The notes under the pieces: generated by a model
Seen by the model: only the letters and a program-made list of their open reading frames with translations
Told to the model about the DNA's origin: nothing
The model's database searches: none
Translations under genes and position numbers: made by a program
Assembly (NCBI GenBank): GCA_025201345.1
Contig: JAIXMG010000007.1
Span: forward strand, 868,001-932,000
Length of the DNA stretch: 64,000 bases
Source of the DNA: Thamnidium elegans
Lineage: Eukaryota > Mucoromycota > Mucoromycetes > Mucorales > Mucoraceae
Direction: 5' to 3'
In this document: positions 1-64,000 of the stretch, piece by piece
How the letters are laid out: every line of letters starts with the position of its first letter
How positions within the stretch are numbered: the stretch's first letter is position 1

Positions 1-260
1 GGTCTAGGTGGTGGGTCTTTTTTTTTTCGTATTAAAATGTTGTAATTTCCCATGTTAATCATTTATAAGAAAATGAAAAGCGTAAAGGTAACCTGAAACT
101 ATGATTACTAGATAAGAAAAAGTTGAAATAAGAGAAAGATTATGTATTTAGTGTAACTAATAGTCTGATCATATTTTTTTTCTCCTATATCATTGTTTTT
201 ATTTTATTAAGTAGAAAGTAAAACGGAGGGGGAGGGGGGCTGCGTGTGTTTTATAAGTAA
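1..260. other. Left-edge non-coding stretch
   Basis: AT-rich sequence with T-runs and one G-rich patch near 225-240. No open frame with coding character was seen. It is probably the 3' flank of the minus-strand gene that ends at 261. Confidence 0.5.
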
Positions 261-745
261 TTAAACAATATTAATGTTAACAATATCTACGGAATTAAGG
301 TAACGTTCTATTCTATATACTGCAATAAGCATTGCAGGACCTCCATTTGGGTTTACTGCACTAGCTGGAACTAAAAAGTGGATGGTCTTTCCATTTTCTA
401 TGTCTCCTCCTCCTATTATGATACTTCGATCATGATCTAGGAATAGATTTACTGTTTCAGACTTTTTACCAGGTGCAATTGACTATATATTTTAATAAGT
501 TGGTTGATATTTTCTGTGTGCGTTTTTTTTTTTTTTTTTTTTTTTTTATACTTACGATTGTAACTGTTTGTCCTACTATCCATGTTTCCCCTTCACCAGG
601 TTGGGTTACTACACACATACAAAAAAAAAGAAGAAGAGGGGAGGTTGGTACATTAAAAAATATATAAAAAAAGTATAGTTATTTTACTTGTAGATAGTAC
701 TGTTGCAATAAGTGTACTAGCGAGTAGTAGCGTATACTTAAACAT
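261..745 (-). CDS. Small secreted Kre9/Knh1-like (Ig-like) protein, 110 aa
   Basis: Three exons read on the minus strand (745-688, 608-556, 482-261), with consensus GT-AG introns and a frame kept throughout. The first exon gives a hydrophobic signal peptide (MFKYTLLLASTLIATVLST). The mature part starts ITQPGEGETWIVGQTVTI, the usual opening of the Kre9/Knh1-type N-terminal Ig-like domain of fungal cell-wall and GPI-anchored proteins. The protein is short and ends without a hydrophobic GPI-attachment tail, so it is probably freely secreted or wall-associated. No ligand or enzyme activity can be inferred. The family assignment rests on the Q-P-x-x-G-E-x-W-x-x-G-x-x-V-x-I pattern alone. Confidence 0.7.
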
Positions 746-767
746 GCTTTTTATTTTAACGGAATAA

Positions 768-790
768 AGAAAGAAAGAAAGAAAGAAAAA
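768..790. repeat. (GAAA)n microsatellite
   Basis: Short GAAA tetranucleotide run between the Kre9-like gene and the ESA1 3' end. Confidence 0.85.
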
Positions 791-863
791 ACCAAAGATT
801 ATACATATTTATTCCCTCTTTTCAAAAAAATATTTTAACCTCGTTGAATATTATTTTAATTAT

Positions 864-2605
<1,742 letters not shown>

Positions 2606-3427
2606 ATGTTGGCTACTCGTTCCATCTTGAAGACAGTTGCTCAAAGTAATAATAAACAGAAAGACACTATGTAAAAACACCCTTTTATATACTGACAAAC
2701 TACCTTTTCTTCGTTAGATCCTAGTGTTCTTAGAAGTGCTATCGCCACTCCTGCATTCGGTGTTAGGTAAACAAAAATCAAAAAAAAAAGGGGAAGGGTC
2801 ATTCATATTAACCTTTATTTGTATTAGACATTTCAACGCCACTCGCAACACTCAAGCTCAATGTGCTGATGCCGAGTCCGAATTTTTACGTCAACAACGT
2901 AAGGTTCGTCCCGTCTCCCCTCATTTGACTATCTATGAACCTCAAATTACTGCCGTCTTATCTGCTCTTCATAGAATTACTGGTGTTGCTATCGGTGGTG
3001 GTAAATATATATATATATACATATATATATTTTAAAAAAAAAAGTGAAAAGAGGGCCCTGTATATTTATTTATTTTTTATTTTACTGTAGTTTTTTACTT
3101 GGGTGCTCTTTCTTACCTTGCTGCACCTGCTTTTGGTGCTACAATTGATACCGCTAGCATTATCACTTCTGCTGCTGCTGCCCCTGTTGCCTTAAAGGTT
3201 ATCGCCAAGGCTACTCTTGCTACTCCTTTTGTATTCCACAGTCTTAACGGTGTTAGACATTTGGTATGATATTATAATGCAATTTTTTTTTTATCTGTGT
3301 ATTTACTAGTTTTTATTATAAGGTTTGGGATGCTGGTAAGTGTCTCGATATTAAGGATGTTTACACTACTGGTTATGCTGTTCTTGCTGGTACCGCTGCT
3401 GGTACTGCTTACTTGACCTTCATGTAA
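2606..3427 (+). CDS. SDH3: Succinate dehydrogenase cytochrome b560 subunit (Sdh3/SDHC)
   Basis: Five exons (2606-2645, 2718-2766, 2828-3000, 3091-3263, 3323-3427) give 179 aa. The N-terminus (MLATRSILKTVAQ) is a basic, amphipathic mitochondrial presequence. The family signature follows: RPVSPHLTIYEPQITAVLSA then LHRITGV, containing the Ser and Arg that line the ubiquinone site. Three hydrophobic helices and the SLNGVRHLVWD segment with the haem-ligand His are present. The protein anchors the Sdh1/Sdh2 catalytic dimer of complex II in the inner mitochondrial membrane and passes electrons to ubiquinone. Introns 1 and 2 interrupt the poorly conserved presequence region. Length and motifs are normal. 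Confidence 0.95.
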
Positions 3428-3655
3428 TTTTTTTTTTTTTTTTAGAGTGTGCCATCAAAAAAAAAAATAAAAATAAAAATAAAATAAGCATGTGACAAAA
3501 TCTTACATGTTTATTAAAACTGGTACATCCCTCCCCCCGCATTTTTTCAGTTGAAGTGTACTGAGGAGAATATCGGACCGAATCATCCCGATACCTCTTG
3601 TTTTTTGTATATAATTACAGAAAGTCTTTTTTTATTCCCTTCAATTGTAGTCACT

Positions 3656-4958
3656 ATGTCAAACGAATCAAATATAGATCATTTACTTGATTCCACACCA
3701 GATGAACCATCCACAATAGACGATATAACTTTACAAGGCTTTAGTCAAAACAGTTTATCTATTGTTTATTCAGATCAGGATAATAATACAAGCTCTTATA
3801 AAACTGTACGACGTGAAAATCATGTTGATTGTGTTATCCCTGGATCAAAGAGTAAAGAAATTGGTGATTGTATATTCTCTTGTAAAGTTAGTTGTGTTCA
3901 GTATATGTCCTATCGTATTTTGTCTACTATAGACTATAAATCGTTTGATCTTGAGAAATTGGATGTGGTATTGGGTACAAATAGTGTACTTCCTATAGAG
4001 GTCAAGTGTACGTTAAACGGCTTAAACGTTTTGGAGTATTCTACTTGGATCTCTGATCCTCTTGATTCGGTATACAAGCTAATATAGTAAATATTTGTTT
4101 ATGTATATGTTCTTACACACATACTATAGGTTATGTCTAAAGTAAACTTTACACGTATTCTTTTATCAACTACCCAAGACGTATTTCAATATCAAATTAA
4201 AAAGGCATTTGTTACAACTCCAATCTCTTACTTGTTACAAGTTCAAGCACCTTATGGTACACTTGATAAACTTTACATTCATATAGATTGGTCAACTACT
4301 ACCAGTAAACAGTTTCAATTGAACTGGCTAAACAATCACAAAGTGTTATCTCAATATGTTGAGCAGCTACTTGTATCTATCTTGGTTAGAAAGACATTTA
4401 ATATATTTCCACTTATATTTAATGATACGTTTGTAAAAGTAAGCCTTTTATTATATATACTTTTTTTTTTTCAATAAACTAATACATACATGTAAATAGA
4501 AAGTTATACCTATTGCATCATATTTACCAAGAATAGCTCAATCATTACAAAAAATAATCAAGACTTCAAAAGATACTTCGCATGATGACTTTAACGATAA
4601 ATTGCTTGAAAATATAGAGGTAAATAACAACTTATGATAAGGATAGAGACAAAATACAACTTACACATAAATTAATTGTAGATGATTAAAAATAACACAC
4701 AGATAATGAAACCTGTATTTACGTCAAAAGATGACCTTGTTACTAATCTTACACTTGGCATGTATTATACAGTTTCAAAAAGGACACATATGCCAACTAA
4801 CGTAAATAGGTTAATACTCATATAAAATATATGCTGACTAACTATTTTCTTAGATTTCTTTGCTCAGCAATAAGAATCAGTCTTCTCCTAATGCATTAAA
4901 TGCAGTGACTAAAATTTGGTCTATCATGGTATCAGCATTATCTGATAATGAATCATAA
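3656..4958 (+). CDS. Unrecognised protein, 355 aa, five exons
   Basis: Exons 3656-4069, 4130-4438, 4500-4619, 4682-4801 and 4854-4958 join in phase 0 at all four introns, each with GT-AG ends, which strongly supports a real gene. The start MSNESNIDHLL lies just after a pyrimidine-rich stretch. The frame is open further 5' but only through low-complexity sequence. The first 60 residues are acidic and Ser/Thr-rich. The rest is a mixed alpha/beta globular protein with no transmembrane segment, no signal peptide and no catalytic motif that I recognise. It is tandem with SDH3 and convergent with the SAL1-like gene. Function unknown; possibly a fast-evolving nuclear or meiotic protein, but that is a guess. 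Confidence 0.75.
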
Positions 4959-4996
4959 AAATCAGTAAACACACACTCTTTCTCTCTTTCGCATTT

Positions 4997-4997
4997 C

Positions 4998-5029
<32 letters not shown>

Positions 5030-5030
5030 C
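4997..5030. repeat. (ATT)n microsatellite
   Basis: Uninterrupted ATT triplet run in the convergent intergenic region, followed by A-rich tracts that probably belong to 3' UTRs. Confidence 0.85.
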
Positions 5031-5165
5031 ATATAATTTTTATATACAGAAAAAGAAAAAAAAAAGCAGAATAAAAAAAAAGAAAAAAAAAAAAAGGATA
5101 TAATTAAATGAATCTATGGGTGTGTAAAAATAACAATAATAAAAAAAGAATCTATTTTTTTTTTT

Positions 5166-6906
5166 TTATGATATACCAAGGGACCTCTTGGAGAATTCAT
5201 AAACAGCATAACTAATACTAATAGAAGGAACGACCTATCATTCTCTCGTTAGTAACCCCATTTGTATATGTATATATTACGTCTTTTTACCTTAAATAAC
5301 GTAGGTCCTAAACCTTTATAAAATCCTCTAACACCATCAGCTCTATAAGTTTTACGTGCAACATCCCAAGCAGAAGTATAAACATATGGATGAGCAACTG
5401 TACCTTGTGCTTGCAATCTACACACACACACACACACAAAAGTTTAGAAAAAAAAACCATATATACAACTTATACCATATCACTTACCTTGTTCTAATCA
5501 TATTTAAAGGATACACACTACTGGCACCAATTGATCCACTCACCATACCACACATCCATAACACCAAGACATTAGGATGAGGCTTTTCAGCACCAGCAGG
5601 TAAATTCTTCGTATGAGTCGCTTTATCCATTGACTGCAAATAAGAAACCTTTAAAGTTTCATAGATACCCATATCCAAAGCTTGATAAGGGAAAACACCC
5701 ATCAAACTCATCAAAAGACCAGGCCAAAAAGCTCTTGGACCACCTGTTTTATACATTTCTTTAATGGTCTTTAAAGCGATATGTTTGTTATTGGATTTTT
5801 GACCATCTTGACTTGACATGATTCTGGTCTTTAAGGTCTCGAGAGGGTATATACAGAATTGTGAGCAAAGACCAGCTAATCCACCCGCTATAAATCTTCC
5901 ATGCACTGGAATCGAATTCTTGTCTTGTGCACCCGTCATTTGCGCAATCACGGCTTTAGAGGTCTCAAATACGTAGAATTTAATGGCGGATTCGGGAATG
6001 ATCTTTATCACATTAAGTCCGTTACCAACATAAAATCCTCGAAGACCACCGTTTTGGTATAATGTCTTGAGTGCACTAAGAATCGTACTGGCCGATCGCG
6101 TTTGTTGTTGTGCAGCTGTGGGTTGGTAAGTTGTGTGCGTAATAAGATATACTTTTAGTCGATCTAATGGTGCTGTACAGGTACGTGAAACACAGCCGGC
6201 AATAGCGCCTGCTGTCAAATATTTATAGGCGTTTCGAGCTGCTTCGTCTGTATGAGGAATCACTACTTCGGCATCTGAGTTGATTTGTGTCGTGGTTTGG
6301 TAGTATCTATAAATCTCGGTCAAAGTTGTTTCGTGAGGTAACAACTACAACGTATTATTTTTAGTTTACGGCTTATATATTTTCTTATTATTATTATTTT
6401 TTTTTTTTACCAGCAAAAAGTTTCTCCAGTTTTCGAAATCTATGTAACCTTTACCAGCTATAAATTTTTATAATTAGATGGTTAGAAATAAATTAAATAT
6501 ATTTTTATCCCTTACCGGTATCAATTAATTCAACCAGGGCTTTAATATCAGACCTTGTAACACGAATACCAGATTCCTTTAAAGCAACTTCTAATTCATC
6601 AGGTCTTAAGCGATGATCACCTTTTTGATTAATAGCTGAAAACACATTCCAAAGTTCTTCTTCTTTTGATAACACATGGGCTTTAAATTTTTCGTAATCA
6701 AACGCTTCTTCTTCGGCTTTCAAAACCTCGGATTGAAAACGAGTTTGAGGTGGTAACTTGCATGCCTCTGAAATATCTTTTGTATAAACTACACCGCTAC
6801 GCTCTAATGAATCAAATAAATCTCGTATACGGCTTTCTTTGGAAGCAGTCGCCTCATCGTAGTATGGGTGCGGTTGATCGGTATCTAAACTTTTATCTTT
6901 TGACAT
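5166..6906 (-). CDS. SAL1: SCaMC/Sal1-type mitochondrial ATP-Mg/Pi carrier with EF-hand N-terminus
   Basis: Five exons on the minus strand (6906-6516, 6457-6411, 6344-5488, 5417-5291, 5234-5166) give 496 aa. Residues 1-160 form a calmodulin-like EF-hand region. The rest is a mitochondrial carrier with three repeats and P-x-(D/E)-x-(L/I)-(K/R) signatures (PLDRLKVYL, PLETLKTRI, PLNMIRTR). Family members exchange ATP-Mg for phosphate across the inner membrane under cytosolic calcium control. Here the calcium loops are eroded: the hand at about residue 129 reads DTAGKGYIDF where DTDGDGYIDF is usual, and the hand at about 97 reads NQKGDHRLRPDEL. Calcium sensing is therefore doubtful. The last exon is short (23 codons) and follows a branch-like CTAAC in its intron. 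Confidence 0.92.
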
Positions 6907-7373
6907 TGTGCTTCTCCTCTTTTCTTGTCCTCCCCTTTTTTTATTTTTTCTATTGTTGTTTAATGTAATATATTTTAAAAAAAGAACAAAAAAGAAAAAA
7001 ATATGTAAAACCTCTATTTTAAATCGTTTTTTTTTCAATAACCGAACTGATTTCAGATATCCCGGGAGAAGATTACACTCCCAAAGAACCTCCTTATTTC
7101 GCCACCGAATAAGAAAAAATGATGTCAGCATTAAACTTAAATATGATTGGACCTGGTTTTTACCATATTTCGGGCTCTCAGTAAGAAAGTTAGTTAAATG
7201 AACATACATTTAAATATACTTACGTTCAAGGGTGAAATTTTTCATCACGTTCGAAAGCTTTCTAGCTTTCTTCATTTGGTACAATATCTTGCCTACACCT
7301 ACTGAGCTTCTGAGGTCTTGAGTCAAGATTGTAATTAGCCGTAATATATCGAGTGACAATATGCCGTTACGAA
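6907..7373. other. SAL1 upstream region
   Basis: About 470 bp between the carrier start and the first MITE. It contains T-runs and no coding signal. It presumably holds the SAL1 promoter. Confidence 0.4.
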
Positions 7374-7550
7374 ACGGTTTTCTTAGGGACCACCGCAAAC
7401 ATTCTTTTGGCATTATTCAGGGACAGTGCTTTCGGACCACCGGTGTGTACGTAGGCATACCGGTTATGGACCACAGGGTACCCCGATCTTAAGCTTCCCT
7501 ATAGACCTGTGGTCCGAAAGAATGTTTGCAGTGATCCCTAAGAAGACCGT
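7374..7550. mobile_element. 177-bp MITE of the CTTAGGGACCAC TIR family (copy 1)
   Basis: The left end starts ACGGTTTTCTTAGGGACCAC and the right end is its imperfect inverted copy (ending CCCTAAGAAGACCGT). The inverted match extends about 45 bp inward, through GCAAACATTCTTT. Both sides are flanked by the 6-bp direct repeat TACGAA (7368-7373 and 7551-7556), a plausible target-site duplication. There is no coding capacity. It is related to the element at 52740-52897. Confidence 0.85.
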
Positions 7551-7680
7551 TACGAATATTACAAGCTACATTTATACAGTGTCTCCGGCGCCAATTGACG
7601 CTTTTAGAAATTAACTGGCACATTCGAAAATCTCAATTGGCGCTTATATCAACTCCTAATTCGCACATTCTAACAACGTT

Positions 7681-7795
7681 TTTCTTAGGGACCACGGCGT
7701 ACTTTCTTAGGGACCACGGTAGGCGCCCATATGGATAGGGAGGATCGGGTACCCCGTGGTCCGTAAGAGTTTGTCACACCGCGGTGGTCCCTAAT
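7681..7795. mobile_element. Nested end fragments of the CTTAGGGACCAC family
   Basis: TTTCTTAGGGACCACGG occurs at 7681 and again at 7703, and an inverted CGGTGGTCCCTAA lies at about 7781-7793. The second copy is the left end of the cassette at 7703-8465. The outer copies look like a short solo element into which the cassette inserted, or a partial duplication. The order of events cannot be settled from one sequence. Confidence 0.6.
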
Positions 7796-8465
7796 GTCAG
7801 ATCAAACAGTAATTGATCAAAGTTTATGAATGACTTTAATAAAAAGTTCACTTTATATATAATAGTAAGTTATTATTCATCTGAAGAGAGAATATTAACT
7901 TAATCTATATTTTTTGGATTAATAGGTACGTTTTCTTTATGTTTTGGAAACTGGCTAAAAATATTCCAAGTTACTTTAAAAAGAGAAGAATAGGTTTTGT
8001 CGACACTAAAATACAGTTTTTGGATGGGAGGATACTTAAATTGTAAATGGCCTAATTTAACAGCGGGCCAATGTACATTTAATTGAATTCTGAAGAATAA
8101 AAGGCTGTACTTTCGCCTTAAGTTTTACTGGAGCTTTGAGTGGTAAGCAAGTAAATGGTTCGTCTGCAAATGGTGTGAAGGAAGTTTCGTTGTAGATACA
8201 TTCAGGCGTCTTAAACTAGACAGGCAACGTATTACATTTTGCATCTAAGCCAGCCTTAATGTCTTTTTCTAAATTGACAGTGTCGAAATCGAAGAGTTTT
8301 GGATACGCATCTTTGTTAGCATCTAAAGCTATAAGCATGTCCTTCTTGACGTCTTTATATCTATTTTCATCACTATAGCGTAAATAGGTTATAGCTCTAT
8401 ACAAACTCTTACGGGGTACCTGAACCTCACTATCCCTATGGGCGCCCGCAGTGGCCCCTAAGAAA
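7703..8465. mobile_element. 763-bp TIR-bounded cassette carrying an OTU-like gene fragment
   Basis: The left terminus (7703-7774) and right terminus (8401-8465) are inverted copies of each other, about 65-70 bp at roughly 80 % identity by eye. They share TTTCTTAGG, GGCGCCCATA and GGTACCCC. The left copy has a 7-bp insertion relative to the right. No clear target duplication was seen. The interior encodes a gene fragment on the minus strand that runs straight out of the right TIR. This makes the element a non-autonomous transposon with a captured or residual gene. Confidence 0.7.
7890..8404 (-). pseudogene. OTU-like cysteine protease fragment, broken
   Basis: Read on the minus strand, the frame opens inside the TIR with SLYRAITYLRYSDENRYKDV. 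This resembles the helix after the catalytic Cys of OTU proteases, which usually reads (D)GNC-x-(F/Y)RA(I/L)-x-x-x-x-(Y)G-(N/D/S)-E-x-x-H/R. The Asp-Gly-Asn-Cys motif itself would lie upstream and is cut off by the TIR, so the catalytic Cys is missing. The frame has a stop after CNTLPV (8219-8217). It continues in the same frame (FKTPECIYNETSF) and then shifts (KLGHLQFKYPP). The OTU assignment is tentative and rests on this one helix. Confidence 0.45.
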
Positions 8466-8469
8466 GCCG

Positions 8470-10262
8470 ATAATAGACATATAAGTTATGTAAATATTGT
8501 TTAGTTTACAAACGCATTTACTTTTTTGCATAGTTTCCCCAAGTCCTCTGCAACGTTGTATAAAACGAGTTTTCCAAATTAAAAACAATTTAGCTCCATC
8601 ATCTGCAGAAAGTTTGCTTGACCACCCGGCACTGTTGTCTGTATGCTTCCTTATAAAACCGGTTAAAGTGGGAGATTTAATATTTTTAATAAATAAAGTC
8701 AACTCTAACTAAAAGATTTTGTTTTGTCTTTTAGTAGTTTGAACAATGCAAAAGGTATAATAACTTACCTTTCGATCCAGGATATATCGATTCTAAGTTC
8801 ATTGCAATTAAAAAAGGTTTCTTTGAAAAGGATAACACCTGATTAAATTGGAAAGAAAAAAAGACTGTGGGGCCATAATTTTTTCTAATTATGTTTTCAC
8901 ATATTCAAGAATACAAGAAAATCCGCCAAAAGGCCCAATCCAGGTGACAAGGAAATCCATCAAAAAACGTTGTTTCGTGATGGTAGGCCTCATAGAGATC
9001 GCCCCAAGCGAGAACGGCAATAAAGTATATCTGGCGTTGCCAATGTATGGTTTACCACAAGTAGCGTATGTCAATTTCTTCAGGTAAGATCAAATGACTA
9101 GGTGGAACAGACAGTCAGGTTAGCGCCTGGCTTAACGAGATAACTCTGAGTAAGCTTGTCTTTTTTTTTTTTTTTTTTTTTTTCACTTTCTCTTATTTTC
9201 CTTATGCTTGATTGAATAAATCTCTGACGTATATTTTGAATTTTTTAATACATAGTAAAATAACTCCCACCCAAAGTGAAGAAATTAAATCTTTCTCGTA
9301 AATATAGAAAAAGAACATTTCCTTAAAATCGTCGCCACGGTGTACTTTTCTGATACCGTTTTTACGCGAGTCCGTAGCAGTTGTGGCTAACTTCTTTAAA
9401 TTACAATCCCAAATGACGTACCTAATAAATTGCTATTGGCATCGAAAACACTAACTGCTTACTTTCTTTCAAAACTGTATATAAATCTTTGAAATCCAGG
9501 TATACTAGCAGTGATCCTATTTCCGGGAAACGTTTGATAAGAAACAATAACCATAGCTGTTTGCTTGACTATATATAACAATAGTTTAGACTAATTATCT
9601 AGAGCTAGTTCTTATTCCATATATCAAGAACAGGAATATGATACAAGTCTTCTTCATTGTCTTGTATTTGTCTCATGGCGCTGAATTTATCAATGTTGCT
9701 CTGAATACAATCCTCAAAGACCTGTTTTGTTGTGATTGCTAAAAGGTAGCTATTCAATTGATGTTGAATAGACACGCACACATCTTGATATCCGTATCAC
9801 TTGGTAAGTCTCTACATAATAAACTCTTTTGTGGTTTTTGAGGCAGGAAGTAGACAGAAATCCCCTTTTGTTTCAACTTCATAATTGTACTGTTTCTGAA
9901 AAGTGAAAACAACGTTGTGGGGATCGTCTTTATAACAAGTAACTTTCATACTTGCAGGAGAACCAATCTTTTTTTGAAATCTTTTGGAGCGGTCTAGAAG
10001 AAGTCCCCGAACCTTTGCTATATCTTGGGGTATGTAAGACCTTATTACCATTTTGATGACAATAGTAATCCTTATATCAAGAGTATAAGACGAGTCTTCT
10101 TCTTTTGACAGCTGCTATCGAATCTGCCCTCTTGCATGACACAACTTTCTTGCAATCCACATAACAGCATAAGCCTCAGGGAAAGTACCCAAAACCTGAT
10201 CCATTTGATCAAAAGGGACTTTGATCTCCTCGGGAATGGAAATTTATGGTTTAATTTTTAAG
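8470..10262 (-). pseudogene. Decayed unknown gene, minus strand
   Basis: Between 10250 and 9600 one minus-strand frame stays coding-like over about 210 codons, broken by only three or four stops (segments IPEEIKVPFDQMDQVLGTF, SYIPQDIAKVRGLLLDRSKR, HQLNSYLLAITTKQVFEDC). Further fragments follow near 9540-9330 in shifting frames, and at 8436-8702. I do not recognise the family. Its position in a transposon island suggests an element-borne gene. The lower boundary is approximate. Confidence 0.45.
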
Positions 10263-10524
10263 ATTGATGGCATTTTTTTTTTATTGGCTTTAGTAAGTGA
10301 ATACTCGTAAATAAAAGCAAAGTTTTTTTTTTTCAGGGCGGTGGATTTTCCGGCTAAATATTAAAAATTGAATCCCCTTCGTAAAATGTAACGCCTAAAT
10401 AAAAAGTAATCAGAAAAATTGGAAAGTGCAAAGATAAAAGTTGTTTATCTGTATTGACATTTCAAAAAAGATTGTCTTATCAATGATAACTCAGGATAAA
10501 ATATATTATTTAGCCTGTTATGAA

Positions 10525-11250
10525 AATGACAGCACGTAATAGAGGTTTGGAATTCGTCTACCAGCAAAACAACAGCTTCTTGAGAAATAGCCCTTTGTAT
10601 TTTCTATACATTATTTAAAATTAAGTTAGCGCTGTCAAGCTTATGATATTCTAAAAAAAAAAAAAAAAAAAAAAAAGAACAACCATTGGAACAATAGTAA
10701 AACAGCTCGTAAGCGAAGGTAAAACTTCTGCCATACCTCGTCCAGGATGGTCGAAAAAACAGAATGAAAAAGAATGAACCGTCATTTGATTCCAAATAAA
10801 TTCTTTTAATCTATTAGGCAATCCATCAAACATAAAAACCTTTTTTAAGTATGAGACATGGAAGATTAAGAGGAGAATGGGCAAGTGGTATGATGAAGGA
10901 GGACTGGAGTAAGGTGATTTGGTCGGATGTGTCGCGATTGGCGTTGGGAGGTGTTTGAGTTATCAAAAAAGAAAAAAGGGGGATGTATCACAACCAGTTT
11001 GGCGAATAATCAGTGATGATATGGGGACCCTTTGGTGATACTAAAGGCTCCGTTGATCAATACAAGAGGACGGCGTCTCATGCCTGGCGTCCTCTAGAAC
11101 AAAAACTTTCAAAGAGGAGATCGGAGGGATGAAATATTGATGATTTAAAGATAAGAATCTGTGAGGAATGGTATCGTCTAGGGGGAAGAAGTTTGTTAAA
11201 CGTATGCCGGCTAGATGCTAGGTTGTAAAAAAGGCTCGTAGTTTTTAACG
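10525..11250 (+). pseudogene. Dead Tc1/mariner-family transposase
   Basis: Plus-strand fragments in changing frames follow the order of a Tc1/mariner transposase. First comes a helix-turn-helix piece (STIGTIVKQLVSEGK, then PRPGWSKKQNEK) at about 10680-10765. Next is the catalytic-core start EDWSKVIWSDVSRLALGG at about 10890-10945, where the family has W-S-D-E. Then QFGE then SVMIWGPFG at about 11000-11030, and the C-terminal RMPARC-VVKKARS at about 11200-11245 (family: MPRR-x-x-x-V-x-x-A-x-G). Stops and frameshifts throughout make it inactive. Terminal repeats were not located. Confidence 0.7.
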
Positions 11251-11470
11251 CGGTTTATTAAAACCAAATAAAAAGTAATAATTACAATGTATTTATATCT
11301 ATATTGTTAATTGTGTAAAAGTGTCATAACCTTTATTACATTATTCACATTAGTGATAAAAGAACGGTTTATTTCTGCGCGGAGTTGCACGTATAAAATA
11401 TAAAACGTTTTTTTTTTCGATTTCATACCTCTTTTTTAAAGTATTACCTAAAAACTTTTTTTTATATAAA

Positions 11471-11568
11471 ATGGAGGATGACGAACTTGCACAAATTAGA
11501 GCTAGACGTTTAGCTGAATTGCAAGGACAAGGTGGCGGACAACCTCAACAGGTATAAAGTTTATACAT

Positions 11569-11609
<41 letters not shown>

Positions 11610-12264
11610 AAAGAAACTAAGAAAAAGAATTAGGGTGGTTTTCCCGGTGCTGGTATGGGCGGTGGTGCCGCTGGTGGGGCTGCTTCTAAAGAAGATGCTG
11701 AAAAGAAAGGGTAATGGAATACCAATGCTTTACATTGTATTCATAAATTGACGTTTTTTTTATCCGTAGACAAATGGAAGAGATGCGTCGTACCATGGTA
11801 AGAAAACAAAAATTCTATTCAAGTCGCTAGCATATTTTTTTCTAACTGTTTTTTTTTATATAAGTTGTACCAAATTTTGGACAACTCTGCTCGTGAGCGT
11901 TGTAAGTAGACTAACGAATACAATTTTATCCTCGCGTTACTAAGTATATGAATATTATTTTTTTAAAAAAAAAGTGGGTCGTATTCAAATGGTAAAAGCT
12001 GACAAAGCTCGTGCAGTTGAAGATCTTTTAATCAAAATGGCTCAATCTAATCAATTGAGAAGTAAAGTAACAGAAAAACAATTGATTGATCTTTTGGGTC
12101 AAATCAACCAACAAGATTCTTCTTCAAATCAAACACGTATTGTGGTAAAGTATTTCTTGTTTATGTTTACGTAAAAAAAAAGTATGTGTACTAAAAAAAA
12201 GTATATATATACATAGTATAACCGTAGACAATATGATGATTCCGATGATGATTATGATTTGTAG
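11471..12264 (+). CDS. PDCD5/TFAR19-family protein
   Basis: Six exons (11471-11551, 11634-11710, 11770-11797, 11865-11901, 11975-12144, 12217-12264) give 146 aa, several of them very small (28 and 37 nt). The N-terminal helix MEDDELAQIRARRLAELQ, the core LYQILDNSARERLGRI then MVKADKARAVEDLLI, and the C-terminal IVYNRRQYDDSDDDYD are hallmarks of PDCD5. These are small DNA-binding, chaperonin-associated proteins conserved from archaea to animals. The exon 2 acceptor is at 11633. An upstream AG at 11607 would shift the frame, so it was rejected. The Gly-rich insertion (GGFPGAGMGGG) in exon 2 is lineage-specific. Confidence 0.93.
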
Positions 12265-13158
12265 TGGTTTTATTTCAATGTATCTGTTTTTTTATGGAAT
12301 AAAAACGAATTGTTGTATTTTTTTTTTGTGCATTATTGAATTCCTCCCCCCAACCCCAACCCCTCCCAAAAAATAACATTGTGAATTTGCATTTATTTGT
12401 GCCGCCAAAAAAAAAAAGAAAAACTTTATTGTTAGTAACAATAGTTATTTCTATCGCTGATTATTTCAAATATTGAACACGCGTGAAAAAAGAAAAAGAT
12501 ACGTATACAAACAGCATATTGCTTCTCGCTTTATAAACAATGTAATATATGAAGAAGAAGAAAAGAAAAGACAGGGCTCATAGTTTTGGGAACAAGAAGA
12601 ATGTCCTCACAAGCTTTTTTTTTTTTTTATATATCTGTAATTTGCATCTGGAACAACATATGTTCTGAAATTCGGCAATTATTTACATCATTGATATGTC
12701 GATCTTTTATCGACTATTAATATCAATACTACTAAATACTACTACTATGATCATCTTTATATTTTGCATTAGTGATTTATATGTACATGTAAACATACGC
12801 TTTTTACATGTAGATATAATTTCGCGTTATCGTATATGTAGTAGTAAGTAGACTAAGATTTTATTAGATGTAGATCCCTTACATGGAAGTTCTTTTTAAA
12901 TGTTTTTTATTGCGGATAAAAGGGTCTTTTCATAAAAACAAGGTATTATGTGTTTTTTAAAAAAAAAAGCAATCTAGTTAGTAGTATGACTTGTAAGCAC
13001 ATTTAAAAAGACCCAAGGTGCATGCATACTTAACTACACAACAAAATAAATGTGTAAAGGCATATTAGGTTCTTTTTTCGGTATAATAAATTAAAAAGGA
13101 TATTTGTCTATATATATTTTCTCTTTCTAATGTATATCTTTGATACAGTACTCACAAA

Positions 13159-13159
<1 letters not shown>

Positions 13160-13201
<42 letters not shown>
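13160..13201. repeat. Long homopolymer T tract
   Basis: About 40 consecutive T bases, the longest homopolymer in the window. The exact length is likely to be assembly- or length-variable. Confidence 0.9.
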
Positions 13202-13202
<1 letters not shown>

Positions 13203-13446
13203 AAATAAAAAAGATGGTAGCTTTTGTAGAGAATTTTATACGTTATAAAAAATCTAATGCAGGAGTTCTTTCTTTGAATATATGATATAAAAGTATAGAT
13301 TTATGATATTGTAGCACACACTTTACTAATGGTGGCTAAAATAAATAAAAACCTCTTGGAACAAAAAATACTACACTTGACAATCAGTTAAATTTAAGGG
13401 GGTGAGAAATTATATAAAAGTTGGAATCACTGATAAGTTTTATAAG

Positions 13447-13448
<2 letters not shown>

Positions 13449-13482
<34 letters not shown>
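13449..13482. repeat. (TA)n microsatellite
   Basis: Perfect TA dinucleotide run of about 17 units in the PDCD5-VTC4 intergenic region. Confidence 0.9.
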
Positions 13483-13485
<3 letters not shown>

Positions 13486-14026
13486 GTACTGGTAGTATTG
13501 ATGTGTGCGTAAGTACAAAAAAAGAAGGGAGAAATAGGAGAGCTATAGAAGGGGAGCTAAGAGGGTAAAAAAAAAACAGTTGATCGTTATAAATGAAGCC
13601 ATCTTAAAAAAGAACTGTTGTAAACTGTTTGTTTGCCTTTATAAGGATAGTAGGCGTGATATCAAATGCTTTAGCAGATACTTCTATTGATTGGCCTAAC
13701 AACGCATGCCAGTATATCTTTACTTGGGAAAGAAAAAAAAAGGGGAGGGGGGTTTTTCAAGAGAAAAATATATTATTGTGGCAATGCTACTACACTTTTT
13801 TCTTGCTTAAGAAGAAAAAGAGAAGAAGTTCAATAACCAAAAAAAAAAGCGGGGTAGAGAATGGAAGATATGCAATACGACTTGTTGAAACCTTTTTTTT
13901 TTTTTGTTCATCCCTCAATTTATCTCCTATAAACTAACTACGCACATATAATTGTTATACTCTACTGTATGTTTCTATCTGCCTTTTTGTTGCATCAAAT
14001 CTCATTATATAAATAGTTTTGTTTCC

Positions 14027-14061
<35 letters not shown>

Positions 14062-14185
14062 TTCTCTTTTTTTCTTTTTTCTTTCTCTTTCTATACTTTT
14101 TCTTCTTTTTTCTAATTTGTACATTTTATAACTAATAAATAATAATACCAATTGATAATATATTAAAAACAACAACAACAAAAAT

Positions 14186-16541
14186 ATGAAATATGGTCAA
14201 GAATTACAACAGAATATATTTACTCCTTGGCGCCTCTCATATATTTCATACGATATACTAAAGAAAGAACTAAAGATTCGTCAACTTGATCATGGCTGGA
14301 CAGATAAAGATGAAAGTGAATTCACCCACTTATTAGATAACGAACTTACCAAAGTATATGATTTTGTCAATGCAAAACTATCAGAAATTGATGCACGTAT
14401 CTTATATTGTGAACGTACAATTCAAACACTACAAAAGAATCCTACAATGGCATCTGATGCAAACTATGGAATTATGGATGAAGCATTAACCGAAATCTTA
14501 TTTGATGTAAATGATTTATCTCGTTTTACTCGTGTCAATTTTGTTGCCATCCAAAAGATTTTAAAAAAGCATGATAAATGGACAAAATTAAATTTAAAGC
14601 ATGATTTTGTGGCTAGACTAAGAGAAAAACCACTTGATAAACAAAGATTTGATGTCGCCATTATTTATATCTCTGCCCTTCATGATATATGTCGTAATAG
14701 AGGTAAACAATCTCCAGGAAATAGTGCATCAGGTGGTGATCAAAATGCATTCGAAAGAGCTACTGCTAAATACTGGATTCATCCTGATAATATCACTGAA
14801 GTTAAAGCTATCATCATGTTGCATTTACCCGTTTTAATCTTTAATAAAGATAAAAAATGGGAACCATCTGATTCTGCCGTTTCAAGTACTTATTTTGATA
14901 ATTCAAATTTTGACTTATATACTGGTCGATTACAAAGAGATGAAGAAGCGGAAGCTATTCGATTTAGATGGTATATATAAAACAAATATAAAAAAAAAGA
15001 AAAAAGAAAAAAAAAAGGGGGGGGGATTATTTACTAACCTCCTTAAATATATTTATATAGGTATGGTCCTATGAACTCTACAAGCGTATTTATTGAACGT
15101 AAAACACATCATGCTTCTTGGTTAGATGGTGCTTCTGTTAAAGATAGATTTAGAATAAAAGAAAATCAAGTAAATCACTTTATGACTGGAATTTATACTG
15201 CTGATCAAATAGCAGAAGATCAAAGAAAATCGGGTACAGAAGCATCTACTGTAGAAAATGTTCGATTTATTGCTAAAGGAGTTCAAAAGTCGTTTAGAGA
15301 AAAGCGTATAGAACCAATGCTGAGAGCTTTTTATAATCGTACAGCATTTCAATTACCAGATAATCAACGAGTTCGTATATCTCTTGATACTGATTTAACA
15401 TTTATCAGAGAAGACCATTTAGATTCAATTTCTCGTAGACAACCTACTTATAATTGGCGTAGAAATGATGTTGGTATAGATTACCCCTTTCCTTATGTAA
15501 AGGATGGTGATATCCTTCGTTTCCCATATGCTGTATTAGAAACTAAACTCCAGACTCATTTAGGTCAAGAACCTCCAGCCTGGTTAAACTCTTTAGTTGA
15601 AAGTCATTTAGTTCACGAGGTTCCAAGATTCTCAAAGTACCTGCATGGTGCATGTCATTTTTATCGCGAGAGACTTCCTTTACTTCCTTGGTGGTTAGCT
15701 GAACTTAATGTTGATATTCGTAAACCTCGCGCTGAAAATATTGGTCTCACTAGATCTCGAAGCTTTAAACCTTTAATTGATGGTAAATATAGAAGAGCAA
15801 TGATCGAAGAAAAAGAAAGAGCAAATCAACAAGCTGTTGTCCAAAATTCTGAACAAATATCTAGTAAATCAAGTCGTTCTGGTACTGCAATTAATGGTTC
15901 TGCTTCTCCTTCAGCTGAAGAAATGATGAAGAATAAAGAATATTCTAATAATACATCTTTACCACCTATTATTCCACCAAAGAATAATGTTACTACAACT
16001 CAACAAAATGGTGTCTTTTCGTCACAAATCCAAAAATTCTTTAATAAAAAGAATGATAAATCAGATGATCTTGAAATAGGTACAGCTGTAACAGGAGATG
16101 AATTTGAAAACACTACTACTACCACTACTACCAACAAACGACAGAAAGTTAAAGTTCGTGTGGAACCAAAAGTATTCTTTGCTAACGAACGTACATTTAT
16201 TGCATGGTTACAATTTTGTGCATTGCTTTTAACTGTTGCATTAAATTTATTAAATTTTGGTGACACGATATCACGTACTGTAGGTGGTATATTCATTGGT
16301 TTGTCTGCTGGTATTGCTATTTATGCCTTGTATCGATTCGAGAAACGTGCTTGGATGATTAATCGAAGAATTGATGGTCGTTATGACGATATATGGGGTC
16401 CTGCCGTTCTTTGTATTCTTTTGGTTTTGGCACTCATTGTTAGTCTTTTTTACTTGATAATTATACAAAAAAAAAAAAAAAAAAAAAAAAAAACTAAGCC
16501 TTTCTTTTTTATAGGTAAACTTTTATCTTCGGTTTAGATAA
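14186..16541 (+). CDS. VTC4: Vacuolar transporter chaperone polyphosphate polymerase (Vtc4)
   Basis: Three exons (14186-14970, 15061-16438, 16515-16541) give 729 aa, close to the roughly 720 aa of yeast Vtc4. Residues 1 to about 155 form an SPX domain ([20 protein letters not shown]), which senses inositol pyrophosphate. About 175-470 is the polyphosphate polymerase tunnel domain: [27 protein letters not shown], the Glu in [13 protein letters not shown] and the Lys in RFSKYLHGA are all kept, so it looks catalytic. A linker follows, then three C-terminal DUF202-type membrane helices. Vtc4 makes polyphosphate from ATP and moves it into the vacuole. The last intron starts GTTAGT and runs through a long A-tract; splicing there restores the conserved end [11 protein letters not shown], whereas read-through gives poly-Lys. 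Confidence 0.93.
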
Positions 16542-16726
16542 AACCCGCATAAATTTATGTATTGTAACCCTTCTTCCCCCTTTTTTTTTCATTATTTATC
16601 TACAATGTATTTTCTTAGAGTTTAAAAAGAAAAAAAAAAGCCTACCCATTCTTTTCCTTTCTTAATCCCATTAAAATAATTATATATTTTTCATTCAGAT
16701 TTGTATTGTATGTATTTATTTTTATT

Positions 16727-18039
<1,313 letters not shown>

Positions 18040-18347
18040 TATATTTAATGTGTGTGTTGCTGTAAAAAAAGAAAAGAGAAAAGGAAGAGTTACGAACACA
18101 TAAAGTGACGCGTTGCGTATTTTTGCTTAAAAAAAAAGAAAGGAACAAAACGAAATTAACTCCGGTAAATACGTCACCGCATGTATGTACGACAGTCTTA
18201 AAACATCAATTGGCAGTTACTTTTTTTATATATGTTTTTTTTTAATAATTATTAAGGAGGGGGGGGGGGGATTTATATAATGGTAGACTTTTTATAAAAA
18301 AAAAAAAGCTTATTTGCTATTAGTACATTCAAATTGTTATTTGTTTT
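18040..18347. other. RPN11 upstream / fimbrin 3' region
   Basis: A 308-bp spacer between two minus-strand genes. It contains a G-run near 18261 and A/T runs. No motif was recognised. Confidence 0.4.
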
Positions 18348-20674
18348 TTAGTGATTGATTTCTCTATCAACTTGCATCAAACTACCAATAAAAGTCAAAT
18401 TCTACATTGGGAGATAAAGTTTAGTACCAAATACATATAAAAAAATAAATAAAAATTTACCATTTTAGCTCTGACTTCAACAATATCCTCAGGTACAAGA
18501 AAAATAGTAGCACCCAACTTACGAGCAATAGAAATAGCAAGTTTAGCATTATTAAATGCATCCTCTTCAGTTCTTCCACTTGTAACGAGGTTATAATCCA
18601 CATAACCAGGTTTAATACCGTTGAGTACATCCAAGAAGAAGATACCGGTACTAAGACCTCTATCCTTGAAGGAAGTCATCTTACTTTGCTTACCACCACG
18701 TTGAACAGTTTCGTTAGCCCAACGAACCAAATCTTGATCAGAGACAGAACGACCACCTTTAGTAAGTGATTGTAAAGTATGAACAATATTTTCACGCATC
18801 AATTGCCAAGTAAGACCTAAAGTTAAAGTTTTTTGACCATCAACAATATCAGCACCTTGAATACCAACCAAAGAGAATCGAAGTTCTTGACCAAGACTGA
18901 CTGCATAATTACAATTTTCGATTTGCTTGAAACGAGAAAGAGGTTGCTTTTTACCAACCATACGCCAGTTAACACTACCAGGTGCTACCTTTTCAAACGC
19001 TTGTAATAATACAAGACCATCTTGCAAATCCTCGAATAAATTGTATACACCAGGGTCAACGTTTAAACTGTTGAGCCAAAGTGTAAACATTCTGGCTTCA
19101 CGTTCTCCTTCAGCATCAAACTCTTCAATCTCGGGTGCCTCTTCTTCAGATAAAGGTTCCAAACCAGGGTGTGTGTTGAACAAATGAGCAACAAAGGCCA
19201 AGTTCAACTTGGGGTTACCAGCGACCAAAGCAGTAGGAGTTAAATATTTACGACAGTTGATCTTTTCAGCATTATCCAAAATCATTTCAGCTCTACGATG
19301 AAGATCACGTTCTTGCAAAGGAGCACGAGAACACTGTTCAGGCTTGAGTTGGTTTAACAAGATAGTATAGTTTTCACCATCAGCTACATCCTTTGAAAAG
19401 TTTTTAACTCTTCTTTCCCAACCAGCAGCCTTTAAATGATAATTGAACCATCTTAACAAGATTTGATCAGGAGGTAACTTTAAAAGATCTTCAAGAGTTT
19501 CACCGTCTTCTAAGAGACGATATAACTCGGGATGTTGTTTAATATCAATCTTACTCAAAAGACCACGTTTGATGATTTGCCAAATTAATCCAAGAATTAA
19601 ATGTTCACGGCCTTCAATAAGATCAGTTGAACCAATATTGACGACAGAACAACCAATAGCCTTGGCAGAATTGATAACGATGTTGTTGTTCTCAACCATT
19701 TGGAAGTTGTTGATTTTCTTTCCGGCGTTAAGGACACGTTCATCAATAGTATCGGGTACAGCATCGTTAATCAATTTACAAAGAATAAGACCATCTAATA
19801 TCACACAATATTAAAAACCTCTGGTATTTTTCTTTACTATTTTATATATGTTTATACCTTTGCACTCATCAAACAGTTGCATAGTGTTGGTGGGAATAGG
19901 TAAACGGTTACCAATATGAGTATCACCAGCAAGTACACCGTTAATATGTCTTGTGAATTCAGAACGCTCATCATCGTTAATGGTATGTGTAACATTAGCA
20001 TTCGTACCATGAACCTTGATCTTATTTTGATGAACGTCGAAAGCTCCCTTATTACGACCATCCTTTAATTTTGCTGCGAGCTGCCAAGTAAAAAGAAGAG
20101 TGTTAATTAGTAATGTAAACCTTGGCAAATGCCGTCATTGTTATTATTTTTGAACTGCCGATGTGTATCATGCTTTTTTGTATACTAACAACCGCGTAAT
20201 AAAAAACCAGCCCTTAATTTTTTTTTTTATTCTCGAGGAATAAAAAAAAAAAGGGGGGGGGGAAAGGTTTCGACGGGTTATATGTATACGCACAGACAAG
20301 CACACGCGTTATAAATTCCCCTTTTTACAATAAAATTATATATATAATTACCTCAATAAACTCTTCAACATCAATTTTACCAGAAGCATTTGTGCTAACA
20401 TCTTTAAGAGTGGCACGAATTTCATCATAATTATCACTGTAACCAGTATCCTTACAAGCCTTTTGAATTTCTTTTTGGTCGAGATAACCATCTTGGTCCA
20501 AATCAATTTCACTGAAAAAAAAAAAAAAAAAAAAAAACCGATGTTAAGTTTTTCGTCATGTAAAAAATATAACCTTTTCAAGTGACTTTACCTAAACTGA
20601 TCAATAAGCCTATTGATATCGTTTACCTGCAATTGAGGGTATTTTCGCTGAAGCATAAATGCGTTTACAACCAT
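18348..20674 (-). CDS. SAC6: Fimbrin/plastin actin-bundling protein (Sac6)
   Basis: Five exons on the minus strand (20674-20592, 20511-20352, 20080-19858, 19794-18461, 18401-18348) give 617 aa, the usual fimbrin length. An EF-hand region comes first, with a well-formed loop DLDQDGYLDQKE and a second, weaker hand (DVSTNASGKIDVEEF). Four calponin-homology domains follow in two actin-binding pairs (DGLILCKLINDAVPDTIDER; EGREHLILGLIWQIIKRGL; DLQDGLVLLQAFEKVAPGSV; DGQKTLTLGLTWQLMREN). The protein crosslinks actin filaments in cortical patches and hyphal tips. The first exon is read straight through the candidate GTAAAC at YPQLQ, which keeps the helix before the EF-hand. The C-terminus FIGSLMQVDREINH comes from a separate short exon. 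Confidence 0.95.
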
Positions 20675-21405
20675 TTTATTTTTTATTTTTATGATAAAAA
20701 AGTAAAGAAGAAAAAAAGGAAAAAGAGAAATGCCGGCCCTTTTTGTCCTTTGTAACACCCCATTGTGCTGTAAATGAATGTTCGAACAACTTTGGAAATT
20801 GCGTCATCATGAAGAATAGAGTTTACCGTTATGCATCGCTTTTTTATTGTACGTTTTAGATTGATTCGGTATAAGCATTTTTTTCCTTACTGCTGAAGTA
20901 ACTAGCCCATCTGCAAACAGAACAAAAAGTAGTAGTACAAATTAGATATTTCATCATTGTGAATGACGTACAAAACAATAATTTTTGTTACACGACTTTT
21001 TACGAAAACGGGCTAGGTGAACAAGCAAATGTTAGCTATGAAAGAGAACATATCCTTATTATTTTGGTAAATGTATCAGGTCATTGTACTTATTCAGAAA
21101 CGCAGTTTCCCTGAAATTTATATCGAAGATGCTGAACTAGATGTCAAGATGAAGAAGCTTACAATAACCACATATGCGATTACATAAAGAACATAAGCTA
21201 AAAGTTCTATGAAACGAAAGTATATAGTATATAGTTAAGTCTGAGATAGATTACGTAAACAGATTCAATTTGTGCTCGAATACAATACAAGTATATCTAA
21301 AAAGCAAAAGTTTACTAGATGACAACATTTATTATTAAACGCCTTTTATACATAGTTGAAACACAATAGCTCAATAAAATATATAAATGCTTTTTTATTT
21401 TATCT
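20675..21405. other. Fimbrin upstream region, no clear gene
   Basis: About 730 bp with no convincing coding frame. A short plus-strand stretch near 21095-21170 reads SFPEIYIEDAELDVKMKK but is bounded by stops, has no detectable splice partners and was not annotated as a gene. Confidence 0.4.
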
Positions 21406-22740
21406 TTATTCTAGAAATCTTAACACGCCTAGGGGAAGTAGACTTACAGCTACTTCCTCTTTCTGGTTTTCTCTACAAGAGAATAGAGCTTTACTCTTAT
21501 AAATATAAGGTTGACATATTTTCGATAGACGAAATAATTCAACCATTAATTTTTTCATTGGTTTGCAAATCTTTGCACGTACGAAACATAAGTGACGCTG
21601 ATAATAATTCATTGATTTGTTTTGAAGGACAAATCATTATTTTCTGTCACTTTTGCGTTCTTTTCATCATCTTCGTTCTCCTCATTATCTTCATTATCTA
21701 TAAATTATAAGGGGTAATAAGTTTTTACTGTAAAAAAAGGTACTTAATTAACGATATACCTTCTGAATCGGTATAAGCCGAATTACTTCTGTTTATACTT
21801 TATTCTGTAGATGTAATGCTCTCTTCATACGACTAATAATTTCGGAAGTCTCTGAAAGCCTCCTCAAACGGACAAGGTATTAGAAAAAAAAAACAAAAAG
21901 CGAGTAATGTAATCTTACCTTCAACTGCCAGAAAAGTCCCCCATAGCTATAATAGCAGCTAATTCTTCAGGCTCTGTTGATACCTCGTTAAATAAAACTT
22001 TCTTCGTTTACCGAATGTCTTGAGAAGGAACTTTTGTAGGCCACAGGCATATCTTCTTTGTAATATTGTTATTTAGTCTGCTCTAGCTGTCAAAACCTAA
22101 TGATATCCTACCTCTTGCGTATACAAAGAAAATCTTTGATCTTTGGGCTGTCTGTTCTTTGGCATAAAAATAGTTTTTAAATATTCTTCTCAACATAGAA
22201 AGGACAGCAAAGGCGCCCTTACTATGGTCTTCCAACATATTATACAAGTCGTCAGTATAATTTGGCTTACAGGTGACGGAATCCAAAATGATTAAACCCA
22301 GATTTTGTCCACCCTTAAATAGAGCCGCTACTGTAAAAAAAAAAAAAAAAAATACTGGTATGAACAGCAAAAAAGAAAAAGAGAAAGAAAAGTAACCTAT
22401 TCTAAAAACAAAGAGGCTCATTTTATTATGATAAAATAAAGGGTCCGAGTATTTGCTCATGTGATCTATTTAATCATTTTTATACATGTTGCAACAACTT
22501 AATTTAACATAAAATGTTATTCCAGCTTGTTTCAAGAAAGTTTATAAAGATATGTCATACTTTTTTTTGCTTGAGCGTGTAAAATCTTTTGTAAATACCT
22601 AGCATACGGTCTATCTAACACACGATCAAAGAAAGAAAAAAGATGCATGATACTAAACTCTATTCCTTCACGATGACGGTATAAACGTACTAACTAGTAG
22701 TTATTTATTTACAGCACAATGAGGTGGTACAAAGTACACA
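21406..22740 (-). pseudogene. Decayed unknown minus-strand gene
   Basis: Several minus-strand segments have coding character and fair splice signals. One at about 22332-22120 reads GLIILDSVTCKPNYTDDLYN through RRIFKNYFYAKEQTAQRSK and ends at a GTAGGATATC donor. One at about 22075-21920 reads KVLFNEVSTEPEELAAIIAM. A 3' piece lies at 21612-21406, and a possible 5' piece (LFSFFDRVLDRPYARYL) near 22680-22560. The frames cannot be joined without stops. The family is not recognised. It resembles lineage-specific multi-copy genes of this fungal group rather than a housekeeping gene. Confidence 0.4.
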
Positions 22741-22842
22741 CAAATGGCTGGGATTTCTCTTTTTCCTTTTTCCTTTTTTTCTTTTTCTTCTCTTTTCTTT
22801 CTCTTTTCTACCATTCTACTTTATTTATTTTTAAAAAAAATT

Positions 22843-23871
22843 ATGAGTAACCCTTTTGAAGAGAATTCAGGTCCTCGTTATGGTAACGCTTATGAAAGCA
22901 CGCCTGCACCAACGTTGGGTGGAGCAGGGTCACCAGCCCTTCCACCAAGAAACAAGCCACCAACCGATACAAATAATAGTCCTTATGGTACACAACGTAT
23001 GCCTTCACCTTCAAATTATCATCAAACTTCACTTCCAACTTCAACAAATGCTTGGCAAGAATCCAATAAAACTTTAGACGAAGATAGAAATGCTTGGTCT
23101 CCACCACCTCAACCTCAAAGTGCTTATCAATACACAGGTACCGCTTACGGTAACACTGCTTCAACTGCAAATGCTTATTCTCCAACTACTCCTAATAATA
23201 ATAATCCAGTATCACCCACTCTTGATAACACGAGTAAAATTGAAGCCCCTATGTCCGTGTCTGATAATGAAGCCACTTATAATAGTAAACCAACTGGTAA
23301 ATTCTCTAAAATAAGGTTCTTTATTCGTATTGCTTTAGTTGTAGCTGGTATTGGACATCTTGGATTTGCTGCTGGTGCTTCGCCTGTAAGTTTACAAAAT
23401 AAAATAAAAAAAATGTTTGTGCTTATATACTAAGTTTATATTTATAGGCAACTGGTGAGGATGTACCATTCGATAGTAGTGCATGCTTTTATTACCTATT
23501 TGCCGTCGTAAGTTATATATTTGTACATACATATATATTTTTATAAACTGACTCAATTATTGCCATACTAGGCTGTTCTTTCTATTATTTATTCAGCTTA
23601 TCATGTCGGATACTATCTCTTTAGAAGACTCGGAAAAGCAGAAAAGATGAAGAGAACGATATTGATATTATGTGATTTACTTTTTACACTTTTATGGGGT
23701 ATTGGTATTATTGTTGAAATAGCTAAATTCACTTGTAAACCAGGTCAGTATAACAAATGGTGTGACTTTTACAACACTTCAATTTTCTTTGGCTTTTTAT
23801 CATTTGTACTCTATATCGTTACTTTAGGTTGGGATGCAGTTGGCGGTTGCTTAAACAGAAAGAAAAAATAA
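22843..23871 (+). CDS. Proline/Asn-rich membrane protein with MARVEL-like four-helix core
   Basis: Three exons (22843-23385, 23448-23507, 23572-23871) give 300 aa. Residues 1 to about 155 are disordered and rich in Pro, Asn, Ser and Thr (PALPPRNKPP; SPPPQPQSAYQYTG). Four hydrophobic segments follow: IRFFIRIALVVAGIGHLGFA, FYYLFAVAVLSIIYSAYHVG, LILCDLLFTLLWGIGIIVEI and FFGFLSFVLYIVTLGWDAVG. Extracellular Cys residues lie in KFTCKPGQYNKWC. The topology and the Cys-bearing last loop resemble fungal MARVEL/SUR7-like plasma-membrane proteins. The basic tail CLNRKKK is cytosolic. The exact family is not certain. The frame also runs upstream of 22843 from an ATG at 22744, but through Phe/Ser low complexity. 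Confidence 0.8.
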
Positions 23872-23881
23872 ATATAACTTT

Positions 23882-24303
23882 TTAATATATGGGAAATGAT
23901 TCATCTACTTTAGTTGACCAACTTAATAACCCTCCAATAATATCTCTTGCTCCATCAATTCCTTCTTTTTGCATCATACGTACAGCAATCTGTGAATCAT
24001 TACCTAGCCTACAAATTACGAAAACTATATACACCTTTTTTTTTAACAAACTAATAAAAACTTACAAAAATAACTTACCATTTTCATCTTTTACTTTCTT
24101 TTCTTCTTTAACTTGCTTTACTTGATCCAATTTCTTTTCCAACTCTTCAATAGGAACATGAATACTATTTGATAAACTACAAATACCAAATTGAATCTTT
24201 GGTCGTACATCAATTAACAAGTGGTTTTCTCCCTTGTCTAAAATATCTTTATATTGGTGAACATTAATTCTTTCATCAGCTTTTAAAATAGTTTCATCAA
24301 CAG

Positions 24304-24335
<32 letters not shown>

Positions 24336-25701
24336 TTAATTAATACCATCAACTGATATAAAAAAATATTACCTTGTCGTTTGCTGATCCGTTACAGAAT
24401 TGAACATAATCAATTAATTCTGTCATGGTAGGGCTGTCACCACAAATAGCACAATCCTTCTTCCTACCACGAAGCTTCATTGTTCTAAACATGGGATTGC
24501 TCATAGCACTAAAAATTAAAAAGCTAGGATCATTTAAAGCTAAATTTTGTATATCAGTTTTATCTGTATCTTAATTCAATTGTTTTGTGTGCGTGTGTGT
24601 ACCTGGTGAGCCCAAAGCAACTTTGATAGCTTCAAGTGCTTGTAAGATACCAATAACACCGGGAACTAATTTGAGCTTTAATTAAAAAAAACACAATTTA
24701 TGTACAACCTTTAAATCAAAGTACGTTACCGACGCCAAGAACACCATTATCAACACATTTACCGACCGCTGAAGCAGGAGGTGGGACTGGATGAAGACAT
24801 CGGAAACAAGGTCCGTTATTATAATTGTAAATTGTAAGCTGTGTGTACAATCCTAGGTTAATATATCTATTTAAAAAATGTGCTTATGAAAAAAAAACTT
24901 ACTTGGCCGTCATTTCTAAGGGCACTTCCTGATACACAAGGCTTTCCTGTTAATACACATGCGTCACTAAGCAAGTAACGTGTAGCAATGTTATCTGTAG
25001 CATCAATAATAATATCATATCTAGACAAAAACTTTAATAATCGCTTCATTATGTATAATCACCAAACAAACAAAAAAAAAAGCTTACTGCTTAATAAGTT
25101 CAAGAGCATTTGTTCTGTCAAGTGTATAAGCATAAGGAATTACATCTGCCTTGGGATAGATACTACACAAAAAACAAATTATAAATATGTATACACTTTA
25201 AAGAAAAAAAAAGTGTGTTAATTACGCTTTGATTGTCATAGCAGCAGAAACAGCTTTATTCACACCACAACGATCTTCAGTATGAATCACTTGACGATGC
25301 AAATTATTGATATCGACCGTATCTTGATCAACAATACCAAGACGACCTACGCCACCAGCACCTAAATAAAGCGCAGCAGGTGAACCTAATCCACCTGCAC
25401 CAACAATTAAAAATGATTTCGTTCTCAATTTTAATTGTGCTAATAATAATAAAACCTCCTTATATTAGTATTTTTATGTAGTGTGCGTCTCTCTCTCTCT
25501 CTCTGCTTTACATTCTAAACCGAAGCCTGGTGTTACTAACTGACGTCCAAACCGAAAGATTTCTTCGTTGGTCAAGTTCTCTACTCGTTGGAATGGGCTG
25601 GCGGTATCGGTTTCTGTTAATGCAACAGGCGCATTTTGTAAAGCTTCCAGCTCGGCAATTCGTTTGCGAAGTTGAGCATTCTCTTGTTCTAGTTTCTCCA
25701 T
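23882..25701 (-). CDS. UBA4: Uba4/MOCS3: E1-like adenylyltransferase-sulfurtransferase for Urm1
   Basis: Nine exons on the minus strand (25701-25512, 25439-25226, 25162-25088, 25020-24903, 24838-24730, 24665-24603, 24539-24373, 24304-24079, 24024-23882) give 434 aa. A coiled-coil start ([17 protein letters not shown]) leads into the MoeB/ThiF domain. This has the ATP loop [25 protein letters not shown], zinc pairs CFRC and CAIC, and the adenylation-domain Cys in [14 protein letters not shown]. The C-terminal rhodanese domain has its persulfide Cys in [11 protein letters not shown]. The enzyme adenylates and thiocarboxylates Urm1 for wobble-uridine thiolation and urmylation. Exon 7 must use the acceptor at 24540; the nearer AG at 24508 breaks the frame. 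Confidence 0.94.
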
Positions 25702-26573
25702 ATTTTTTTTACAGAAAAAAAAAGTGGAAAAAAGAAAAAATTGTCTAGTAATTTTAGGTGTTAGCAGAACATAAAAAGCCCGTCACGCTTTGACAGATCG
25801 ATTTGGGGTACCTTTTTTTTCCCTCTAGAAAGGGTTTTTTTAAAGGGGTTGTTACTGACGCCGGCGTTTCGCATATGTAAACACGGATGGTTTACTATGT
25901 AAATACAGATGTTTTACCTACCCAAATATGCCTTCTGCTCATAACGTACGCATATTAAAGATAAGTACTCATATGTATGAATTGATATATTATTTCTGAA
26001 CGACTTGGCAAATTACTTTAAATATTTGTTTGCATGGTAGAATAATATTACAGTAGCCAAATCAAAGCGTATATATCACATTATAATCAAATGCAAAACT
26101 TGTATTATAGTGTAGATTCGCTGCGATCCATGCCTCAAAAGACATTGTAATGTCTATATGCGGTTCATATAACGGTTCCCCATTCCTTATTATTACCTGG
26201 TAAGCCTAGTAACTTTTTATTAAAAAAAATCATTACATATCTTTTTCTTATTCATCCAATCACATTTTTTGTCATCTAACGTGGTCTTAGGTGACGATAC
26301 TGCAAAAACGTTTAAACAAAGCATTTTCGCATATCGACAGTTATGCTAGAACCCTCCTTCTTTCTCTCTTTTTAAAAAAGGGGATAAAAAACAACTATAA
26401 TGGTTATTTGGCATTTTGCATTATTCCCTCCCCCTTATGTAACTACCTCAGCCCTCTACCTTTTTTTTTCAAACTGATCCCCCATTTTTCTGTACAAGCG
26501 AGCATAATAATAGTAGGCATTTATTTATTTTTAATTACAATTTTTGATGATGGGGTGATTTAGACTTTCTGCC
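25702..26573. other. UBA4 upstream / TRM112 downstream spacer
   Basis: About 870 bp without a supported gene. The open frame at 26291-26563 (+) is Phe/Leu-rich and lacks splice or start support. Confidence 0.5.
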
Positions 26574-27084
26574 TTAGATTTCATGTTCAGCCAATAACAT
26601 GTTAGGAATACCATCTCTAATCTTATAGACGTGAGCACAGTTAGGGCAAACCATTTGTCCTTGTTGAACATGAGTCTATTTTTTTTTTATAAAAAAAAAA
26701 GAGTTAATTTCTTACTTGGATATTTACAGTTTCCCATTGTTTACCTCTAACAAAACGTTGTGAACAAGCTTTAAGAATTCTTCGTTTTCTTCAGCGTCTT
26801 CAGGCATTTGAGCAGGGAGGGTATTGATTCCAAGCTACAAATATATATATATATATACTTGTCAGAACAATGTGTCACTTTCTTTCTCCTTTTTATTATT
26901 TTACCTGGATAGCAGTGTTGTATAAAGCATCCCACTCAATCTTGTTCAACATGTTGGATAAAAATTCGGGATTGAAGTCAGCTTCAATTAATTCAACTTG
27001 AACATCTTCGAAACGAAGAGGGAAATTGTTGTTGTTACAGTTCTTGACGTGGCATTGCAACATATTATGGGTAATGAGTCTCAT
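26574..27084 (-). CDS. TRM112: Trm112 methyltransferase activator subunit
   Basis: Three exons on the minus strand (27084-26905, 26834-26745, 26675-26574) give 123 aa, the usual size. The zinc knuckle is formed by CHVKNC near the N-terminus and CPNCAHVYKIRDGIPNMLL at the C-terminus, the typical split Trm112 domain. A helical insert (EFLSNMLNKIEWDALYNTAI) lies between. The protein binds and stabilises several SAM-dependent methyltransferases that act on tRNA, 18S rRNA and release factor eRF1. All introns are phase 0. Confidence 0.95.
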
Positions 27085-27537
27085 TTTTAAAAATGTATAC
27101 AAGTAATTGTAAGTTTCAATTAAAAAAAAAAGGAAAAAAAAAAACTTGCAGTGATTAAAAAAATAATTAGAAGCATAAGCCACAATACCGGTACTTTATT
27201 TATCCATGACACTTGTGGTAACCGTTAAAAATAATGCAAACCAAGCAGTAAAAAAAAAAAAAAAAAAAAAACGCCGTGTATCCTGCAAGTTTCGAAAAAG
27301 AAGATCTGTGCTTTAATGGATAGGAGGGTACACTTGATAAAAAAAAGATATCAGCATGAGCGACTTAGAGAGGGAAAACACACTTTTTTTTGTAGGCGAA
27401 GAGTTTATTTTCTAGAGGAGAAAGTTTCGCTTAGACCGGGTCTCAGCCAAAAGCAGGATACCGGAACATAGATTTACTTTATCTAAAACGATTTGATCAA
27501 TATGAGCACTAAGGCTTTGAGCATTATGAAATAATAA
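27085..27537. other. TRM112 upstream spacer
   Basis: About 450 bp with A-runs. No gene was seen. Going by strand orientation, it probably contains the TRM112 promoter on its left side and relic transposon sequence on its right. Confidence 0.4.
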
Positions 27538-27540
27538 CTA

Positions 27541-28330
27541 GAATTCTTGTCTTTCATTGCTATGTAAAATATTGAAAGTTGGTACAAGTTTCACGGAATC
27601 TAACTTTACAAGTTCTAATAAAATACTTTTAGTATCCTTTGGTTTCACTTTTGGTTTAAAACGACCATTGTTAATGATAAACAATCTATTTGCAGAAGTA
27701 ATGCGATGGCAAGCTACGTACAACGAAGATCTAGAAGGGCATATCCTTTTTGATAAATCAAGTAGTACATGACTATACGTTGCTCCTTGGCTTTTATGAA
27801 TTGTTGATGTTTCAACGATAGCCATTAAAAACTGAGTCCTTTCAACTGATAGTTACTTTATCCTTCCTCTTCGGAAAGTATTTGTGATCGATTCAAAAGG
27901 TATCCAGTTAGCGGGATAGCCTTTATTCTGCGAATCGTTTTTAAATTCTATCTTTCTTTTCTTTCCACATCTTTCATCTTCTATTTTCACCTGAACACGC
28001 AAAGGTTTATTTTTTGATTTTCCACAATCGACTTTTATTAGATAACCAGTAGAGCCATTTACCAAACCATTAGAAGCGTCTATGTTAGATTTTCACGTGT
28101 AACGTGCTTCGATTTGCAATTGCAGTTCTTTAACCAGACTTCCAGTTTTATGATATGGTAAATTGATATCTGACGCATAGTCTAGCAAAGCTTTTCTATC
28201 TGCAGCATATCCACTTTGACCAACAACTATATCAAAACTTTCTGATACGAATTTTTCTGTATACATGATACTGATGATTTCTGCGTTACATTGATCAACA
28301 AGCTTATTTGTAGTGTAGATGGCCTTGTTT
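27541..28330 (-). pseudogene. PIF1-like helicase relic, type 1 (C-terminal half)
   Basis: Minus-strand coding segments share one overall order: YTTNKLVDQCNAEIIS, LDYASDINLPYHKTGSLVKE, then SNIDASNGLVNGSTGYLIKV, WIPFESITNTFRRGRIK, and STIHKSQGATYSHVLLDLS followed by SSLYVACHRITSANRLFII. The IHKSQG and YVA-C-R blocks are the C-terminal SF1B motifs (V and VI) of PIF1-like helicases. In-frame stops lie after IEARYT (about 28100) and after RGRIK (about 27854). The Walker A and B half is absent. These features mark a dead transposon-derived helicase, not the nuclear Pif1. Confidence 0.75.
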
Positions 28331-28644
28331 TTTTACACTAATTCATTATGTAATAATAGGTAGGTTTTTTTTTATTTTTATTTACTTTGTGACAAAACAC
28401 GAAGTAATATTCAGATGTCCCCGCAATTAATTAAGAGAAAAGAGAAAGGGACATTTAACAGTAAAATATGTTATAATAAAAATAAGTTAGTTTATTTAAT
28501 GATAATTCTTTGGAGTATTTATAACTAACCGGCCCTGTTCGCTACGCTTACACGGCCATCGTCGCCCTATCGTGTTCAACCGCCATATTTATGCTGATCC
28601 GATAATGTTTTTATAATGTTAAAAAAGATATAAATTTATTTATG
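28331..28644. other. Spacer between two helicase relics
   Basis: About 310 bp. It contains a short GC-richer patch at 28529-28580 (CTACGCTTACACGGCC), unlike its AT-rich surroundings, possibly the terminal region of one of the elements. No coding signal. Confidence 0.4.
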
Positions 28645-29672
28645 TTAAAAGTAGTTCGGGATATACAGTATAATATTTTCAACTTTGTCTTCAGGGTTAG
28701 AGTCGGATTTTGATTGATGTAAGATATGAATTCCTTTTAGGTTGATTGATCTTGATAATGCAACATAAATTTGGCCGTGAGTAAATGCGGGGCTGCGAAA
28801 GTCGATACCAACGTTTGATAATGAGTGTCCTTGTGATTTGTTAATAGTCATAGCAAAGATAAGCTTGACAGGAAACTGTTTTCTGGTTAGGATGAAAGGA
28901 TATTCATATTCTAAAGTGAAGAGCTGAATTCGAGGAATGATTTCAATTTGCTCGTTTATAGATCCATTGTCATGCATCACTGCAACTATTAAAGTGTATG
29001 CCAAAATATCTTTTACAATAAGCCTTGTTCCGTTGCATAGACCTTTTTCGGGGCCGAGGTTTCTAAGTAACATAATTATACAACCCTTTTTTAAAATTAG
29101 TTTAGCAGGAGGAAAGTTGGCAGGATTGAGAGTATGAAGATACTCTGTCGATATCTGTTGTATCTCATCATTTTCTTGTTCAGAAGTTTCAACAGAATCA
29201 GATGAAAGTAAAGTTGTTGTATCTCCAGGCATCAAGTTGAGAACCTTTTCATTCAAAGCGTCTACAACTGAGTTCTGGGTAGTCAAAATAGCTGATTTAA
29301 AAAAGATTTGTGGGTTTCCCAGCGAGTTATCAAGATTTTGTTGAGGGTAGACTTTGGAGATAGGTTCATTCGGTGAGTGTAGCTGATTTATATAAGCTGG
29401 AAAAGGAATTTTTTGATTTTGAAACTTTGTGTTGTAGGAGATTAGGTTCAACCATTTTTAAAAGTGGATATCGTTTGAAGATGTACCTCGAACATGCATG
29501 TTGGTACGAAGGTGGATGGTTTTGACTTCTTGCCAGATGTAAGAGTTCCTAATGGAAGCATCAACTATCATGATTCGATTTCCATTTTTGATAACTGGTG
29601 GAATTTGGGCAAAGTCACCGCCTAATACAATAGGTATACCACCAAATATTTGATCAGCGTCGAAGCATAGTT
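28645..29672 (-). pseudogene. PIF1-like helicase relic, type 2 (Helitron-style)
   Basis: The minus-strand frame begins within KLCFDADQIFGGIPIVLGGD and FAQIPPVI, the motif-II/III region of Helitron-type PIF1 helicases. It meets a TAA after SSNDIHF (about 29459) and then stays open for 268 codons to the stop at 28645. The open part has an element-type NGTRLIVKDI block, FAMTINKSQGHSLSNVGID (motif V) and HGQIYVALSRS (motif VI). The Walker A half and any Rep domain are missing, so the gene is 5'-truncated and interrupted. Sequence and motif spelling differ clearly from the relic at 27541-28330, so the two come from different families. Confidence 0.78.
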
Positions 29673-30559
29673 TGTATTTACTGTATTTTCACAGGTTATT
29701 AAGAAAGAGCAAGTGAATATTTGGGAAAGTTTAAATACAATTATTGAGAAAGATTCAGAATTTTTTTGGAAATCCTTTTTGTATAAGTAGTATATAAAAA
29801 GAGACATATTGTTGCGCTTCTTATTTTAAAAAGTTAAATATACAACAGTGTATTTCCTTCTTCATTGTGACTTTTAACTCCATTTATCTTAAGGCTGTGA
29901 TTTGACTCTTTAGTTTCTGAGGGTTTTTGTCGGTTGGATAAAAAGTTGTGTTTTTAAGATGTGATGCATATTGAGCGTTGGTTTTTTTTCTTCTATAGAA
30001 GAGAGATTGTTACATAAATCTTTTAATGAAATATAATTGAGATAAACCCTAATACAAATAGAGTTTCTTTTATATGTATATTAAAAGTATAAGAATCAGT
30101 TATTTAGGATATTTAGGAGAAATAAAGTATACATCATTTATACAAGTGTGATGTTATCATATAACAAGCTACATAAAACTATATACACCAATAATTTTAT
30201 CTATGTATTAATTAGATTTCTTTCTTATTATAAACAACTATATAAATTAAAAACAATTGTGTGCAAACAAGATTTTACCTATTGCAGCTTACTTATCGAA
30301 ATAACACAATGATACAAGTTGTTTCAAATACACGTATAGACAGTTGTTATAACAGATTCGAGAGCATACTGTAAAAGGCTTTGTTATCACCAACTTTTTT
30401 TTTTCCGAAATGATAAAATAGCTGTTTAAAAAGGGGTATTTTATCATCTTTTTTTTTTTTGTGTGTGATAGTTATTATTATATCATAAATCATCAACCGG
30501 TATAAAATACAGAGTGAATATGATGATCTTCACCTCTTTATTTTCTTTATTTACAAAAT
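29673..30559. other. AT-rich spacer, no gene seen
   Basis: About 890 bp of low-complexity AT-rich DNA. No splice-supported frame. The helicase frame upstream of 29672 is degraded. Confidence 0.45.
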
Positions 30560-31287
30560 ATGGTCCCACCCAAGAGAATAAAAGGTAGATTTAAGAATAT
30601 ATTAATTTTTATAAAGCCCGTTAACACTAACTCTTAATTATGACAGACCCCTCAGAAGAAGATTCTTCAGAAGATAACCAAGAATCTGCACGAAAAATTC
30701 AAAGAAAAGGGAAAGGCAATATTAATAAAAACAAATCAACACTTCAAGTATCTTTACCTATCCTAGCAGAAAAAGATACTTCGCAGGTTGAGCAAGCTAC
30801 TGAATTTAACCAGGACTCGGAAACCGAAGATGGTACGTTGGTAAAGTCCAGACATATGGTGATTGAAGATAGTAACAAGAAGTGGAAGCAGATTTCCCCT
30901 GGTGATGGACCAGAAGAATCAAACAAACCTGTTGTACTTGCTTTTGGCGCTGCCATGTTTGGTAACTTGAGAGGAAACGTACCTGCTCCTACCAAAGTCG
31001 TTAAAGACTCTCTCATTGAATTTGCTCGCCAAAGAAACAAAAAAGTACCAACTTATGTTGTAATGGTTGATGAATATCTGACTTCACAAATATATCCTAG
31101 GTGCCAAACCAGAACAACCTCGAACGAAAAAACCAGCTCCGGCTTAAAAATACACCCTGTACTCAAATGATATACTTGTGATACACGGTGGAATAGAGAC
31201 CATATGGCTGGTATGAATATTCGTTCCGTTTTTCTTTATATGGTTCAAAATAACAACATTCGCCCAGAAGTCTTTAGGAGGACATAA
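30560..31287 (+). pseudogene. TnpB/Fanzor-type nuclease C-terminal module fused to an acidic, lysine-rich N-terminus; zinc ribbon broken
   Basis: Exon 1 (30560-30584, MVPPKRIK) splices in phase to exon 2 (30647-31170), giving 182 aa up to a TGA. A single-exon start at 30640 is also possible. Residues about 10-100 are acidic, Lys-rich and probably disordered. Then come PVVLAFGAAMFGNLRGNVPA and VVMVDEYLTSQIYPRCQ, matching the pattern of Fanzor/TnpB just before the zinc ribbon (V-D-E-(Y/F)-x-T-S-x-x-C-x-x-C). The same frame continues past the TGA with YTCDTRWNRDHMAGMNIRS (RuvC-III-like RD-x-x-A-x-N-I) and ends RPEVFRRT at 31287. The first Cys of each knuckle is lost: one is Tyr, the other is the TGA stop. 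No RuvC-I Asp region is present, so it cannot be an active nuclease. Confidence 0.68.
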
Positions 31288-31777
31288 TCCCTCATCTTAA
31301 CTTATATCCTTTATAACATTTGGATAACCCTTATTTACTTTCGGTAAGTTCTTTTTTTCTTAACTATAACTTTTTTTTTCTCTTTTTTTCTTTTTGAACT
31401 GTTTACTAACATATTTTTATATCAAATTTATCTCAAATTCTGTATTCAAATTTCCTCAATAACTATATTTATCTTTTCTCAAAAACACTACTTATTTTTT
31501 CTCAATATCCTATGAAAATAAAGTATAATAGCTAGATAATTGCTGCTTTTGTGACTGTTAATTGGAAAAGCTATGTTATTTAGGAAAAACAAAAGGGTGT
31601 TTCTCTATTAAAAAAACGCCCTAAAAAAAGGATCACCATGACAGCCAATAAAATCAACGGATTGTTGAATCTGCATCCATTTATATATTTTTAAAAAGGC
31701 CTTTTTTTTTACTTGAGTAATCTAATTTAAGTCACTAGACAAAAAAAGAACCCTTTTTTTAAACAATACAAAAAAAT
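31288..31777. other. Spacer upstream of the RING gene
   Basis: About 490 bp rich in T-runs. No gene was seen. It probably includes the promoter of the RNF220-like gene. Confidence 0.4.
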
Positions 31778-32656
31778 ATGGCTTCTTCCGACGATAACTT
31801 TGAATATAACAAAAAGTCTAATGGACAACCATTGTAACGTAACTCTTTTTAAAAAAAAATTAAATAAAAAAAAGAAGTTTTTCTTGTCGGATTTTTGATT
31901 TTTTTTTTGTTGACTCTATTTTTTTATATTAGAAGAAAGAAACGGTCGAGGAGAGAGTTGGATACCCTTAATGATAATAATAGTAGTCGAGGTATTATTA
32001 TTATTATTTTGTTGCTAATTTTATGCAAAAAGCTAACTTTTTCTATCTCTTTCATTAGCTCGACGAGATTTACCAAAATGTCCCGTTTGTGAGTACCGTA
32101 TAGAACCCATGTATTGGGAAGAACATTATCAATATGAACTTGGTCGATTATCCGAACCAACCTCTGAAGCGTACACCGACCCTTTAAATAAAAAGTACAT
32201 GATAGAATTAATTCTCCGTTTATTTTTTTATGCAAAATATTAACTTGAAATTATAGTAAAGGTAAACGGGGTGCTGCAGTAGCTGCTAAAAGACAATTGG
32301 AACAAAGCAAAGGTAAAAAGAAATCCACATCTGTATATGAAGAAACACTAGAGAAAATACAAAAGAACAGACAAAAGAGAAACGATCGTTTAAAGCAATT
32401 GGATGGTTCCAGTATCAAACACGAAGAACGTCCTGCAAGAGTAGCACAAAATGATTCAGAAGTTGCTTTACAGGTCATGTTAAATGATGCCGATGTACAG
32501 ACTTGCTTTATTTGTAACGAAAGGCTATATGGTGATTTAGAAGCTGTTAATCTTCATATCGATAATTGTCTATCTAATCCGGCTCGACAGGTCGAAGAAG
32601 AACAAGAGGAAGAGGAAGAAGAAGCAGATTTTGATGAGTCGGATGAAGATAATAAT

Positions 32657-32691
<35 letters not shown>

Positions 32692-33406
32692 CGATAATAA
32701 TAATAATAATAATAATAATAATAGCAGTTCACAGCCTAATCAAGGTTGGGAAGAGTACGAATGGGCTGGTCAAGTACGTGTAAGAGCAACTGCAATGATG
32801 GAAGGTGGTTATGGAGGCGCTGGTTTCGCCACTTCGAGTAAAAGAGATGAGGATGAAGATGAGGAAGATTTGGATGTAGAGGACGATGATGCGGCTCAAT
32901 TCGGACAGAGTCAATATACAGAAAGAGATATTGTTGTTAATATGGATGATGATACTGAAGATGCATCTGCATTACGAGAGATGGTATCTGGTGGAACCGT
33001 GCGCACACCAACCTCTGACAGGTAAATGAAATTAATATTATAATAACGACAACAACAAAAAAAATAACATTATATGTATAGCGGCGAAAGACAAGATTTT
33101 GAAGAAACTGTATCTGTTACAGGATGGGATAATCACTTGAAAAAAGAAGTGTATCGTACTGGAGAAAGTCACTCCAAATTAGTGATTGAATCATTGAAAT
33201 CACGTATCCATCAATTAGAAGATGCTTCTCGGTCTACACCACGCTGTCTTATTTGCCTCGAATCATACAAGACACCACTGACATCTATTGTATGCTGGCA
33301 TGTACATTGTGAACAGTGTTGGTTACAAACGCTTGGTTCAAAGAAATTATGTCCGCAATGTCAAAAAATTACTACTCCTTCTGATTTAAGACGTATTTAT
33401 CTTTAA
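31778..33406 (+). CDS. RNF220-like RING-type E3 ubiquitin ligase
   Basis: Five exons (31778-31833, 31933-31991, 32059-32194, 32257-33021, 33082-33406) give 446 aa. Exon 3 encodes a first zinc module CPVCEYRIEPMYWEEHYQYE, matching the CPIC...H...E repeat at the start of RNF220. A second C2H2/C-type finger is CFICNERLYGDLEAVNLHID followed by NC. A poly-Asn tract (about 30 residues with a few Asp) follows. The C-terminal RING is CLICLESYKTPLTSIVCWHV, then HCEQCW and LCPQCQKITTPSDLRRIYL, almost identical in pattern to animal RNF220, including the invariant DLRRIYL tail. A coiled-coil precedes the RING. The Asn tract is encoded by AAC/AAT repeats and is probably length-variable. Confidence 0.9.
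32650..32725 (+). repeat. Coding AAC/AAT trinucleotide repeat (poly-Asn)
   Basis: AAC-rich then AAT-rich triplets, interrupted by GAT, within the RING gene. It lies in frame and produces an Asn tract in the disordered linker. Confidence 0.9.
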
Positions 33407-33468
33407 AAAATATATATATTTTTATTCAAAAAGGGTTTTTTTTATTATTTATTTGTATATATGTATAT

Positions 33469-35639
33469 TTAAGCCATGCGTGGTACTTTTGACGTCTATA
33501 ATATAGAGTTTATTAGTTAGCGAAGGTTTCCTCCTTTTTTTTATAAAAAAAAAAAAAAAAAAATGAATGTATGTTACCTGGCCAACTGAGTCTTCCATTT
33601 TGCGCTTATTACTATTATTTACATCATGCATCTCATTATCAGAATCTATTAAATTTCCACTCTTCATGGCATCCGCATGACACGTAGCGTGGTAAATCTT
33701 TTTTTTTTATACAGTTAATACAATGGATATACATTCATATATATGTATATATACAAATATAAAATTACCTTATCTTCGACCTTGATCGCATTTTTATACA
33801 TCCACTCTTCTTCGTCGTCGTTCCAGAAATCAATAAATCTTTCACCGCAAATAGCACAAGGTTTTCTATTATCATCATTGGGCATAATCACAGTATAATG
33901 ATCAGGGTTAATTGTTTCTTCACCACTAGGTTGTGTAGATTTTTCAGTTGATTTGTTATTTACGTGTCCCATACCATCATGTAAAAATGCAGGAGCTACA
34001 AATATATATATATATGTATACATTAATAAAAAAAAAAAAGTTTCCATTTTAAACCCTTATGTTACGTACCTTGCTGACTTGTTAATTCACCTCCTTCACC
34101 ATTAATCCACTCTTCTACAGTTACAAACCAAGAACGAGATAATCCACGCTTCACTCTTTCCTTCATCTTTCTATTCTGTCTAAAATGAGAGTCCAAATGA
34201 GCATCCATTTTAGCTTGTCCCTTTTCGGTCTTTGGATATCTAAATCCGCACTGTTTACATTGTAAAGGTTCAGCAGAATACAATAACTCGATTGCACCAG
34301 GTCTAGCAATTTGAAGATCTTTAGAGTCTAATAAAAATGGACCAAACTTGTTTAAACTGATGGGCGATTGATCATCGATAATGGGACTAGGCTTTATAAC
34401 CGGAGAAGGACTAAGGTATCCCATGGAAGTCAAACTCTTTAATAAATCAGCTGTATCTACATTATTAGATTGTGGCTTTGACGGTTGTGGTTGAACGATA
34501 GCAGTAGTAGCAGTAGTAGTAAGAGGAGGTGTATTAGAAAAAGATAATGTAGGTGATGGAGTTACAACTGTAGCAGGTGCTAAAGAAGGAGAAGCAATTT
34601 GAGCCAAGTATTGTTCAATTGTAGAAGCTTGTGTAGCAGGTAAAGTAGGTAATATAGCTTTAATCTAAAATATAATTAGTTTTTTTTTTAAAAAAAATGT
34701 TTGTATATTTATATGAAAACATACTTGTCCAATAATTTGTGCGACAGGGTCATTCGTGGTAAGCATATGTGTTTGAGTGGGTGGAAGCATAGATTGTAAC
34801 TGAGAAATTAAACTAGTAGATGATTGTACGGGTGCTTTGTCAGCAATGATTTGAGGACTTCTATTACGAGGATCTCTGACACTAATTCTAGATTCCTACA
34901 ATACGTAAAAATGAGAGTGTCAGCGAAACAAAAACTAGTATTGTAGTTGTTGTTACTAAATACCTTGTTTATGAAATTGGGATTCACATGAATACCAGAA
35001 TTTGGATTATTATTATTACTACTACTACTATTATTACTATTATTATTGTGTAAAGAAGGAGAGCTATTATTATGATGATGATTATTGTGATGAGAAGGAG
35101 GATATCTTGAAGGATTCTTTTCACGAATATAGACAATAGATCTCTCTATTGATTCAATAATGTGACGAGGAAATACGGGATTACCACCGGGCATACCATT
35201 CTTCCAAGTTTGAAGTAATCTTTCAAAGCTCTTTCTTACACTAGCATCCGTTAATGTATACGCGTCTAAAAATATTGACACCATATTTCTAGCAAAATTG
35301 GTTATAAACGATCCGCCGACATTTTTGCAAATAGAATCGATCAAATAAAGCACAGGAAGTTTTTGTCCAGGAGCATTCTACACACATAATATATATTATT
35401 ATTATTTTGCTTACAAAGAAAATTTTTTTTTTTTGGGTGAAAAACTTTTTTAAAAAATGTATGTTTGTATAAAATGTACGTATAAATACACATATGATAT
35501 ATATAAGTACATATGTATCGTGTGTATGTAAATAATCAATCGAATAAATTAAACATATGATAATCTCTCTTTTTTTTATATCTTTTTTTTTTCTTTTTTT
35601 TTCTTTTTTTTTTCATTGTGCCAGTGTGTATGTATGTGT

Positions 35640-35675
<36 letters not shown>

Positions 35676-36016
35676 TTTGATATATATTTTATGTATGTGT
35701 ATAAATATAGTATATATATAATAATAATAAAACGAAAAAAAAAAAAATAGGGGAAAGGGGAGGTAAAAAAAAAAAAAAAAAAAGTGGTAATATATCAACT
35801 TACATTTCTCAATTGGTTTTCAATTTCCCTTACGATAATACTTGCAGCACCTTGGTTTTCTTGAGCCATGATAGTCAAATTAGTAATAATAGGCTTACTG
35901 TTAAAAGTAAGTTCTGATAAAGCCGATCGGTAATTACGACGAACCGTTTCGATATCTCTATTATTACCATTGTGTTGAGGTTGAGGTTGACCACTATTCA
36001 TTGTATTTAATGACAT
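33469..36016 (-). CDS. PCF11: Pcf11: pre-mRNA cleavage factor IA subunit
   Basis: Seven exons on the minus strand (36016-35804, 35377-34964, 34895-34725, 34664-34070, 33995-33769, 33697-33578, 33495-33469) give 588 aa. The N-terminal CTD-interacting domain spans about residues 15-145 ([53 protein letters not shown]). A poly-Asn/Ser linker follows. Then come two zinc modules separated as in Pcf11: [18 protein letters not shown] with an H-x-x-x-H pair, and CAICGERF with YHATCHADA. Pcf11 binds Ser2-phosphorylated RNA polymerase II and links 3'-end cleavage to termination. The first intron (426 bp) is unusually long and holds TG and T microsatellites. An alternative in-frame ATG lies five codons in. 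Confidence 0.94.
35634..35671. repeat. (TG)n microsatellite inside PCF11 intron 1
   Basis: TG/TATG-type repeats, with flanking T- and TTC-rich tracts, occupy most of the longest intron found in the window. Confidence 0.85.
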
Positions 36017-36735
36017 TTTATAAAATAAAAAAAAGATGGAATGATGCAAATGTTATATATATTTTATTTTCCTTTCTTATAATATTAAATCAAAGAATCA
36101 ATCTAGACAAGAGAGATAAAATCTATTACCGATTATTTAGTCTTTCTTTTCTTCTGCATGAAATATTTCATTTGTATACTTTTATCACTTACTCTTTTTG
36201 AGGGATTACTGAAAAAGAAAAAAAAAATTAGTGAAAAAAAAAAAAAAAAAAAAAAAGTATTAAAAAAAATTTGTTTTACGTCATCAAAGCTTTTAGCATT
36301 TTTTTTTATTTTTTTTTTTAAGATACCGAACGTTATTGTACTGTTTGTTGGGATTCAATGGTTTTAAAGCCATTAGGCTTGTGTAGTAGAAACCTGTCAA
36401 GTATCAGTAAAATAAAGAGAGAAAAAGAAAGAGAGAGAGGGTTATTGAAAAAAAGACTGAGTTTTGTTTTTTGGTATGCAAATTTTCTTTAAAGTTTAGG
36501 GTGGGTGGTACATATTCATACATTGTATTTTAAATATGAGCTGTGTGGCATTATTATTATTATTATTTTTTGGGTAAGGCCACGCAGACACACACATTAT
36601 ATGGTCAGAAACTCAATTTAGGTTGGTAACATACTATCAAATGGTTACACTAGATGAATGGAGACTTATCATGATATCTCATACCCACACGTGCTCTCAC
36701 GCAACACACTTTTTTTTTTTTTTTTTTTATTATTA
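36017..36735. other. PCF11 upstream / TBC gene downstream spacer
   Basis: About 720 bp with long A and T runs and a GA-rich stretch at 36412-36440. No supported gene. Confidence 0.5.
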
Positions 36736-38188
36736 TTATTTAAACATTTCACTTTCTTCAAATAACTGTCTTTCCATTGTTTCATGTCGCAAGTTGTGTG
36801 CTTCGGCAATTATCTATTATTATTATTATTATATAGAATGTTAGAGAAAATATTTTTAATTTACTAGGGAAACTTGTTTATTCTCTTACAGGTCGCATAT
36901 CCATAAATGGTAAGCGAAGTAGCATCGTTCGGATTTCGGATTGTTCAAGATCCTCTAGATTTTCCCTAGCATTTCTAAGTATTGCTATATATATATATAT
37001 ATATTATGAGTACACTATAATATATGTATATATATATATTATATATTATATATACAGTACCTAGGCAGACGAACGGGTGAAACTCCAAAGGATCAGCCAT
37101 AGCAAAGTAAGAATCTATTAAGTTGTTAGTATACATTTAAACGCTATAAAAAAAACAGTATTTTGTTTACCCCATAACCGAATCAAATTTTCAAATTTCA
37201 TTTCTTTTGAAAGTAAGTATTGTAACCATGAGGTAGTAAATTCATTTAAATCTACTTCTTCTTCCTCAAAGTAATTCCGTCTAGAGTGATACAAGTAAAT
37301 ATAACAACACGCGATTTAATTTTTTTCTCTCTCATATTTACAAGTCAGGTAAAACATATCGAAACAGTGTCATAAAGTTGGCTACTTGTTCCTTTATTGT
37401 ACTGTGGGTATCATATTCATCTAATATTATTCTTTAATTATATATATATATGTGTGTATACCTTATTATTATTACAATACCTATAGCTTGCATTAATCTT
37501 TCAAAACAATAGTAAGCATCACATTCTTTTTCCATTGAATAAATAAATGGTGCACATATAGAAATAAGGGCTGGATTATATTCTCTATCTCGGTTTGCAT
37601 TCATATAAGCCGTAATAACATTTTCAAATCTCTCCGTATAATGCTTTCCTACTAATTCAGGTGTTCTAAGTTGGTACCTGGACACTTCTCCTCTTACTCT
37701 TCTTGATATATCAGGATTGATTTTTTCCATTTGATCATATTCTTCACTTCTTGCCTTTGAGTTTGAGAGTTCTTTAGCTTTTTTTTTTTTATATATATTT
37801 TTTTTTTATATATAATATAAAATGTCACTCTTTTTTTTATATATATATATGTGTATTTTATAAAATAAAATGTGTCTTATTTACATCGATCTGCTTGTTC
37901 AACACCGAGAAGAAATTTCCAGACAACCTGTTTAGTTAAATCATAAATTATTAGTATTTTCTTCTTTTTATTTTATTTAGAAAACTCCATTTTGTTGTTT
38001 ACCCCACGAAGTTCACTAGGAATACCATGTCTTGCTAATATTCGAAGTCTTTCAAGATCCACATAAACTTCGGACTGAAGGATCTCGTTAAAGTCATTTA
38101 AAATAGACAACGCTTCATCTTGTTGCATATTTTCGTGAGTCACTTGTCTTTGCGTACGAACTATATTATTAGTTTGAAGTTGAAGCAT
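36736..38188 (-). CDS. TBC-domain Rab GTPase-activating protein, divergent
   Basis: Eight exons on the minus strand (38188-38003, 37927-37885, 37777-37481, 37420-37342, 37280-37171, 37114-37061, 36984-36890, 36813-36736) give 313 aa. The TBC start is LARHGIPSELRGVVWKFLLG (R-x-x-x-W present). INPDISRRV supplies the I-x-x-D-x-x-R arginine-finger motif. The position normally reading Y-x-Q reads REYNPALISICAPFIYSMEK, so the glutamine finger is absent. The second half, FTTSWLQYLLSKEM, LIRLWDSYFA and VCLAILRNARENLEDLEQSE, is typical for a TBC subfamily of small proteins. It probably acts on membrane-bound Rab proteins, but catalysis may be altered. All eight exons splice in frame. Confidence 0.86.
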
Positions 38189-40952
38189 AAATTTTTAATA
38201 TAATAAAAAAAAGTAAAGAAAACAAAAAAAAAAAGAGGAAAAAAAAATTCCTGACAAGTGGTTTTGATTTAAAGAGAGAAAAAAAAAAAAAAAAAAAAAA
38301 GGTCCTATTCAAAGCCAGGTTTTTTTTTTGCGCAACATAAACCTTATTTCATAGAAGTCTTATGTAATATAAAAGGGACTGTATTATTTATATAAACAAA
38401 CAGCTTTTTTTTTAAAAAAAGAAAATGTCCGTTTTATAATGTATTAACTTTATATTATACAAAAGAGTTGTGGTAAAAGAGAGGAAGAGGAAGAGAGGAA
38501 GTGATATGATAAGTTTGTTTTAGCATTATTAATACATTCTAGGTACTCTATATTCATCAATTGAAAGCGGTAGATGCTGTATGTTTGTCTTACGTAGATC
38601 TTTTCTACTAACTTGGTCATCAATACAAAAATAGTTGATATCGCTCTCTACAAATGTTAAAATAAGATGAGGCCAAAAATTAATAAAAATAAGTGACCTA
38701 AACAATTCGTTATAAAAAAGAAAACCGCGATTGATTTAATAAGAGCAATGTTATTTAATACGATATATGAGAGATGGACATAGAAAAAAAAAAAAAGGAG
38801 AAAAGGGTATAAAGCTAGTGCTTTGGAAATAATAGAGCGGATATATCCAATTGAGACTAAAGAAGTAAATATTTCTGTATCAATTACTAGCTTTAACCCA
38901 TCAATGGTAGAGAGGATGATTAAGAAAAATATCTCAATAGCGAGTAAGGGACGAAGGGGCTAGATATTCATTTTCAGTCTTGGGCAATTCTATATGAGAG
39001 CTCATAGAGTGTTTACGACCATAGATCCCAATGCAGTTGACAAGTAAAGCCTTATTCATTGTTAAAAGGGGACGAAAAAGATGAAGTAAATAGGATAAGT
39101 AGGGAAATATATTCAATCATCACGATAAGTTACTGTGCAACTTGTTTCTCGTATTTATACTTTAACCTTATTTCTGTATACTTGTACTTATTTTTTCAAA
39201 GTTACATGCATGAACTTGGAGAAAAATAATAATATGCCCCTACTTTCGGAATTGAGAAAAAAATACAAGAAAAGCTGCTTTCCACTATAACAAAAAAGAG
39301 TAGCTTATTTTTTTTTTTTTTTCCCGCAAAATCCTGGGTTCATTGATAATGTACGGGTTCATCAAATATTCGATGACTCATCACTCTGTCCATCAGTTAT
39401 TTTGGTCTCCCATCAGTACTATCCTTCTTTTTTTTTTCTCACTCAAGTCAAATGATTCGATTTTTTTTTTAAAAAAAAGAAAAAGAAAAAAAAAGGCATA
39501 TGAGGTTTTAGTTTATACTACAAAAAAAAACCCCCCCCCAAACAAAAAATACTTTAATACTTGTTATATTAAAAGGATATTGTCTTGGCATGTCTGATGA
39601 TAACATCACCCATTACTCTCTAGTTTGGGTATCATCAGCTGCGTTTGATTTTGAAGTCCAGTAACTAGCTTCTATGGAATAAAAAGTAGACGTGACGTTT
39701 CTAAACAAAAAGGTTTTTGTTTCATAAAACCATATTTTTGTTTTAATAAAAAGTATGTTTGAGAATTATAAATATAACTGATATATATATTCTATTTTAC
39801 AAAGATTAACTAGGTTTTAATTGACCCCAAGTAATAAGTTACCTGTAAGCAATTATCGCGCCTTTTTAAAAGGTTTTTCCATCTCTCGTAATACTACATC
39901 TTTTGGGAATTAAACGGTTTTTCCTTTCGGCTGAACCCCATAGGCTTATTTCTTTTTTTAAAATTTTTTTTCGTACATTTATCATTAAAACTAAATAATA
40001 TACTGCTATTATAACTTATAAAACTCGCTACCTTATTTACCGCTGCAAATCAATTCAATAAATTGATATTTTGGCTCACTACTGCGTATTAAAAAAGCAG
40101 TACTAAATAAAAGTATTCACGAAAAAAAAACAAAAACAAAAACAAAAAAGTTAAATAGAAGCTAGAGAAATTGTCAGTGTACGTAGACTTCCCCAAGGTA
40201 TAACTAAATAACTTTTTTTGTCAGGCTTGTAAAAAGTGAGCTGGGGACACACATTTATGCAATCGTGATTACACATTAAGAAAAAAATATTATATATATA
40301 AATATATAATCGGATTTAACCGCATCTCTAAAATAATCAAGTTCTGATTTGTATTTCATAAAAATCTTTAGAATTTACAGAAAATATTTACAAGTTTGTA
40401 TTAAATCCAAAGTTATTTTTATAAATTACGTAGTATATGCCAAACATTCAAACAGTCATGTGTCCTCCACTCAGCCCAAAAAAAAACATAGACTATTGCC
40501 TCAATGAAATAAACACGTTCGTTCATGTCGTGGAATACGTTTTTGTTATTATTATTAATTACAATCTTATCCTTAATTGTATTCGTTGCGCTCAGCATAT
40601 ATACTAATTTGAATTAGTGGGTGCTAAGCAACAGAAAACTTCTGCGATATTCGACTATCTTTTTTTTTTAAAAAAAAAATACTGCTGCAAGCAATTGTTG
40701 AAGACATTCTTTATTTATCGAAAAAAGAATACATTGTTTATAATTGAGCGTTTCTTTGGTTTTATTTAGTGAAGAGTAAAAGCTTAACTTATTTATTTTT
40801 TGATTTATTAGTCTAAGATGTAGGAACTACATATTTTTTTTATTTTTTATTTTGAAATAATTTGAGGCGCACTCAAAAAATAAATAAAAGGTATATAAAG
40901 AGTTAAAGTTTTGAATTTAAAAAAAAAAAGGCTTAAATCGAGATAAAAAAAT
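38189..40952. other. 2.8-kb intergenic region, no clear gene
   Basis: AT-rich DNA with A/T runs. Two minus-strand pieces look weakly coding: 38647-38536, reading CIDDQVSRKDLRKTNIQHLP with the end DEYRVPRMY and preceded by a TTGTAG acceptor, and 39116-38934 (NCIGIYGRKHSMSSHIELPK). No upstream exon or start could be joined to them, so they are not called as a gene. Confidence 0.45.
38536..38647 (-). other. Possible 3'-terminal exon of an unidentified gene
   Basis: An open segment of 37 codons after a good acceptor, ending at TAA, with ordinary amino-acid composition (ends IDEYRVPRMY). No partner exon was found and the product is not recognised. It could be a gene remnant or a chance frame. Confidence 0.25.
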
Positions 40953-43636
40953 ATGGCACCTACTTCCGTATCTCAAAATGCACCTAGTATATGTGACACT
41001 CCTGCTTGTCACGCTTTAAGCAAACAGTTATTAGAAACAGTCAATTTAAATGTTGATCCTTGTTCCGATTTTTTTCAATATACTTGTAAGTTTATCTTGT
41101 TTTGAAGCATAAATATTTTTAACATATAAAATAATTCATTAGGTGGTAGCTGGTTAAATTCAGAGCCTGTCAAGCAAGCTGAAAGTCGTAAGTAGAAAAA
41201 TAATACAAATTATAACTACTCGAACTTTTCTTTTAATGATATATTTATATATATAGCTACTAGTATCATTCAAGAAATGGAACACGTATCACGACAAAAA
41301 GTCATGGAATTTTTAACAGGTACATTTGAAGACCTTCAAAAGGATATTGCGACAGACGATGAAAGTTTCCAAACCCATAATCAAACAGAAACCGATAAAA
41401 AGAACTTTGAACTCGTTAGAGACTACTATAGTTCATGTATTGATAATAAATCGCGTGCTGAATTAGGTGCATCTTCTATGTTTCCGCTTATAAATGAAAT
41501 TGAAAAGTCTTTGTTTCCTGTTACTGATGCGATTGATCCTGACAATGTGGCTAAGACATTAGCTTGGACTGTATTAAATGATATCCAATCCTTGTTTGTG
41601 TTTAGTATCAACGAAGATATTAATAATAACGGGTACAAAGTTGTCAATTTCGGCTTGCCTGCAGCTAGCTCGAAAAGTGATTACAGACCAGGATCAGAAG
41701 ACTATCGAATTGCACTTGTTTATAATCTCACTGACGTATTAGGCCCTCCGTCTCCTGATAATGCAGACTACGAAAAATTGATCAATGAGAAAAGCCAAGC
41801 TAGTAACTTTACGTTTTGGTCTCGCGATAAAATATTGGAAGCTACGAACAACTATGTTCTTATCGAGCGTCAAATGGAGCTTATATTGGCAACGTATGTT
41901 TTTATGTTTATTTTTTTAAGCTGTATAATTATTCTCACTAAAAAAAAATATGTATCGTTATTAGACCTTATAATAGTGATGATATATTTTTCACATTAAG
42001 TGATTTAAAAGTCAATAGCACAACTATTAACTGGGACACTTTCTTTACCACGCTTGTTTCAGAGGAGTATACATTGTCAAATCCGTCAGTCATGTTTACC
42101 AAAGACTACATAACAGCTATCGATACATTACTTTCATCTCAAACTCCACAAGTATTACAAGAATATTTTGTAATTAAAACAGTGTTGGAAAAACTAGATA
42201 GTTTAAGGTTCCTTGAACCGGATATGTTTATTGCTCCCGATACCAAGGAATCTGTCATTTACACTCCTGAAGAACTCTGTAGTCGTGAAACAAGTAAAAA
42301 TTACAAGTATATCATTTGGCGCTTCTTTGTTTTAAAGTCATTTGGTGCTTCTAAAGAAAAGAAACAAGTAGAAGATATGGCAGATTTGTTGCATCAGACT
42401 TGGATGGATGAATTGCCAAATAATACTTGGCTAGACGACGGAACAAAAGTAAAGCTTTTGGAAAAGGTAATAACCCTCGTTTTTTTTTAAAAAAAAAAGA
42501 ATAATTTTATAAAGAATACTAAACGTGTATGTACCTAGGTTAAAGCTATAGAAAAGAGAATTGCTTATAGTACTACATCTCCCGATATTAGAGATCCTTC
42601 TGCTCTTACCACATTTTACTATAACGTGACTACGAATCAAAGTTACTTTGAGTCGACAAGTGAAATTAGAGTGCATGAAAATAAAAGACTTTGGAGTACA
42701 CTGGGACGCCCAGTTGATGAAAATGCATGGCTTGATCTCCACTATGCCGATTGGGTCAATGCTCTATTCTCTCCCTTGGCAAGCGCGGTTAGTATAATAG
42801 GTATTCCCATACACATTTTTAGTTTCTTATTCATATATAATTAGATCGAAATTCCCGTCGGTATGATTCAAGAACCTTTTTATAGTCCTAACTATCCGCA
42901 ATACATTAACTATGGAGGGTTAGGTGTAACTATTGCTCACGAATTCATGGTAAAAGAGAGTAATACTTGAAAAAAGTATATCACAAACTAAACTATTTTA
43001 TATATATAGCATTCTGTCGATAGTACCTTTATTATTTTTAACGGTACTGGCCAAATAGACGTCTGGTTTTCAGAAGAATCAATGGCAGCATTTTCTCATA
43101 AAACGCAATGTTTCGCAGATCAATATAGCCAATTCGCTATACTTGGTGCTAGTAATAGAAGACTACCAATTAACGGAAATGTAATGAAATACATATATTT
43201 TTATTATATATAGTTATATTAAAGCTTTTACTATAGTTTACTCTAGGTGAAAATATGTCAGACAACGGTGGTCTAAGAATTGCATTCGATGCGTATCAAA
43301 AGCATATAAAGGATAACGTATCGGATGGGATACTACCAGGTTTTGAAAACTTTACAAGAGAACAACTATTCTTTATTAGTCATGGTCTTTTCACATGTGC
43401 AACTGGTCAAAAGAGTCTCAATGAATTTGCTCTGGTAAGGGAGAAAATAAAATAGATGCAATAGTAAAATAAAAAAAGTGAATTAAAATAAATAAACCAT
43501 TTAGGGTATCGATACACATGCACCGTTATATTATAGAAATATTATTACCTATCAAAATAGTCATGAATTTGCAGAAGCTTTTAACTGTCCTGTCGGTTCC
43601 CCTATGAATCCCAGTGATAAGTGTTCTGTTTGGTGA
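40953..43636 (+). CDS. M13 (neprilysin/ECE-like) zinc metallopeptidase
   Basis: Nine exons (40953-41085, 41143-41187, 41257-41893, 41965-42466, 42539-42787, 42845-42949, 43010-43180, 43237-43434, 43505-43636) give 723 aa. The N-terminal M13 signature CDTPACHALSKQLLETVNLN, then DPCSDFFQYTCGSWL, is complete. The catalytic zinc site VTIAHEFMHSVD (H-E-x-x-H) is split between exons 6 and 7. The third ligand motif GENMSDNGG follows, and the C-terminus KCSVW is the family end. Unlike most M13 enzymes there is no transmembrane anchor or signal peptide before the first Cys, although paired cysteines are kept, so either an upstream exon is missing from this model or the protein is secreted unconventionally. 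Confidence 0.92.
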
Positions 43637-44286
43637 ACCTCATTCACACGTACAAATATTATTTTTAAAGTATTTATTATTGTTTTTTAAATTATAAACC
43701 TCCCCGTTTAAAATAAAACCCGTATAACAGTTAGGCATTTTATTATATATATATCAAATACATCCGTCGTTTTATTCATATATCGGAAACGAAATACTGA
43801 GAGCGTGCATGTTTCTTTAAAAAAAATCTAGATTACATGGATGCATCAGAATAAAGACTTTAATAAAAACGCATCATAAAATAAAATGAAAAAGGAATGC
43901 ATTACAGATCGTATCTTTAAAAGCGCTCCCCCCCCCCTTTTTTTAGTGTCACCATTTTAAGTACAAATAAAATAAAAAATGTTTGTGTAGTAAAAGGTAC
44001 AGTTAAACCTTATATTTAACTACAATCATAAGGTTTTGTTTTTGTCATACATTTATAACCTGTCATATACGATATCTCGACATTTTAAGAGAGCTGTAAT
44101 TTCTTGGTATAAGCGTATATGCTGTTAATGAGTTTTTAATAATGATCTCCTTTTTTTTTACAATCCATCACGAGCAAAAAATGAGTAAAAGAAAGTATAA
44201 CGAGAGCATAGGAGTTATTATTTAAAGATACTGTAGCAAAGTTTCCAGGAGACCAGAAAGCTATAAATATAATAAGTATCCAAATA
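43637..44286. other. M13 gene downstream spacer
   Basis: About 650 bp with no coding signal. Includes a C-run at about 43928 followed by T's. Confidence 0.45.
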
Positions 44287-44336
44287 CAGTGGCCCCACCC
44301 CCAAAGGTCGCTTTCCAGCAAACTAAATTCGTTTTT

Positions 44337-44470
44337 GTTGAAGACCAAAGTTCACTTTTTAAAAAATCAATTTTCGTTTTTTTATTGGAAAAGTTCGTTT
44401 TTGTATCAGCTCAATTTTCGGATTTGAATCACTCAAAGTTCGCTTAGCTCATTTACAATTTTCGTTTTTT
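44337..44470. repeat. Subterminal repeat modules in the left inverted repeat
   Basis: Alternating short motifs AAAGTTCRCTT (or AAGTTCGTTTT) and CAATTTTCG occur three times each in tandem, whereas the right end carries only one pair. Such subterminal arrays are common transposase-binding layouts; here this is an inference. Confidence 0.6.
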
Positions 44471-44944
44471 AAGCATATTGTTTATTAAAATGATTCTCTG
44501 TTGAGACATCTCTGAAGGTTATTGATAGACTGCTGAACAATGTTGCAAAGAGTCTTTCTGTTAATCGATAAACAAATAAGCTTGTACTATATTTAAGCGC
44601 AGTTTTTAGAGACTTATATGCAATTCAAAATACTCTTTCTACGACAGAATCGCTTATATGACTGGGCTCGCTTTTACGTGAATTCGCTTTTATGTGGATT
44701 CGCTCTTCTAACTGGTAGCAATAGCAATACTTTGGTTAATCACAATATGTCAACATATCAATTATTAAAGTGATTTCAGGAAAAGATCTCCCATCTTTTA
44801 CTCTTCTTTTCTCTTGTTCCTCATAATTTCTTTACGTGTGTTATTATCTACACCCTAAACACTGATATGGGCATGGCCATTCTTTCAGAATTGAAACACT
44901 TTTTCGTTCCTCTTTTCTCAGTCTGTGTTTGCACTTGAACAAAA

Positions 44945-45260
44945 ATGCCAAAATGTGATCACTGTGATTATTCTTTTGCCGTAAAAACTCACGCTCGCGA
45001 TCGCCACATAACCGTTGTGTGCTATGGAGAAAATATGGTGCTTTATCCTTGTTTTTGTTTTTTTTGTTTCTCTACATTCTTACTTGATTATCTTTTGTAG
45101 GTTTGACCATCAATAAAGATGAAAAAGGTTTCACTTGCCCTATATTTCATAGAAGTATCACGACAACACGATCATTCTGCCGCCATCTTAAGCAACATAG
45201 TCAAAATATATCCCTTGACGAAGAGAAACACTCCCAACAAGTTCACCAGCAGTTGTGTTG
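44945..45260 (+). pseudogene. Two-finger C2H2 protein of the element, second finger damaged
   Basis: The first exon begins at the ATG at 44945 with MPKCDHCDYSFAVKTHARDR and continues with HITVVCYG, a C2H2 finger. After a putative intron ending TTTGTAG at about 45101, a second segment reads INKDEKGFTCPIFHRSITTT, then RSFCRHLKQHSQ. The second Cys of CPxC is Phe, so that finger cannot bind zinc normally. The exon phases do not join cleanly with the obvious donor, and the frame ends at HQQLC. It is probably an element-encoded DNA-binding protein that has decayed. A further overlapping frame (45119-45385) is its shadow. Confidence 0.4.
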
Positions 45261-45691
45261 AGTTGTTTTCTGATAATAAACACTGTATGGACGAAAAAGA
45301 GACAGATAGAAATGCAAATCAGCATTCAGTTGGTAATGATGGTAATATCGATAAAACCAATGATACTGGTAACACGTTACTTTAGTAGGACGAGGAACAA
45401 TCATAACATCTGATTTATTGTGACTCGAATTGGACACGATAGACTTAAAAAGGTTTTGAGCTTAAAATATACTTTTATTAAAAAATATAGGTCCAACACT
45501 ACAGGTTGACACCAATTGATCTTAAGTAATAAAAGAAAATAAAAGAATAAAAATAAAGTAAAACTAAGCTACGAAAAAGTATTTTTTTGTAGGGAAGCAA
45601 TCGGAGATTGCTTCAGATGATTTATTACGTCTCAGGGACAGGTTTAGATAAAAGGATAAATACATAAAATTCTAGCTAAAAAGGGGGGAAG

Positions 45692-45719
<28 letters not shown>

Positions 45720-45722
<3 letters not shown>

Positions 45723-46466
45723 GGATGACGGTATTAATACGAAATGGTGGATAAAGAGATTAAATAGAGTTCAGTTATGGTTGGAGGTACAAAATTTGTT
45801 CGGAGTGAAGTTGATTGAGTATTTTAGTTGCGGTTGCGATGATTATGTTGTGGTGGAAAGGGGCGTCGTGGAAAAGCTTAAAATGTTTGCTGAGAATAAA
45901 ATGAGAAGAAATAAAAAAAGGGAACTGAAAATCACCAGATTGACCAAAAACAATCAGTCACGAATCACATCTAACTTTTTGTGTTGTTTAAAAGCTGGTC
46001 AACAAGAAAAAACATCATCACCTCCGAAGCTTACAGATGCCCTTGATCTACTTAAGATCACATGTCATATGATATGCCTCAATCCCAACACAATTATAAA
46101 CAAGCGGTTTTGTATGCCTGTCAAGGATAGGATGCAACTGAAAGAGAAAAAGGCATCTTGCTGAACGTATCTGCATCTTTTGATTTAACACCTATTGTCA
46201 TCATTGATGCTGAAGGGCATGAAGAGAATGTCCTTGCTCATAACAATGTTGTGTCAAGGCTCTGTAACAACGAGAAGAAAAGCCTGACTCTTAAGAGAAC
46301 TAACAACCCTAAACGGTGCTATGACAGAACCCTTAAGTATGGTTTTTGCTGCCCTCTATCCATATCTAAACAGACGAGTCAACCCAGACTGTCGTCCATA
46401 TTGACTTGTTGCCCTTCAAAGTTTTGTAAGTCCAAATCCGGTTTCGAAAAAGCGTTTATTGAATAA
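45720..46466 (+). other. Two overlapping plus-strand open frames of unknown origin
   Basis: One frame runs from about 45722 to 46164 (WWIKRLNRVQLWLEVQNLFG; Lys-rich later) after a T-run. Another overlaps its end, from 46158 to 46466 (PKRCYDRTLKYGFCCPLSIS, Cys-rich). Neither is recognised, and no start with good context was seen. Within the element nest they are best treated as relics of an element gene, not as functional loci. Confidence 0.35.
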
Positions 46467-46608
46467 AAACTGTAATATGTAAAATGGGAACAAGTAAAGA
46501 GGTCCAATAGACAAGGAGTAAACAAAGGGCTGGTATAAGAGAAATGGGAATAAGTAAGAAAAGATCAATTCATTGTAACTGTGGATTTGTGCGCTTTAAG
46601 GTGCGTCG

Positions 46609-47801
46609 TCATTGTCCGTATCGCATAGCGCAGGTTCTTGTACAATCTTGACTTGCGCCAACCAATCCTTCCAAGTCCACCGTTTCCTTGTATCTATTAT
46701 TAATAGTCACAGTATCGTCAGATTTTTTGCATAGGCGCCAAAAGACATCGTTTACAACTAGGAGCAGTGTGATGTTCTTTAAGCTAATAAAGGAAGGAAG
46801 GAAAGTCATCCAATGATTCAGGGAAATGGAGGTTGGCTATTTCATAAAATACATAAATACCATTACTAACCAAGTGCGAGATAAAAAATATGATATAGAA
46901 GCCTAAGTAAAAAAAAAAAAAAGTACATTAGATTCAGAGCTGCTGGGGGGGGGGGGAAGGGCTCCTTACCATGAATTTGAAATGCAAGTACACTTTCCAA
47001 TTTGTTCACATCAATAGTATTTTTGTTGAAAATTGCCAAACGAAGGGTGTCCATGCATAAAAGGTATCTGCTTGAGCTGCCTTGATTTACCTTGGCAATA
47101 CTGCCTTCATATTCCAGTTGTTGTCTTTTGGAGTTAGCTGCATCTGGTCGTAATTTTCCACCTTCGTTTGGGGTCGCATTCGTCCAACGTAAATGCACAA
47201 GCTTTTCCGGATCGCAGATCAAACAAGAGAGTGGGGGGTCAAAATAGGTATTCCATAGTTTGCTTTCACTGATGGCGCTGTTGTATGTAGTTCTGGTAGC
47301 TTTTGAATCCTAAATCATCGTAAAAAAAATGAGTGTGATTGTTGAAATCATCCTTTTTTTTGTAACTTACAAATTTGTGAGTCTACGGATAAGACGTCTT
47401 TCATTATAATACATACTAGAAGACATGAGAGTAAGTTCAAGAAAATCATTTTCCCTTGTGGTTTTTGAGAGACTAAGCTGATTGATAATTATTGTCATTG
47501 CCATGTACTGATGTTCACTCATGCGGAGATTGTAATTCATCAATTCTGATACCATGGATTCTGCCAAGTCATCCAATAATTCATCTGAGAAGATCTTCTT
47601 GGCAATGGGACTGTGTTGATGCTTGTTTAAGACCAAAATATGTGTCAAGGCAGCCAATTCATTAATATATGATCCTAGCGGAAGTGTTTCGTGTTTGCTG
47701 ACCAGAGATTGGACAATTGACTGATAACCTTCGAATAAACGCGTGATGTTTTTGCTACGGAAGAGCCAAGGGCCATCATCAATATCACCTGAACTATCAT
47801 C
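46609..47801 (-). pseudogene. Frameshifted copy of a multi-copy-type gene family, unknown function
   Basis: Minus-strand exons with clear coding character: 47801-47379 (DDGPWLFRSKNITRLFEGYQ ... NERRLIRRLTN), about 47310-46970 (KLWNTYFDPPLSCLICDPEK, MDTLRLAIFNKN, AFQIHG), a short exon about 46908-46876 (FYIIFFISHL), and 46840-46609 (LLLVVNDVFWRLCKKSDD, ending TRTCAMRYGQ). Two defects are visible. The junction between the first two exons is out of phase. An extra TTCC unit in a TTCC run near 46795-46806 shifts the frame, from ESLDDFPS to SFISLKNI. From memory, similar proteins are abundant in Mucorales genomes, but their role is unknown. Confidence 0.55.
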
Positions 47802-47938
47802 TATAAGAATTTAAAAAGAAGACAAAACCTCGGGGAGGTGTTATTGCTTGATATAAATGAGTTCCGGACCTCTTCTGTAAGTCATTACAATACAAGTAAG
47901 CGCTTATTAAGTCAATTAATTATCCTTCTATAAAATAG

Positions 47939-48133
47939 GTCTGTCCAAATTGCAAAGAAATGAAGCTTAGAACTCATAAAGTTGACGACAAATCTTTCTT
48001 TGATATATTGATCTGCAACGATTGTAATATATTTTGGAATAGAGATATCCTCGCTGCAAAAAATATGATGTTTATCGCACGCCAGATCTGGGCTGGTATG
48101 GACCGACCAACAATTTTTACACGTCAAAATTGA
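47939..48133 (+). pseudogene. TnpB/Fanzor-like zinc ribbon and RuvC-III fragment (relic B)
   Basis: Sixty-four codons after an AAAATAG acceptor-like site. They start VCPNCKEMKLRTHKVDD and continue LICNDCNIFWNRDILAAKNM and WAGMDRPTIFTRQN, ending at a TGA. The order CxxC, about 20 residues, CxxC, then W-N-R-D-x-x-A-A-x-N is the TnpB/Fanzor C-terminal signature (zinc ribbon plus the RuvC-III Asp). All four Cys and the Asp are kept. Nothing upstream on this strand supplies RuvC-I or II; the flanking sequence belongs to an opposite-strand relic. It is therefore an isolated exon or fragment. Confidence 0.7.
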
Positions 48134-48298
48134 CAACGCGCCACATAGAACGTGGTTGTTTCGCGTCTTCGGACAAAAAACTTAAAGATTGCTACAGGTA
48201 AGAGAGTATATAAATACATGACTAATAGAAACTTGATATATACTAACACTCAATATGCCCTATTTTTGAATCTGTATTCTGTTTTCCTATTGCTGTCC

Positions 48299-48374
48299 CA
48301 TATTCCCTTCTGCATCTCATATTCCCTTCTGCATCTCATATTCCCTTCTGCATCTCATATTCCCTTCTGTGTCC
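48299..48374. repeat. 19-bp minisatellite, four units
   Basis: CATATTCCCTTCTGCATCT is repeated three times perfectly, with a fourth diverged unit, inside the element nest. There is no spacer structure, so it is not a CRISPR array. Confidence 0.92.
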
Positions 48375-48886
48375 CAATTTTGTAACCTTGTCCCAATCTA
48401 ATTTGGAAATGACCAAAAATTTATTTACTTTGTCCAAAAAAAAGGTAAGAGTATATAACCCGCAAAAAATGACCGTTGTATAAAACAAATTCGATTTTAA
48501 AATAGATGCACTGTATGTAAATGTCAACATTATGTATTTTCAAATAATAACCTGTTCAGGTCCTGCATGAGTTAGCTACTCTCATGTAGGAATTATTATT
48601 ATCAAATATTCATCATTATGAATCATTTGTTGTTTTCCTATCAATTAACTACAATTTAATATTCTTTCTTCAATTGTATTATTGATTTGATATCTTTATT
48701 AAAACTATTCTTAATCCTTTTATAACAATGAACATTTATACTATCATATTATGTGAACTACCCTCAGATACAACAAACCCATTCATAAAATTGAGAAATT
48801 CCTCAACAAATTACTTGGTCAGGTCTTCTATTATGTCTTTAGCAAAAAAAAAAAAAAAAAAAAAAAATGTTGAGAATCCTGATCAA

Positions 48887-49503
48887 TTAATTGCTCTCTC
48901 TATACTTCGCTATTAGTAAACCGTCATCTAATTCTGAAATGCCTTCATAAAAATCCGAGTCTTTATCTGCGTCCGTTTCTTCATAATGATCAAATGCTTC
49001 AAAACCAGTTATGTTCTTTGGATCGATAGAAATTTGTTGATATTCTTTTGTTTGTGGTATGAATCATCTTCTCTATCAGCGTCATACATTTATTTTTGGT
49101 TTCTTTACTTTTGAACCAGCCTCTGATTAAATTGCTTCTAATATTGTTCATCATATGCCATATACAAAAGAGCTTAGCTGACTCTGGAAAAACAATATCT
49201 AGTTTTTTCATTAGAGCCCAACATTTATCGATAACGAAAACTGGCATACTACCATCAGTATTGGGTTGACTAACATCTTTCAATAGCTCTAAAAAACACT
49301 TGTATATTACTTCTGACTTATCGCTGACAAAACCATAGGCTACAGGAAAAGTTTTTTCAGCTGGTAAGAAGATCATAGTAGATTATGAACACCATGAACG
49401 GATATCAGAGGCATTCCGAGAGAGCGTTTGTCCTGTATGTAGCATCAACAACGAGCACTTGTCACAATCTCTTAATATTTTGAACCATTGATTGATGTTC
49501 AAA
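48887..49503 (-). pseudogene. MULE transposase relic
   Basis: Minus strand. Fragments LLMLHTGQTLS/VDATYRTNALSECL near 49450 correspond to the first catalytic Asp block (D-A-T-Y-R-T). An open frame 49376-48999 then carries KTFPVAYGFVSDKSEVIYKC, FLELLKDV, MPVFVIDKCWALMKKLD and VFPESAKLFCIWHMMNNIRS, matching the core of MULE (Mutator-like) transposases (D...VFP...C-x-W-H). A shifted frame continues to 48887 (GFEAFDHYEETDADKDSDF). At least two frameshifts and stops make it non-functional. It reads inward from the right TIR. Confidence 0.72.
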
Positions 49504-50106
49504 GAAGATATGCTTTAACATAAAAATTCTTTGCAACATTGTTCAGCAGTCTATCAATAACTTTCAGAGATGTCTCAACAGAGAATCATTTTAATAAACA
49601 ACTATGCTTAAAAAACGAAAATTGATTTTTTAAAAAGTGAACTTTGGTCTTCAACAAAAACGAATTTAGTTTGCTGAAAAGCAACCTTTGGGGGTGGAGC
49701 CACTGTACTTTATAATTTATCCCGATTATTGTGGAAGATCTAGTAATCTTATGACCTTTTGCGCGAAAGTTACTTTTTTTAGGTTGCGTGTTTGAAAAAG
49801 AGTAAATCCCAAAATATCGAGATCGTGTATGGAAATGTAAAACAGCATAAAAACTTATGATTGCGGATATAAATTTGAACTATCATTTTTCGTTATATTT
49901 TTAATTTTGATTCATACAGATGATTTACTGGCATTCTTTACAAGCCCCCTTTTTCTAATAATATCATCATTTCAGAATTTTTACATCCAAGGTAGTTGGT
50001 GACAAATATATATGTATACGCTATACTATAATATAAAAAACTTTAAACTACTTCTGATGTACGAAATATAAAAATGTTTCATGGACTGCAAAGAAAATCC
50101 ATAATT

Positions 50107-50322
50107 TTAAGAAAGTCGCTGAATTTTTTTCAGCGTGGACTTGAATATTGACATGATTGGCGAAGCTTCACAAAGAAGTAGTACGAAAAGCCTGTGTCCC
50201 ATCTTTTTTACGACTATAGACTCAGCTCTTGCTCTTTTGCCATTTGTACTAGTGTTGAACGAAACCACATGGATACAATGATTGGCTAAATAACTATTCT
50301 TCCGAACGTCATTTACAATAAA
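50107..50322 (-). other. Open minus-strand exon-like segment, unknown
   Basis: After a T-rich acceptor (TTTTTTAG), 71 codons stay open on the minus strand (SYLANHCIHVVSFNTSTNGK; RARAESIVVKKMGHRLFVLL) and end at TAA. There is no start or partner exon. It lies just outside the 5.4-kb element and may be a further relic. The product is not recognised. Confidence 0.3.
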
Positions 50323-50498
50323 CTAAAAAAAAATAGATATATAATTACTTTGTGTTACTATTATATCAAAATAAAATAGATATATATATATATACCATGC
50401 TAAAACAATTGACGATCGCCTCTTTTCTTTATTATACTTTTTAATAAACTCTTAATCTCTCTCTCTCCCTCTCCCTCTCATTCTTTCTTTTTTTTGTC

Positions 50499-52269
50499 AT
50501 GTCTTTTGACAGAGAGCATAAAATAATATTAATGGAAGATTCCAGTGGTCACGACCATCTGGCTTTGGAAGCGCTAGAACGTCGACGTCAAGCCTTAGCA
50601 GAGGTGATAATCAAGCAACAAAATAAAATAATAATAATAATAAATACCTCGACACTTTCCCATTAATACATAATGTTCTTTTTTTTTAAAAAAAAAACTA
50701 GATCGATAATGCAAAATTTGGCTGGTTTCATGTTAGAGCATGTATCGTTTCGGGTATTGGATTTTTCACAGACGCTTATGATATTTTCGCAATTAATTTG
50801 GTTTCAACCATGATTGGATTCGTTTATTACCAAGGCAACAACAATATTACACCTCACAACGTTGATACAGCTATTAAATTATCTTGTTCTGTTGGTACCG
50901 TTATCGGTCAACTTGTTTTTGGTCATCTTGCTGATCGGGTTGGTCGTAAGAGAATGTACGGTGTTGAGCTTATGATTATTATTGTTGCTACTGTGGGTCA
51001 AGCTTTAGCAGGTAATGGTCCCGCTGCCTCTTTCTGGGCTATCATTACTTTTTGGCGTATTATTCTCGGTATAGGTATCGGTGGTGATTACCCTCTTTCT
51101 TCTGTTATCACTTCTGAATTTGCTACCACAAAGCGTCGTGGTGCCATGATGGCAGCTGTCTTTGCTATGCAAGGTATTGGTCAACTCTCAGCTGGTCTTG
51201 TGGGGTTGATCGCTACTGTTGCTTTTAAAAAGGCAATTCAAGCTGATGCAACAAAACTTGATTTCGTTTGGCGTATCTTGATCGGCGTTGGCGCTATCCC
51301 TGCTGTATCTGCTCTCTACTACCGTTTGACTATTCCAGAGACACCTCGTTTTACAATTGATGTAGAACAAAAAATTGAAAAAGGTATTCAAGATGCTAAA
51401 GCCTTTCTCGAAAGAGGCGCATCAGCTGGTGACTATACGGATAACATTGCTATTGCACGTACCTATAATTATCCCAGAGCTTCATGGGCCGATTTTAAAA
51501 GACATTTCGGTAGATGGCAAAATGGCAAAGTCTTGTTTGGTGCAGCTTATTCCTGGTTTGCTCTTGATGTTGCTTGGTATGGTCTTGGTTTAAATAACTC
51601 TATTATTTTACAAAATATTGGTTTTGATGGTGAAGGAGATGCTTATACTTCAATCTTCCAAGTATGTCTTGGTAATATCATTATTAATTTACTCGGCTCC
51701 GTTCCTGGTTACTGGATCTCTGTCTTTACGATAGATAGATTGGGTCGTAAATTCATCCAAATTATGGGTTTTACTGTACTTACCATTATGTTTGTCATCC
51801 TTGGTTTTGCCTATGATCAAATTCTTGCCACATCGAATATTCTTTTCATTGTATTGTATACAATTACACAACTTTTCTTTAATTTTGGGCCCAACACAAC
51901 CACATTTATCGTGCCTGGTGAATGTTTCCCAACTCGGTACAGATCAACCGCACATGGTATTTCGGCAGCCTCTGGTAAGCTAGGATCCATTATTGCCCAA
52001 GTTGGATTTGGGTTACTGAAAGATATTGGTGGAACGAACAAATGGGTAAGTTAAGATTTTTTTTTTGTAAATTATACTTGTAAACATTACTAATGACGTT
52101 CTAATATTAGATTGATCACTTACTTCAAATATTTGCCTTCTTTATGTTGACAGGTATATTTTCCTCCTTCTTAATCCCTGAAACTATGGGTAAAACTCTT
52201 GATGAGCTGTCGGGAGAACTTCCTCCTAAAGAGACTATGGACTCTGAGCAATTCAAAGGAACCTATTAA
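50499..52269 (+). CDS. PHO84: High-affinity inorganic phosphate:H+ symporter (Pho84/PHT1 family)
   Basis: Three exons (50499-50603, 50702-52045, 52111-52269) give 535 aa. It is a twelve-helix MFS transporter with the PHS-family motifs: IGFFTDAYDIFAINLV in helix 1, FGHLADRVGRKRMYG (the MFS loop 2-3 motif), the family signature GIGIGGDYPLSSVITSEFA, LFFNFGPNTTTFIVPGECFP and RYRSTAHGISAASGKLGSI. The Asp in FTDAYD and the GGDYPLS motif form the phosphate/proton pathway in solved relatives. It imports phosphate at the plasma membrane and is usually induced by starvation; no specific regulatory box was located upstream. Exon 1 encodes the cytosolic N-terminus only. Confidence 0.95.
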
Positions 52270-52739
52270 ATCTTATATACACGTACATACTTATTTATTT
52301 TAAACTACTTAATCTTTCATCTAAATTACCATTATTATCATTTTTTTTTTTTGTATTAAATCACGTTATTTATTTATATTTGAAAAAATTTAGTTAGAAA
52401 AAAAAAGAGGGCAACGACATTAACATGAAATGGAGATATAAAATCAGTGTTCATAAGAACTGACAATGTTGGTTCAGGGTATATATTTATCTAGTGGTAT
52501 TACCATATACAGTCGATTATTGCTTCCAGAGATATAAGATCCTCTTCGGGAAACGAACCATTGTCTTTGTCATATAATATATTTGGAATGCATACTAGCA
52601 ATTTATCATAAACAACATCCCTTTAAATCCGGAACCGATTGTCAAATACCTAAACTATTGGATGATGATACCTTTTATTAATAATATTATAGTTTCGTGC
52701 AATTCCCATTTTATTTACTCTTCTACCTTATTTCTTTAT
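52270..52739. other. PHO84 downstream spacer
   Basis: About 470 bp, AT-rich, no coding signal. Ends at the MITE copy 2. Confidence 0.45.
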
Positions 52740-52897
52740 CGGTTTTCTTAGGGACCACCGCAAAAATCCTTTCGGATCACCGGTCTGTACATAGGGAAAC
52801 AGGATTTTTTTTGTATAAAATGGTGGTCCGAAAGCGGTATCCCTACGTACACACCGGTGGTCTGAAAGAATTTTTGCGGTGGTAACTAAGAAAACTG
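52740..52897. mobile_element. 158-bp MITE of the CTTAGGGACCAC TIR family (copy 2)
   Basis: The left end CGGTTTTCTTAGGGACCACC continues GCAAAAATCCTTTCGGA. The right end is an imperfect inverted copy (ending TTGCGGTGGTAACTAAGAAAACTG). It is the same family as the element at 7374-7550, but the ends have mutated and no clean target duplication remains; CTTTAT occurs on both sides but is offset by 3 bp on the right. It lies only 107 bp upstream of the SPC98 start codon. Confidence 0.82.
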
Positions 52898-53004
52898 TTC
52901 CTTTATAGTCGAGTCACTCCTATACGCGGTTCGTGTGACTTCTAAGTCAATAAAAACTTGATTCGCAAGAAACGCGAAGTAATCTTTAATTTTACCAAAT
53001 TAAT

Positions 53005-56000
53005 ATGAGTTACTCTGAAAATAAATGGGGCAGATATGGCGATAATAGCCCTAGAAAAATGTCGAGTAGAGTTTCCGTTTTATCTTCTCAAGGAGGAGAA
53101 GAATCTTCGTTCAGCAGCAGTAATGTTGCAAATTCTCATTTAAATAAAACACTATCAAAGTTGATTGACCGTTTTGATATTCCACTTGATAATCAAAGTT
53201 TACAAGAAACACAAAGAAAAAAGGAACGTCTTTTAGAAAGATATAGTAATTTATTAACTAGGTATGTGTATATATCATCGACGCGAAAAAAAAACATTGA
53301 GACTTAACAAAATTATATGCAGTCAAACGGAGCCATCTATAGTGAGGAATGAAGAGGATATAGCTACATCCATTCATGAAAGGCGTAAGTCTTTTTTCCT
53401 CCTTTAAAACGAATGGACCAATTAACTGTTTTTTTTTCGACGTAGTTATCCAAGATCACGGAAGTACGGAAAAAGCATATCGATTTGGACGTCTTTATAA
53501 TAAGTTGGCATCTAATGTAATGTACGCATAATTGACAACACAAAGATAACTTTTAATTCTCATTAATTAAGCTTAGAATCGACTTGGTAAAAAATGGTCT
53601 ATATTATACTTGTTATCAAATCTATCGGTAAATTATTTAAAAATAATAACCACATGATGTATATGGTATTAACAATTTACAATAGTCTTTGGATGTGACA
53701 GTAAGAGGATTACAAAATATTGATAGCGAAGTAGAGTATTTACAACCACCTGTATCAAGACCATTTGAGACAACGATACAGGACGATACCTCAAATTCAT
53801 CGAGAAATACTCGTCGTAGATTAGCAAGAAATGAATCATTACGTTCCAATGAAATGGAAATGGATATATTACCACCAGCTGTACAATTACAAAGAGCAAA
53901 AGAACAACAAAGAAGTGACGTTTCGTCTGTTTATGTTACTGAATCTGATTTACTTCGAGATTTGATATTTATTTTCCAAGGCATTGATGGACAATATATT
54001 AAGTTTAATCCGGAACTAAACGACTATTCACTTGTGAGTGGAATATCAGTATCGAAACCAATGGAAGAGATGGTTTTCAAGCTAGCTGATATTGGCTGGC
54101 TTTATATCAAAATTAGGAAGTTCGTACAGTTAAATGTTGATAATTCAAACATTGGTCTAGTTGGACAATCACTTTGTGCGGCTTTACAACATGAATTGAC
54201 TGAATATTATAAATTAATTGCTATTCTTGAAGCTCAAATTGAAAAACAAATTGCTGATAAATCACTTCCTAACGATCAACAAAGTTTAACACTGAAGAGA
54301 TTAATGGTTTGGACTTTGGATTGTACGCAAAAATTAAGGTTGATGAGTATCTTGGTTGACGTCTGTCAAGGTAAGTTTATTATATGTTATTTATGAGGAT
54401 GGGTATATAAATGCTATTTCGTGTTTATATAGATAAAAAAGGCGGTGCTTTAATGACGACAATTCATAATTATACCAAACATGGTGATCCATTTTTTAGA
54501 AAGTACCTTACTGAAATGTTGCAAGTTGTATCGAAGCCATTCTATGAAATGTTGGCAAGATGGGTATATGAAGGCGAATTAGATGATCCTTATGGTGAAT
54601 TTTTGGTAGCATGCGACCCTACTGTATCAGAAGAAGATCTTTGGCAAAGCAAATACTCTATTCGTGAAAATATGTTGCCCTCATTTTTATCCAAGGAATT
54701 GGGTCAAAAGATCTTTGCTATTGGAAAATCACTTAATTTCATTCGTTACAGTTGCCATGATGATACCCTCGTTGAACAATATTACACTACGTTTAATAAT
54801 AATACGGCAGGTATGAACAGATATAGGTTTAGAAAATATATAGTCCTAACAGCTTTAATATAGCAAGATTAACGTTTAAATACGGTGAAACTAAAGCTGT
54901 AGAAGAGGCCATTGATATAGCTTATATGAATACTAGTAAAGCGTTACTTGATTTATTAAAGACAAAGTACAAACTGATGGACCATCTGAAAGCAATGAAA
55001 AGATATTTACTCTTGGGACAAGGTGATTTTATTCAATATTTAATGGATGTTTTAGGGTAAGACTTTTTTTAAAAAATAATAATAACTATTGTATACATGT
55101 ACTAAAGTATATTTTATTTCCAGCGAAAATTTAAGCAAACCTGCTACAACGTTATTACGACATAACTTGACGGGTATATTAGAAACGGCAGTACGTTCTT
55201 CCAACGCTCAATATGACGACCCGGAGATATTAAACCGATTGGATGTCAGACTTTTAGAGGTACCTTTTTTTTATTACGATTTTATCTTTGTTCTAGTTTA
55301 CCAATTTACATCCCCCTTTTATATAAATATATAGATTCAAAATAATGACTTGGGATGGGATGTTTTTACGCTGGATTATCATGTAGATGCACCTATTAAT
55401 ACTGTATTTAGTCCTGTTGCTATGCTTCAGTATCTTCAAATATTCAATTTCCTTTGGAGGCTAAAACGAGTTGAATATACGCTATCAGCATCATGGAAAA
55501 AATGGGGAAAAGCAAGCCGAGAATTCGCAAATGTGACGGATATTCGACAGGACTTACACTTTGCTCAATTGACCATTCAGCGCATGGTTCATTTTATTTA
55601 TCAGTTGCAGCATTACGTTCTTTTCGAGGTATATTATAATATTTTCGTAAGCATAAAACATATAATAATCGAGATATATAGGTACTTGAATGTTCATGGG
55701 ATAAATTGGAAACTTTCATTGAAAACAAGAGTATTGATTTAGATTCAATTATTGAAACTCATTTGAACTATTTGTCAGAAATTACGGAAAAGGGCTTTTT
55801 AAGTGGGACAAAAGAAATAGCTTTATCCGGTAGGCTCAATAATATCTTTGACTCTATATTAAGATATAAAGTTGCCTTGGATCATCTTCATGAATATGCT
55901 ACTTCTGAATCTGCCAAAATGATTTTTGGTAAAACAGGATTTTCAGATAAAATCAGCCTTATAAGACATCATCAGCAAGAGAAGGAAGATGATTTCACAA

Positions 56001-56125
56001 TTCAAGTTTTGGAGTTTTTAAACATTTTAAAATCATACCATGATGAAGATTTGAGATCTTTGTCAACCCGGTTGGACTATAATGATTATTATTCTTCGTT
56101 CAAAATTACTCCACAGACTCCATAA
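53005..56125 (+). CDS. SPC98: Gamma-tubulin complex component 3 (Spc98/GCP3)
   Basis: Ten exons (53005-53261, 53323-53384, 53446-53516, 53577-53627, 53686-54370, 54433-54810, 54864-55056, 55124-55259, 55335-55628, 55682-56125) give 856 aa. The GCP N-domain begins with [20 protein letters not shown], followed by [48 protein letters not shown] and [14 protein letters not shown]. The gamma-tubulin-binding C-domain carries [32 protein letters not shown] and [16 protein letters not shown]. Spc98/GCP3 pairs with Spc97/GCP2 to nucleate microtubules at the spindle pole. The Ser-rich N-terminus is the region that binds the pole-body receptor in relatives. The strong [13 protein letters not shown] block leaves no doubt about the family. 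Confidence 0.94.
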
Positions 56126-56413
56126 TTATATCTTTCAATAAACAAATGTACATACTACTATACTATATTGCTTCTTTTAAAGCTGTTAATTGTTAAAATT
56201 CATGCATATATTTTTATTTTTAAGATAAACGGATAAACAAGCTGTGTTTAAAGTAATTTCTAATGTTTTCATTTAATACTTACCTACACACCTGGACATT
56301 AATGTTTTAAAATAAGCAAATCAGATTTTTTTTTTCAGTAACAAATATTCTAAAAATGTAAACTTACATTATAAACGTCAACTAGTTTTTGATACTAGGA
56401 CTTGAGAAGGGTA

Positions 56414-56611
56414 TTATTGTCTTTGGAATTTTGAAGGAACTTCATGATTCATAATTACATTCCAGGAAATAGAATGCATGTTTCGGGAAGCGTTGATATC
56501 TCTTTGCCATAAGAAATTGCAGGATTGATTTAAGCAATGTAATACACCAAACAAAGAAACACCGTCGATTTTGACATTCTCTGTATTGTTTCCAGAGCAA
56601 TTGGAACAAGT
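56414..56611 (-). pseudogene. TnpB/Fanzor-like zinc ribbon and RuvC-III fragment (relic C)
   Basis: Minus strand, 65 codons after an AAAATAG acceptor-like site. They start TCSNCSGNNTENVKIDG, continue LHCLNQSCNFLWQRDINASR and end EVPSKFQRQ. CxxC, then C-x4-C, then W-Q-R-D-I-N-A-S-R-N-M is the TnpB/Fanzor C-terminal layout; all Cys and the RuvC-III Asp are kept. A degraded 5' extension on the same strand (56910-56620: CFRPDMALSTKQYKLFSLVP, MYSFTRKYVKN, KRNPNTNEYI) may be earlier parts of the same gene, in changing frames. The RuvC-I region was not found. Confidence 0.68.
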
Positions 56612-56910
56612 CTATTTTTTTTCTTTCTTTGAATATTTTGTAATCATTTTTATTTTTGTCATTATTTCGATTTTGATTTTGATTTAATATATTCATTGGT
56701 ATTTGGGTTTCTCTTTGAACTTTAAGCAATAAAGATCTTAAATATGCAATATCTATTTTTTACATATTTGCGAGTGAATGAATACATTGGAACGAGAGAG
56801 AAAAGCTTGTATTGTTTTGTAGATAGCGCCATATCAGGTCTGAAACAATCTTGAATTCTTATATTTAAACGATTCTCGTTATTTTCGTCTAGGTAATAAT
56901 TATCCTTCAT
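56612..56910 (-). pseudogene. Degraded upstream part of relic C
   Basis: A minus-strand open frame (56910-56722) runs from MKDNYYLDENNENRL through DMALSTKQYKLFSLVPMYSF. A shifted piece RNPNTNEYIKSKSKSK then precedes the zinc-ribbon segment. Strand, order and spacing suggest the same ancestral gene, but no catalytic motif was recognised here. Confidence 0.4.
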
Positions 56911-58515
56911 AGTTATCCGAATATTCAGAAAAAAAAATATAATAATGATAATAATAAATTGATTGTTGAGATAATAATAAAACCTTAAATATCATCTTTT
57001 CTTTTGCTCCTGGTAGATTAATCACAACAACAAATCTGATTATAGAAAATGTATCATTGTATCACTTTTAGCTGTTTCATTATGCTTTGTAATACACATA
57101 TTTATCAATCGTTATAACGTAGTACAGAGGGATCAAAGTAACATGTAGCTAACGTTATATCTGTATATCGTTTTATATAAGTTGATAACAGATATCACAC
57201 TTGTATAAAATTACGTCTAAATTATATTACTCAAATATTACTTGGATACATCATATCTTCCTTTCTTTATGTATTATGTCTGATAATTACAACCGAAATA
57301 CTTTAGCTTATCAACTTCAAGATTTGGCAAGATAATTGAACGAGATTCGCCAACAGTTGCAGCAACAATCGCGCTTTCAAGGGAAGCTTTAAAGGTAAGA
57401 TCTATTATTACAAGTTTTCATTGAGTTAGTATGCTGTCACGATCATATTAGCTTTCCTTTTTTATGATATATAATACAATTCAGTCAAAGCAATAAAACT
57501 CTGAAAAATCAAAGTTCGAGCAGTCGTATAATACCATCCCATTTTTTTTCTTTCACATAAACTACCAGATCCTTGAAACAAGAGGTGTTACCAATGTGTT
57601 GATGATCGACCTAACCAACATACAGCTACAGTTTTGTCGTGATAATCATATTCAGATGTGGAGTTTTATAACAAACTGCTGCGGCTTTAAAGTCACTTTT
57701 TTTTTTCATTTTTCCCTCTTCTTTCTTTCTTTTTTCAAAGATTAATTTGCGTTCTATTTCTTGGCCAAAACTCGCAGCATAAGGTAATTAATATACACTT
57801 TATTAACTATTCTTTAATCAACAGACCATAAAATGCATGTATCATCACGTGTAATGTGGGCTTCAGTATGGTAATATTCACGCGTCTTTGTAAAATTGTT
57901 TTTATCTATTCATACACTCTAATATATTGTATCCTTTTTAAAAGCAGTTTCTTCTTTCATTTGTTCTGAATTCTAATAAGGTATGGCATTCTCATTTCAT
58001 TTGTATCATTATTTTTTCTAAAATCTATTCATTTGTTAGTATTTTTTTTCTCTTCTAAAATCATAAGGTACGCGTGTTTTTGTTAATAATTATATTATGA
58101 TTCATATTCTCTAGCATACTTTTTAACGGCTATTATTTCTACACATTTTTATCCAATAAAATTTTATTATTTCGATACTACGTAATATCGTTTTTGACCG
58201 CCATTCCCAAAAAGAAGAATCAATCCCTGATGTTTACAAATAAGCCTGCAAGAAAAACCTCTGAGTGTGTAGACAGGTTAAGTTTAATAAACTCCTGTAA
58301 ATAGTAAATTAAATTCTGTTACGGATAAATAAAAATTCATCAGGTAAAATATGGCGGATAATTTACGGGTAAAGAGAAGAAAAAAAGAGGGCCATGAAAA
58401 CTTTATTATTTATTATTTTTGTTATTACTAATAGGTTTTTTAAGATAAGAATAAAGGATTGTATTATTAAGAAAGTATTTTTCGATTTTTTTTTTTAGAA
58501 AGAAAAGGAAATTAA
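56911..58515. other. 1.6-kb intergenic region with a small relic
   Basis: AT-rich. At 57277 a start reads MSDNYNRNTLAYQLQDLAR, then TAA, then LNEIRQQLQQQS in the same frame, a coiled-coil-like fragment broken by one stop and probably an element remnant. No intact gene. Confidence 0.45.
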
Positions 58516-59854
58516 TTAAACAGCTGTAGCAACAAAAGTGTTAGCGTTGACAGGCTTTTCTACAGCGAAAAAGAACATGGGAGTGAAAATACCCATTTCA
58601 CCTCCAGCAACTAAATTATCTGCGGCATCATTTAATAACCGAGAAGTTTCCAAGACTCCGGAAGGAACTAAATTAAATTTGTTAAGAAAAGTCAAGAGAG
58701 TATCGGTGTAGAAACGACCATTAGGTGAACGCAGAAATCCTCGCAAACCACTATCTGTCATTTTCAAAGTATTGTACCAAGGTTGTGTAGCATTATCAAC
58801 AATACCAATATCAGCTTGTTCGAGGACCTTAAACCCAACAGTTTCTAATGCCTTAATACACTCTTTTGTCGTATATAGTTTTGAAATGGAGTTACCTTGC
58901 TCGATAGCGTGAACAACTTTCTTCATAGAGATATCGTTTTCATCATATACGTCTGTTGTACACCATTCATAACATGCGAATCTTCCTCCAGGTTTCAGTA
59001 CGCGATAGATCTCTCCATAAACTTGTTCAAGATGAGGGGCATGAACTGTAGCTTCGACAGAGAATACGGAGTCAAACGTTTCATCCTCAATAGGCATCTT
59101 TGTGAAATCACCTTTAATAAAATCAGTATAATCACTCAAACCATACTTGATAGAATACGCTTCACAACGTTGCAACTGGTATGAATTGTTATTTATACCA
59201 GTAACATGAGCACCATTTGAAAATTTAACAATCTCTCGGAGTGGACCACCTAAGTACAAATTTTCTTTTAGAGAAGTACTATATATTAACCCGTATTATA
59301 TATTTACCAACACCACAACCAGTATCCTATAATAACATTGGTATCGTTAGATATACAATCGTATTAAGTAGACATACACATATATTTACCAAGACTCTCA
59401 TTCCCTTCTTTAATCCCAGTTTTAAAGCCAAATATGCTTCATGACGATTTATATTTTCTTCGAACGTATCGCCTGATAGTATGCAGTAAAAAAAAAAAAT
59501 CAATATAAGACCACATGATATACTCAGGATAGTTCTTTGTTTACCTTTATAAAGCTTTGCAAAATGAAACGATTGTCCCCAACCATATTCATAAAAGTCA
59601 GTAACCAAGTCATAGAAGGCATTAGTCATATTTTGAGCTTGATGACGCCTATTTTCAACGTGTTTATCGTTATCTTCCAGCTCATTTGAATCTTTCCAGT
59701 TATTGTTATAAGAATCAGAGACATCCTTATTTAATAGAGAGTTCTTTTGCACTACCTTCTTGAAGAAGCCAGTTTCTTCTAGTACCAAACTACCATGGAG
59801 CTTACGCATCATTTGAATTTCTTCTGAGTTTTTATTATCAGTAGCCAAAGACAT
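58516..59854 (-). CDS. ERG6: Sterol 24-C-methyltransferase (Erg6)
   Basis: Four exons on the minus strand (59854-59545, 59472-59390, 59326-59308, 59249-58516) give 381 aa, the usual Erg6 length. The family block FYEYGWGQSFHFAKLYKG precedes the SAM site DTGCGVGGPLREIVKF, with acidic residues in GDFTKMPIED and YEWCTTDVYDEND. Sterol methyltransferase C-terminal domain: GSEQ-like region through NKFNLVPSG. Erg6 transfers a methyl group from SAM to C-24 of zymosterol/lanosterol-type sterols on lipid droplets and ER, committing carbon to ergosterol. Exon 3 is a 19-nt micro-exon that encodes DTGCGVG, the core of the SAM-binding loop, so skipping it would both shift the frame and remove the cofactor site. 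Confidence 0.96.
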
Positions 59855-62227
59855 TTTTTTATGAAAAAAATATAATAACGAAAAAAGATAAAGAGCAAAG
59901 AAAAGGTATAAAACGTATTTTATCTATTTATGCTTCTCAGTCTAGTAACTCTTGTTTGTTTTCGTGGATAATGTTAATAGCCGTTTCAAAATGTACTTTT
60001 TTTTTTGTATCGACCGTGTAAATGGAGACCGTGTAAATGGAGAGAAAAAGATATTTTAGCCTATAAAAGCTTATCTAGTCTGCTTAAAAATACAAAACAG
60101 AGGGAAAAAGTGAAAAAGTGACAATCATTTGCCAGCGGTACATTTACGCTATCTCACTATTTAGACAATTTTATTTAGGCCCGTCTTAGCTTTTTTTTAA
60201 GAAAAAAAGAGAGGAGAAACGGATGATGAATGGCTTCGCGTAAAAAAATACAGCCAACATAAAAGCGAGTCATTTTTTTTTCATGTCATTGTACACGTAC
60301 CATCTAAAAATAGTCATGGCTCGACAATCTTACTGTGATACAAAAATTAAAGACCAATGCAAAGAGTTGGTATAATCTATGTTCTCAAGAAATGCTTAAT
60401 ATAAGATCAAAGAAGTTCTAATCACTCTTTACAATTTCTATATATGTATATAAAAGAAAGGAGAAAAAGATAAAACTAGACTCATTAATTCTAAATAAAA
60501 GTTTTTTTTTTTAATGCTTAAATGTATTTATCCCTGTTTGTTTACATCAAAAGCTATTGGTTTTTATGTGAGCTGCAAGCTGACACTTTGTAAAAGAATT
60601 TCTGGGCTGCAAGTTCAGTTAAAAGAAAAGCTGGTCTTGAGTTAAATGAAATGTAATATGACGTATTGTTTCTCCTTTGTCCGCTTTCACATACACGTTA
60701 ATTTCATAAAAATGGAGCTTGCGTGAACCAAGTTGGAACAATAAGTACAGACATGTATATAAAAATGATTAGCTAAAGTATAAGTATGGTATAAGTATGA
60801 AACAAACTTATCATGAGTAAGCAGACCCCTTTTTTATCAACTTTTAAATACGTTAATATCATATTTAAAAAGAGACGCGTTTGAGAAAAAAATTCAAACT
60901 ACTTCTATTCAAGTTGCTCAGGCTGAGGTCCAAGTGCAAGGACGCTAACTACTTAAATTTGTAAGAAAATAATAATTTGCCACCATTTACTGATAATATC
61001 CGACCTAATGTCATTCATACAGCTAATATTAATACATCAGTTTATACTTATTTAATACCCTTATTATTTTTTATTCTTTTTATAAACTTATTTAGTATTA
61101 ATGAGTTTGGTTTTTCTTTTTTCTCTCTTTTTTTTTTAAAAAAAAAATATTAGTTGATAGAAATTGTAAAGAGTGATTACACTTTTATTCATAAATTATT
61201 CGTCACTTTTAGAAAAATAAAATAAAATAAAATAGAATAAAGGAAAGAAAAGGAAAAATTAGTAAAAAGTTACTTCGAAATAAATATAAAAACTTACAAT
61301 TGATTATAAAAAATAGTAAAAGGGACAGACAGAACGAAGAGGTAGACAGAACAAAGAGACAGAACAAAGAGACAGAACAAAGAGACAGAATGGAGAGACA
61401 GAATGAAGAGCCAAAATGAAGGAACTAAAAGAAATAAAAAGGTAGAGGTTAGCATGTGAAACGAATGATTTGAGCTTACTGTCCGGTGAAGGAGATGCAT
61501 CTTGCGATAGACAGAGCGATAACAAAGTCGGAGGAGTTGGTGATGTAGTTGGCGAATGTTGGACACTTCCTTATAAACTATCTGGAAAGAAACAGCTTTT
61601 TTCCCGTCATAAAATGTATTTTAGGGATCATTTACTCTTGGTTATTTCTCGTATGCCCGAAAGATATTTGACTGTAAAAAAAAACAATAGCAGTCATATC
61701 AAGTATTAAAACTTAACACTCATTAGTTGTATATTTAAGTATTTAACTTGTATCTAAAATTAAAAATTATCTGGTTAAAATTTTATTATCATATGGATAA
61801 TTGTTTTTGTTTGTAAAAAGTGACGATTTCTATTTGATCGGCGTGATATAACTTCTTCGATCTTAAGTACATAAATTATACCCGCTTTTCGCATTAGTTT
61901 TTAATTGTTGTACCACAGTAAGATCATCAAACGGAGAAGGTATAATGACATGGATGAAAAGAAAAAAGAAAATTTATTTTTATGCTGGCTGTATTTTTTA
62001 CATCTAGTCGCTTCTCCTCTTTTTTTTTTTTTTAAAAAAAAAAACCTGGACTTGCAATAAAAATTGTCTAAATAGTGAGACAACATAAATGTTGATTGTA
62101 GTACAATTACTATTACAACAATAGAAGGAGTAGTCCAGCTCATATCTCCCTTTTTCAATTTTCCTTTTTTTCCTTTTCCCTTTTTTTTTTTCCTTTTCCT
62201 TTTTATAAAAAATCTACATAAAATCAA
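59855..62227. other. 2.4-kb intergenic region, no supported gene
   Basis: AT-rich with poly-T tracts and a 13-bp minisatellite. A plus-strand open frame at about 61470-61709 (TLPYKLSGKKQLFSRHKMYF) has ordinary composition but no start, splice partner or recognised homology, and could be an element scrap. Confidence 0.5.
61344..61408. repeat. 13-bp minisatellite, five units
   Basis: AGACAGAACAAAG is repeated three times exactly and twice with changes (AGACAGAATGGAG, AGACAGAATGAAG); partial units precede it from about 61324. Confidence 0.92.
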
Positions 62228-62859
62228 ATGTTGTCATTTCATCCGATACAATGGCTCCACTTATGGAACATGGTCATTGGATATACTTTATTTGGTATTT
62301 TAGTAACAGTGTCTAACAATATAAAAACCTTTATTGATCATGGTTCAGTACTTGCCGGCTTTGGTGAGTCAAAAACTTAAATATAAGACAGAACAACTGA
62401 TCTAAACAATAAATATATACAGGAAGTTTCACGACGTTTGCATACCCAGCAACTTATGTCTACATGTTCATACCAACTATTTCATGTATGACCTATAGCA
62501 CTATTTTAGCTTTTGATCATAGCCCTAACTATAAAGCTTGGTTACCATCAAAGACATTACGCTTTTCAATTATCTTTTTTGCTGCTGCATGCTTTATGGG
62601 TGCACTGATGCCTGCATTACCTGGTGGTGATGTGATGACAGACGGTGCAGCCCTAGATTGTCTGTGGACAAATTATATGCAGTGGAAAATTCAATTCAAC
62701 GATCCTATTACTTATCCTTGGGTTACTGGTATGGATAAAGCGTGTTCTTTATTAAAAGCAGCTGATGGATTATGTTGGATTTTATCCCTTGGTTGGTTTG
62801 CACAATCTGTATTATATATGCGTGCTGTTCGACAAGCTAAAACTTTTCTCGAGAAGTAA
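62228..62859 (+). CDS. Tetraspan membrane protein of unknown function, 190 aa
   Basis: Two exons (62228-62363, 62423-62859), phase 1 junction. Four hydrophobic helices: WLHLWNMVIGYTLFGILVTV, FTTFAYPATYVYMFIPTISC, FSIIFFAAACFMGALMPALP and GLCWILSLGWFAQSVLYMRA. The loop between helices 3 and 4 carries Cys and aromatic residues (GAALDCLWTNYMQWKIQF, MDKACSLL). Both termini are predicted cytosolic, with a basic tail. The helix count and short loops resemble MARVEL-type fungal membrane proteins, but no diagnostic motif was recognised. The polypyrimidine-rich 5' leader (62148-62205) is typical for genes here. Confidence 0.8.
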
Positions 62860-64000
62860 AGCAAAAATTACATTAGAAGCATGTCATTCCTCTTCATCAT
62901 CAGGTTCATCGTCCCTTTTTTTTTAAAAAAAAAACTTGCAATAAAAAAACAATACATTTAATTATTTTATATAAATTGATACTTTTTATATTCAGCATAA
63001 ACGATAATAGGTAAAATTATTATTTTATATAGCTACTTGACAAAAGACTTTGATAGAAAGATCCCAGACTTTGGGCTCTTTTGGGCACAATAAAAACTAT
63101 ATATCCTTAAATCGAATATCGACCTTTTTTTTCCTACCTAACGGAAATTGAATCGTTTTCTCCAGATTAAGCCTAACTTTATACAAATATATTTAGAGAA
63201 AACTACACATTTACCCGAAAAAAAAGGGTATCAGATAATCTTTAACGATGGGTTTAATTACGCTCATTGAGATCGCAATCAATACTTTTATGTATATAAT
63301 GTTCCGTTTCTTAACAGCCAGTTTGAATCTTTTTTAACTTTTGCCTAGCAACGGATTAATTTAAGCTTTTTTTTCTGCGTTTTAAAAATAGATATTTTAC
63401 AACCTGTCAAAATAAAAAATTTATATGGTTATCCTTGACGTATACCTCTTAAAAACAATCCTTTCTTTCTTGAAAGATATATTGCGTGTATATCCATAGA
63501 ACTTTTTACTTAATCCGCGAACCTGGGTAACATATAAGTTCAATTTCCAGAATGTTCTGGAAAATTGAACAATTAAAACTTTTTTTTTTGAATCAGGGCT
63601 CAAAAAAAAAGTCAGCGCCCCTACTTGATAATAGTTTATCTTTTTTTACAAGTTGAAATAAAGACGAGTAAATATTTTTATTAAAAAGCGGATGCGATAG
63701 ATTTTGTTAGTTTGGAAGACCGAATAAATGGTTGGAATCAAACAAAAACTTAGGTTTCAAAAAAAAAAAAAATCATTTTTTCGGGAGTATCATTTTATTA
63801 CTAACTGTCGAGTATTTGAAAAATAAAAAAAATGGGTTGATGGTTACCCAATTACAGTGTAGTGGGGGAGGATCAAACCAGTTAAAATGATAGAATAAAT
63901 TCATTGGTGTAGTTTTAACTCCTTTGGTTATGTGAATGGGGGGGGGGGGGACGGGAAATTAGAACAAAAAAAAAGTATGGGCAATTGTTCCCTGGTGGCA
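62860..64000. other. Right-edge non-coding region
   Basis: About 1.1 kb with T/A runs and a G-run near 63940. No coding frame with splice support on either strand. Confidence 0.5.

Follow-up and report, generated by a model that had tools for sequence, protein, structure and literature searches.

At one locus of the fungus Thamnidium elegans (Mucorales), an open reading frame appears to join an acidic, Lys-rich N-terminus to the C-terminal part of a TnpB/Fanzor-type protein whose zinc ribbon has lost cysteines. An earlier note, made from the letters of this DNA, left two readings side by side, a recently dead nuclease and a domesticated, truncated protein of 182 aa. Which of the two does the locus hold, and how did the fusion arise? 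We analyzed the window, that is, the whole 64,000-nucleotide stretch containing the locus (C62:868001-932000), together with the rest of the T. elegans genome (34.1 Mb, 64 contigs). Copies elsewhere in the genome are labelled by their contig (C9, C39 and so on). We find that the locus is very probably a decayed pseudogene within a non-autonomous Fanzor1 element, an inverted-repeat DNA transposon that likely moved in trans and shows no detectable constraint. The features are collected in Table 1.

Table 1. Positions in the window of the transposon, its modules and the coding remnant
Feature	Positions	Strand	Remark
TA flank (target-site duplication), left	29679-29680	.	
Left terminal inverted repeat, ~107 nt, imperfect	29681-29787	+	
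5' module	29681-30404	+	common to A-type Fanzor elements, short copies and the C9 element
Acidic-exon module, from the leader through exons 1 and 2 into exon 3	30405-30805	+	94.7% over 430 columns with C9
Exon 1 (MVPPKRIK + G)	30560-30584	+	sister-copy gene models P0003 and P0007 begin with exon 1
Intron 1 (GT-AG, 62 nt)	30585-30646	+	copy-by-copy intron comparison
Exon 2, acidic Ser/Glu/Asp, then Lys-rich	30647-30715	+	retained in gene models P0001 and P0002
Former intron 2, reduced to 54 nt without a stop (donor GT to GC, 4 nt lost)	30716-30769	+	removed by splicing in model P0001
43-nt filler at the mosaic junction	30806-30848	+	in DNA searches, seen in the 8 short copies alone
Fanzor1-type C-terminus with RuvC-II, zinc ribbon and RuvC-III, broken by the TGA at 31168	30849-31287	+	
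Zinc-ribbon Cys 1 to Tyr (TAT)	31093-31095	+	window copy alone; Cys in 19/19 other copies examined
Zinc-ribbon Cys 3 to TGA stop	31168-31170	+	window copy alone; Cys in 17/17 other copies covering the site
Right terminal inverted repeat	31417-31523	-	
TA flank (target-site duplication), right	31524-31525	.	

A Fanzor-type zinc ribbon with two private lesions

The zinc-ribbon profile PF07282 (Cas12f1-like_TNB) matched the frame at 33.8 bits (E 3.7e-8, cut-off 26.3) once the TGA was read through, and fell short of the cut-off, at 13.9 bits (E 0.061), when the frame ended at the TGA. Run over all six frames of the genome, this profile listed 21 places, 19 of them over the cut-off, and the window locus was among them with 30.2 bits. 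Because the match exceeds the cut-off and the locus appears in the genome-wide listing, we regard the TnpB/Fanzor zinc ribbon as real and not as a chance match. This bears out the module type that had been proposed from the letters.

The zinc knuckles are damaged as described in the earlier note, with one cysteine lost from each (Cys 1 reads TAT and Cys 3 reads TGA). The window copy retains Cys 2 and Cys 4, and so does not carry the four zinc cysteines expected of Fanzor1 and TnpB. The RuvC-III Asp that the note had placed in frame past the TGA is indeed there (WNRDH, 31198), and the site holds Asp in 15 of the 18 copies covering it, the losses being in C32, C34 and C15. The alternative RuvC-II Glu at 31072, six residues ahead of the first CxxC (VDEYLTSQI[C/Y]PRC), is a Glu in all 20 copies examined. 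Cys 2 is lost in C18. P0012, a 190-aa relative with an open frame, has Tyr at Cys 1 and Phe at Cys 3, where the window copy has Tyr and a stop. The loss of Cys 1 and Cys 3 in both may be a coincidence, expected in 1 case in 6.

A profile of the C-terminal part was also compared with solved structures, giving weak matches to TnpB (9nzp, E 0.0021), Guillardia theta Fanzor1 (9cer, 0.0026), Parasitella parasitica Fanzor1 (9cf0, 0.01, over profile positions 50-186) and Spizellomyces Fanzor (8gkh, 0.12). No match reached E < 0.001, yet the best four are all of the TnpB/Fanzor kind. Nine cullin-3 chains in the same search (E 0.29-0.37) were taken as chance. By phmmer, an A-type frame matched TnpB at no better than E 0.036 and Fanzor1 at no better than E 0.069 among the solved structures, and P0015, a protein of a second lineage (B), matched none of them. 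With regard to an omega RNA at the element's 3' end, a search of Rfam gave no family match at gathering scores, and RNAalifold z scores were -2.27 for that end taken together with the inverted repeat and between -1.59 and 0.64 for six further stretches. No match appeared in a search of phage records, which may omit close records.

A short inverted-repeat element flanked by TA

The coding remnant lies within an element of 1,843 bp (29681-31523). Aligned locally, its left end and the reverse complement of its right end score 82, and the maximum in 200 single-base shuffles was 51. With up to 3 mismatches allowed, a genome scan located the left end CTGTATTTTCACAGGTTATTAAGAAAGAG 17 times and the reversed control pattern not once. 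Among the 21 sequences examined, left ends were found in 15, with TA adjoining in 12 of them, and right ends in 12, all adjoined by TA. Both ends were found in 10 copies, eight of which, the window copy included, have TA on both sides. The window element has the inverted repeats and the TA duplication of a Tc1/mariner-like non-autonomous element, and the TA target duplications make it most likely that a Tc1/mariner-like transposase moved it in trans.

Searching the genome with the DNA of 29660-31560 gave 63 matches. Eight copies, including the one in the window, have the same short mosaic structure, and we refer to these as the short copies.

Some candidates for the other components of such a system were noted. 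A 3.5-kb stretch at C35:202567-206059 is bounded by similar inverted repeats and contains no PF07282 place; it is a possible autonomous partner. No transposase with such inverted repeats came to light among the matches listed (for DDE_3, 150 of the 406 candidates were scored), none of the DDE_3 or DDE_1 places lying within that stretch. The DDE_3 domain has at least 165 matches in the genome, a number of them with open frames of more than 300 aa, and these open-frame places are candidate suppliers of a transposase.

Two neighbors were recorded in the window. A remnant of a PIF1-type helicase (minus strand, 28645-29688) adjoins the left end of the Fanzor element; PF21530 matches it with 57.3 bits over 28645-29457, and its continuation in another frame (29458-29688) was judged by eye. 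It is perhaps a decayed Helitron. On the other side, a plus-strand gene at about 31779-33406, the extent of which is a guess, encodes a RING finger (PF13923, 54 bits at 33068-33403) as well as long asparagine runs and acidic runs.

A mosaic of four pieces

Comparison of the copies divides the element into four pieces of different distribution, counting the 43-nt filler (Table 1). The clear similarity of the 5' module to the A-type copies stops at a poly-T tract near 30404 (30428 at most). The acidic-exon module that follows is present in seven of the eight short copies and in the C9 element; the remaining short copy, C39, lacks 30532-30778. The 3' end common to the A-type elements comprises 30849-31523, and some short copies break off within it. 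A probe across the junction (30740-30870) found nine places in the genome, namely the eight short copies and C9, which matches it over the first 66 bases only.

In the C9 element, the acidic module is followed by the second Fanzor lineage, B. Between P0015 of this lineage and an A-type frame, 25% of residues are identical over 293 columns. A query joined from the C9 frames found 18 proteins, with Helicostylum, Mucor flavus, Pilaira and T. elegans among the sources and PF07282 in three of them. A lineage-B Fanzor segment matched 40 places in the genome, many at 30-45% identity, and on this similarity the T. elegans genome appears to hold many Fanzor-like copies outside the family studied here.

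We also considered whether lineage B proteins begin with the acidic exon. This was ruled out by P0032, an annotated lineage B protein that starts differently and carries the NINTLCQYVFNN stretch deep inside. Because the N-terminus of P0032 differs, we do not read the acidic module as the front of B, and C9 is also read as a fusion. Judged from these comparisons, the acidic part is a separate module, the front of neither Fanzor lineage seen here. At the sensitivity of the searches run, no host gene was found in the genome as its source; residues 1-67 matched only copies of the element and C9. It is tempting to see the acidic, basic-tipped leader exon as a portable 5' cassette carried on two Fanzor lineages, and to imagine that the RuvC-I-less proteins of open copies assist full-length Fanzors, or compete with them, in trans; we offer this as a long shot.

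RuvC-I is missing from every short copy

The available part of one study describes two Fanzor signatures, the DPG motif at RuvC-I and an alternative RuvC-II Glu lying six residues ahead of the zinc ribbon (PMC10711439). The long A-type copies (C27, C34 and C32) contain WGVDPGL, far upstream of the common 3' part, although the listed frames of all three are broken; some 2 kb is gone from other A-type copies. With a RuvC-I query taken from one long copy, we found matches in all three long copies and in C48, an A-type deletion copy. None of the eight short copies matched, and DPG is absent from every forward frame of all eight, so the RuvC-I DPG of Fanzor1 and TnpB is lacking throughout the short family.

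The absence of RuvC-I from all short copies indicates that the nuclease was lost before the cysteines. From what is known of the RuvC triad, the Fanzor part without RuvC-I is unable to cut DNA. The earlier view that the nuclease is dead holds, and it does so regardless of the cysteines: the RuvC-I DPG and the part preceding it in the long copies are missing from all eight short copies.

A former intron keeps the window frame open

The frame from 30647 runs open until the TGA and, with exon 1, encodes 182 aa. Intron 1 has both splice sites preserved in all eight aligned rows that span it (the window, six other short copies and C9); the row of C39 is without this stretch. The second intron has changed in the window. 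It is 58 nt long with GT-AG ends in all six other short copies that cover the site, and in C9 it is also 58 nt, with AT instead of GT. In the window it is GC-AG and 54 nt, a multiple of three with no stop, and now forms 18 codons.

The window frame thus looks intact because 4 nt were lost within the old 58-nt intron, leaving 54 open bases. The acidic, Lys-rich N-terminus is in frame with the Fanzor part, in agreement with the earlier note, and the rest of the frame is open as claimed there, though only by reading through a shortened intron. From the 4-nt difference, one might suppose that the acidic and Fanzor frames are out of phase in the sister copies; this was ruled out, as the gene models splice the 58-nt intron.

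Predicted gene models on T. elegans sister copies treat the exons in two ways. P0001 and P0002, drawn with an ATG inside intron 1, splice the acidic exon to (E)KDTS...RHMVIED, and P0003 and P0007 join MVPPKRIK straight to the third exon, skipping the acidic exon. If these predictions hold, the fusion would be in frame through splicing in the sister copies.

Decay without detectable constraint

In order to compare substitutions, we aligned the codons of a C-terminal 145-codon segment in 20 copies (12 A-type, 8 short), out of 26 places holding part of the 3' module. The places outside the codon counts are C8:391791, C28:131456, C23:329275, C1:2034618, C1:2223475 and C13:171789, and insertions absent from the window were removed from the codon alignment. 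Among substitutions private to one copy, 33 of 120 are synonymous, and the fraction expected without constraint is 0.21-0.27 (with transitions weighted 1, 2 or 4, p is 0.06, 0.21 or 0.44, respectively). Substitutions common to several copies give 12 synonymous out of 42 (p 0.17-0.44). Purifying selection on the frame was not detected across the 20 copies, the pattern being indistinguishable from neutral; this is a failure to reject neutrality, with p 0.06 at equal transition and transversion rates. Mean identity in the coding stretches (0.941 and 0.953) falls within that of the non-coding ones (0.934-0.963). The private changes of the window copy are five non-synonymous, one stop and none synonymous.

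Five of the seven other short copies (C5, C10b, C15, C39 and C62b) have a frameshift, stop or truncation ahead of the RuvC-III Asp. The other two, C18 and C10a, have stop-to-stop frames of 220 aa and 202 aa that run through the zinc ribbon and past the Asp; behind the Asp these two have a 2-nt insertion and a stop, so that both are altered close to the end. On the evidence of these frames, some member of the family may still give a product.

We speculated whether such short Fanzor proteins, from some of the eight copies, are useful to the elements by modulating a full-length Fanzor or the transposase. The frames of C10a and C18, which traverse the zinc ribbon, and the gene models on sister copies are in line with this idea. 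We nevertheless consider it very unlikely, given the neutral-looking substitutions across 20 copies, the breakage of five of the seven other short copies and the altered sequence behind the Asp in C18 and C10a, the additional absence of Cys 2 from C18, and the lack of RuvC-I in all eight.

The second possibility is that the fungus has domesticated the 182-aa protein made from the element and uses it, for example, as a nuclease-inactive regulator that binds DNA or RNA. The long open frame kept by reading through the intron in phase, the basic MVPPKRIK start with its acidic stretch, and the open relative P0012, likewise without Cys 1 and Cys 3, agree with such a role. Against this, the cysteine lesions are private to the window copy, its private changes include no synonymous one, the inverted repeats are still recognizable, and no protein identical to that of the window locus occurs among the 14 relatives found. 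The product would end within the zinc ribbon and would have no RuvC-I, and the resemblance to P0012 counts for little, since loss of the same pair among four cysteines is expected at the 1-in-6 rate given above. We judge domestication to be very unlikely, and nothing found in these sequences suggests use by the fungus. Of the two readings first offered, decay fits the private changes and the neutral-like pattern, and domestication is left without support.

Finally, it is highly improbable that two neighboring genes, one with the acidic part and one with the Fanzor part, only seem joined, as other coding sequence after the acidic exon in C9 and its skipping in P0003 and P0007 might hint, since both parts lie within one pair of inverted repeats, the same join recurs in the seven short copies that hold the acidic exon, and the predicted models P0001 and P0002 splice across it.

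A proposed history of the element

We return to the reading of a decayed, non-autonomous element. The ends, the copies, the mosaic junction, the missing RuvC-I, the private lesions and the substitution pattern are direct observations, from which we propose the following steps. Recombination would have joined the 5' module with the acidic exons to the 3' end of a Fanzor1-type element, inside the coding sequence. The joined gene, which lacked RuvC-I, presumably held its frame via splicing. The short mosaic may then have spread to at least eight places, most likely moved through its inverted repeats by a transposase acting in trans, with the Fanzor part as a passenger. In trees of the 5' module and of the 3' module, resolution is poor and the short copies do not group together with support; because of this, it is the common junction alone that argues for a single origin. 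The short copies would have drifted afterwards without detectable constraint and probably without function. In the window copy, the donor of the second intron would have changed, 4 nt of that intron would have been lost, and Cys 1 and Cys 3 would have disappeared.

Relation to known Fanzor and TnpB systems

The element is a new case within an established kind. With it, the Fanzor elements gain a mosaic family that has no RuvC-I, exists in several copies and has clear ends; such a family is useful for tracing the recombination and decay of Fanzor-bearing transposons. It also illustrates a trap for gene prediction, in that an intron decaying into open sequence can yield a fusion frame that looks intact. 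The knowledge of Fanzor function is unchanged by it. In the open-licence literature, neither Thamnidium Fanzors nor a domesticated Fanzor were found among the matches listed (titles and abstract starts).

Parasitella parasitica belongs to the same order as Thamnidium. In the portion available, the report on its Fanzor1, PpFz1 (PDB 9cf0), presents the full-length protein solved with guide RNA (PMC11423790). Our locus resembles PpFz1 in its weak match to this Fanzor1 of a same-order fungus, and differs from it as far as that report shows in being a truncated fragment.

The closest parallel is the work of Bao and Jurka, the available text of which describes mariner elements that carry Fanzor1 and have TA duplications but no transposase, as well as Fanzor1 elements that are chimeric (Bao and Jurka, 2013; PMC3627910). 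Chimeric Fanzor1 elements were thus already in print, including ones with common 5' and unrelated 3' parts, and internally deleted copies are described there. Mucor, Rhizopus and Phycomyces are among the fungi in its table, and Thamnidium is not in the part of the table shown. Like those elements, as described in that text, ours combines a Fanzor-type C-terminal motif with inverted repeats and TA duplications and has no transposase inside. Unlike them, the short copies have no RuvC-I at all and carry an acidic leader exon.

A last comparison concerns TnpB-type proteins that no longer cut. TldRs are nuclease-dead TnpB relatives. The source available to us in part presents them as RNA-guided transcription factors related to TnpB. 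With TldRs, so far as that source describes them, the window copy shares a TnpB-type protein without nuclease activity; in contrast to these regulators of host genes, it shows no constraint and is without the front half of a Fanzor.
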